A stretch of 38,267 bases of DNA. It comes from Candidatus Mediterraneibacter intestinipullorum. Its GTDB lineage: Bacteria; Bacillota; Clostridia; Lachnospirales; Lachnospiraceae. Of this stretch, positions 1 through 38,267 are shown one piece after another. The notes below the pieces were generated by a model, which was not told the origin of the DNA, did not search any database, and saw nothing but the letters and a program-made list of their open reading frames with translations. Numbering within the stretch: the first letter of the stretch is position 1; each line of letters begins with the position of its first letter. Both the position numbers and the translations under genes were made by a program. The stretch lies in contig DWYM01000075.1 of NCBI GenBank assembly GCA_019118665.1, forward strand, positions 1 through 38,267, written 5' to 3'.

Positions 1-22
1 TGAGCCACTGTCGCATTTTCTC

Positions 23-41
23 TGTTCCGCTGACCGGAACA
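23..41. repeat. Inverted repeat, 7-bp arms
   Basis: TGTTCCG (23-29) is mirrored by CGGAACA (35-41) around a 5-nt centre. An AT-rich stretch containing TATACTATAA follows at 51-60. It could be an operator or the foot of a terminator for a gene left of the window. It does not match the Firmicutes LexA box. No function is assigned. Confidence 0.35.
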
Positions 42-126
42 ATGAATACTATACTATAAGGCTTCGAAAATGTCAACAATTTTTTTATCTTTTTTTCTTT
101 GTTTTTTGTCCCGCCATATCTTTCAC

Positions 127-155
127 TTGACTTTTAAATCCTGCAATCGTAAGCT
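127..155 (+). promoter_or_regulatory. Putative sigma-A promoter for the lipoprotein gene
   Basis: TTGACT at 127-132 is followed, 17 bp on, by TAAGCT at 150-155. The -35 is strong and the -10 is only fair. The lipoprotein start is 60 nt downstream. Confidence 0.45.
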
Positions 156-214
156 CTAAGAAAGCTCAAACGCTTTCATTATCAGCTATTACCCTAAAAG
201 GAGAACAGATACAC

Positions 215-1435
215 ATGAAAAAGCAGCTCATCCCTGCCGCGCTGCTCCTGACCTGCGTATTTCTCACAATGTCAGGCTGCAGCCAACACACACAAAGCAA
301 AGACTCTGACGGAAATACCAGCCAGGATACCGGAAACGCGGCTCTTGCTGATACTGAAAACACGGCAGAAGCCGCCCTGTACTCTTCCTGCCTGGAAATC
401 GCAGACCTTTATGAGGATATCTATTCCCGGGCCTTTGACGCGGACAGCCTGGACTCTCTGGAAACAATGCAGTCCATCGTCTCCCGCCTCGGGGAAAAAG
501 GCTATTGCGCGGCTGATGCCGATAATCAGATCAACATGACAAACTCTGAACAGATGGAAAGTTTCCTGTCTGCCGCGGGAGCGGGAGAAGAAGCAAAGAC
601 AACCGTCCTCCTTGTCATGAAAGGCGGGAGCATCGTCTATTATGGATTTCAGGCGCAGGATGGGGACATCAGCGCGCAAAGATGCACCCTCTATTGGGAG
701 AGCGGCACGCCAAAGGCGGGTTATTATGAAGCCTTCACAGCGGAAAACTGGCGCTGCACAGAAGGCGGTTACTTCTTCTTTGACCAGTACCGGATGCCCG
801 GCTACGACGGACCGCCCGGTGAGATTGGCATCCGGGTCAGGCCGCTGGACTCTGACTGCCGGGAATACAACCGGAAGTATGTCATGCCCATAGGCTATAA
901 CAGGAACAATGTACTGATCTCAGACTGGAGCGAGTCTGACGGCTTCGGCTCTCTGAATTTCTATGACCTGTATGACGTCATGTACCGTATGAAATACGGC
1001 ACGGAGGCTCCCTATCCTTACGCTTACACCGGGGCTGAGTACGAGATTCCGGCATCGGAATTTGACAGTGTGCTCCAGTCCTATCTGAATATCAGTACGG
1101 ATACCATAAGATCACGCACCGTATACTATCCTGAGAGCGAGTCTTACCAGTACCGGCCGAGAGGGCTGGAGGACGCAGAGTACCCCTATTCGCCCTATCC
1201 CGAGGTCACTGCGTGCGAGACCCGGGCGGACGGCACCCTGGAGCTGACCGTACAGGCGGTCCAGACCACGAAGCTCACCGATCAGGCAGTCGTCAGCAGG
1301 CTTGTTGTCCGTCCTCTTCCAGACGGCAGTTTTCAGTATGTCTCCAATCATGTGACAGGGACCACAGAGGGAGTCAGCGGCACATGGTTCACCCCAAGGC
1401 TTACGGAGGACGAGTGGAATTACAGATACCGGTAA
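215..1435 (+). CDS. Putative secreted lipoprotein, function unknown
   Basis: The product is 406 aa. It opens with a lipoprotein signal: MKK, a hydrophobic stretch of about 15 residues, then the lipobox LTMSGC with the lipidated cysteine at residue 22. A Ser/Asp/Thr/Asn-rich linker follows (about 23-50), as is usual for proteins tethered outside the membrane. The rest is acidic and rich in Tyr, Gly and Asp (for example YPYAYTGAEYEIP and YPYSPYPEV), with no catalytic motif I recognise. The start is fixed by AAAAGGAGAA about 10 nt upstream. It is transcribed alone or with the hicB-like gene 132 bp downstream, although that gene has its own promoter. It could be a substrate-binding or cell-surface protein, but nothing in the sequence decides this. 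Confidence 0.8.
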   Translation: MKKQLIPAALLLTCVFLTMSGCSQHTQSKDSDGNTSQDTGNAALADTENTAEAALYSSCLEIADLYEDIYSRAFDADSLDSLETMQSIVSRLGEKGYCAADADNQINMTNSEQMESFLSAAGAGEEAKTTVLLVMKGGSIVYYGFQAQDGDISAQRCTLYWESGTPKAGYYEAFTAENWRCTEGGYFFFDQYRMPGYDGPPGEIGIRVRPLDSDCREYNRKYVMPIGYNRNNVLISDWSESDGFGSLNFYDLYDVMYRMKYGTEAPYPYAYTGAEYEIPASEFDSVLQSYLNISTDTIRSRTVYYPESESYQYRPRGLEDAEYPYSPYPEVTACETRADGTLELTVQAVQTTKLTDQAVVSRLVVRPLPDGSFQYVSNHVTGTTEGVSGTWFTPRLTEDEWNYRYR

Positions 1436-1465
1436 GGGTCAGGCATACAGATTGGGAATACCGCC

Positions 1466-1494
1466 TTGCCATTTTGCGCGGTTTATACTATACT
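1466..1494 (+). promoter_or_regulatory. Strong putative promoter for the hicB-like gene
   Basis: TTGCCA (1466-1471), a 17-bp spacer, and TATACT (1489-1494), placed 73 bp before the ATG. It suggests the hicB-like gene is transcribed independently of the lipoprotein gene. Confidence 0.6.
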
Positions 1495-1567
1495 GACCAC
1501 AGCGCCGGCAGCAGCCGGAAAGCAATTTTCACGATAAATCTATCTTAATACAAAGGAGAATCAAAAT

Positions 1568-1846
1568 ATGAAATTCATATACCCTGCGGTATTCCGCAAA
1601 AAGGACGAAGGCGGCTATCATGCCTTCTTTCCGGACCTTGAATGCTGCGAGGCGTCCGGAGACACACTGGACGACGCCATTGACAACGCCAATGAAGCGT
1701 GTCGGAACTGGATCACAGTGGAGCTTGAGGAAGAAGATCCTGTGCTCCCCTATGTATCCGATATTGAAGATATCGAAGTGGAGGAAGGAGATATCGTGAG
1801 GAATATCTCTGTGAATATCAGATTCCGTGATGGCTGGGATGAATAA
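1568..1846 (+). CDS. HicB-like protein (antitoxin-family fold), orphan
   Basis: This 92-aa acidic protein begins MKFIYPAVF, continues with GGYHAFFPDLECCEASGDT and then an alpha helix (LDDAIDNANEACRNWI). That is the layout of the HicB partial RNase H-like domain of type II toxin-antitoxin systems. No DNA-binding helix-turn-helix or ribbon-helix-helix tail is visible after it, and the protein ends soon after the core. No HicA toxin (about 60 aa, double-stranded RNA-binding fold) is encoded on either side. It may therefore be a solitary HicB-fold protein with another role or the remnant of a pair. AAAGGAG sits about 8 nt upstream of the ATG. Confidence 0.75.
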   Translation: MKFIYPAVFRKKDEGGYHAFFPDLECCEASGDTLDDAIDNANEACRNWITVELEEEDPVLPYVSDIEDIEVEEGDIVRNISVNIRFRDGWDE

Positions 1847-1897
1847 TTTCCGGCATCCTGTCCATCGGAGAGGATTCGGGGATCTTATCTGACACAG

Positions 1898-1940
1898 CAG
1901 GGCTGCCGCACTATGATCAATCTTTAGTGCGGCAGCCCTG
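1898..1940. terminator. Bidirectional terminator hairpin between convergent genes
   Basis: A perfect 16-bp stem (1898-1913 with 1925-1940) around an 11-nt loop lies between the hicB-like gene (plus) and aspS (minus). It has no long T run on either side, but its strength and position fit termination of both transcripts. Confidence 0.75.
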
Positions 1941-1993
1941 TTCTGCGTTTATCGTCTATGCCTCTTATTATCTTCTATACTTCTTGTTATCTT

Positions 1994-3787
1994 CTACTCT
2001 TCTGTATCCGCCTTGACTTCCAGCCCCAGCTCATCCAACTGCTTCTGATCGGCTGATGTGGGCGCCTCTGTCATCAGGCAGGAAGCATCCTTGATCTTCG
2101 GGAATGCGATCACATCGCGGATGCTGTCCTGTTTTGCCATGAGCATGACAAGACGGTCCAGTCCGTAGGCAAGCCCCGCGTGAGGCGGGACTCCGTACTT
2201 GAACGCATCCAGGAGGAACCCAAACTGGCTGTACGCCTGCTCCTTCGTAAATCCAAGCACCTCGAACATCTTCTCCTGGATATCGTTCTGATGGATCCTG
2301 ACGCTTCCTCCGCCAATCTCATTTCCGTTGAGCACGATATCGTACGCCTTCGCCCGCACTTTGCCCGGCTCGCTGTCGATGAGCGGCAGGTCTTCCTCCA
2401 TGGGCATTGTGAACGGATGGTGCATTGCCACATACCGTTCCTGCTCCTCGCTCCACTCAAGAAGAGGGAACTCTGTGATCCACACAAAACGGAACTCATC
2501 TTTATCTACGAGCTCCAGCTCTTTTGCCAGCTCCACGCGGAGCGCTCCGAGAGAATCCCACACGACTTTATTCCTGTCAGCCGCGAAGAGAAGCAGGTCC
2601 CCGGCCTTGCCGCCCATGGCGCTTATCAGAGCGGACATCTCTTCCTCGCTCATGAACTTGGCAAAGGATGACTTCACGCTGCCATCCTCCTGGAGAGCAA
2701 TATAGGCAAGCCCTTTCGCGCCGTAGTCTTTTACAAACGCAGTCAGCTTGTCGATCTTCTTTCTCGGCATCGCGCCCTGCCCTTTCGCATTGATGCCGCG
2801 CACGGTCCCGCCGTTCTCGATGGCGCCTGTGAACACGCCGAAGCCGCAGCCCTTTACCACTTCTGTGACGTCAGTCAGTTCCATGCCATAGCGCAGATCC
2901 GGCTTGTCGGAACCAAAGCGGTCCATGGCTTCCTGCCATGTCATCCGCTGGATCGGGAGCTGTACATCCACATCCAGCACTTCTTTAAAGAGCTTTGCCA
3001 GGTAGCTCTCATTCACATCGATCACATCGTCCACGTCCACAAAAGACAGCTCCATATCGATCTGTGTGAACTCAGGCTGGCGGTCTGCTCTTAAGTCCTC
3101 ATCGCGGAAACATCTGGCGATCTGGATATAGCGGTCAAACCCGGAGCACATCAGAAGCTGTTTGTAAAGCTGCGGAGACTGGGGCAGCCCATAGAAGCAT
3201 CCCGGATGCACACGGCTGGGCACGAGATAGTCTCTCGCTCCCTCCGGAGTGGTCTTGCCGAGCACCGGGGTCTCCACCTCCAGGAATCCTTCCTCCGCAA
3301 AGAACTGACGTGTCAGCGTCATGACCTGGCTCTTCATCATCAGGTTGCGCTGTAGATCAGGCCTTCTCAGGTCAAGATAACGGTATTTCAGGCGCACTTC
3401 CTCTTTTGTCTTTGAATTTTCCTCAATGGGAAAGGGCGGAGTCAGCGACTCGGAGAGGATACGCAGCTCACTGGGGACGACCTCGATTTCCCCTGTCGCG
3501 AGCTTGTCATTCACCGCGCCTGAACGTCTCGCCACTTCTCCCACGATGGCAACCGCATACTCGGAGCGCAGGGATGCCGCCTTCTCAAGAAGCGCCGCGT
3601 CTGTCTTCCCTTCCTCGCATACCACCTGGACGATGCCGGAACGGTCACGCACATCTGTGAACACAAGACCGCCCTTATTTCTGTTCTTCTGCACCCATCC
3701 CATGATGGTCACTTTCTCACCGACATTTGCCGCGGAGAGCTCGCCGCAGCGGTGAGTTCTCTTAAGCCCTTTCATTGACTCAGCCAT
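1994..3787 (-). CDS. aspS: Aspartate--tRNA ligase
   Basis: AspRS charges tRNA-Asp (class II, cytoplasmic). The 597-aa length is normal for the bacterial type. Visible in order are an N-terminal OB-fold anticodon domain (GEKVTIMGWVQKNRNKGG), class II motif 2 (FRDEDLRADRQPEFTQID), a GAD insertion domain in the middle, and motif 3 (GLAYGLDRLVML) near the C-terminus. I chose the ATG at 3787 because GGAGG lies about 6 nt upstream; the reading frame stays open 13 codons further but without a ribosome site. The start overlaps the hisS stop by 8 nt, implying translational coupling. It is the last gene of the relA-MBL-hemZ-hisS-aspS run. Confidence 0.97.
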   Translation of the reverse strand: MAESMKGLKRTHRCGELSAANVGEKVTIMGWVQKNRNKGGLVFTDVRDRSGIVQVVCEEGKTDAALLEKAASLRSEYAVAIVGEVARRSGAVNDKLATGEIEVVPSELRILSESLTPPFPIEENSKTKEEVRLKYRYLDLRRPDLQRNLMMKSQVMTLTRQFFAEEGFLEVETPVLGKTTPEGARDYLVPSRVHPGCFYGLPQSPQLYKQLLMCSGFDRYIQIARCFRDEDLRADRQPEFTQIDMELSFVDVDDVIDVNESYLAKLFKEVLDVDVQLPIQRMTWQEAMDRFGSDKPDLRYGMELTDVTEVVKGCGFGVFTGAIENGGTVRGINAKGQGAMPRKKIDKLTAFVKDYGAKGLAYIALQEDGSVKSSFAKFMSEEEMSALISAMGGKAGDLLLFAADRNKVVWDSLGALRVELAKELELVDKDEFRFVWITEFPLLEWSEEQERYVAMHHPFTMPMEEDLPLIDSEPGKVRAKAYDIVLNGNEIGGGSVRIHQNDIQEKMFEVLGFTKEQAYSQFGFLLDAFKYGVPPHAGLAYGLDRLVMLMAKQDSIRDVIAFPKIKDASCLMTEAPTSADQKQLDELGLEVKADTEE

Positions 3788-5036
3788 TGTACACCTCCGT
3801 AATCTCTGTATATCCCTGTTCCGCAAGCTGTTCCTTCTGGAACTTCTTGTTCTTCTTCATATTGGCAAGCATTACCTGATAGCCGTTTTCCCGGTCTTCG
3901 CGAGCCTGCTCCAGTACCTGGAGAAGTTTCTCCCGGGGCAGCTTCTTCTCCAAAAGATAGGCTTTTTTCTTCCTGCTGGCGGGCACCTGGTACCCGCGTT
4001 CAAGAAGGAGCATAACGATACGCTCGAAACCGACAGAGAATCCCACTGCCGGCGTGTCCTGCCCGGTAAACCTGCCGATCATCTCATCATAGCGCCCGCC
4101 GCCGCCGATGCTTCCGCCAAACTCATCCATGGAGATTTCAAAGATCGTGCCTGTATAATAAGACATGCCCCGCACGAGCGTCGGGTCAAAGCTCATCTGA
4201 AATTCCGCTTCCTTCTGGCTCTCCACGCTGGTGATGATCATTTCCAGCGAATCCGCCGCCTCAGGCGCGAGATACCCCTCCAGTTTCTCTTTACACCTGC
4301 GGACACCCTCCACATCGTTCGTAATCTCTTGAAAGAGCGCAAGATATTTTTCCACCGAGCTTTCCTCATAGCCGTTCTCCTTTAACTCAGCCGCCACGCC
4401 GTCCAGACCGATCTTGTCCATCTTGTCCAGAGTGATGAACACGCTGTCATAATCCGTTTCCCCAAATCCGCTGTACGCTGCCATCGCCTTTAAGAAACGG
4501 CGGTCATTGATACGGATGGTAAAGTTCTTAAAATCCAGCTTCCCGAGAAGGGTGGTCGTTGCCAGGATCAGCTCGATCTCCGCCAGATTGGACGGCTCTC
4601 CCAGGATATCGATGTCACACTGCATGAACTGACGGTAACGCCCTCTCTGGGGACGGTCCGCTCTCCACACATTTCCCATCTGGAGCGCTTTGAAAGGAGA
4701 AGGGAGCTCATTTGCATGGTTCGCGTAATATCTGGAAAGAGGGACCGTAAGATCATAGCGCAGTCCGCCGTCCACAAGATCTGACTCTTCCTCCGCCTCG
4801 TCCAGCTTTAACTTTTCCCCGCGCTTCAATATCTTGAATATGAGCTTCTCATTGTCTCCACCCTGCTTACTGCACAGGTTCTCGATATGCTCCACGCAGG
4901 GGGTCTCCATGGAGGAAAACCCGAACGTCCTGTAGGTATCTTTGATCAGCCCGATCACATAATCCCTGATCTCCATCTCAGCGGGCATGATGTCTTTCAT
5001 GCCGGTCACCGGCTTCTTCTTCAGCGCCATAGCCAT
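3780..5036 (-). CDS. hisS: Histidine--tRNA ligase, divergent lineage
   Basis: HisRS charges tRNA-His. The protein is 418 aa. Class II motifs are clear: GMKDIMP near the N-terminus, motif 2 (VWRADRPQRGRYRQFMQCDID), the histidine-A motif LVRGMSYYTGTIFEI, and the glycine loop GGSIGGGGRYDEM. Several details differ from the usual bacterial enzyme. QCDIDILG and INDRRFL resemble archaeal/eukaryotic HisRS rather than the bacterial FHQ-type motif 2. The usual Asp in RGxDYY is Ser. The C-terminal anticodon-binding region is short (about 65 residues). An ATG 6 nt downstream (5030) is an alternative start with slightly better spacing from AAGGAAG. The 5' end overlaps hemZ by 16 nt. Confidence 0.93.
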   Translation of the reverse strand: MAMALKKKPVTGMKDIMPAEMEIRDYVIGLIKDTYRTFGFSSMETPCVEHIENLCSKQGGDNEKLIFKILKRGEKLKLDEAEEESDLVDGGLRYDLTVPLSRYYANHANELPSPFKALQMGNVWRADRPQRGRYRQFMQCDIDILGEPSNLAEIELILATTTLLGKLDFKNFTIRINDRRFLKAMAAYSGFGETDYDSVFITLDKMDKIGLDGVAAELKENGYEESSVEKYLALFQEITNDVEGVRRCKEKLEGYLAPEAADSLEMIITSVESQKEAEFQMSFDPTLVRGMSYYTGTIFEISMDEFGGSIGGGGRYDEMIGRFTGQDTPAVGFSVGFERIVMLLLERGYQVPASRKKKAYLLEKKLPREKLLQVLEQAREDRENGYQVMLANMKKNKKFQKEQLAEQGYTEITEVYNG

Positions 5037-6487
5037 TCTTCCTTTCGTTCTATCATTTCATCGATCCGGTCAATGTACTCTGTGATATTTTTCACATTTT
5101 CAACATGGACGATATCGATCTTCTTTCCACCCTCCGTCCTGATGGGCGTGTCAAGCAGCATCTTCGTGGACGCGCCCGCGCCCGCGGCAAGGATCGTCTG
5201 CTTTTCTTCCATAATCAGTATATTGTATATTCCCGCTTTGTCAAGCTTCGCATATCCTACATTTTCAAAATTCCCGGCAATATTTTTCTGCCGGTACAGG
5301 TAATAGGGCTTCAGTCCCATCCTCTCCGCGCTCTTCGCCGCGGCGTCCACCATCTGAGAGATCTCGGAATGCAGATCCATGGTCCTGCCCTCCTGCCCGA
5401 ACTTCGCCGCCCGCTTGATGGCAAGGGAATGGACAGTCAGGCTGTCCGGACCCATGGCTTCGATCTGGGAAAGCGTATCCGCCATGTCCCCCGCGTTTTC
5501 TCCGGGGAGGCCCGCGATCAGGTCCATATTGATATTGTCAAATCCAAGCCGCCGCGCCATTGCGTACGCCTCACGGATCTCCTCAACGGTGTGCTTCCGC
5601 CCTACCAGATCCAGCGTCTTCTGCTGCATGGTCTGAGGGTTTATGGAAATCCGTGTCACAGGGAACTCTCTCAGAACAGAGAGTTTTTCTTCTGTAATAC
5701 TGTCCGGACGTCCCGCCTCCACGGTGAACTCCGCCGAGTGGCGCAGATCAAAGTTCTCCGCGATCTCCGTGAGCAGCCGCCGAAGCTGGTCCGGCTCCAG
5801 TGTGGTAGGGGTACCCCCGCCAATGTACACAGTGTCCGGATAGCGTCCCCGGGTCATCCTCCCGATAGCCTGGATTTCTTTTATCAGGGCGTCCAGATAG
5901 GTGTTCACCCTGTCTCTCCACACTTCAATGGGAGAGGAGCTGAACGAGCAGTAAGAACACACACTGGGACAGAAGGGAATGCCCACATACAGGCTGAATC
6001 CGCCTCTGCAGTCAAGCCTCCCGAGAAGTTCCTTTTCCCGGCAGGCGATTTCATATCCAAGCTCTGCCTTTGCAGATGTGACAAAATATTCTTTCTTAAG
6101 AAATTTTGTAATTTCCTCCCGGTTCTTTCCATCCTCTAACATCTGCATTGCCAGCTTTGTAGGGCGGACTCCGGTGAGAGTTCCCCAGGCAAGCTCCCTG
6201 CCGGACTTTTCACACAGGAACCGGTAGACTCTGCGGGTGACCGCGCGCTTCTCTGCCTGTGCCATCTCCTCGTCCGTAACAGGAAGGCTGCCCGCCGGTC
6301 CCCCCAGTTCTCCCCGGATCTCCTCCGGCGCAAGGGAAAAGCAAGAGCCTCCCGGCAGCTTAAGCTCCACGAGAGATTCTTGCTTTTCATCAACCCTCTG
6401 CGAGATTTCCTCATTTGGGAAAAATGCTTTTGTGATATGATATACATTATAAGTCAGTTTATTTTTTTTACATGCGATCCCGATCAT
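5021..6487 (-). CDS. hemZ: HemZ-type radical SAM coproporphyrinogen dehydrogenase family protein
   Basis: The 488-aa protein is a radical SAM enzyme of the HemN/HemZ family, which performs oxygen-independent oxidative decarboxylation of coproporphyrinogen III or related chemistry. The 4Fe-4S site is CPSVCSYC (C173, C177, C180), followed by GGGTPT (about 223-228). The N-terminal ~165 residues are the HemZ-specific extension lacking in HemN; the C-terminal HemN domain is present. HemZ proteins in Clostridia commonly sit here, between an MBL hydrolase and hisS, even in organisms without full heme synthesis, so the physiological substrate is uncertain. The start is supported by GAAAGGAAA about 8 nt upstream. 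Confidence 0.92.
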   Translation of the reverse strand: MIGIACKKNKLTYNVYHITKAFFPNEEISQRVDEKQESLVELKLPGGSCFSLAPEEIRGELGGPAGSLPVTDEEMAQAEKRAVTRRVYRFLCEKSGRELAWGTLTGVRPTKLAMQMLEDGKNREEITKFLKKEYFVTSAKAELGYEIACREKELLGRLDCRGGFSLYVGIPFCPSVCSYCSFSSSPIEVWRDRVNTYLDALIKEIQAIGRMTRGRYPDTVYIGGGTPTTLEPDQLRRLLTEIAENFDLRHSAEFTVEAGRPDSITEEKLSVLREFPVTRISINPQTMQQKTLDLVGRKHTVEEIREAYAMARRLGFDNINMDLIAGLPGENAGDMADTLSQIEAMGPDSLTVHSLAIKRAAKFGQEGRTMDLHSEISQMVDAAAKSAERMGLKPYYLYRQKNIAGNFENVGYAKLDKAGIYNILIMEEKQTILAAGAGASTKMLLDTPIRTEGGKKIDIVHVENVKNITEYIDRIDEMIERKEEWLWR

Positions 6488-6544
6488 GTCTTATTTCCTT
6501 TCAAAACCTGCTCCCCGGATTTAGCCAGGGATCCAGGTCCATGC

Positions 6545-7168
6545 CTACAGAAAAGGATTGTATTTCTTCTCATATCCGATTGTCGTCTCATCCATGTGCC
6601 CCGGACAGACTTTTGTCTCATCCGGCAGGACAAACAATCTGTCCCGGATGGAATTTACGAGCCGGTCCATATTCCCTGTGGGCAGATCCGTGCGCCCGAT
6701 GGAACCGTGGAAGAGCGTATCTCCGCTGAACAGAACATTTTCCGCCGGGATATGATAACAGCATCCTCCGGCAGTGTGTCCCGGGGTGTAGATTACCCGG
6801 ACCGCGAATCCGGCGGTCTCAAGGCTCTGCCTGTCTGTCACATATTCCGCTCCGGAGAAGGTATACGGCTGCCCCTGCATAGACGCGGAAGAATTGAGCT
6901 GCGCGCTCTCCAGCAGCTCCCGCTCCGCCTCATGGGCATAGACAGGCACGGAAAACTCCTTTAAAAACCCATCCAATCCCATAATATGATCAAAATGTCC
7001 ATGGGTCAGGAACACTGCTTTTACTTCCAGCCCCATGTCTCTGATATAGCTTATAAATTCGGGAGGACACGCCGCGGGATCAACGACAAAGCATTGCTTC
7101 CTCTCCTCGTTGACCGCGATATAGCAGTTTGTCCCCACCGGACCAAGTACAAATTTTCCTATCCTCAT
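6545..7168 (-). CDS. Metallo-beta-lactamase-fold hydrolase (glyoxalase II-like)
   Basis: This 207-aa single-domain MBL protein carries the metal motif THGHFDH (H56, H58, D60, H61). Further ligands lie in YTPGHTAGG and in the late FSGDTLF and CPGHMDET motifs. The family includes hydroxyacylglutathione-hydrolase-like thioesterases, and the short length without a C-terminal GloB domain fits the YcbL/YqgX type. It is likely cytoplasmic. It sits 37 bp after relA and 57 bp before hemZ in one operon. GAAGGAG precedes the ATG by 6 nt. The substrate cannot be read from sequence. Confidence 0.9.
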   Translation of the reverse strand: MRIGKFVLGPVGTNCYIAVNEERKQCFVVDPAACPPEFISYIRDMGLEVKAVFLTHGHFDHIMGLDGFLKEFSVPVYAHEAERELLESAQLNSSASMQGQPYTFSGAEYVTDRQSLETAGFAVRVIYTPGHTAGGCCYHIPAENVLFSGDTLFHGSIGRTDLPTGNMDRLVNSIRDRLFVLPDETKVCPGHMDETTIGYEKKYNPFL

Positions 7169-7205
7169 GACGGCTCCTTCTCCTTCCCCTCAGCTGCCCG
7201 GCCAC

Positions 7206-9509
7206 TCAGCCGGCAGTCCTCTCGATATCAATGATGCCTTCCACCTGCCGCAGCTTCTCTATCACACTGTTGAGTTCCTCCCTGCCGTGCACGATAAATC
7301 CTGTATCAATGGTGGCGGTGCCTTTTTTGCTCGTGCGGATATTCATGGATTTCACATCGATCTTTGCCTCAGTGAACACTCTGGAGAGATCCATGAGCAT
7401 CCCCTGCCGGTCGGAAGCATACATTTTCAGCTCCGCCAGGTACTGGCCTCCGCCCTCTGTCTCCGAAGTATCCTCCCACTCCGCGTCGATCAGTCTCGCC
7501 CGCTCTTCATCGGAAAGATGCAGCATGTTCACGCAGTCTGTCCGATGGATAGACATCCCCCTCCCCCGGGTGACAAAACCAACGATCTCATCCCCTGGCA
7601 CAGGGTTACAGCACTTGGAGAAGCGGACCGCCATGTCATTGATCCCCTTGACCACGATACCGCTCTTGGACTTGGCGATGTGGACCTTTCTGCTGTTCGC
7701 CTCGGAAATCCTCTCAAGGATCGTCTCGTCCGTGATCTCTTTCCTGTGCTCTTTCTCATATTCTTCAGAGAGACGGTTCACCACCTGTCCCTCCTTCAGG
7801 CCTCCGTGCCCGATCGCAGCCAGCACCGCGTCCCAATCGCGGAATCCGTACTTCTTCTGCACGATCTGCATGTATTTCGGCCTCAGGATATCCTGCAGAT
7901 TGATGGATTTGCCCCGGCAGTAAGCTGTGATCAGCTCCTTGCCTTTGATGATATTGTCCTCTTTAAATTCCTTCTTAAACCATTGATTGATCTTGTTCTT
8001 TGCCTGGGTGCTCTTGACGATATTGAGCCAGTCCCGGCTCGGTCCTTTGGAGTTCTGGGACGTCAGGATCTCGATCCTGTCACCGTTCTGTATCTTGTAG
8101 TCAATATTGACCAGCTTGCCGTTGACCCTTGCGCCCACCATCTTATTGCCCACCGCACTGTGGATGGCGTAGGCAAAATCCACTGGCGTAGAGCCGTTTG
8201 GAAGGTTCTTTACATCCCCATTTGGCGTAAAGCAGTACACGTCCTCCGCAAACAGGTCCAGGTCGCCCTTTAACAGACTTAAGAACTCCCGGTTGTCGGA
8301 CATGTCACGCTGCCACTCCAGGATCTGACGCAGCCAGTTCAGCTTGGCCTCCTGGGACTCCATGCTCTTCGCCGCGTCCGAGCCTTCTTTATATTTCCAG
8401 TGGGCCGCGATACCATATTCCGCGGTCTTGTGCATCTCTTCCGTGCGGATCTGGATCTCAAAGGGCTGGCCGGAGGGTCCCATCAGCGTGGTGTGGAGCG
8501 ACTGGTACATATTTGGCTTCGGCATGGCGATATAGTCCTTGAAGCGCCCCGGGATCGGGGTGTACATCTCGTGGATCACTCCCAGCGCCGCATAACAGTC
8601 TTTAACAGAATCCACGATGATCCGCACCGCGAACAGATCATACACCTCGTCCAGCGTCTTGTTCTGATTCACCATCTTTTTGTAGATGCTGAAGAAATGC
8701 TTCACACGTCCGTAAACCTTTGCCTGGATATGCGCGTTTGCCATATGCTTTGAGACTTCCGCTACAATCTGCTGGACAAACTCCTCCCTCTCTGTCTTGC
8801 GGGCGTTCAAGTCTTTCACAAGCTGGTAATAGACGTCCGGTTTCCAGTATTTGAGCGACAGGTCGTCCAGTTCTGTCTTTATCTTGGAGATACCGAGCCT
8901 CTGGGCGATGGGAGCATAGATATCCATGGTCTCCCTTGCCTTCTCCTGCTGCTTTTCCGGAGTCATGAACTCCAGCGTGCGCATATTGTGAAGCCGGTCA
9001 GCCAGCTTGATGATAATAACGCGGATATCCTTTGCCATGGCAAGGAACATCTTCCTCAGATTTTCTGCCTGGACCTCCAGTTTATCCTGAGAATAACTGA
9101 GCTGCCCCAGCTTCGTGACGCCGTCCACAAGGAGGGCCACCTCTTCTCCGAACTCCCTTGTGACGTCATCCAGCGTCATATCTGTATCTTCTACCGCGTC
9201 GTGGAGCATCCCTGCCACAATGGTCTCTTTGTCCATCTCAAGATCAGCCAGTATGATGCCCACCCAGAGCGGATGGATGATATACGGCTCTCCGGACTTT
9301 CTCGCCTGGTCCTTGTGAGCCTCCTTCCCGATCCGGTACGCTTTTTCGATCATGGAGATATCCGCGGAGGGATGGTATTTCCTCACACGGTCGACCAGCG
9401 CCTGATAGAGCTGCTCAGGGTCCTGATAATCCTCCGGCGCTTTTACGGCATGACCGTCCACGATCTCAAGGTTCTTATTCAACTGTACATATTCCGGCGT
9501 CCCTGCCAT
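7206..9509 (-). CDS. relA: Bifunctional (p)ppGpp synthetase/hydrolase, RelA/SpoT family
   Basis: The 767-aa Rel protein makes and degrades the stringent-response alarmone ppGpp. Domains in order are an N-terminal HD hydrolase with HDAVEDTD (about 103-110, intact, so hydrolysis is expected), a synthetase domain with GRVKHFFSIYKKM and MYQSLHTTL, TGS (FTPNGDVKNLPNGSTPVDFA), a helical region, the zinc-finger segment FSKCCNPVPGDEI, and a C-terminal ACT domain. I chose the ATG at 9509, with AAGGGGGAA about 7 nt upstream, over an in-frame ATG 11 codons earlier. It heads the relA-MBL-hemZ-hisS-aspS run, joining starvation signalling with tRNA charging. Confidence 0.96.
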   Translation of the reverse strand: MAGTPEYVQLNKNLEIVDGHAVKAPEDYQDPEQLYQALVDRVRKYHPSADISMIEKAYRIGKEAHKDQARKSGEPYIIHPLWVGIILADLEMDKETIVAGMLHDAVEDTDMTLDDVTREFGEEVALLVDGVTKLGQLSYSQDKLEVQAENLRKMFLAMAKDIRVIIIKLADRLHNMRTLEFMTPEKQQEKARETMDIYAPIAQRLGISKIKTELDDLSLKYWKPDVYYQLVKDLNARKTEREEFVQQIVAEVSKHMANAHIQAKVYGRVKHFFSIYKKMVNQNKTLDEVYDLFAVRIIVDSVKDCYAALGVIHEMYTPIPGRFKDYIAMPKPNMYQSLHTTLMGPSGQPFEIQIRTEEMHKTAEYGIAAHWKYKEGSDAAKSMESQEAKLNWLRQILEWQRDMSDNREFLSLLKGDLDLFAEDVYCFTPNGDVKNLPNGSTPVDFAYAIHSAVGNKMVGARVNGKLVNIDYKIQNGDRIEILTSQNSKGPSRDWLNIVKSTQAKNKINQWFKKEFKEDNIIKGKELITAYCRGKSINLQDILRPKYMQIVQKKYGFRDWDAVLAAIGHGGLKEGQVVNRLSEEYEKEHRKEITDETILERISEANSRKVHIAKSKSGIVVKGINDMAVRFSKCCNPVPGDEIVGFVTRGRGMSIHRTDCVNMLHLSDEERARLIDAEWEDTSETEGGGQYLAELKMYASDRQGMLMDLSRVFTEAKIDVKSMNIRTSKKGTATIDTGFIVHGREELNSVIEKLRQVEGIIDIERTAG

Positions 9510-9580
9510 ATCAGTTCCCCCTTCCGGTGTCCGGCATATCACTGCCTTAAAATCTCAGACACAAAACCTCTCATCTAATC

Positions 9581-9611
9581 AAAAGGATGCCGCTGTGGGT
9601 CCGGGCATCCT
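9581..9611 (-). terminator. Hairpin with short U run in the relA leader
   Basis: On the minus strand AGGATGCC (9611-9604) pairs with GGCATCCT (9591-9584) and runs into TTTT. It lies after the recJ stop but also downstream of the putative relA promoter. It could end recJ readthrough, attenuate relA, or both. Confidence 0.5.
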
Positions 9612-9633
9612 GAAATAAGCCTGCAATAGTATT

Positions 9634-9661
9634 AGTATAGCATTAATTCCCTGTTTTTCAA
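9634..9661 (-). promoter_or_regulatory. Putative relA promoter
   Basis: On the minus strand TTGAAA (9661-9656), a 16-bp spacer ending in TGC, and TATACT (9639-9634). The TG before the -10 gives an extended -10 character. It lies 23 bp past the recJ stop. Confidence 0.6.
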
Positions 9662-9683
9662 ACATTTTTCTACAAGTTCCGGT

Positions 9684-11396
9684 CTATTGATAATTCACGA
9701 GCGTGAGCTGCAGATTTTTCCGTCCCATATATTCATTTACTGACGGATAATATGTAAAAGACATGACTCTTTTCTCTTCCATTGTCTTTAAGCATGCCTC
9801 TACGTCCCCAAAGTACACGGCTTCCATCTGATTTCCCTGCTGATCCTCCAGGCGGCATTTGAGCACATTCCGGTTCCTGCCGAAAACGCGCGGACTGATC
9901 ACCCTCAAGTCCTTTTCCGCAAACAGGGGCTTCGGATTTCCTTTTCCAAAGGGCTCCAAAAGTTCCAGCTCACTGACCAGCTCTTCTGTGATATACGGAA
10001 ACGGAAGGCGCATATCAATGGACACTTTCATCTGGAGATCCTCTTCCTTCAAGTCGCACAGCGCGTTGACCGTCTCTCTGAACCGCTGTATATTGTCCTC
10101 CTCAAGAGACAGTCCTGCCGCCAGCTTATGTCCGCCGAATTTTGTAAACAATGCCCTGCATCTGCACATCTGGGCAAACATGTCATAGGCTTCAATGGAC
10201 CGGCCGGATCCCTTCACTCCGTCCTCCGCCTTTGTCAGAATGAACGTGGGGCGATAATAGCGCTCTCTTATCCGTCCCGCGATGATCCCCGCGATGCTCT
10301 CATGACAGTCCGGCAGATAGACGACCAGCACCCGGTCATCCTTCAGGGAAGTAGTCTCGATCAGATCTACTGCCTCCGCCACTCCTCTCTCCGTCATTTC
10401 CTTCCGGCTGTCGTTCAGCGCTTTCAAGTCCTCCGCCAGCATGACCGCTTCCCGGCGTGTGCGGGCATTTAAGAGCTCCAGGGCGCGCTTCGCCGTGTCC
10501 AGTCTTCCTCCGGCATTGATGCAGGGCCCCAGTACGAACCCGATATGATAGGCATTCAACCGGTCCACGTCAATGCCCGTACATTCCATCAGCGCCTTCA
10601 GGCCCGGATTCTGCGTGCGCTTCAGCATCTCCAGCCCCTGCTTTACAAAGATGCGGTTCTCACCATTTAAGTCCATCACATCCCCGACCGTGGCGATCGC
10701 CACATTCTCCATGAGGTAATCCACGTCCTCCGGGTCCCTCTGCATGACATCATAGAGCGCCTCCACCAGCTTGTACGCCACCGCCGCGCCGCACAGGCCC
10801 TTGAACGGATACCCGCAGTCCGGACGATGGGGGTTGACCACAGCGTCCGCATGGGGAAGGAGGTATTCTCTCTCGCCGTCCATCTCTATGTATGGGACTT
10901 CGTGGTGGTCCGTCACGATCACTGTCAGGCCATTTTCTTTTGCGTATGCGATCTCATCCGATGCCGCGATCCCATTGTCACAGGTGACGACCGTATCGAT
11001 CCCATCATCAATGGCGCGGTCGATCAGCATCCGGTTCAGGCCGTATCCGTCTTTGATGCGGTCCGGGATATCCGTATCCACGTCTGCTCCCAGTCCTGAG
11101 AGCCCTTCCTGCAGGATATAGGTGGCATTCACCCCATCGATGTCATAGTCTCCGAGCACGCGGATCGGCTTATCTTCCCGCACCTTTTCCGCCAGGATCT
11201 CCACCGCCCGGTCCATGTCGCGCATCAGCATGCCGTCATGCAGGTCCGCGATCGTCCCATTCAGATAGAAATCCACGGCTTCATCCCCCACGACATCCCG
11301 GTTGCGGATCAGGCGCGCCAGTATCGGGGAAATATGATACTTTTCCCCGACAGCGCTGAAATCCGCTTTTTTCATTGTGATAAACCAGCGTTCCAT
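9684..11396 (-). CDS. recJ: Single-stranded-DNA-specific exonuclease RecJ
   Basis: RecJ degrades ssDNA 5' to 3' in recombination and mismatch repair. The 570-aa protein has the DHH phosphoesterase motifs: DYDIDGVN (D83, D85, D87), CDNGI, TDHHE (163-167), and in the DHHA1 half GSGRSIEAYDMF and GGHKLAAG. An OB-fold follows. Length matches the core RecJ without the extra C-terminal domain seen in Bacillus. It starts with the family-typical MERWFITMKKADF. AGGAGGG lies about 6 nt before the ATG. It has its own promoter. The apt gene that often follows recJ in Firmicutes is absent here. Confidence 0.96.
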   Translation of the reverse strand: MERWFITMKKADFSAVGEKYHISPILARLIRNRDVVGDEAVDFYLNGTIADLHDGMLMRDMDRAVEILAEKVREDKPIRVLGDYDIDGVNATYILQEGLSGLGADVDTDIPDRIKDGYGLNRMLIDRAIDDGIDTVVTCDNGIAASDEIAYAKENGLTVIVTDHHEVPYIEMDGEREYLLPHADAVVNPHRPDCGYPFKGLCGAAVAYKLVEALYDVMQRDPEDVDYLMENVAIATVGDVMDLNGENRIFVKQGLEMLKRTQNPGLKALMECTGIDVDRLNAYHIGFVLGPCINAGGRLDTAKRALELLNARTRREAVMLAEDLKALNDSRKEMTERGVAEAVDLIETTSLKDDRVLVVYLPDCHESIAGIIAGRIRERYYRPTFILTKAEDGVKGSGRSIEAYDMFAQMCRCRALFTKFGGHKLAAGLSLEEDNIQRFRETVNALCDLKEEDLQMKVSIDMRLPFPYITEELVSELELLEPFGKGNPKPLFAEKDLRVISPRVFGRNRNVLKCRLEDQQGNQMEAVYFGDVEACLKTMEEKRVMSFTYYPSVNEYMGRKNLQLTLVNYQ

Positions 11397-11420
11397 GCTT
11401 TTCCCTCCTGATACCCTTTA

Positions 11421-11449
11421 TGTATACCATTAATCAGGACAAAAGTAAA
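11421..11449 (-). promoter_or_regulatory. Putative recJ promoter
   Basis: On the minus strand TTTACT (11449-11444), a 17-bp spacer, and TATACA (11426-11421), 25 bp before the start codon. Confidence 0.5.
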
Positions 11450-11474
11450 GCCGCGTGATCCCGCGTATCTGCTG

Positions 11475-11512
11475 AAAAAGCACCTGCACCGGAAATGGTA
11501 CAGATGCTTTTT
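11475..11512 (-). terminator. Rho-independent terminator after secDF
   Basis: AAAAAGCACCTGCACC (11475-11490) pairs, with two mismatches, with the GGTACAGATGCTTTTT arm (11497-11512) around a 6-nt loop. A T run flanks both sides, so it can work in either direction. It follows the secDF stop by 69 bp. Confidence 0.8.
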
Positions 11513-11552
11513 ATTCTATCTCAGCTCAGTGAGCAGTCCATATCGGCTTTTA

Positions 11553-11586
11553 CGTCCTGTTCAGCTCTTTTGCGTCCTGTTCAGCT
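11553..11586. repeat. Tandem 20-bp repeat across the secDF stop codon
   Basis: The 14-bp unit CGTCCTGTTCAGCT occurs at 11553-11566 and 11573-11586 (period 20 bp). The secDF stop (11581-11583) lies in the second copy, so the duplication created or displaced the last codons or the 3' UTR. Confidence 0.6.
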
Positions 11587-14061
11587 TTTCTGCGCCCGGT
11601 TTTTCGTATATCTCTTTCCGGTGCGCTGCTGGCCTTTCGGAGATTTGGTCTCTTTATTCTTCTTCTGTTCTGCTCTGTCCTTTGCGCGGCCGGGCTCTTC
11701 CGGTCCGCTCTTATCTGCTGAACTGCTCTTGCCTGCCGTTTCGTTCTTGCCAGCCGGCTCGCTCTTTCCTGCCTGCGCAGACACGCTTAACTTGTCTGAC
11801 TCAGCATTTAACGCTTCCAGCTTCGCGCCCTTTGTCTTCATGGTAAACCAGAGCGCGCCTGTGATGCATACAGATGAATATGCGCCGCACACGATACCTA
11901 CCATCAGCGGCAGGGCAAACTCTTTGATGGAGCTTACCCCCATCACATAGAGCACCGCGATCGTGATAAAGGTTGTCAGTGACGTATAGATACTTCTTGT
12001 AAGCGTCTGCGTGATGCAGCGGTTTACAAGCTCTCTAAGCACTGCCGGATTATCCCCTGCTCTGCCGTCTTCCTTCAGCTCCTCGCGGATACGGTCAAAG
12101 ATGACGATGGTCGCGTTGATGGAGTATCCGACAATGGTCAGCATACACGCGATAAATGTGTTGCCCACGGACACTCTGGCGATCACATAGAAGGCAAATA
12201 CAACGAGCACATCGTGTACAAGCGCGAGCACAGCGCTGGTGGCAAACCGGATGTCTTTGAACCGGAACCAGATATAGAGCAGCATACAGATCGTAGCGAT
12301 GGCCACGGCGACAACCGCGTCCTTCCTCATCTCAGAGCTTACCGTGGAGCTGATATTCTCCGTGGTGATCTCTTCTGTCACGCCAAATTCATCCTGCATA
12401 TATGTCTCAAATGCTTCTCGCTCTTCAAGATCCAGCGTCTGTGTCTTGAAGACGACCTGATTTGTCCCTTTTACGGTCTGGACCTGGATATTCATATCCC
12501 CTGTGATGTCTTCCAGCTCAGGTATCATCTGACTGTCGATCTCATCCAGAGTGTATTCTTTATCAAATGTGACTGTAGTCGCAGTACCGCCCGCAAAATC
12601 AAGGCTGTAATTCATAGCGCCGGCGCCGCGCGCCTGATTGATCCCCATTCCCACGAATCCGCTGACACACAGAAGGATCGAGACAATAAAGAACACTTTT
12701 CTCTTTCCGAGGAAGTCGATCGGCTTTCTCGGTTCCTTGACCCGGCCGTACACTTTCGGATTCCGGATTCCCAGCGCATAGAGAGAGAAGATGATCATCC
12801 TCGTCACTACCAGAGCTGTGAACATGGATACCACGATACCCAGCGCCAGCGTCTGGGCAAACCCTTTCACCGGACCGCTTCCGCGGAGCCAGAGCACTGC
12901 CGCCGCGATCAGAGTCGTGATATTTCCGTCCAGGATCGCTGACATCGCTTTATGGAACCCGGCTTTCAGCGCAGTGTGAACAGACGCTCCGGAAGAGAGT
13001 TCTTCCTTCACACGCGCGAAGATGATAACGTTCGCATCTACCGCCATGCCGATGCCGAGGATGATACCCGCGATACCCGGCAGGGTCAGAGTGATGTCAA
13101 ACGCATTTAAGAGCACCAGGATCAGCCCGGTGTAAAATACCAGGGCAATACTGGAAGCAAGACCCGGAAGCAGATACACAAAGATCATGAACAGACATAC
13201 GATCGCAAGGCCGATCGCGCCTGCCATGAGACTTGTGCTGATGGCTTCCTCACCGAGCTGCGCGCCCACCACTTTAGAGCTGATTTCCTCCAGCTCCAGG
13301 TTCAGTCCGCCGATGCGGATGGTGGAGGCAATGTTCTCCGCCTCCTCATAAGTCATGTCCTCGCCCGAAATCTGAGCCCTTCCGTTCTCAATGACCGCAT
13401 TTACCTGCGGGACACTGATCAGCGCTCCGTCATAGTAGATCGCGATCGTGTCTCTGTTGTTGTTATATGCCTCTTCCGTGGCAGCGGCAAACGCAGCCGT
13501 ACCCTCATCATTCAGAGTCAGATCCACGCCATACTCCGTTGCCCCGGTGGTGGACTGCTGGAATGATCCGGCTGTGGCCGTCTCTACTTCAGAGCCGGTC
13601 AGAACGATGGAATCCGTCCCCTGGAGCTCCTCGATCGTCTTATTCAGCACATATCCGTTTGTACCGGCTGTATAATTTTCATTCCCATCACTGTCGTAAT
13701 GTTTGATAAAATACAGTGATCCGGGCTGCCCCAGTTCCTCAAGGATGGTGTTGGCATCCTCAACACCCGGGATCTCGATGCTGATGCGGTTATCGCCCTC
13801 CTGATATGCCTGCGCCTCTGTGCTGTACTGTTCCACACGGCGCTGCATCTTGTACACGGTGTCATCCATGTCTTCCTTGGAGGGGGTGTCTCCTTTTACC
13901 TGATAGGTGATGCTCACGCCTCCCTCCAGATCAAGGCCGAGGTTGATGTTCCTCGCCGCCCCCATTCCATATGAGTTCAGCCCGCGGATCGATGTCACAC
14001 CGATCAGGGCCATGACAGCCGCCACAAGGATCAGACTTAAAATGCCTCTGCTCTTTTTCAT
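11581..14061 (-). CDS. secDF: Protein translocase subunit SecDF (fusion)
   Basis: SecDF uses the proton or sodium motive force to help pull proteins out through SecYEG. SecD and SecF are fused in one 826-aa chain. The SecD half starts with one TM helix and NLGLDLEGGVSITYQV, then a large external domain, then five helices with GIGMAVDANVIIFARVKEEL. The SecF half begins near residue 455 with its own first helix and has YSINATIVIFDRIREEL. The last ~85 residues (from about 741) are an unusual Lys/Ala/Ser/Glu-rich tail with four hexapeptide repeats of the type AGKxxx. It overlaps the scfB stop by 4 nt (ATGA). Confidence 0.95.
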   Translation of the reverse strand: MKKSRGILSLILVAAVMALIGVTSIRGLNSYGMGAARNINLGLDLEGGVSITYQVKGDTPSKEDMDDTVYKMQRRVEQYSTEAQAYQEGDNRISIEIPGVEDANTILEELGQPGSLYFIKHYDSDGNENYTAGTNGYVLNKTIEELQGTDSIVLTGSEVETATAGSFQQSTTGATEYGVDLTLNDEGTAAFAAATEEAYNNNRDTIAIYYDGALISVPQVNAVIENGRAQISGEDMTYEEAENIASTIRIGGLNLELEEISSKVVGAQLGEEAISTSLMAGAIGLAIVCLFMIFVYLLPGLASSIALVFYTGLILVLLNAFDITLTLPGIAGIILGIGMAVDANVIIFARVKEELSSGASVHTALKAGFHKAMSAILDGNITTLIAAAVLWLRGSGPVKGFAQTLALGIVVSMFTALVVTRMIIFSLYALGIRNPKVYGRVKEPRKPIDFLGKRKVFFIVSILLCVSGFVGMGINQARGAGAMNYSLDFAGGTATTVTFDKEYTLDEIDSQMIPELEDITGDMNIQVQTVKGTNQVVFKTQTLDLEEREAFETYMQDEFGVTEEITTENISSTVSSEMRKDAVVAVAIATICMLLYIWFRFKDIRFATSAVLALVHDVLVVFAFYVIARVSVGNTFIACMLTIVGYSINATIVIFDRIREELKEDGRAGDNPAVLRELVNRCITQTLTRSIYTSLTTFITIAVLYVMGVSSIKEFALPLMVGIVCGAYSSVCITGALWFTMKTKGAKLEALNAESDKLSVSAQAGKSEPAGKNETAGKSSSADKSGPEEPGRAKDRAEQKKNKETKSPKGQQRTGKRYTKNRAQKS

Positions 14062-15491
14062 GACTGTATATTCCTTTCTTTTTCTTCCGACTCTTCCTGC
14101 TCATCAGCCAGGGCCGCTTTTATCATGATCGCGCATTCTACACGTTTGCGCTCCATCTCACAGCTCACCTCGTAAGTATCGTTGATGGAATGATGGAATT
14201 TGTAAGAGTTGGCCATGCATCCCCCGCTGCAGTAAAACCTTGCGAAACATTTTTTGCAGCCTTCTTTGGAATACACGCTGCATCCCCGGAAATCATCCGG
14301 AATATCCGGCCTGGTGATCCCTTCATCCACATTTCCCAGAAGGAACTCTTCCTGTCCCACAAACTGATGGCACGGATACAAGTCTCCCCATGGAGTCACT
14401 GCCAGATACTCTGTGCCTGACCCGCATCCTGAGAGCCGTTTGGACACGCACGGTCCTCCCTCCAGATCGATGGTAAAGTGGAAGAAATTAAAACCTCTTC
14501 CGCTCTTCTCCCTTTCCACCATGATCTTCGCCAGCTTGTCATACTCCGCGAAAATCTGAGGAAGATCTTCTTTTTGGATAGCATAGGAATCGGTGTCTTC
14601 ACTCACCACCGGCTCAATGGATATCTGCTTAAATCCCAGCTCCGCAAAGTGCAGCACATCGTTGGAAAAGTCAAGATTGTCCCTTGTAAATGTCCCTCGT
14701 ATGTAATATTTCTGCTGCCCCCGGCTCTCGGCCAGCTTCTGGAACTTGGGCACGATCAGGTCGTAGCTGCCCTTTCCGCTCCGGAACGGCCGCATCCTGT
14801 CATTGACCTCCCTGCGCCCGTCAAGGCTTAAGACCACGTTGTCCATCTCCCGGTTGACAAACTCCTGCACTTCGTCATTTAACAGCACGCCGTTGGTGGT
14901 AAGGGTAAAGCGGAAACGTTTGTCACAGCGTTTCTCCTGCTCCCTTCCATAGGCAACCAGATCCTTTACCACCTGCCAGTTCATCAGCGGTTCCCCGCCG
15001 AAGAAATCCACCTCCAGGTTCCTCCGATTCCCGGAATTGGCAATCAGGAAATCCAGCGCCTTTTTCCCCACCTCGTAGGACATAAGGGCGCGGCGGCCGT
15101 GATATTCGCCTTCTTCAGCGAAACAATACTTACAGGCAAGGTTGCAGTCGTGTGCAATGTGCAGGCACAGCGCCTTCACCACGGTCTTCCTCTGCTTTAC
15201 TTCATCGATAAAATCCTCATAGATATCCCGCGTAAACAGCCTTCCCTGCTCTGTCAGCTCTGCGACCGCTTCCAGGATATCGTTTAAATCTTCTTCCACA
15301 TACTTCTGACCCAGCTCTTTTTTCAGATAAGAAGCTGTATCCGGGCTCTTAAGTGTCTCCGGCGTGTGAAATTCATTTTGTTCTTTCAGCGCCCCGATCA
15401 CATCGTATGCGGCTTTGTCCACTACATGTACAGCGCCGCTGTTTACATCGAGGGCAATATTATATCCGTTATTCTGATACAGATGTATCAC
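14058..15491 (-). CDS. scfB: SCIFF peptide maturase (thioether-forming radical SAM enzyme)
   Basis: ScfB installs a Cys-to-Thr type thioether cross-link in the SCIFF peptide ScfA. The 477-aa protein has an N-terminal peptide-recognition (PqqD/RRE-like) region (about 1-95), the radical SAM site CNLACKYC (C116, C120, C123), and a Cys-rich SPASM domain at the C-terminus (for example CKKCFARFYCSGGC) for auxiliary Fe-S clusters. Its start is GTG at 15491, with GAGAGG 7 nt upstream. Substrate gene scfA lies 115 bp upstream and secDF overlaps the end, the arrangement conserved in Clostridia. Confidence 0.95.
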   Translation of the reverse strand: MIHLYQNNGYNIALDVNSGAVHVVDKAAYDVIGALKEQNEFHTPETLKSPDTASYLKKELGQKYVEEDLNDILEAVAELTEQGRLFTRDIYEDFIDEVKQRKTVVKALCLHIAHDCNLACKYCFAEEGEYHGRRALMSYEVGKKALDFLIANSGNRRNLEVDFFGGEPLMNWQVVKDLVAYGREQEKRCDKRFRFTLTTNGVLLNDEVQEFVNREMDNVVLSLDGRREVNDRMRPFRSGKGSYDLIVPKFQKLAESRGQQKYYIRGTFTRDNLDFSNDVLHFAELGFKQISIEPVVSEDTDSYAIQKEDLPQIFAEYDKLAKIMVEREKSGRGFNFFHFTIDLEGGPCVSKRLSGCGSGTEYLAVTPWGDLYPCHQFVGQEEFLLGNVDEGITRPDIPDDFRGCSVYSKEGCKKCFARFYCSGGCMANSYKFHHSINDTYEVSCEMERKRVECAIMIKAALADEQEESEEKERNIQS

Positions 15492-15547
15492 AACAGTACC
15501 TCTCTTTCTATTTACTCCCCTTCAGGACCCCTGTATCTGACACGCAT

Positions 15548-15576
15548 AAGGCAGCGGTCACAAAAACCGCTGCCTT
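15548..15576 (-). terminator. Hairpin between scfA and scfB (likely attenuator)
   Basis: An 11-bp perfect stem (15548-15558 with 15566-15576) and a 7-nt loop sit between the peptide gene and the maturase gene. No T run follows on the minus strand, so partial termination or 3'-end protection of the scfA message is likelier than a full stop. This would give more peptide than enzyme. Confidence 0.6.
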
Positions 15577-15606
15577 TCCCCCTTGTTCTATTGTGATCGC
15601 AAAACC

Positions 15607-15750
15607 TTACTTTCTGTTCTCACAGGTCTGATTTCCAACAGTACAGGATGTCTTACATGCTGACTGGCAGGATGTCTGGCACTCTCCGCATCCGCCCTTT
15701 TTCACTGTATTGTTTAATGTCTGTGTATTCAATGTCTTAATGTGCTTCAT
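15607..15750 (-). CDS. scfA: SCIFF ribosomally made peptide precursor (six cysteines in forty-five)
   Basis: This 47-codon gene encodes a peptide beginning MKHIKTLNTQTLNNTVKKGG and then carrying six cysteines at positions 21, 24, 28, 32, 36 and 43, with CQTSCQSACKTSC as the core. That is the exact signature of the SCIFF family, the substrate of the adjacent radical SAM maturase scfB. AGGAGG lies 8 nt before the ATG. It has its own extended -10 promoter and a hairpin just downstream. The role of mature SCIFF is unknown, though it is almost universal in Clostridia. Confidence 0.97.
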   Translation of the reverse strand: MKHIKTLNTQTLNNTVKKGGCGECQTSCQSACKTSCTVGNQTCENRK

Positions 15751-15790
15751 GTCCTGTCCTCCTAATATTCTACAATATATTGCTCGAAAT

Positions 15791-15819
15791 ATTATATCAC
15801 AGGTTTCGGGGATTTGGAA
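15791..15819 (-). promoter_or_regulatory. Extended -10 promoter of scfA
   Basis: On the minus strand TTCCAA (15819-15814), a 17-bp spacer, and a consensus TATAAT (15796-15791) preceded by TGA (extended -10). It is about 40 bp before the scfA start, so the peptide can be made independently of the membrane-protein gene upstream. Confidence 0.75.
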
Positions 15820-15828
15820 GCCTTTTTT

Positions 15829-16215
15829 TCACGATACCATCCCTCCCAGCATCCCTCCGCCCGCGCACAGGAGGAGTGTGGTCAGCAGGTTCATGATCTC
15901 AGCCTGCAGCGCGTGATACACCCCCAGGGAGATCAAGAGCAGGAGCACAAAATACAGAACCCCCGCGAGCAGCCCCCACAGAAATTTTTTTACTTTCATC
16001 AGCTTTCCGATCACAAACCCTCCCGCAAATGTGGATATCACATAAGTCAGGATAATCCCCGCGTTAACATTCTCTTCGCTCAGCCCTGCCTTATACAGAA
16101 GGATCGTCAGGATAAGGAGCATGATCCCTGTCACGACATAGGCGCACAAAAGCGCTTTCAGCATACTGACCGCTGTCTGTTCTATGCCCTGTCTGTCTGC
16201 TGTTTTTTTCTCCAT
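15829..16215 (-). CDS. Small four-helix membrane protein (TIGR04086-like)
   Basis: The 128-aa protein has four predicted membrane segments: about 17-40, 50-70, 77-98 and 104-125. The second contains a glycine-rich TFAGGFVIGKLM and the last ends in GGGMLGGMV. From memory, small Firmicutes membrane proteins of this type (TIGR04086) lie next to scfA/scfB or the yajC/secDF genes; I could not search to confirm it. No catalytic residues are seen. It precedes scfA on the minus strand with its stop only 10-38 bp from the scfA promoter elements. The start is backed by GGGAGGAA about 7 nt before the ATG. Confidence 0.8.
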   Translation of the reverse strand: MEKKTADRQGIEQTAVSMLKALLCAYVVTGIMLLILTILLYKAGLSEENVNAGIILTYVISTFAGGFVIGKLMKVKKFLWGLLAGVLYFVLLLLISLGVYHALQAEIMNLLTTLLLCAGGGMLGGMVS

Positions 16216-16331
16216 ATTTATTCCTCCCGGTCATAAACTTAATCCCATTCTTTGTCCTGCTGGTAAAGCATATGTTTGTCCGGAAGGAATTATTCCAAAA
16301 ATCCGCCCTGTCTGCGCGCGATTATGAGTGT

Positions 16332-16874
16332 TTATCCCATCTGACGTCCCAGGAAGTCCGCCGCGCTGTACGCTACCCTCTGCTCCACTTCCCCGAAGCG
16401 CCTCTTTTCATCCTTATTGAGCAGCGCCACAGACCCGATCACATCTCCCTCACAGATGATCGGGCAGATCACCTCGTCGCAGTAATCTTTCATATCCGCG
16501 GTCACTTTAATATAGGATACGTCTCCGCTTTTTGCCAGGATCTGGGAGCGGTCTTTTAAGGCGTCGCCGAGCTCCTGTCCGATAAACTGATCCTGAAGTT
16601 CTTTTTTCCCGCTGCCCGATGATGCCACGACCTGATCCGTATCCGTGATGCATACCGTGCAGCCCATCGTCTGTGAAAGGCTCTCCGCGTAAAGTTTCGC
16701 CAGATTTCCCAGCTCACCGATCGGTGAGTATTTCTTGAGGATGATCTCTCCCTCCCGGTCCGTAAAAATCTCCAGCGGATCTCCCTCCCGGATACGGAGC
16801 GTCCTCCTGATCTCCTTCGGAACAACGACACGCCCCAGATCATCGATCCTTCTTACTATCCCCGTCGCTTTCAT
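16332..16874 (-). CDS. spoVT: Stage V sporulation protein T (AbrB-family regulator)
   Basis: SpoVT is a forespore transcription regulator that tunes sigma-G genes. The 180-aa protein has the N-terminal AbrB swapped-hairpin DNA-binding domain (MKATGIVRRIDDLGRVVVPK, then EIRRTLRIREGDPLEIF) and a GAF-like C-terminal domain (about 56-178). Length and start are typical for the family. GGAGG lies 9 nt before the ATG. An inverted repeat lies 28-57 bp upstream and may be an operator. Its presence implies an endospore former. Confidence 0.95.
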   Translation of the reverse strand: MKATGIVRRIDDLGRVVVPKEIRRTLRIREGDPLEIFTDREGEIILKKYSPIGELGNLAKLYAESLSQTMGCTVCITDTDQVVASSGSGKKELQDQFIGQELGDALKDRSQILAKSGDVSYIKVTADMKDYCDEVICPIICEGDVIGSVALLNKDEKRRFGEVEQRVAYSAADFLGRQMG

Positions 16875-16901
16875 ATAATAATTCCTCCATTTTATACTTT
16901 G

Positions 16902-16931
16902 ACATTTATCCTTTTTATTGTCGATAAATGT
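16902..16931. promoter_or_regulatory. Inverted repeat upstream of spoVT, possible operator
   Basis: ACATTTATC (16902-16910) and GATAAATGT (16923-16931) form a perfect 9-bp inverted repeat with a 12-nt centre, 28 bp before the spoVT start. The symmetry suits a dimeric regulator, possibly SpoVT itself. No convincing sigma-G or sigma-A promoter could be fixed nearby. Confidence 0.45.
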
Positions 16932-17001
16932 ATTGTCTGTAAAATAGAGGAATTTATACTTCTCTTTGTGATTCTTCTATAAATACTGCCTTCTGCAAAA
17001 C

Positions 17002-18633
17002 CTACTGCGCCATTTCTTTATACTGCTGCGCAATGTTGAGCGTATGGTCCCCCATTCTTTCAAAATCTGTCAGGACCTCAGAGAATACGATGCCGCTCTG
17101 CGGCTTACATTTGCCTTTTTTAAGACGCTGGAGCTGCTTCTTAAAATATTTGTCGCGCATATCGTCATTCTTCTGCTCCATAACCACTGCCCGGCTTAAT
17201 ACATCGTCAACATTTTCCGGCTTCACGTCCTTGAGATTGTCCAGGGCGCTCAGACACTGTTTCTTCATCTCATCAAGCTCTTCTAACACATTGTCCGAGA
17301 ACTGCTGATCCCATTTTTTCATGTCGTCAGCATACCCGGCAAGATTGACCGCATGGTCGCCGATCCGTTCCAGATTGCTGATGATCACATAATAACCGTT
17401 GATCTGTATAGAATCTGACATGGATTTCTCACTGGTCATCAGACTCACAATGTACTCTGATATTCCTTTATTAAGGAAATCGATATACTCTTCTCTCTCT
17501 GAAATCTTCTGGCGGAACTTCTCATCATAATTTATCAGGATACTGAATGCGTCATTAATGTTTTTTGACACCATGTCCAGCATACGTCCCACCTCGTCAC
17601 GCACCTGGGATACGGCAACCGCGCTGTGTCCGATGGCATAAGAAGACTCGAATGGACGTATGTATTTCAGCCTCAGATCCTCATCGTCCTCCTTCCTGCT
17701 GTCCGGAAGGAGGCGTGTGGCAATCTTTGCCATATATGTACCAAAGGGAAGCAGCAGCAATGTTGTCACAATGTTAAAGATGGTGTGAGCGTTGGCGATC
17801 TGCTTCACCGGCTCTCCCGGAGTAAGAGCCTCAATAAGCTCTACATACGGTGTCATCATACAGACCACTGTAAAAATGACCGTGCCGATGATGTTGAACA
17901 TCAGGTGGATGATGGTGGTCCTTCTGGCGTTCACCTTTGTGCCGATGGACGCCAGCACCGCGGTGATGCAGGTACCGATGTTCTGTCCGAACAGCACATA
18001 CACCGCGCTGGACAAAGGGATCATCCCTGTTGCCGCCAGCGTCTGGAGAATACCCACCGAGGCGGAAGACGACTGGATGACTGCCGTGAAAACTGCCCCT
18101 ACTAAAATGCCGAGTAATGGGTTGCTGAACTGTGTCATCAGGTTGACGAACGCCTCCGATTCCTGGAGAGGTTCCATTGCCGCGCTCATCATATCCATAC
18201 CCATGAACAGAACGCCCAGTCCCGCAAAAATACTGCTGATATGGTGTACCCGCTCATTTTTAACAAACATCATGGCGCCCACACCGATAATGGCAAACAG
18301 CGGGGCAATGACCCCGATGTCAAGGGCGATGAGCTGTCCGGTGATGGTCGTGCCGATATTGGCGCCCATGATGACCCAGACTGCCTGCTGCAATGTCATG
18401 AGACCCGAATTGACGAATCCCACAACCATGACTGTCGTAGCGGATGATGACTGGATAACTGCCGTAATGCCCGCGCCAACGAGCACGCCTACAATGCGGT
18501 TTGATGTCAATTTCTCAAGAATCGATTTCATCTTGTTTCCGGCGGCAGCCTCCAGACCATTGCCCATCATCTGCATTCCATACAGGAAGAGCGCAAGACC
18601 GCCGAACAAAGAGAGTATGTCTGTTATCCCCAT
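17002..18633 (-). CDS. Na+/phosphate cotransporter with C-terminal PhoU domain
   Basis: The 543-aa membrane protein belongs to the NptA/PNaS family that imports (or exports) phosphate with sodium. Residues about 1-310 hold two inverted repeats of the Na_Pi_cotrans domain, each with the signature QSSSA (TAVIQSSSATTVMV and TAVIQSSSASVGIL). Residues about 335-540 form a PhoU-like helical domain, ending MGDHTLNIAQQYKEMAQ. The start ATG has AAGGAGAAAG just upstream. A tandem array of PhoB/PhoP-type boxes lies upstream of its -35, so phosphate control is likely. It is divergent from the AEC permease gene. Confidence 0.92.
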   Translation of the reverse strand: MGITDILSLFGGLALFLYGMQMMGNGLEAAAGNKMKSILEKLTSNRIVGVLVGAGITAVIQSSSATTVMVVGFVNSGLMTLQQAVWVIMGANIGTTITGQLIALDIGVIAPLFAIIGVGAMMFVKNERVHHISSIFAGLGVLFMGMDMMSAAMEPLQESEAFVNLMTQFSNPLLGILVGAVFTAVIQSSSASVGILQTLAATGMIPLSSAVYVLFGQNIGTCITAVLASIGTKVNARRTTIIHLMFNIIGTVIFTVVCMMTPYVELIEALTPGEPVKQIANAHTIFNIVTTLLLLPFGTYMAKIATRLLPDSRKEDDEDLRLKYIRPFESSYAIGHSAVAVSQVRDEVGRMLDMVSKNINDAFSILINYDEKFRQKISEREEYIDFLNKGISEYIVSLMTSEKSMSDSIQINGYYVIISNLERIGDHAVNLAGYADDMKKWDQQFSDNVLEELDEMKKQCLSALDNLKDVKPENVDDVLSRAVVMEQKNDDMRDKYFKKQLQRLKKGKCKPQSGIVFSEVLTDFERMGDHTLNIAQQYKEMAQ

Positions 18634-18720
18634 TACTCTTTCTCCTTTGCATGATCGTCTTATTTTTCAGTATGTTGTTTTTCGTATGTAACTTCCCCGC
18701 GCATTAACGCGCTATTTTAA

Positions 18721-18749
18721 AACTAACACGCCGTATCGCCGCGTGTCAA
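18721..18749 (-). promoter_or_regulatory. Putative promoter of the Na/Pi cotransporter gene
   Basis: On the minus strand a consensus TTGACA (18749-18744), 17 bp, then a weak TTAGTT (18726-18721). ACACGC and GCGTGT (18726-18731, 18741-18746) form an inverted repeat in the spacer. A weak -10 beside an activator array suits a promoter that needs help. A second GCGC-type palindrome lies at about 18699-18712. Confidence 0.5.
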
Positions 18750-18756
18750 TTACTAT

Positions 18757-18806
18757 TTAACATTTTATTTACTGTTTCTTTACTGTGTTTTAACTTTCCC
18801 TTTACA
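18757..18806. promoter_or_regulatory. Tandem PhoB/PhoP box array, five hexamers at 11-bp spacing
   Basis: On the plus strand TTAACA (18757), TTTACT (18768), TTTACT (18779), TTAACT (18790) and TTTACA (18801) are each separated by exactly 5 bp. This matches the TT(A/T)ACA direct repeats with 11-bp period recognised by Bacillus-type PhoP. The array ends 8 bp before the TTGACA -35 of the minus-strand phosphate cotransporter gene. It could also affect the divergent permease gene. Confidence 0.75.
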
Positions 18807-18858
18807 TTCAACTGCCCCCTCCATGGACAAAAACCTGCGAAAAGCTGCTGCCGCCCGC

Positions 18859-18887
18859 TTTACATGGGCACTTTATTCTGCTAAAAT
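18859..18887 (+). promoter_or_regulatory. Putative promoter of the AEC permease gene
   Basis: TTTACA (18859-18864), a 17-bp spacer and TAAAAT (18882-18887), 57 bp before the start codon. Confidence 0.6.
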
Positions 18888-18943
18888 CTTAATAATCTCA
18901 CCGGGATCGATCGGTAGTACCAAAGAAGAAAGGAATGTTATTT

Positions 18944-19861
18944 ATGTTTGTTTTGATCTTGGAACAGCTCGTGAAGATGTTCTTCATCATGCTGCTCGCT
19001 TTCATCTGTTATAAAATACGGCTGGTCAATCAGGAGGGGAACAGGATCATGTCTGATCTCCTTCTCATGGTCGTCAACCCCTGCCTGATCCTGACTGTCT
19101 TTCAGACGGAATACTCTCCTGAGCTGGCCAGAGGGCTTATGCTTGCATTTGCAGCCGCTGTCATGACCCATGTCATCGGGATCCTGGTCACCACCTTCCT
19201 GATCCGTCCCCGGAGCGGTGATGATTACGGCGTTGAGCGGTTCAATGCCATGTACTCCAACTGCGGGTTCATCGGCATCCCGCTGATCGGCAGCGTCCTG
19301 GGAGATACCGGCGTATTCTATCTGTCAGCATACCTGGTCGTCTTCAACCTGCTTACCTGGACCCACGGTGTAGGCATCATAGAGAAGAGGTTTTCACTGA
19401 AAAACATAAAAAAAGGCATCCTGTCCCCTATGTTCATTGCCACCGCAGCCGCGGCTGTCCTTTTCTTCATGCAGTTCAGGATACCTTCCGTGCTGCTTGA
19501 TTCCATAAACTACATCGCTGATATGAATACGCCTCTTGCCATGATGGTGGCAGGCTTTTCCGTGGCGCAGGCTGATCTTCCGAAGATGCTCCGCAATATG
19601 CGGCTGTACGTTGTCTCAGCCTTCAAGCTGCTCCTGATCCCACTGCTCACGATCCCGGTGCTCATGCTCATGCATCTGCCCCAGACCGTCTCGCTGACCA
19701 CTGTCATTGCCGCAGCATGTCCGGCGGCAACGACCGGAACCATGCTGGCGATCCGGTACAGGCAGAACTATACTTATTCATCTGAAATCTTCGCCATGTC
19801 AACCGTATTCTCCATCATCACCATGCCGGTGGTGGTCATGCTGGCAGAACAGCTTCTGTAA
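18944..19861 (+). CDS. AEC-family permease (auxin efflux carrier type)
   Basis: The 305-aa protein has about ten hydrophobic membrane segments in two halves, a layout typical of the AEC family, which exports or imports carboxylates such as malate, malonate or amino-acid derivatives. Family features visible are FNAMYSNCGFIGIPLIGSVL near residue 95 and the C-terminal AACPAATTGTMLAIRY segment. I chose the ATG at 18944 because AGAAAGGA is 8 nt before it; the ATG 9 nt earlier sits almost on the ribosome site. It is convergent with the ABC permease gene. The substrate cannot be told from sequence. Confidence 0.9.
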   Translation: MFVLILEQLVKMFFIMLLAFICYKIRLVNQEGNRIMSDLLLMVVNPCLILTVFQTEYSPELARGLMLAFAAAVMTHVIGILVTTFLIRPRSGDDYGVERFNAMYSNCGFIGIPLIGSVLGDTGVFYLSAYLVVFNLLTWTHGVGIIEKRFSLKNIKKGILSPMFIATAAAAVLFFMQFRIPSVLLDSINYIADMNTPLAMMVAGFSVAQADLPKMLRNMRLYVVSAFKLLLIPLLTIPVLMLMHLPQTVSLTTVIAAACPAATTGTMLAIRYRQNYTYSSEIFAMSTVFSIITMPVVVMLAEQLL

Positions 19862-19876
19862 AGTCACTGTAAACGA

Positions 19877-19917
19877 GGGGGAACCCCCAAGTCATTTCAA
19901 GACTTTGGGATTCCCCC
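19877..19917. terminator. Bidirectional hairpin between convergent genes
   Basis: A 17-bp stem with two mismatches (19877-19893 with 19901-19917) around a 7-nt loop lies between the AEC gene (plus) and the FtsX-type permease gene (minus). No clear T run is seen. Confidence 0.65.
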
Positions 19918-19941
19918 GATTTACGGATATTTTACATAGTT

Positions 19942-22900
19942 TTATTCTACACTCTTTAATGACTCTACCATATCGATCTTTTTCAGTTTAAAGTACATCG
20001 CTCCATTTACGATACACGAGAACGCCACAGTGAGAAGGAAAGCGAACAAAAAGCTGCTCAAATCGATATTTCTGCCGAACATGACGGACTCGATCTCCAC
20101 GGTCACGATAATAAACCGGTGGAGGATCCATCCCAGGAGGACGCCAAACACAGATCCCATCAGAGTAAGCACAATGTTCTCTCTGTATACATACATCGTA
20201 ACTTCGTTATTGTAGAACCCCAGTACCTTCAGAGTCGCCAGTTCCCGCTTTCGCTCTGTGATGGAAATATTGTTCAGGTTGTACAGCACTACAAAAGCGA
20301 GCATGCCCGCCGAGATGATGAGTACGACAATGACCAGGTCGAGCGCGCCGAGCATATGATCCACCTGTTCTCTCAGATCAGTGGTATAGCTTACGCTGAG
20401 CGCGCCGTGATATTTCAACGCTTCCTCACCGACCCTCTCTGCCTCTTCATTATTCCTGTCAGCCGTCTTGTAGACGATGGAATTATATTCCGGCTTTTCT
20501 CCGTATGACTCTTCATAAAACCCTGACGTCATGTACAGATAATGCCCCATATAGTTCTCGCATACAGCGCTGATCTTTACGCTTATGTCCCCCCGGTCCT
20601 GATCACGGATCGTAATCGTATCTCCGGGCTCAACATCCAGCTCCTTCGCCATCTTCTCTGTAAGGACAGCTCCCTCATCGCCCAGCTGATAGACTTCGTT
20701 CGTCACCCGGTCCTGGAGCACAGTATATTCCGGGAAACTGTCCACATCCTTCGGCACATCCAGGTAAATGTCGTGCCATTCTTCACCATTTCCCACAGTG
20801 ATCTGTGTCAGCAGTCCTTCTGCCGCCCCTGCCACATCCTTATCCGCTTCCACCTCGGACAGCACCTCCGACTTCTCTTCTTCTGACGCGTCACCGCTGA
20901 GGATGACATTCCCATCGTAGAGCTGGATCTCTCCATACTGGATATCCACAATGGCAAAGATGGAATCCTTCAGTCCGAATCCCACCAGCATAAGCGCCAT
21001 ACAGCCTCCGATGCCGAAGACCGTCATAAAGAGCCGCTTTTTATAGCGCACCAGATTTCTGACGCTCGCTTTCCAGGAGAAATTCAGCCGTTTCCATATG
21101 AAGGGCACCCGCTCGAGAAGCACTCTCTGCCCCTGCTTTGGAGTCGGCGGGCGCATCAGCTCCGCTGCCGGTTCCTTCAGTTCCCGGAAACAGGCGAGGA
21201 ACGTGGCGATCAGGGTGGACGCCAGGGCTGCCGCCGCTGCTCCCAGTCCATGTTGTATATTATAGGGAATAGAAAGCTCGTGCATATGCTGGAACATGAT
21301 GCCGTACGCGTTGATGATAATATAGGGAAATACCTTCTCCCCGAAAAGAATGCCCGCCACACTCCCGGTCACTGTGGCGAGAAGCGCATAGCCTATGTAC
21401 TTGCCCGCTATGGAATGCTTTTCATATCCGAGCGCCTTAAATGTGCCGATCAGCGTCCTCTGCTCTTCCACCATACGGGTCATGGTAGTCAGACTGATGA
21501 GCGCTGCCACAAGAAAGAAGATGACCGGGAACACTTCTCCGATCGCGCGCATCCGGTCCGCGTTTTCCCCATAACTGGTATGGTCGGGAAGATTGTTTCT
21601 GTCATACACATACCATTCCGGTTTCTCCAGATTTTTAATCTCTTCCTGTGCGTTGGCAAGCTCCTGCCTGGCATCTGCGATTTTCTGCTCACCGTCCGCG
21701 ATCTCAGCTTCCGCCTCTGCCTCGCCCTCATAATACTCTTCCCAGCCTTTTGCAAGCTCCTGCTCTCCGGATGCGATCCCGGCTTCAGCGTCCGCGATCT
21801 GCTGCTGCCCGGCTTCCAGCTGCTGCCATCCGCTGTTGATCTGTTCCTGTGCGGACGAGAGCTGCGCTTTCGCCCCATCGATCTGTGCCTGAGCCTGTGC
21901 AACAGCGGCTTCACCGCTCTGGATCTGCTCGTACAGCGCCTGAAGAGCCGCCATTGTCACATCATCCGTCTGTCCGCTGGCAGCCAGCGTGTTATACTGA
22001 TCCTTTGCGGCATTGAGCTGGTCGATCCGGGCGTTCAGGCTGTCGATATTCACATTTAAGTCCGCGGTCCCCTGGTCCACCTCTGCCTGGCTGTCGATAA
22101 GCTGCTTCCGGTTCGTCTCGATCTGTGCTTTTGAAGACTCCAGCCCGCTCTTCCCGCTGTCCAGCTCCGCCCGGGCAGCTTCCAACTGCTGTCTTGCCTC
22201 CGCAAGTTCTGCCTCTGCTTCCGCCCTTCCTTCTTCCAGTTCTTTCTCTGCATCGGTGATCTGCCGCTGCGCATCTGCAACCGCTGTCTCAGCCTCATCC
22301 GTAACCTCTTCATACCGGGCGTCCTGGCGCTCCCCCTTGATCGCCTCCACATTAGCAAGGACTTCGGAAACTCTGTCATCGTATTTATCTGTAAATGCCG
22401 TCAGAGCCGCCGCTCCTTCCACTTTCGCATAGATCTCCGTATATATGTCCAGCGCAAAACTCTCTTCGGGCACATATGCGAACGCGTTCACACTTCCGTT
22501 CCCGATCGTTGTGCTTCCCCGCTGGAAGGAGATGTAGTTGGGACTGCTCACAGCGCCTGTGATCGTAAATGTATCTGTCACAAGAGTATCTGTGATATCA
22601 TCCTCCGTCCCACTGGAAAATGTGACCGTATCTCCAATCTCAAGGTCGCTTTCCTCCAGATAATCTACATCCAGCGCGCACTGGTCCTCCTTTTCAGGCA
22701 GACGCCCGGCCTCAAGCTGTACCTGATTCATCGTGGGAAGCATGGACATGACATGGACCACGATCTGATTCGCCCCATCCGCACAGAGAACGTCCGCGGA
22801 ATACCCTCCTTCCGCATATTCGATCCCATCTGCCGCCTCGATGGCGCTGACATCGTCACCAGTAAGTCCCATGGTGCTGATGATCTGGATATCCATCATA

Positions 22901-23070
22901 TTCTTATTGTCAAAATACTCGTCTCCCGAGTAACGCATATCCGGTTCGGACGCCCGGATCCCCGAGAAAAAAGCACACCCGATGGCAACAATAAAAAAAA
23001 TGGACAGAAAACGCCCCAGACTGCGCCGGATCTCCATATAAAAGTCTTTTCTCAACGCTCTTTTCTTCAT
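19942..23070 (-). CDS. FtsX-like ABC transporter permease with long extracellular coiled coil
   Basis: This 1042-aa membrane subunit pairs with the ATPase encoded just upstream. It begins MKKRALRKDFYMEIRRSLGR, then one TM helix (about 18-38) and a MacB-like external domain. A long Glu/Gln/Ala-rich coiled coil (about 250-490) follows, with many heptad-like AQAQIDGAKAQLSSAQ segments. Then come the first FtsX domain (about 510-650, three helices), a second external domain, and the last FtsX domain (about 920-1040). This is the two-FtsX-domain layout of peptide or lipid extrusion and envelope-stress ABC systems in Gram-positive bacteria. GGGGAGA is close to the ATG, 9 bp past the ATPase stop. No linked two-component system is visible. 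Confidence 0.9.
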   Translation of the reverse strand: MKKRALRKDFYMEIRRSLGRFLSIFFIVAIGCAFFSGIRASEPDMRYSGDEYFDNKNMMDIQIISTMGLTGDDVSAIEAADGIEYAEGGYSADVLCADGANQIVVHVMSMLPTMNQVQLEAGRLPEKEDQCALDVDYLEESDLEIGDTVTFSSGTEDDITDTLVTDTFTITGAVSSPNYISFQRGSTTIGNGSVNAFAYVPEESFALDIYTEIYAKVEGAAALTAFTDKYDDRVSEVLANVEAIKGERQDARYEEVTDEAETAVADAQRQITDAEKELEEGRAEAEAELAEARQQLEAARAELDSGKSGLESSKAQIETNRKQLIDSQAEVDQGTADLNVNIDSLNARIDQLNAAKDQYNTLAASGQTDDVTMAALQALYEQIQSGEAAVAQAQAQIDGAKAQLSSAQEQINSGWQQLEAGQQQIADAEAGIASGEQELAKGWEEYYEGEAEAEAEIADGEQKIADARQELANAQEEIKNLEKPEWYVYDRNNLPDHTSYGENADRMRAIGEVFPVIFFLVAALISLTTMTRMVEEQRTLIGTFKALGYEKHSIAGKYIGYALLATVTGSVAGILFGEKVFPYIIINAYGIMFQHMHELSIPYNIQHGLGAAAAALASTLIATFLACFRELKEPAAELMRPPTPKQGQRVLLERVPFIWKRLNFSWKASVRNLVRYKKRLFMTVFGIGGCMALMLVGFGLKDSIFAIVDIQYGEIQLYDGNVILSGDASEEEKSEVLSEVEADKDVAGAAEGLLTQITVGNGEEWHDIYLDVPKDVDSFPEYTVLQDRVTNEVYQLGDEGAVLTEKMAKELDVEPGDTITIRDQDRGDISVKISAVCENYMGHYLYMTSGFYEESYGEKPEYNSIVYKTADRNNEEAERVGEEALKYHGALSVSYTTDLREQVDHMLGALDLVIVVLIISAGMLAFVVLYNLNNISITERKRELATLKVLGFYNNEVTMYVYRENIVLTLMGSVFGVLLGWILHRFIIVTVEIESVMFGRNIDLSSFLFAFLLTVAFSCIVNGAMYFKLKKIDMVESLKSVE

Positions 23071-23079
23071 CCGTCTCCC

Positions 23080-23784
23080 CTACCATTCTATCTCGTCGAT
23101 CGATACAGGATGTTCATTCGTCTCCATCTGGGAAACCTGTCCGTTCTTGATATGTATGAGCCGGTCCGCCATAGGTGCGATCGCCTGGTTATGCGTGATC
23201 ACGATGACCGTCATGCCCCGCTCCCTGCACATGTTCTGAAGGAGCTTTAAGATCGCCTTTCCGGTGTTGTAGTCCAGGGCTCCTGTCGGCTCATCGCAGA
23301 GCAGGAGTTTCGGGTTCTTTGCGAGCGCCCTTGCAATGGACACTCGCTGCTGCTCGCCGCCCGATAACTGTGCCGGAAAATTATCCAGCCGGTCTCCCAG
23401 CCCCACTTCCTTCAACACCTCTCTCGCATCGAGAGGATCTTTGCAGATCTGAAGGGCCAGCTCCACATTTTCAAGGGCAGTCAGATTGGGCACCAGATTA
23501 TAAAACTGAAACACAAATCCGATATCCTCCCGCCGGTAGCCTGTCAGTTGTCTGGCATTGTACGCCGTTATATCCTGTCCGTCCACAACAAGAGTCCCCC
23601 CGGTGGCAGTGTCCATGCCGCCCAGGATGTTGAGCACAGTCGTCTTGCCCGCGCCGCTGGGGCCGACGATCACGACAAACTCCCCCTTCTCAATGGCAAA
23701 GCTGATATGATCCGCCGCCCGGATCTCCACCTCGCCCATTTTGTAAATCTTTGTGATATCTTCTAATCTTACAAACTCATCCAT
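23080..23784 (-). CDS. ABC transporter ATP-binding protein (MacB/LolD type)
   Basis: The 234-aa ATPase drives the adjacent FtsX-type permease. Visible are Walker [10 protein letters not shown] (41-49), the Q loop FVFQFYN, the signature [15 protein letters not shown], and Walker B with the family-typical [12 protein letters not shown], plus the H-loop VITHN. I chose the ATG at 23784 because AGGAGAA is about 8 nt upstream. The frame is open 28 codons further up, but that stretch has no ribosome site and reads as non-family sequence. No strong promoter was found in the 88 bp between the upstream terminator and the start. Confidence 0.94.
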
Positions 23785-23872
23785 ACTATCTTCTCCTGTC
23801 ATGCCGTGCTCTCTGCGTTTCCCGATATACGGAACCGCTGACCCGAAAATCCCTGCATTCAGAGACAATGGT

Positions 23873-23901
23873 TTAAAAAAAGGCGGATACCAGTATCCGC
23901 C
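23873..23901 (-). terminator. Rho-independent terminator after the MFS gene
   Basis: GGCGGATA and TATCCGCC form an 8-bp stem with a 4-nt loop (23882-23901), followed on the minus strand by seven Ts. It ends the MFS transcript and separates it from the ABC operon. Confidence 0.88.
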
Positions 23902-24016
23902 CTGTCTGATTTCCTGTCTTCATTATAGCATGGAATTCATAAAATGTAAGATAATTCAGATTAATTTCACACGTTTCTCCTATGTACGCATATAATGCCG
24001 TTACAATTTTCATGCA

Positions 24017-25270
24017 TCAGCGCTGTTGTCCAGGCTCTCTGTTCATCCGCGCCGCTGCCCGGAACAATACCAGTCCGACCAGAAACATAACGGAGAGCGC
24101 GCTCACTCCGATGTTCATCCTTCCGGTCACCTGGCTTAAAAAGGATACCAGCGCTGTACCGATCACAGACGCGCCTTTGCCGCAGATATCATAAATCCCA
24201 AAAAATTCCCCCGACTTCTCTGCCGGAATGATCTTTGCAAAGTAGGATCTGGAAAGGGCCTGGATCGTGCCCTGGAACATGCCGACTAAAACAGCAAGTA
24301 TCCAGAAATCAAGCTGGGAATCCAGCCAATACGCGTAGACCGCAATACAGAAATACGCAGCAATACAGATCGTGATGATCCTTTCAGGCGGCACTCTCTT
24401 TGTGAGACGGCTGAAGATAAGCACCGCCGGAAACGCTACGATCTGTGTCACTAAAAGGGCAAGCAGGAGTCCGGTGCTGTCCAGCCCCAGCGCCTGTCCG
24501 TAAGCTGTCGCCATATCAATGACGGTATACACACCGTCAATATAAAAGAAGAATGCCATGAGGAAAACAAAGATATGTTTCTCTCGCGTCAGCTCGACAA
24601 AAGTTTTCCCCAGACGCTTGAAGCTGTTCCTCACCACATGCTCTCCCGCCTCCGAAAAATACTTCTGCTGATAAGAGCGGAGCAGCGGCACGGAAGAAAA
24701 GAGCCACCAGAGCGCAGTGATAATAAACGCGAGTATCATAGATGTCTGCATCCCGATCCCGAGACTGCCGGCTCCGAGCACGATGCCGAGGCAGGCGATA
24801 AATGGGATACAGCTTCCGATATAGCCCCACGCATATCCGTGAGAAGATACGGTGTCCATCCTGTCCGGCTCTGTCACGTCAGTGAGCATGGCATCATAGA
24901 ATACAAGGCTCGCGGAATATCCGGTCTTCGCCAGCACAAACACGCCCAAAAACCAGATCCAGGACGACAGAAATCCCAGAAGGAGACAGCCGAACACCCC
25001 CACGCCCATGGCAATACAGAATATGGTCTTCTTAAAGTTCTTTGTATCCGCGATCGCTCCCAGCGTGGGACCAAGGATGGCCACAAGAAGCGTACAGATG
25101 GAGGTGGCGTATCCCCAGTAAGCGAGATAATCCACATCCGATATTCCAGCATTCCCCGCAATATAATTAAAATAGATGGGAAAGATGGTGGCCACCATCA
25201 TAGTGAATGCCGAGTTCCCCACGTCATAAAGCACCCATTTCTTTTCCAATGATGTCAGTTTAAATTTCAT
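24017..25270 (-). CDS. MFS transporter, UMF1 (Vps22/Atg22-like) family
   Basis: The 417-aa protein has about 12 hydrophobic helices. The start KKWVLYDVGNSAFTMMVATIFPIYF matches the UMF1 signature (YDxGNSAF), as does GPTLGAIADTKNFKKT at the cytoplasmic loop after helix 2. Later GTIQALSRSYFAKIIPAEKSGEFFGIYD is also characteristic. Family members are poorly defined exporters, some linked to amino acids. It is a single-gene unit with its own promoter and terminator. Confidence 0.93.
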   Translation of the reverse strand: MKFKLTSLEKKWVLYDVGNSAFTMMVATIFPIYFNYIAGNAGISDVDYLAYWGYATSICTLLVAILGPTLGAIADTKNFKKTIFCIAMGVGVFGCLLLGFLSSWIWFLGVFVLAKTGYSASLVFYDAMLTDVTEPDRMDTVSSHGYAWGYIGSCIPFIACLGIVLGAGSLGIGMQTSMILAFIITALWWLFSSVPLLRSYQQKYFSEAGEHVVRNSFKRLGKTFVELTREKHIFVFLMAFFFYIDGVYTVIDMATAYGQALGLDSTGLLLALLVTQIVAFPAVLIFSRLTKRVPPERIITICIAAYFCIAVYAYWLDSQLDFWILAVLVGMFQGTIQALSRSYFAKIIPAEKSGEFFGIYDICGKGASVIGTALVSFLSQVTGRMNIGVSALSVMFLVGLVLFRAAARMNREPGQQR

Positions 25271-25314
25271 CTCTCACTCTCTCTTTCCTTTTATACGCAG
25301 TTTCTCTTTTTCTT

Positions 25315-25342
25315 TTTATACGCATTATAAGCAGTTTGTAAA
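25315..25342 (-). promoter_or_regulatory. Putative promoter of the MFS gene
   Basis: On the minus strand TTTACA (25342-25337), a 16-bp spacer and TATAAA (25320-25315). A second TATAAT-like box lies inside the spacer. The -35 overlaps the T run of the upstream gene's terminator. Confidence 0.5.
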
Positions 25343-25371
25343 AAGCTGTGGCATTCCTCTCTGTGACAGCT
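25340..25371 (-). terminator. Short terminator at the end of the phospholipase-like gene
   Basis: ACAGCT and AGCTGT arms (25344-25349 with 25366-25371), with a 16-nt loop, followed by TTTTT on the minus strand. The outer arm overlaps the stop codon. Confidence 0.5.
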
Positions 25372-26191
25372 ACAGCCTCAGGCTCTCCCAGTTGTCCCCT
25401 GCTCCGAATGTCCGGCGGAACCGTTCCGGAAGCTCCGCGTTCTCAAACAGGACTTTCTGATACTGGATGATCAGCCCTGCCGCCAGAGGCACTGCTCCGG
25501 AATACATCCGCTTAAGGAGCTGGCAGTAATCCCGGCAAGCCGGATTCGGTTCAAGGCTCATGACCATTCCATGCATGGAATCGTACTGCCCGGTCAGCTT
25601 CATTCCGCCAAAAAGAAGCTTCCTCTTCACCATCCCCGGAGCATGCAGCATCTTATGGTAAAACACCATTCCTTTCAATGCTTTCTCCACGAGCTCCGGC
25701 GTCAGATCCTCATAAAAAGGCGCGATGACCGCACTGTTTTCCCTGGTGGGGCGGATGTGCTTTATGCCCAGATACCGGACCGGATTGATATAATCGTCCT
25801 TCAGGAGAAGGCGGTCAAATTCCATCTCGATCTCAGAATGGCTGATCCTGCTCGTGTGGATCATCTTTTCTATATATGGATGGCACTCGCTGTCCAGGGC
25901 AAAGTGGCAGATCACCCCATAAATGTAAGCCCTTGCCGCGGCAGGATTTTCCACTGTCTTTATCATTTCCGCCGCATGCAGGAAAAATTTCTCAGCCAGT
26001 TTTTCGTGAAGCGCGTACCCCTGCCCGCTGACAGGGTTTTTCTTGACCGGCTGGTAATAAAAAAGAATATCCGGACCATGCACGCCGATGTCAAAAAGTC
26101 CTCTGTTATTCTCAATGGCGCTCTGAAGCGGACGCGGAAGCGCGCCGATCACTTCTTTGCCGAATTTATAATGTGCGTATGTTGTAGGCAT
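25370..26191 (-). CDS. Zinc-dependent phospholipase C-family protein
   Basis: The 273-aa protein starts MPTTYAHYKFGKEVIGALP and has GLFDIGVHGPDILFYYQP and ICHFALDSECHPYIEKM. These His/Asp-rich helical motifs are those of the zinc-dependent phospholipase C / S1-P1 nuclease fold (metal ligands in AHYKFG, GPD, CHFALD and HP). No signal peptide is seen, unlike secreted clostridial alpha-toxin, so the protein is probably cytoplasmic and of unknown substrate. GGAGTATAC precedes the ATG. It is a single-gene unit. Confidence 0.85.
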   Translation of the reverse strand: MPTTYAHYKFGKEVIGALPRPLQSAIENNRGLFDIGVHGPDILFYYQPVKKNPVSGQGYALHEKLAEKFFLHAAEMIKTVENPAAARAYIYGVICHFALDSECHPYIEKMIHTSRISHSEIEMEFDRLLLKDDYINPVRYLGIKHIRPTRENSAVIAPFYEDLTPELVEKALKGMVFYHKMLHAPGMVKRKLLFGGMKLTGQYDSMHGMVMSLEPNPACRDYCQLLKRMYSGAVPLAAGLIIQYQKVLFENAELPERFRRTFGAGDNWESLRL

Positions 26192-26247
26192 GTATACTCC
26201 TCTTTTCTATGCCGTCCTCCAAAAGAAGAAGGCAGTATTTTCTCTCA

Positions 26248-26276
26248 ATTATGTATTATCACATATCCAGGGGCAA
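26248..26276 (-). promoter_or_regulatory. Putative promoter of the phospholipase-like gene
   Basis: On the minus strand TTGCCC (26276-26271), a 17-bp spacer and CATAAT (26253-26248). Confidence 0.45.
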
Positions 26277-26332
26277 AAATCCAGATATACAGATACTTTG
26301 AATGTTAAATTTTTGAAGAATGTTTGTAAACC

Positions 26333-26361
26333 TTGACTTTTTTAATATTTCGTCCTATATT
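26333..26361 (+). promoter_or_regulatory. Strong promoter of ssrA
   Basis: TTGACT (26333-26338), a 17-bp AT-rich spacer, and TATATT (26356-26361). It lies about 60 bp upstream of the mature tmRNA 5' end, so the primary transcript has a leader that must be trimmed. Confidence 0.75.
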
Positions 26362-26423
26362 AAATATCGTGCAGACATACTCCGCATATATTTTTCCGTA
26401 CAGATCTTGCTGTACTATATTCC

Positions 26424-26766
26424 GGGCTTGTACTGGTTTCGACAGGGATCTTGAAGATGGAGAAGCTATCCGCAGGCTGATGCGTCAAATCGCAAACTTA
26501 AAATTAAACGCTAACGATAATTACGAATTAGCTGCGGCCTAATTGCCGCATGTCAGCCCCGGGGCACTCACACCTCGGGAATCTGGCATCAACTATGTGA
26601 GAAACGATGGCGGCAAAGCTTTGAGCTGTCAGGCGTACCATGAAGCTACTGAAACCGTAAGGATGTCAGTTTTCCGTACGGCAGAGGGAATGTAAAAGAA
26701 CTGACTATGATAGTAGAAGTACATGGGATAGGTTTTTGGACGCGGGTTCGATTCCCGCCAGGTCCA
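26424..26766 (+). ncRNA. ssrA: tmRNA (transfer-messenger RNA)
   Basis: tmRNA frees stalled ribosomes and tags their products for degradation. The 5' end GGGCTTG (26424) pairs over 7 bp with CAGGTCC at the 3' end (26759-26765), with A26766 as the discriminator; CCA is not encoded. The conserved 5' GTACTGGTTTCGACAGGG and the T-arm GCGGGTTCGATTCCCGC are present. The tag frame runs from GCA at 26492 to TAA at 26540-26542, 16 codons, reading ANLKLNANDNYELAAA if GCA is the resume codon. A shorter reading from GCT (ANDNYELAAA) is possible. Confidence 0.95.
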
Positions 26767-26812
26767 TACAGAGGGGACCGTTTTATGAGTATTAAAAACA
26801 GACAGTCCTGAA

Positions 26813-26858
26813 CAGGGGAGGGTGTGACCTATGCGGGTCATCCCCTCCCCTGAAATTT
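26813..26858 (+). terminator. Terminator of ssrA
   Basis: A 15-17 bp stem (26813-26829 with 26835-26852, G/C-rich at its base) around a small loop, followed by TGAAATTTTATC. It also faces the DUF3592-like gene on the other strand and may serve both. Confidence 0.8.
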
Positions 26859-26885
26859 TATCAAAAAACCTGAAATGGCTCCCTG

Positions 26886-27710
26886 TTATCTCAGAAACAG
26901 GACAAGCGTACTGTATACACCCGCGCAGGCAGCCAATATCAAAATGATCCCGCCCACAAGCATGCTGATCCTCGGGCCTCTCTCCAATATGCGTCCGGTG
27001 GCGTTATCCCGGTAGACCATGACCTTCTTTCCGGTTTTATAACTGCCTGCCACACTGGAATTATACCGGCTGCGCATACTTTTCTTTTGTCCATCTGTCA
27101 TAAATCCAAGGACCGGATAATAAGACGCCGATGGAGTTGTCCATTTTTTCTTTCTTTCCGGCTGCCACTTGAGCACTCCCTCGATCTCAGCCTGTATCTC
27201 CTCCGTGTCACGTCTTTTATCCTTTATGTAAGCAAGGATCAGCGAAGCTCCGATCAGAAGGAGCAAAAGCGCCAGAATGGCGGAAATATACTCCGTTCCA
27301 TATCTCTGCTGGATGAAAGGGAGCAGGATGATAAGGATGCCCGCTCCAATGAGCGCCCACGGTCCGAATACAGGAACGCTGTCATCGTATACGCGCAGGG
27401 TTTCCCCCCGGTCAATGTCTGTCAGCAGCTGGATCGTGTCTCCTTCCCTGTACTCATCAATACTTTTGACCGTCTCTTCTTTCCTGTGGCCCGACTGTCC
27501 GTACTCTACCCGGAGCTCGTAATAGTTCTGGATCAGAAATCCATCTTCATCCTGTTTCTGGACATGCTTTGAACGAATCACTTTGCCCCCTTTTATGACG
27601 CCCGGCTTTTTTAATCTGAGCCCCCGCCGGAATGAAGTCGTTCCGGTTACGAGAAGCACGGCCCCGACCACCACGAGAAAGATCATCTGTATCGTCATTC
27701 CTTCAAACAT
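26886..27710 (-). CDS. DUF3592-like membrane protein
   Basis: The 274-aa protein has a first TM helix at about 7-25, a pair at about 118-135 and 139-157, and a last one at about 248-270. Between them are beta-rich segments: RSKHVQKQDEDGFLIQNYYE and DTIQLLTDIDRGETLRVYDD. The repeated pattern of a TM helix and a small beta domain resembles DUF3592 proteins, whose function is unknown. It starts 3 bp after the HAD gene stop and is the last gene of the ula-type operon, though likely not needed for sugar use. Confidence 0.7.
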   Translation of the reverse strand: MFEGMTIQMIFLVVVGAVLLVTGTTSFRRGLRLKKPGVIKGGKVIRSKHVQKQDEDGFLIQNYYELRVEYGQSGHRKEETVKSIDEYREGDTIQLLTDIDRGETLRVYDDSVPVFGPWALIGAGILIILLPFIQQRYGTEYISAILALLLLLIGASLILAYIKDKRRDTEEIQAEIEGVLKWQPERKKKWTTPSASYYPVLGFMTDGQKKSMRSRYNSSVAGSYKTGKKVMVYRDNATGRILERGPRISMLVGGIILILAACAGVYSTLVLFLR

Positions 27711-27713
27711 ATT

Positions 27714-28424
27714 TCACCCGCTCCTTTCTAAAACAGACTGTTCCGCCTTAAAATAGTCGGCAAAATCTCCAATCACGGGACAACCCGCGGTCTCTTCAGT
27801 CTCCCTGCCTTCCTTTTGATAAAGGACAGCATTCATCCCGGCGCGCATGGCCCCCTGAATATCATTTTTAAGGCTGTCTCCCACAAACACACATTCACAG
27901 GGTCTTGCCGATGCCTTTTGCGCGCAGAGAAGAAACAGCTTTTTAGCCGGTTTCTCTTCTCCGGCCTCCTCGCTGGTGACTATCCCATCAATGAATTCCC
28001 CGAGTTTCAGATGTTCCAGTTTCCGGTACTGTACATCCGCAGTCATATTGGAGCCGATCCCCACATAGGTGCCCCGGCATCTCAGGTCCTTCATCAGTTC
28101 CCGGATGCCCGGCTCTGGTTTTGAGCTGCTGATCAGAGTATCCCAGTAAATCCGGTACATTTCGTAAGCATGGGGAAATAGCGGCTTTTTCAGTATTTCC
28201 AGCATACACTGAAATCGGATGAGACGGTTATGCGTGGCAGCACACCCCTCACCCGTTCTGGCGTCCGCCATATGCCTGGCAGCAGAAATATATTGTCCAA
28301 AATCATCATCAAAAAGGCCAAATTGCCGCCGGCAGTAGGATTTAAGGGCTGCCATGGCGACTTTGTCCGCTGAAGTATAGTCATAAATAGTGTCGTCAAT
28401 ATCAAAAAATACTGCTTTTATCAT
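27714..28424 (-). CDS. HAD-family hydrolase (sugar phosphatase-like)
   Basis: The 236-aa protein has the HAD nucleophile motif FFDIDDTIYDY (D8, D10), a helical cap with many charged residues, motif II in YVGIGSNMT, the lysine in EKPAKKLF, and motif IV in CVFVGDSLKNDIQGAMRAG. It resembles YjjG/PhoE-type phosphatases. I favour the ATG at 28424, with AGGA 9 nt upstream; an ATG at 28433 is also possible but touches the AGGA. It lies 11 bp after the ulaF/araD stop. In this operon it may dephosphorylate a pentose phosphate or a dead-end product, but that is inference. Confidence 0.88.
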   Translation of the reverse strand: MIKAVFFDIDDTIYDYTSADKVAMAALKSYCRRQFGLFDDDFGQYISAARHMADARTGEGCAATHNRLIRFQCMLEILKKPLFPHAYEMYRIYWDTLISSSKPEPGIRELMKDLRCRGTYVGIGSNMTADVQYRKLEHLKLGEFIDGIVTSEEAGEEKPAKKLFLLCAQKASARPCECVFVGDSLKNDIQGAMRAGMNAVLYQKEGRETEETAGCPVIGDFADYFKAEQSVLERSG

Positions 28425-28435
28425 TCTGGTCATTC

Positions 28436-29137
28436 CTAATGCGGTTTCTGCCCATAATAGGCGTTCACCCCATGCTTCCTGTGATAATGTTTGTTCTGCA
28501 GTTCTATGGGGGCAGGATTTACATCAGGATTGATCATCTCGCAGCGCGCCGCCATTTTTGCGACCTCTTCCGCGACAACCGCATTGTGTACCGCCTCATG
28601 AGCATCCTTCCCCCATGTAAAGACCCCATGATTTTTGCAGAGCACTGCAGGCACGGCAATATAATCTTTTTTCCGTCTTTCAAATTCATCCGCGATCAAA
28701 ATGCCTGTATTCTTTTCGTAGGCCTCTTCAATCTCTATCTTTGTCAGGTTCCTGACGCATGGTATTTCTCCGTAAATGTAGTCCGCATGGGTCGTTCCAT
28801 AGCATGGGATATCCCGGCCGGCCTGCGCCCAGCTTGTCGCCCATGAGGAATGTGTGTGCACGACACCGCCGATCTTGGGAAAACGGTTATATAAAACAGT
28901 GTGGGTCGCAGTATCGGAAGAAGGGTTGTATTTTCCCTCTACCTTATCGCCGTTTAAGTCAACAATAACCATATCTTCCGGAGTCAGTTCTTCATACTCC
29001 ACACCGCTTGGCTTGATGACAAACAGCCCGCTCTCCCGGTCAATCCCGCTTACATTTCCCCATGTGAAGGTAACAAGGTTATACCTTGGAAGCATCATAT
29101 TGGCTTCATAAACTTCTTTTTTAAGTTGTTCTAACAT
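28436..29137 (-). CDS. ulaF: L-ribulose-5-phosphate 4-epimerase
   Basis: The 233-aa class II aldolase-fold enzyme converts L-ribulose 5-phosphate to D-xylulose 5-phosphate. Zinc ligands appear in [14 protein letters not shown] and in the late KNHGVFTWG; substrate-binding motifs are [17 protein letters not shown] and [16 protein letters not shown]. The length is that of AraD/UlaF/SgbE. Because it follows ulaE in an ascorbate-type operon I name it ulaF; sequence alone cannot separate it from araD. Confidence 0.93.
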
Positions 29138-29152
29138 CCCTGTATCCTCCGG

Positions 29153-30199
29153 TTATTTTTCAAAAGTATACATCGCTATCTCGTCAATTTCACGGTTAGT
29201 TGAGATCAGCACTTCCTTTCCGTCATGCTCATACTTGTACACGTTTGCCGGCCCGCAGTTACGGTCGATGACCTCCGGCTCATATTTTCCGCTCACCTTG
29301 TCATATGTAAAAAGCAGCAGATTTCTTTCCCCCTGCCTGTGACCGATGATAACAGCCGGTTTTCCCATAACAGAGCCCCCATAGATCGCATGGGCAAACT
29401 CCGCCTTATCGTAAGTGTACACTTTCTGATATGTTCCGTTTATTTTTTTGTAAAAATACAGATTTGATCCGTGGAATGGCGAAATTGAAATCAGTTCTTT
29501 CTCTCCGTCTCCATCCAAGTCTACAAGGACGGCATCGCTGGCAGCCTCATCCACCAGCTTCTCGATCTCCCAGTTTCCATCCGAAGCTGCGGGCGGGGTA
29601 AAGAGATACACTCCATCATCACAGGAAATAATACATTTCTCAATGCCGTCTTCAACAATTTTATAATATCCGTGATTTTTCAGCATATTGTCTTTTACGA
29701 CCGTAAGCTCCAACTGATGTTCCTCGTCAAATCCGCTCAGATCATCAGGAAGGACTGCCGCATACACCTTACCCGGCACGGACCAGTCATCCTTATACTC
29801 ATGCCCTGACTTCAGAGCACAGGCGATCAGATAATTTACTCCGTTCCTGCTCACAATATCAAAACGGTGTACATGGGGCAGGTCCACAATAGTCCGCACC
29901 TCCCAGCGGTCCTCCGGCGCCGGGGAGACGATCACGATCTTCGCCTCCTTAGAATCGTTGGGAGAATAAAACTTATGAGTCACCAGGAACACTCCGTCCC
30001 CTCCCGGTATCTGCACCATTGTCATCACGCCTCCCGGGCCCTCCCATACCGTACTTTCTCTGTTTCCTTCCAGATCAAACAGATAGCACGGATCCTGCTT
30101 TTCCGCCGCTACAAGGATGTGCCCTTTGCCCCTGTATGTAAGCGGGCAGATTGAATAACACTTTGTCAGATTTCCAATGACTTTTTTGTTCACCTTCAA
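29153..30199 (-). CDS. Unrecognised propeller-like protein within the ula operon
   Basis: The 348-aa protein has repeated beta-rich stretches of about 45-50 residues with aspartate turns, including LVDLDGDGEKELISIS, a DxDxDG loop of the FG-GAP/VCBS calcium-binding type. This suggests a beta-propeller. There is no signal peptide, so it should act in the cytoplasm, unlike most FG-GAP proteins. The start is TTG at 30199, backed by TAAGGAGG about 9 nt upstream. It sits between ulaE (14 bp away) and ulaF (15 bp), where a pathway enzyme would be expected. I know no assigned function. A sugar-acid lactonase or isomerase role is only a guess. Confidence 0.8.
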   Translation of the reverse strand: MKVNKKVIGNLTKCYSICPLTYRGKGHILVAAEKQDPCYLFDLEGNRESTVWEGPGGVMTMVQIPGGDGVFLVTHKFYSPNDSKEAKIVIVSPAPEDRWEVRTIVDLPHVHRFDIVSRNGVNYLIACALKSGHEYKDDWSVPGKVYAAVLPDDLSGFDEEHQLELTVVKDNMLKNHGYYKIVEDGIEKCIISCDDGVYLFTPPAASDGNWEIEKLVDEAASDAVLVDLDGDGEKELISISPFHGSNLYFYKKINGTYQKVYTYDKAEFAHAIYGGSVMGKPAVIIGHRQGERNLLLFTYDKVSGKYEPEVIDRNCGPANVYKYEHDGKEVLISTNREIDEIAMYTFEK

Positions 30200-30213
30200 G
30201 CTCCTGTTCCTCC

Positions 30214-31056
30214 TTAGGCAAGTTCATCTAAAATCACCTTCATTTTCGTGACGGCGCTGTACATATCCCTCTCCCATTCGGGATTCCCGGTATACCAAAA
30301 TTCTGTCACATAACGGCGTACCCCCAGCTCCCATGCCTTCCGGATACCGCCTTCAAAATGCACATGCCCTGTCCCAAATGGGATTTCCCGGAATTTGCCC
30401 GGGACCGTTTCTTTTAAATGAAGAGCCACAAGACGTCCCCGTCCGGTCTCAAGGTCATCCGCCACGGAAGTTCCGTAAGCGACAGCCGCATTTGTAATAT
30501 TTCCCAGATCAGGGTATACGTTCAGATAGACCGAGTCCACCTTGTTCACATAATACATGGCTTTCCCGACCGTGTTCATAAACTCTGTCTCCATTGTCTC
30601 AAATCCCATGAGGATTCCCCGGGATGCCGCCATTTCTGCGGCAATTTTCAGATTCTCAAGAAAGCTTGCTCTCGTGTCGTCTGTGCTCTCCTCATAATAC
30701 ACATCGTACCCGGCAAGCTGGATGATCCTGATCCCCAGATCATCTGCCAGCTCCAGCGCTTTCTCCATGATATCCATTCCCCGCCTTCTTGTATGCGGAT
30801 CGCTGCTCCCGATCGGGTATCTGCGGTGTCCGCTCAGGCACATCGTGCGGATGGGGATCCCTGTTTCATACATGAGGCCGACAAGCTCCTCACGTTCTGA
30901 TCTTGTCATTTCAAGACGCTCCAGTTTGGAGTCTGTCTCATCAATGCTTATCTCTATAAAATCATAGCCGGCTTTTTTTGCTGCCCGCATTTTTTCGCTC
31001 CAGCTTAAATTGCCCGGCATTGCTTTCTCATACAGTCCGATCGTATACGCTTTCAC
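30214..31056 (-). CDS. ulaE: L-ribulose/L-xylulose 5-phosphate 3-epimerase
   Basis: The 280-aa TIM-barrel enzyme converts L-xylulose 5-phosphate to L-ribulose 5-phosphate. The match to UlaE is clear: IGLYEKAMPGNLSW, then FIEISIDETDSKLERLEM, CLSGHRRYPIGSSDP and IIQLAGYDVYYEE. Metal-site acids lie in FETMETEFMNT, LNVYPDLGNI and EFWYTGN. It starts with GTG at 31056, overlapping the deoR stop by 4 nt (GTGA), which suggests coupling. AAGGAG lies about 10 nt upstream. Confidence 0.95.
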   Translation of the reverse strand: MKAYTIGLYEKAMPGNLSWSEKMRAAKKAGYDFIEISIDETDSKLERLEMTRSEREELVGLMYETGIPIRTMCLSGHRRYPIGSSDPHTRRRGMDIMEKALELADDLGIRIIQLAGYDVYYEESTDDTRASFLENLKIAAEMAASRGILMGFETMETEFMNTVGKAMYYVNKVDSVYLNVYPDLGNITNAAVAYGTSVADDLETGRGRLVALHLKETVPGKFREIPFGTGHVHFEGGIRKAWELGVRRYVTEFWYTGNPEWERDMYSAVTKMKVILDELA

Positions 31057-31829
31057 GCCCGAAAATCTCCTTTCCGAACCTGATAGACCTTAACTCCCGC
31101 ACCCCTGATCTCATCAAGGACCGTCTCCGAAGCTTTTTCATCTGTTATCAGGTGTCCGATCCCTTCGATGGGAGAGCTCGTAAAGCTGCTGTTTTTTCCG
31201 ATCTTCGTGTGATCCGCGAGTACATAAACGGCCTTGGCATTCTCTATCATCAGCTCGTTTATCTTCACTTCTCCCGCTATCTCCGTGGTCATTCCCGACA
31301 GAGGCGAAAACCCGGAGCAGCCGATAAACGCTTTCTTCGGGAATACCTGCTGTACGTTCCGTATTGCAAAATCTCCCATCAGCGCTTCTTTCGGATAGCG
31401 GATTTCTCCTCCTGTAAGGATAATGCTGATCCCCGCGTTATAATCCATACGAAGGGCTTTTCCGTTATTTGTGATAACCGTCACATTTTTCTTTTTCACA
31501 TACTCCAGCATCTGGAGCGCATTACGGCTCGTATTGATGAAGAGAGAATCCCCATCTTCTACCAGGGTCGCGGCATACTGAGCGATCAGACGGCGGTACA
31601 GATTTATCTCATTTTGTTCTGCCGCCTCGGGAGACAGGACGTTCTCCGCCCCGCCGTGAAAACGCACCAGGAGATTGCAGTCCTCCAGATACTGAAGGTC
31701 CCTTCTCACAGTGATCAGAGAAACCTGGAATCTCTCTGCAAGCTCATCCACCATCACCTTGGGGTTTTCTTTCATGATCTCAAGAATCTGATTTCTTCTC
31801 GCCTCAACATATGCGCGTTCTCTCTTCAT
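31053..31829 (-). CDS. DeoR/GlpR-family transcriptional regulator
   Basis: The 258-aa repressor-type protein has an N-terminal winged helix (NQILEIMKENPKVMVDELAE, RFQVSLITVRRDLQYLE) and a C-terminal sugar-phosphate sensing domain (TNNGKALRM, GGEIRYPKEALMG, FIGCSGFSP, DHTKIGKNSS). The ATG at 31829 has GAGG 9 nt upstream. Being inside the operon it probably controls its own expression. TATGTTCGTT repeats at the operon promoter resemble GlpR-type half-sites and are its likely targets. It is the functional equivalent of UlaR. Confidence 0.93.
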   Translation of the reverse strand: MKRERAYVEARRNQILEIMKENPKVMVDELAERFQVSLITVRRDLQYLEDCNLLVRFHGGAENVLSPEAAEQNEINLYRRLIAQYAATLVEDGDSLFINTSRNALQMLEYVKKKNVTVITNNGKALRMDYNAGISIILTGGEIRYPKEALMGDFAIRNVQQVFPKKAFIGCSGFSPLSGMTTEIAGEVKINELMIENAKAVYVLADHTKIGKNSSFTSSPIEGIGHLITDEKASETVLDEIRGAGVKVYQVRKGDFRA

Positions 31830-31852
31830 CAAACTTACCTCATAGTCCGTTA

Positions 31853-32158
31853 TTAGTCAATAATACCATTTTCTTTAAGTTTTGTCTCTATTTCGGGAGC
31901 TGACATTACATTTTTAAGAGGGATCACTTTGACGCCTTTCTTCTCAGCGTCACCGAACATATTCGCGAAATTCTGAGCGCAGACAACTACATCGTACTGT
32001 GCGGCGCTGCTCTTCCCCTCTGACAGCGGACAATGATGGACTTTCCCTGCTGTGATGCCATTTTTCTTGAGGACCTTCTCAAGAGCCATCTGCGCCATGA
32101 GACTGGATCCTGCTCCATTTGCGCAGCATACTAAAAATTTCAAATTCTGACCTGCCAT
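31853..32158 (-). CDS. ulaB: PTS system ascorbate-type IIB component
   Basis: The 101-aa cytoplasmic phosphotransfer protein has the P-loop CCANGAGSSLMAQ, with the phosphocysteine most likely C12. It accepts phosphate from the IIA histidine and passes it to the sugar bound by IIC. Length and motif fit the ascorbate/galactitol (SgaB) family. It follows the IIC gene by 49 bp. Confidence 0.94.
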   Translation of the reverse strand: MAGQNLKFLVCCANGAGSSLMAQMALEKVLKKNGITAGKVHHCPLSEGKSSAAQYDVVVCAQNFANMFGDAEKKGVKVIPLKNVMSAPEIETKLKENGIID

Positions 32159-32207
32159 AATATTTCTCCTTTCTCAGAAATCCTATTTCTGTACCAGTGT
32201 ACCAGAC

Positions 32208-33707
32208 CTATTTTGCCTGGGCCTGTTTAGCCTTCAGTTCTTTATATGCTTCGTAGTCTTCCGTCATAAGGAAATATCCTTCTTTATCCTTGCGGTACTG
32301 GATCTGCGGGATCGCAAACAGTACCACGGCTACGATGGCAAGTCCCGCATAGCTTAAGAACTTCATCGCTCCGGTAAATACCGGCCATACAACTGCCCAG
32401 TCCCACATGCCGAGGTATCCGCCGTATGCCGCCATTCCGACCCATCCTGCGATTATGGCAGATCCGAATACCTGGCATAACCCGGAAATAAACGGAAGGA
32501 TCAGAGTTGCCTTCAAGCCGCCCTTCTCGTTAGCAAACACTCCAATGGTCGCATTGTCAAAGAATACCGGAACGAAGCCGCAGATAACGAGTACCGGACT
32601 CTGCATCAGCACCAGGACCGCGATCGCAAGGATCTGTCCGATAAAGCCGGCAATAAATCCAAGAGGAACCGCATTGGACGCGCCAAAGCCAAAGATGACC
32701 GCACAGTCAACGCCGGGCACGGATCCCGGAAGGATCTTATCGGCAATTCCCTGGAAGGAAGCGGATAATTCCGCAACAAATGTTCTTACGCCAAGCTGCA
32801 GGATCGCAAGATAAACAGCAAAGTACAGACATGTCTGGATCACATAGAATACCATACTCTGCCCTTCTGCCAGGAAGCCTGCATCTATAAGATAATCTCT
32901 TCCGAGTACACAGAGAATGGCTCCGAAGAAGATCAGCATCAGGATAGAAGCTGATACCATGTTATCGTTGAACATAGACATGAAACCTGGAAGCTCGATA
33001 TCTTCGATCCTCTTCACTTTTTTCCCTTTGTTTTTCTTGTTTTCATTTCCAAACAGTTTTCCCGCGAGCCAATAGTTGAATGCCGCACCAAACATCTGCT
33101 GATGGGCCAGACAGAAGCCTGCTCCGTCCGTCACTTCCTGACACGGCTTGATGGTGAGGTTTGATCCGACAGCCCAGTATGCGCCAAGAAGAATGGCCAT
33201 AACTACCAGCATTCCAACACGGTTTGTGAGGAGTCCGGGTAGGGCAAACATGATGAGCCAGTAAGCGGTTGCGCTCTGCTGCACCTGCACATGCCCTGTT
33301 GTAAAGAGGGCGCGCATTTTTGTGATCTTTGAGAAACGCACCAGGAGGATATTTACGATAAACGCGATAAAGAGAAGAATCATTACATCTCCAAACCCTT
33401 TTCCGAACACTTCCTCCACACCGGCGGTTACTGCGTTCTGTCCAAAGTATGGGTCGATTACCATTGCGTCCATGTTAAAACGCTCTCCCAGCCCCACAAG
33501 CACAGGGCGGAAGTTATTCGTAAGCCCACCGGAGCCTACCGTCAGTATCAGATATCCCACAATAGCCTTTAACGTACCGCCCAGTATGTCATACCAGGGT
33601 TTTCTTAAAAGTATGTATCCAAGCATGACGATCAGGCCGATCATAAACGCGGGCTGCTGCAAAATATTAGTTGCGAAATATTCCCATGCAGTTACTAAAA
33701 TATTCAT
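32208..33707 (-). CDS. ulaA: PTS system ascorbate-specific IIC permease
   Basis: The 499-aa membrane protein is of the UlaA/SgaT fold. About 11-12 membrane segments are visible. Early motifs include AFMIGLIVMLGYILLRKPWY and the KAIVGYLILTVGSGGL region; later PGVDCAVIFGFGASNAVPLG is characteristic. It imports L-ascorbate with phosphorylation at C6 by IIB. GAGGTGAC is about 6 nt before the ATG. It lies 57 bp after the IIA gene. Confidence 0.95.
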   Translation of the reverse strand: MNILVTAWEYFATNILQQPAFMIGLIVMLGYILLRKPWYDILGGTLKAIVGYLILTVGSGGLTNNFRPVLVGLGERFNMDAMVIDPYFGQNAVTAGVEEVFGKGFGDVMILLFIAFIVNILLVRFSKITKMRALFTTGHVQVQQSATAYWLIMFALPGLLTNRVGMLVVMAILLGAYWAVGSNLTIKPCQEVTDGAGFCLAHQQMFGAAFNYWLAGKLFGNENKKNKGKKVKRIEDIELPGFMSMFNDNMVSASILMLIFFGAILCVLGRDYLIDAGFLAEGQSMVFYVIQTCLYFAVYLAILQLGVRTFVAELSASFQGIADKILPGSVPGVDCAVIFGFGASNAVPLGFIAGFIGQILAIAVLVLMQSPVLVICGFVPVFFDNATIGVFANEKGGLKATLILPFISGLCQVFGSAIIAGWVGMAAYGGYLGMWDWAVVWPVFTGAMKFLSYAGLAIVAVVLFAIPQIQYRKDKEGYFLMTEDYEAYKELKAKQAQAK

Positions 33708-33764
33708 TTTGTCACCTCATTCTCTTTCACATAGTACATAGTGATACTTTTCTTCTGTCTGTAT

Positions 33765-34220
33765 CTAATCCAGGTATTTTTTCTGGATCTCCAGCAAATC
33801 AGATGTGGTCTCAGCCTCTGCCAGCTCCGCCACAAGCTGCTCATTGCAGAGCATCTCGGAAAGTCTGCTCATATTATCCAAATGCTGGTCAGGGTTACAG
33901 GAGGCAAGTGTAAAAAACAACTGCGCCTCCATCTCCGGATTGCCCGGCTCAAAGCTGACGGGCTTTTTCAGTTTCATGAAGGCAATCTCTGTCTTATGCA
34001 CGCCCCGGGCCCCCTCCTGCGCGTGAGGCATAGCTATGTTGGGAGCGATCACGATATATGGACCATATTTTTCCACACAGGCTATAATGTCCTCTTTATA
34101 GTTTTCTTCCACTGTGCCGTCGGCCTCCAGCGTTTCACAGCTCATGCGGATCGCATCTTTCCAGTCTTTGGCCTCTTCCGCGAATCTTACATGATTCTTT
34201 TCCACAAATTCTCTTAACAA
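33765..34220 (-). CDS. ulaC: PTS system ascorbate-type IIA component
   Basis: The 151-aa protein is of the mannitol/fructose-IIA fold. The phosphohistidine is in IAMPHAQEG (H66 with the start chosen here). I favour a TTG start at 34220, because GGGAGGGAA lies 6 nt upstream and the product then aligns with other UlaC proteins. An in-frame GTG at 34235 would place the ribosome site inside the coding region. It follows ulaG by 19 bp. Confidence 0.92.
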   Translation of the reverse strand: MLREFVEKNHVRFAEEAKDWKDAIRMSCETLEADGTVEENYKEDIIACVEKYGPYIVIAPNIAMPHAQEGARGVHKTEIAFMKLKKPVSFEPGNPEMEAQLFFTLASCNPDQHLDNMSRLSEMLCNEQLVAELAEAETTSDLLEIQKKYLD

Positions 34221-34239
34221 CGTCTTCCCTCCCACTTAG

Positions 34240-35343
34240 TTATAGAAGCGAGCGGAATGGGATGTTCTGAGGTGCTTCAAAACAATCCTCAAACCCTCTT
34301 CTGTGATGATACGCAAGTTTGTCTTTATCTGTGGGATATACATATTTCCCTCCCACTTCCCAGAAGAAGGGGTGGAACCGGTACCCAAGACGGTCTTTTT
34401 TCATATCATAGAGAACCTTGATCTCATTGACGTCAGCCATGAAATTTGTCCACACATCATAATGGATGGGGATCACGACTTTACACCTGAGAGCCTCGGC
34501 CATGCGGAGCACATCCACAGATGTCATCTTATCCTGCATGCCCACAGGATTCTCTCCGAAGGAGCCAAAAGCCACGTCAATGTCATAGTCCTTTCCATGT
34601 TTCGCAAAGTATATAGAATAGTGAGAATCGCCGCTGTGATAAATATTGCCTCCCGGCGTCTTTAACAGGTAATTTACTGCTTTCTCATCCATATCCGTCG
34701 GACATTTTCCTGTCAGTTCCTCCCGGTCAGGTCCCTGTGAATCTGTGGTCACAATACAGGTCCGGTCAAAAGAGTCGAGGGCAATGATCTCAATGTCCTT
34801 GATCTTGATAGAATCCCCCGGTTTTACGGCGATGCACCGTTCTGCCGGAACCCCCCACTTCTGCCAGAGCTCTACAGATTTTTTCGGGCCGATAAAGGGT
34901 ACTGGGATCTCCCGCCCATTTTCATCGGTGGTCGTCATGTTACTCTTGATCACATGGGCCGCATATTCCGCGCTCATATGATCCTGATGATAGTGGGTTG
35001 CAAGAACTGCATCCACTGCCTTAATGGCAAATGGATCAATGACAAATGGGACAGCTCTCAGATTTGGCTGCATTGCTCTCGCGCCGCACATATTCGCCAT
35101 CTGATGCCCTGGTTTCATAGTACCATCCCCATGAGTCCGTTTGCCATTTCCGCACCATAGATCAACTGTGATATTGCATCCGCCGGGAGTCTTAAACCAC
35201 ATTCCGGTGCATCCGAGCCACCACATAGCGACGGTCCCCGGCTTCACTTCTTCCATTTCAATCTCTTCGTTCAGCCAGGTGCCCCATTCCGGAAATGTGC
35301 TCATGATCCAACTCTCTCTCGTTATCTCGTCGATCTTGCTCAT
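34240..35343 (-). CDS. ulaG: L-ascorbate-6-phosphate lactonase
   Basis: UlaG opens the lactone ring of L-ascorbate 6-phosphate to give 3-keto-L-gulonate 6-phosphate. The 367-aa MBL-fold protein has THYHQDHMS (H117, H119, D121, H122) and further ligands in YHSGDSHYS and IPIHYDVW. The N-terminal [20 protein letters not shown], the MWWLGCTG motif and the C-terminal RGFEDCF match UlaG closely. It is the first gene of the operon, 42 bp after the promoter -10. AAAAGGAGA precedes the ATG. Confidence 0.96.
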
Positions 35344-35379
35344 TTCATCTCTCCTTTTATGATTTTTTTGTTTTATTTA

Positions 35380-35450
35380 TATGAATACTATCATTTTTTA
35401 TGAATATTAACAATCATTTTATATGTTCGTTAATTAATTTTATGTTCGTT
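35380..35450. promoter_or_regulatory. Operator-like direct repeats in the ula promoter
   Basis: On the plus strand there are four 10-bp repeats: TATGAATACT (35380), TATGAATATT (35399), TATGTTCGTT (35422) and TATGTTCGTT (35441). Within each pair the spacing is 19 bp. The first pair overlies the -10 and -35, the second lies just upstream. TATGTTCGTT is close to a GlpR-type half-site. Probable target of the operon's DeoR regulator. Confidence 0.55.
35385..35413 (-). promoter_or_regulatory. Promoter of the ula operon
   Basis: On the minus strand TTGTTA (35413-35408), a 17-bp spacer and TAGTAT (35390-35385). Confidence 0.7.
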
Positions 35451-35500
35451 TTTCACTTTTCTGCTATTTTACTAGCTTTTATATGTAGTTTTTATGCACT

Positions 35501-35566
35501 TTATCCAATAATACGATAATATATAATTAAATTTGCAACACCAAACATTGCACAAAATTTAGACAT
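35501..35566 (-). CDS. Possible 21-codon peptide gene
   Basis: A short ORF encodes MSKFCAMFGVANLIIYYRIIG. GGAAGGAG lies 8 nt before the ATG, one of the best ribosome sites in this AT-rich patch. It follows the bacteriocin-like gene by about 106 nt with a hairpin between. It might be a leader peptide, a degenerate second peptide, or chance. No double-glycine motif is present. Confidence 0.3.
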   Translation of the reverse strand: MSKFCAMFGVANLIIYYRIIG

Positions 35567-35581
35567 AAAATATACTCCTTC

Positions 35582-35620
35582 CTGAGAGACAAGTTTTGTT
35601 AGTTCACTTGTCTGACTCAG
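35582..35620 (-). terminator. Hairpin after the bacteriocin-like gene
   Basis: A 12-bp stem with a 2-nt bulge (35582-35593 with 35607-35620) and a 13-nt loop. No T run follows on the minus strand; instead the GGAAGGAG of the 21-codon ORF does. It may protect the peptide mRNA or control the short ORF. Confidence 0.45.
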
Positions 35621-35672
35621 AAGGGAGCAACTACCACTTCAGCTAGTGAGACATTCCTTTTCAGTCTGTCAA

Positions 35673-35831
35673 TCACTTTGATTTTGTTGCTGTGTTTGCA
35701 ATACTGAGACCAGTACTTATGACACCGCTGATGCAGCCAATGATACCTACAATAAGTCCTGCTAAAGCGATGCCAATACCGCCATCAACCTGGCTCATCT
35801 GATCTTCTGTCATCTGATTAAATTTTTGCAT
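35673..35831 (-). CDS. Double-glycine-leader bacteriocin-like peptide precursor
   Basis: The 52-codon gene encodes an 18-residue leader MQKFNQMTEDQMSQVDGG and a 34-residue core. The leader fits the PCAT-exporter recognition pattern: hydrophobics at -12, -7 and -4 (M7, M12, V15) and Gly-Gly at -2/-1. The core is hydrophobic, rich in Gly and Ile, with GxxxG at 25-29 and 32-36, one Cys (C33) and a polar Asn/Thr/Lys tail. These traits suit class II, notably two-peptide, bacteriocins. AAAGGGGA lies about 8 nt before the ATG. An HlyD-type export accessory gene is 0.9 kb upstream on the same strand. A signalling peptide is an alternative. Confidence 0.8.
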   Translation of the reverse strand: MQKFNQMTEDQMSQVDGGIGIALAGLIVGIIGCISGVISTGLSIANTATKSK

Positions 35832-35882
35832 TTCATTTTCCCCTTTCTGCTATTTTGTTTTTTGGGCGTCCGCGAAACACCG

Positions 35883-35907
35883 GAAACCCGCATCAATGCG
35901 GAGTTTC
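35883..35907 (-). other. Hairpin in the leader of the bacteriocin-like gene
   Basis: GAAAC-CCGCAT pairs with ATGCGG-A-GTTTC: about 11 bp with one bulged base, 52-76 nt before the start codon. This GC-rich island stands out in an AT-rich leader. The interval 35832-36050 otherwise holds nothing I can name; a TTGTAT-17-TGTATT pair on the minus strand at about 35950-35980 is a weak promoter candidate. Confidence 0.4.
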
Positions 35908-36050
35908 TTCTACATCATTATGTCCTTTCCCTAAGATGTTGTTCTGCTTTTAATACATTCTTCTCCCGCTTACAATACAAGTCGCAAAAATGTTGCATAA
36001 TAATACAAAACTGTCGAGACAATATCATATCATGGAACACACCGAGCTTT

Positions 36051-36287
36051 TTATTGTCTGTAAAGCTTAACATTAATAGGCTGATTTATTTTACGAATCC
36101 GTTTATAGACCTGCTCTGATCTGGGATTATCCCCACCATGAATCATTATCCATTCTGAGTAAATCCATGGTAAATAGCCATTCTCATATTCGGTATCGTA
36201 AACATAGTCCAATTTCAAATTGCCAAGTTCAATAAACTTTTTTACGGTATTCTCATTTATAAGGCGGTCATGGGTAATAAATTCCAT
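36051..36287 (-). CDS. Hypothetical protein, 78 aa
   Basis: The product starts MEFITHDRLINENTVKKFIE and has a Tyr/Trp-rich middle (YDTEYENGYLPWIYSEWIM) and a basic C-terminus. No membrane segment or known motif is visible. The ATG has no good ribosome site. It is in the same frame as the preceding gene, just 7 codons after that gene's TAA, so it may once have been its continuation or may rely on coupled re-initiation. An immunity role is conceivable from position only. Confidence 0.5.
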   Translation of the reverse strand: MEFITHDRLINENTVKKFIELGNLKLDYVYDTEYENGYLPWIYSEWIMIHGGDNPRSEQVYKRIRKINQPINVKLYRQ

Positions 36288-36308
36288 ATAAGCGATATCT
36301 CTATCACT

Positions 36309-36741
36309 TTATAGAAGTTCCTCCACTCGTTTAAATGACTCCAGCATCATTTCTTTTGGTTTTAATTTTTCAGGCAAAGTCTTAATGAGAAAAGCACGAA
36401 AGTGAAAACGAGCCACTTTCTGCTTGTTTACCTTTACATATTGCAGCATCAAATATTCATTTTGACGTTCAAATGTTCTTTCTTCCCTTAAGGACATAAA
36501 GTGGACATATTGGCTGAAAATATCAATTAAATCTATCAGTTCCCAATACTTATCCTCAACTTCCTCATAGGGCGTATTTTTCTTAAACGCCTCTAAATAA
36601 CCCCTCGTCCAATAGTTCTAATATCCGATCATTAACTTTTGATATTTTTCTCCCAAATCTTTGAGAATAAATAAAAACAGCTAACATAGCAAGAATAATC
36701 ACTACAGTAATTCCGACTAATATCCATAAAAACAAACGCAC
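36309..36741 (-). pseudogene. Frameshifted small membrane protein gene
   Basis: Read with one frameshift this gives about 143 aa: a GTG start at 36741 after AGGGGGGTGAG, a TM helix (about 3-25), then a charged helical cytoplasmic part (RKISKVNDRILELLDE, then GYLEAFKKNTPYEEVEDKYW, and SLREERTFERQNEYLMLQYV further on). The break is in a GGGG run (36601-36604): frame one stops at 36583, and removing one G joins it to the downstream frame ending at 36309. It could be a real mutation, a sequencing error in a homopolymer, or programmed slippage. The family is not recognised. It follows the HlyD-like gene by 24 bp. Confidence 0.65.
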
Positions 36742-36765
36742 CGCTTCTCACCCCCCTTTTAGAAG

Positions 36766-38139
36766 TTATTCTCCGAATTCTTCTTCATCCTTTAATATAT
36801 TGATTTTCTGCAAAATATAAGTCATCCAGCTTGTCTCTTTTGTTTCAATATTCGCCTGCACACTCATGTCATCTTTCAGAGTGAATTTTTCTGATTGAAC
36901 CGGTGTCTCATAAATTTTTTGAACTTCCCCATTGATATAGCCATAATCTCTGCTATCCAATCCGTCTACTGTCAATTTTACGTTTTGTCCATTTTTCACG
37001 AAGCCGATGCCGCTGCTTGGTACATTTAATGTCACTTGAAAATTATCAGCCTGGGTCTCGCCTGATGTCAAAATACCCACTATACTCCCAGAAGTCAATG
37101 CAGTATCTTTTGCAAGATCAAGCTTATAATAAATATAACCTGATTCCAATGCCTTTACAGCGTAATAACCCAGATCAGCATCAATCGATGCGATCGAGGC
37201 TTCAGTCTCCTTAATGGAAGTCTGTAATTGCTGCAATTTATTTTTCACTTCCACAAGGGCGGTAGCCTGCAAGTTATCGATTTCAGCCTGTACCGATTGC
37301 CATGCATCGCTGTTTGTATTTCTTGCCTGAACAAGCTGCTGATCAAGCGTATCAATTTGCTGCTGTACAGAGAGTATCTGCTGGTCAATATAGTTTTGTT
37401 TTTCTGTTTTATATGCGCCCAGCTCCTGCTCATATTGCGCTTTGATGATTGGATCTGTTTCTTCAGCCACTAATTTTTCAATATCCATGATATGAAGGTC
37501 GTAACTAGCCACTTGATTTTGATATATTTTCAGTTGTGCTGCATACACATGGGTCTCTGATAAAGCTCCACTATTTTCCATAGCACTGAGCAACTCCCGA
37601 TATCTTGCTTTTTGCTCACTCAAAGAATTTATTGCACTATCCGAAACCCCGGATTCCAATGCCCTGATCTGTGTGAGGTATTGTTCTACCTGTGCATAAA
37701 ACTGTCCCTCTTCTTCATTATACTGGAATGTATTCGTTCTATTGAGGACACAACTTTCCATACGATTTACCAATTCCTGCTGTCTTTTCGTTTCCTCCAG
37801 ATGCTTTTCTAACTCTTCTTTCTGCAAGTCAAGTTTGTCGCTTTGCAGTGACAGGATAGTTTCGCCTTTTTCCACATACTCTCCGTCCTGTATATAAACA
37901 TTATCCACAACACCATCTACAAATATCTGTACGTCTTGTACCTTATCTGTACGCTGGAGCGAACCCTGTACATCAATAGTCTCCTGTTTCTTTGTAAAAG
38001 AAAGAAATATACACACAGCGATAATGAGACCAAGAATTGTATAAACAAAAAATACAATAAATTTATAAGGGTTGAGGAATACAAACTCCTTTGTCAACCG
38101 TATATCGTCCATATTATTCAAACGGTTGAGTTTATTCAT
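36766..38139 (-). CDS. HlyD/MesE-type bacteriocin export accessory protein
   Basis: The 457-aa membrane fusion-like protein has one N-terminal TM helix (about 26-48), a biotinyl-lipoyl-like hairpin half (DGVVDNVYIQDGEYVEKGET, about 71-98), a long coiled coil with many Gln, Glu and Leu (about 98-330), the second lipoyl half (ALESGYIYYKLDLAKDTALTS), and a beta-barrel C-terminal part. This layout is that of the accessory proteins that work with peptidase-containing ABC exporters of double-glycine peptides. I prefer the ATG at 38139 (MNKLNRL); an ATG 4 codons upstream is nearer to AAAGGA. The exporter itself is not in the window. Confidence 0.88.
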   Translation of the reverse strand: MNKLNRLNNMDDIRLTKEFVFLNPYKFIVFFVYTILGLIIAVCIFLSFTKKQETIDVQGSLQRTDKVQDVQIFVDGVVDNVYIQDGEYVEKGETILSLQSDKLDLQKEELEKHLEETKRQQELVNRMESCVLNRTNTFQYNEEEGQFYAQVEQYLTQIRALESGVSDSAINSLSEQKARYRELLSAMENSGALSETHVYAAQLKIYQNQVASYDLHIMDIEKLVAEETDPIIKAQYEQELGAYKTEKQNYIDQQILSVQQQIDTLDQQLVQARNTNSDAWQSVQAEIDNLQATALVEVKNKLQQLQTSIKETEASIASIDADLGYYAVKALESGYIYYKLDLAKDTALTSGSIVGILTSGETQADNFQVTLNVPSSGIGFVKNGQNVKLTVDGLDSRDYGYINGEVQKIYETPVQSEKFTLKDDMSVQANIETKETSWMTYILQKINILKDEEEFGE

Positions 38140-38267
38140 GGTTATATCCATTCCTTTCGCTTCGCTCAGGCACAAAACGTTATGAAAATATTTTTCCTGA
38201 GCTTATTTTTCTTTATAATTCTTCTTGTAGGGAACTCGGTATACTACAAATCACGGGGAGGTGAGTG
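38140..38267. other. Window edge: open plus-strand frame and a Shine-Dalgarno-like motif
   Basis: On the plus strand an ATG at 38182 opens a hydrophobic frame (MKIFFLSLFFFIILLVGN) that is still open at the window end, but with no ribosome site. GGGGAGGTGAG at the very edge could serve a gene beginning just outside. On the minus strand a frame ending in a TAA near 38216 could be the tail of the gene upstream of the HlyD-like gene. CTCAGG (38165-38170) and CCTGAG (38196-38201) form a loose inverted repeat. None of this can be settled here. Confidence 0.25.

Follow-up and report, generated by a model that had tools for sequence, protein, structure and literature searches.

Does the short double-glycine (GG) peptide gene near one end of a Candidatus Mediterraneibacter intestinipullorum contig belong to a bacteriocin or peptide-signal locus, and in what state is that locus? 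The window analysed here is the entire contig C55 of the source genome (G000), 38,267 nucleotides in length, and the source assembly is fragmented (2.50 Mb in 123 contigs, 83% complete). A preliminary description had pointed to a 52-codon GG peptide gene accompanied by a same-strand HlyD-type gene, and both were borne out by the ORF listing at the positions given there: the peptide gene (52 aa, ATG start) at 35673–35831 and the HlyD-type export accessory gene at 36766–38139, each on the minus strand. The window would, with a probability of roughly 80%, hold the 3′ half of an operon-like locus dedicated to the production and export of a single unmodified class II-type GG peptide, a locus that is damaged here. 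The grounds for this reading are the gene order seen in L024, a MAG labelled uncultured Mediterraneibacter sp. with an apparent counterpart (G010:C65) in the window's genus, together with family assignments, conservation and past purifying selection. The locus is adjoined by ascorbate-type PTS genes (IIB, IIC and IIA; 31853–35343, minus strand), the same interval including an L-ascorbate-6-phosphate lactonase (626.9 bits versus a cut-off of 306). Downstream of the peptide gene lies a 21-codon ORF, MSKFCAMFGVANLIIYYRIIG (35501–35566, minus strand), preceded by the ribosome-binding-like AGGAAGGAG; as a gene it is at most a doubtful candidate. An Rfam scan of 34000–38267 gave no match at E ≤ 0.1.

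The peptide divides into an 18-residue leader (35778–35831, minus strand) and a 34-residue core (35676–35777, minus strand). The leader, MQKFNQMTEDQMSQVDGG, carries F, M, M and V at −15, −12, −7 and −4, the positions that the available portion of PMC7018657 specifies for GG signal sequences, and these four residues were found there in all 22 sequences compared (the window peptide, P0001–P0016 and P0029–P0033). Scored as a protein, the peptide reached 27.2 bits on Pfam PF10439 (Bacteriocin_IIc) versus a cut-off of 27.1, and 26, under the cut-off, in a six-frame genome search; on NCBIfam TIGR01847 (bacteriocin_sig) it was likewise just over the cut-off (15.9 versus 15.7). A first search returned 16 protein clusters at E ≤ 1, with the best homologue at E 2.8e-22, and a profile search at E ≤ 0.001 returned 26 clusters, i.e. 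the initial 16 and 10 more, 5 being distant (P0034–P0038). Across an alignment of 14 sequences, 16 of the 18 leader columns were invariant, as were 4 of the 34 core columns. The comparison with L024 is indicative of past purifying selection on the peptide: dN/dS was 0.135 over 51 codons (16 synonymous and 12 non-synonymous differences), 0.014 for the leader and 0.25 for the core. The frame is thus conserved among relatives, as judged from the homologue clusters and the alignment, and the lack of conservation that the preliminary description had named as fatal to its proposal does not apply. That the frame is a chance ORF rather than a gene is hardly credible, since the shortness of the ORF and its marginal Pfam score have to be set against the existence of homologues, the low dN/dS, the purine-rich GAAAGGGG ahead of the start codon and the presence of the peptide in the same place in L024.

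The locus is rare. It was found in 2/397 genomes of the family, 2/392 of the order and, with the peptide profile at E ≤ 0.001, 2/58 of the genus, the carriers in each survey being the window's genome and G010. At E ≤ 1 the count in the genus rises to 33/58, and the weak matches in the 31 further genomes (E 0.02 to 1) were left out of the count. The profile had no match among solved structures at E ≤ 1. The leader string KFNQMTE was not found in the literature searched, in which the terms double-glycine, bacteriocin and Mediterraneibacter never occurred together.

With the class II double-glycine bacteriocins (PF10439/TIGR01847) the locus shares a GG leader with hydrophobic residues at −15/−12/−7/−4, a short hydrophobic cationic core, and a C39 ABC exporter (in L024, with two stops) alongside an HlyD/MesE-type protein; it differs from them in a PF10439 score that, for the window peptide, lies only at the cut-off and in the accompanying 229-aa protein. 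The preliminary description had further taken GxxxG motifs as typical of the two-peptide class IIb. Two such motifs do occur in the window core, at core positions 7 and 14, but the motif loses its value as a mark of that class on comparison: of 18 distinct cores, 15 have at least one, 10 have at least two and 3 have none, and shuffled window cores contain at least one in 60% and at least two in 17.6% of cases. GxxxG is accordingly not conserved, and instead of two adjacent peptide genes the window holds one; the 0.33 kb that separate the peptide gene from its next same-strand neighbour contain no second ORF of at least 40 aa. The model for lactobin A/cerein 7B (TIGR03949) aligns with peptide residues 4–36 at 21.1 bits, just under its cut-off of 21.5, and the likeness to these bacteriocins is reduced by the missing second peptide in the window. 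A class IIb bacteriocin with its partner lost or elsewhere is consequently an improbable reading, even though the looser small-xxx-small motif is present in 18/18 distinct cores and the shared longest-contig value (10296) of P0013, P0014 and the 229-aa P0023 hints at two peptides on one relative's contig. L024 cannot settle the partner question because it ends 114 bases after the peptide. A single class II-type peptide is the reading retained here.

The full order of the locus is visible in L024: LytTR regulator, C39-peptidase ABC exporter, HlyD, ~229-aa protein and GG peptide. The regulator is read there in more than one frame; the exporter, which has two in-frame stops, comprises a C39 domain (4530–5012) and an ABC part (5046–6491 and 6507–6701, same frame); HlyD follows directly downstream (6698–8137), then the gene of the 229-aa family (8163–8852, one stop) and the peptide (9062–9217). 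Domain scores were 134.6 bits for C39, 135.4 for ABC_membrane, 118 for ABC_tran and 58.7 for LytTR. In the window's own genome, contig C119 has matching pieces at its left edge: a frame-broken regulator and the initial 63 exporter residues, with a partial C39 start of 58.1 bits at the contig edge. These 63 residues are identical (63/63) to those of L024 and G033, from which they are separated by 16 and 17 synonymous changes, respectively. The C119 pieces lie on the strand expected if C119 is situated right of the window, a linkage suggested by the gene order of L024. The remainder of the exporter is absent from the 83% complete assembly (no match above 45% identity), and a PF03412 scan of the same assembly gave only the partial C39 on C119 and one weak match under the cut-off; in this incomplete genome, GG peptides are thus seen with no more than a partial C39 exporter. 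C119 also encodes, 1 kb from the regulator, a free-standing 214-aa protein (L003:1943-2587) with a Peptidase_C39_2 domain (82.8 bits) and no ABC part, which is probably unrelated to the locus.

Two further genomes retain portions of the locus. In G033 the regulator is a 234-aa ORF and the exporter is open up to the contig end. G470 holds a deletion remnant between ftsH and uvrC (L063:7159-8966, G470:C1), in which the start of the regulator is fused in frame to the exporter and HlyD is truncated; the genus peptide-profile search gave no match in this genome. The exporter has a dN/dS of 0.035 between L024 and G470. Exporter matches at 1e-20 occur in 58/58 genomes of the genus, and among the matches listed all are at most 43% identical save G010:C65, G470:C1 and G033:C20. 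A C39-type exporter, the absence of which from the neighbourhood would have told against the preliminary description, is therefore part of the locus in L024 and in part on C119, and the proposal that the window carries one end of a locus for a bacteriocin or a peptide signal is upheld.

The description had also placed the exporter right of the window, and here only part of the claim survives: the C39 exporter belongs to the locus, as seen in L024 and on C119, but it is not the next thing to the right. An exporter directly right of hlyD is ruled out, the last 131 bases of the contig being the end of a multi-copy repeat (38137–38267) that abuts the hlyD start codon. C28:1-131, an end of another contig in the same genome, is identical to the repeat, which recurs at 94–99% likeness at places in G036, G014, G015 and G011. 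A copy at 73% in G056 stands ahead of two ORFs with DEDD_Tnp_IS110 and Transposase_20 domains, and to judge by this relative alone the repeat would be the end of an IS110-type mobile element. Since no transposase ORF accompanies the G036:C36 copy in the interval bounded by its neighbours, the repeat may be a solo end. The overlap of exporter and hlyD in L024 leads us to infer that the element splits the operon.

The HlyD-type ORF extends over 36766–38175 from a TTG, with the internal ATG at 38139 giving 457 aa. The protein is over the cut-off on PF13437 (34.5 bits) and comes closest to TIGR01000 (bacteriocin_acc, secretion accessory) with 108.3 bits, under the cut-off of 258.85. It is 22 residues shorter than the L024 protein (479 aa), which corresponds to one internal gap, and dN/dS between the two is 0.148. 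Three loci were returned by the HlyD search, of which only L024 was used; L025 and L026 were dropped as relatives, as they match query residues 1–20 and 1–15 only, mostly the repeat reading before the ATG. A plasmid search with the L024 HlyD gave 4 records at about 25% identity.

Between HlyD and the peptide lies an interrupted gene for a ~229-aa protein (36051–36741, minus strand), in two stretches in different frames, one of them with one TAG and one TAA. Neither this broken gene nor the repeat element at the hlyD start codon figured in the preliminary description. Members in 11 other clusters measure 216–237 aa, and the family was found in 2/58 genomes of the genus and in 1/398 of the phylum, the window's own. 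No Pfam match over the cut-off was obtained for the two members scanned, and the family profile had no match to PDB sequences at E ≤ 1. The best structure model (mean pLDDT 77.1; 54.6–63.1 for the other four) predicts a long N-terminal helix and an alpha/beta part. From its position alone, the protein is a candidate immunity or accessory protein of the peptide locus. Some of the interruptions could be assembly faults; cluster P0028, which matches the middle piece of the broken gene in the window and comprises 6 sequences on 7 contigs, speaks against this.

Upstream of the peptide gene, at 35985–36014 (minus strand), stands a paired 9-base direct repeat, ACAGTTTTG-N12-ACATTTTTG. LytTR proteins bind paired repeats of such a kind. 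L024 shares this upstream block, with both 9-mers and their spacing the same, and a scan allowing up to 4 mismatches gave no further copy of the pair in the window; an 8-of-9 pair at a gap of 12 was obtained in 2.2% of shuffles, rising to 6% for gaps of 11–13. The assignment as a LytTR box is suggestive only. A LytTR response regulator, as in blp/agr-type loci, was found in the locus (58.7 bits in L024, 61.4 in G033); the gene (L003:212-902 on C119; L064:852-1556) is one 234-aa ORF in G033 and is frame-broken in G000 and L024. Its receiver gave weak Pfam matches of 30.5 and 23 bits, starting only at residue 12 or 20, and by reading is without the usual acidic pair near the N-terminus; the receiver of the second system's regulator (see below) gave 67.1 bits from residue 8. 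No kinase was seen among the three upstream ORFs scanned in L024 (MarR-like, MatE and one without Pfam match) or among the next three larger same-strand ORFs on C119 (C39_2-like, Na/H antiporter and MscL), and the next ORF on the regulator's strand in G033 is a 775-aa ORF, FtsH-like by reading. These observations bear on whether the peptide is a pheromone, the exported core controlling the locus or other genes via the LytTR regulator. The regulator gene at the head of the operon and the paired repeat that both genomes carry upstream of the peptide gene would fit such a role, but the neighbouring ORFs scanned beside the regulator include no kinase, the receiver is matched only weakly and not at its N-terminus, where by reading the acidic pair is missing, and the core is long, hydrophobic and evolves faster than the leader. 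A pheromone function is on balance unlikely.

For the preferred reading, an exported class II-type peptide, family knowledge suggests that the LytTR regulator would bind the paired repeat upstream of that peptide's gene. The dedicated ABC exporter would use its C39 domain to cleave the 52-residue precursor behind Gly-Gly and, together with the HlyD protein, would move the ~34-residue hydrophobic, cationic core outside. Once exported, the core would most likely act as a narrow-range membrane-active bacteriocin, with signalling as the main alternative, and the ~229-aa protein would serve in immunity or as an accessory.

The locus has suffered in both genomes that hold the peptide gene. In the window's genome the regulator frame is broken (C119), the repeat sits at the hlyD start, HlyD has a gap and the 229-aa gene is interrupted, and in L024 stops or frame breaks affect the exporter, the 229-aa gene and the regulator; the peptide is intact in both. 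Because the locus is damaged in the window's genome, the route through its own exporter probably no longer yields exported peptide; the strain has thus probably ceased to make it by that route, though the peptide gene is intact. It is possible, if doubtful, that the locus is already dead in the lineage and that the peptide persists as part of a relic, intact only because decay is recent. The damage in the two genomes and the deletion remnant in G470 are in line with this, but both holders keep the peptide gene and the upstream repeat at a dS near 0.8, and the breaks differ in part between the genomes. A composite and rather improbable picture would have a LytTR regulator with a degenerate receiver working without a partner kinase, and a locus that retains its peptide gene and promoter box through repeated decay of the exporter, accessory and putative immunity genes and depends on the exporter of another locus or strain; the 229-aa family would then represent a novel type of immunity or accessory protein, and a peptide carried by a phage (L099) would use host exporters.

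The genus has a second GG system, represented at G010:C29, at C12 and C95 of the window's genome and in L065–L070. C12 (L105:11151-14079) carries GG peptides with broken exporter and HlyD pieces, and on C95 (L108:5960-11409) GG peptides are accompanied by a HATPase_c_5 kinase and a LytTR regulator; C12 and C95 presumably form one system. In the G010 copy the exporter measures 732 aa and unites C39, membrane and ATPase domains, but the HlyD gene is again split. The system resembles the present locus in its C39 exporter (41–43% identical among the matches listed), HlyD-type gene, GG peptides and LytTR regulator, and differs in having dissimilar and usually several peptides and, on C95, the kinase; its HlyD is about 22% identical to that of the locus over the full length (L065, L067, L069 and L070). 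The phage-borne peptide is a separate observation: L099:5584-5739 (IMGVR_UViG_3300006213_002324) encodes a GG-type peptide of 51 aa, the leader of which, MKKFNQMTEAQMSKTNGG, is almost the same, on a contig carrying phage terminase, portal and minor head genes. It scored 15 bits on PF10439, under the cut-off, and has P0034–P0037 as distant relatives. L099 gave no match to the exporter pieces of the locus; its peptide found only itself in viral contigs and nothing in phages, P0036 had no match in phages or plasmids, and neither the L099 nor the window peptide matched PHROGs. Two further viral-contig matches of the scan that gave L099 (A7), L128 and L129, were dropped as antisense inside a 679-aa ORF.

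Systems of this kind are well known and, to judge from sequence, the peptide is probably a bacteriocin. Bacteriocin_IIc-type peptides are reported in general terms in the accessible part of a rumen culture-collection survey (PMC13289728). In the text available from PMC4739721, pneumococcal 'cheater' strains in which the exporter BlpA is disrupted continue to respond and to produce immunity. The decay of the present locus resembles these strains, the nearest published pattern seen, in that a GG-peptide locus has a disrupted exporter; it differs from blp, as far as that text goes, in that the candidate immunity gene of the 229-aa family is broken too in the window and L024, that no kinase was found in the ORFs scanned, and that the locus is known here from sequence alone. 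Mediterrocin of Mediterraneibacter gnavus, described in the available portion of PMC12345188 as an 89-residue lactococcin 972-like protein with a Sec-type signal peptide, is a bacteriocin from the same genus and of a different kind. The locus thus adds a GG-peptide family and an unassigned 229-aa partner to a gut genus for which an unrelated bacteriocin, mediterrocin, has recently been described (PMC12345188, as far as that portion goes), and provides a gut case of bacteriocin-locus decay comparable with pneumococcal blp. If active, the core would be a candidate against related gut Clostridia.
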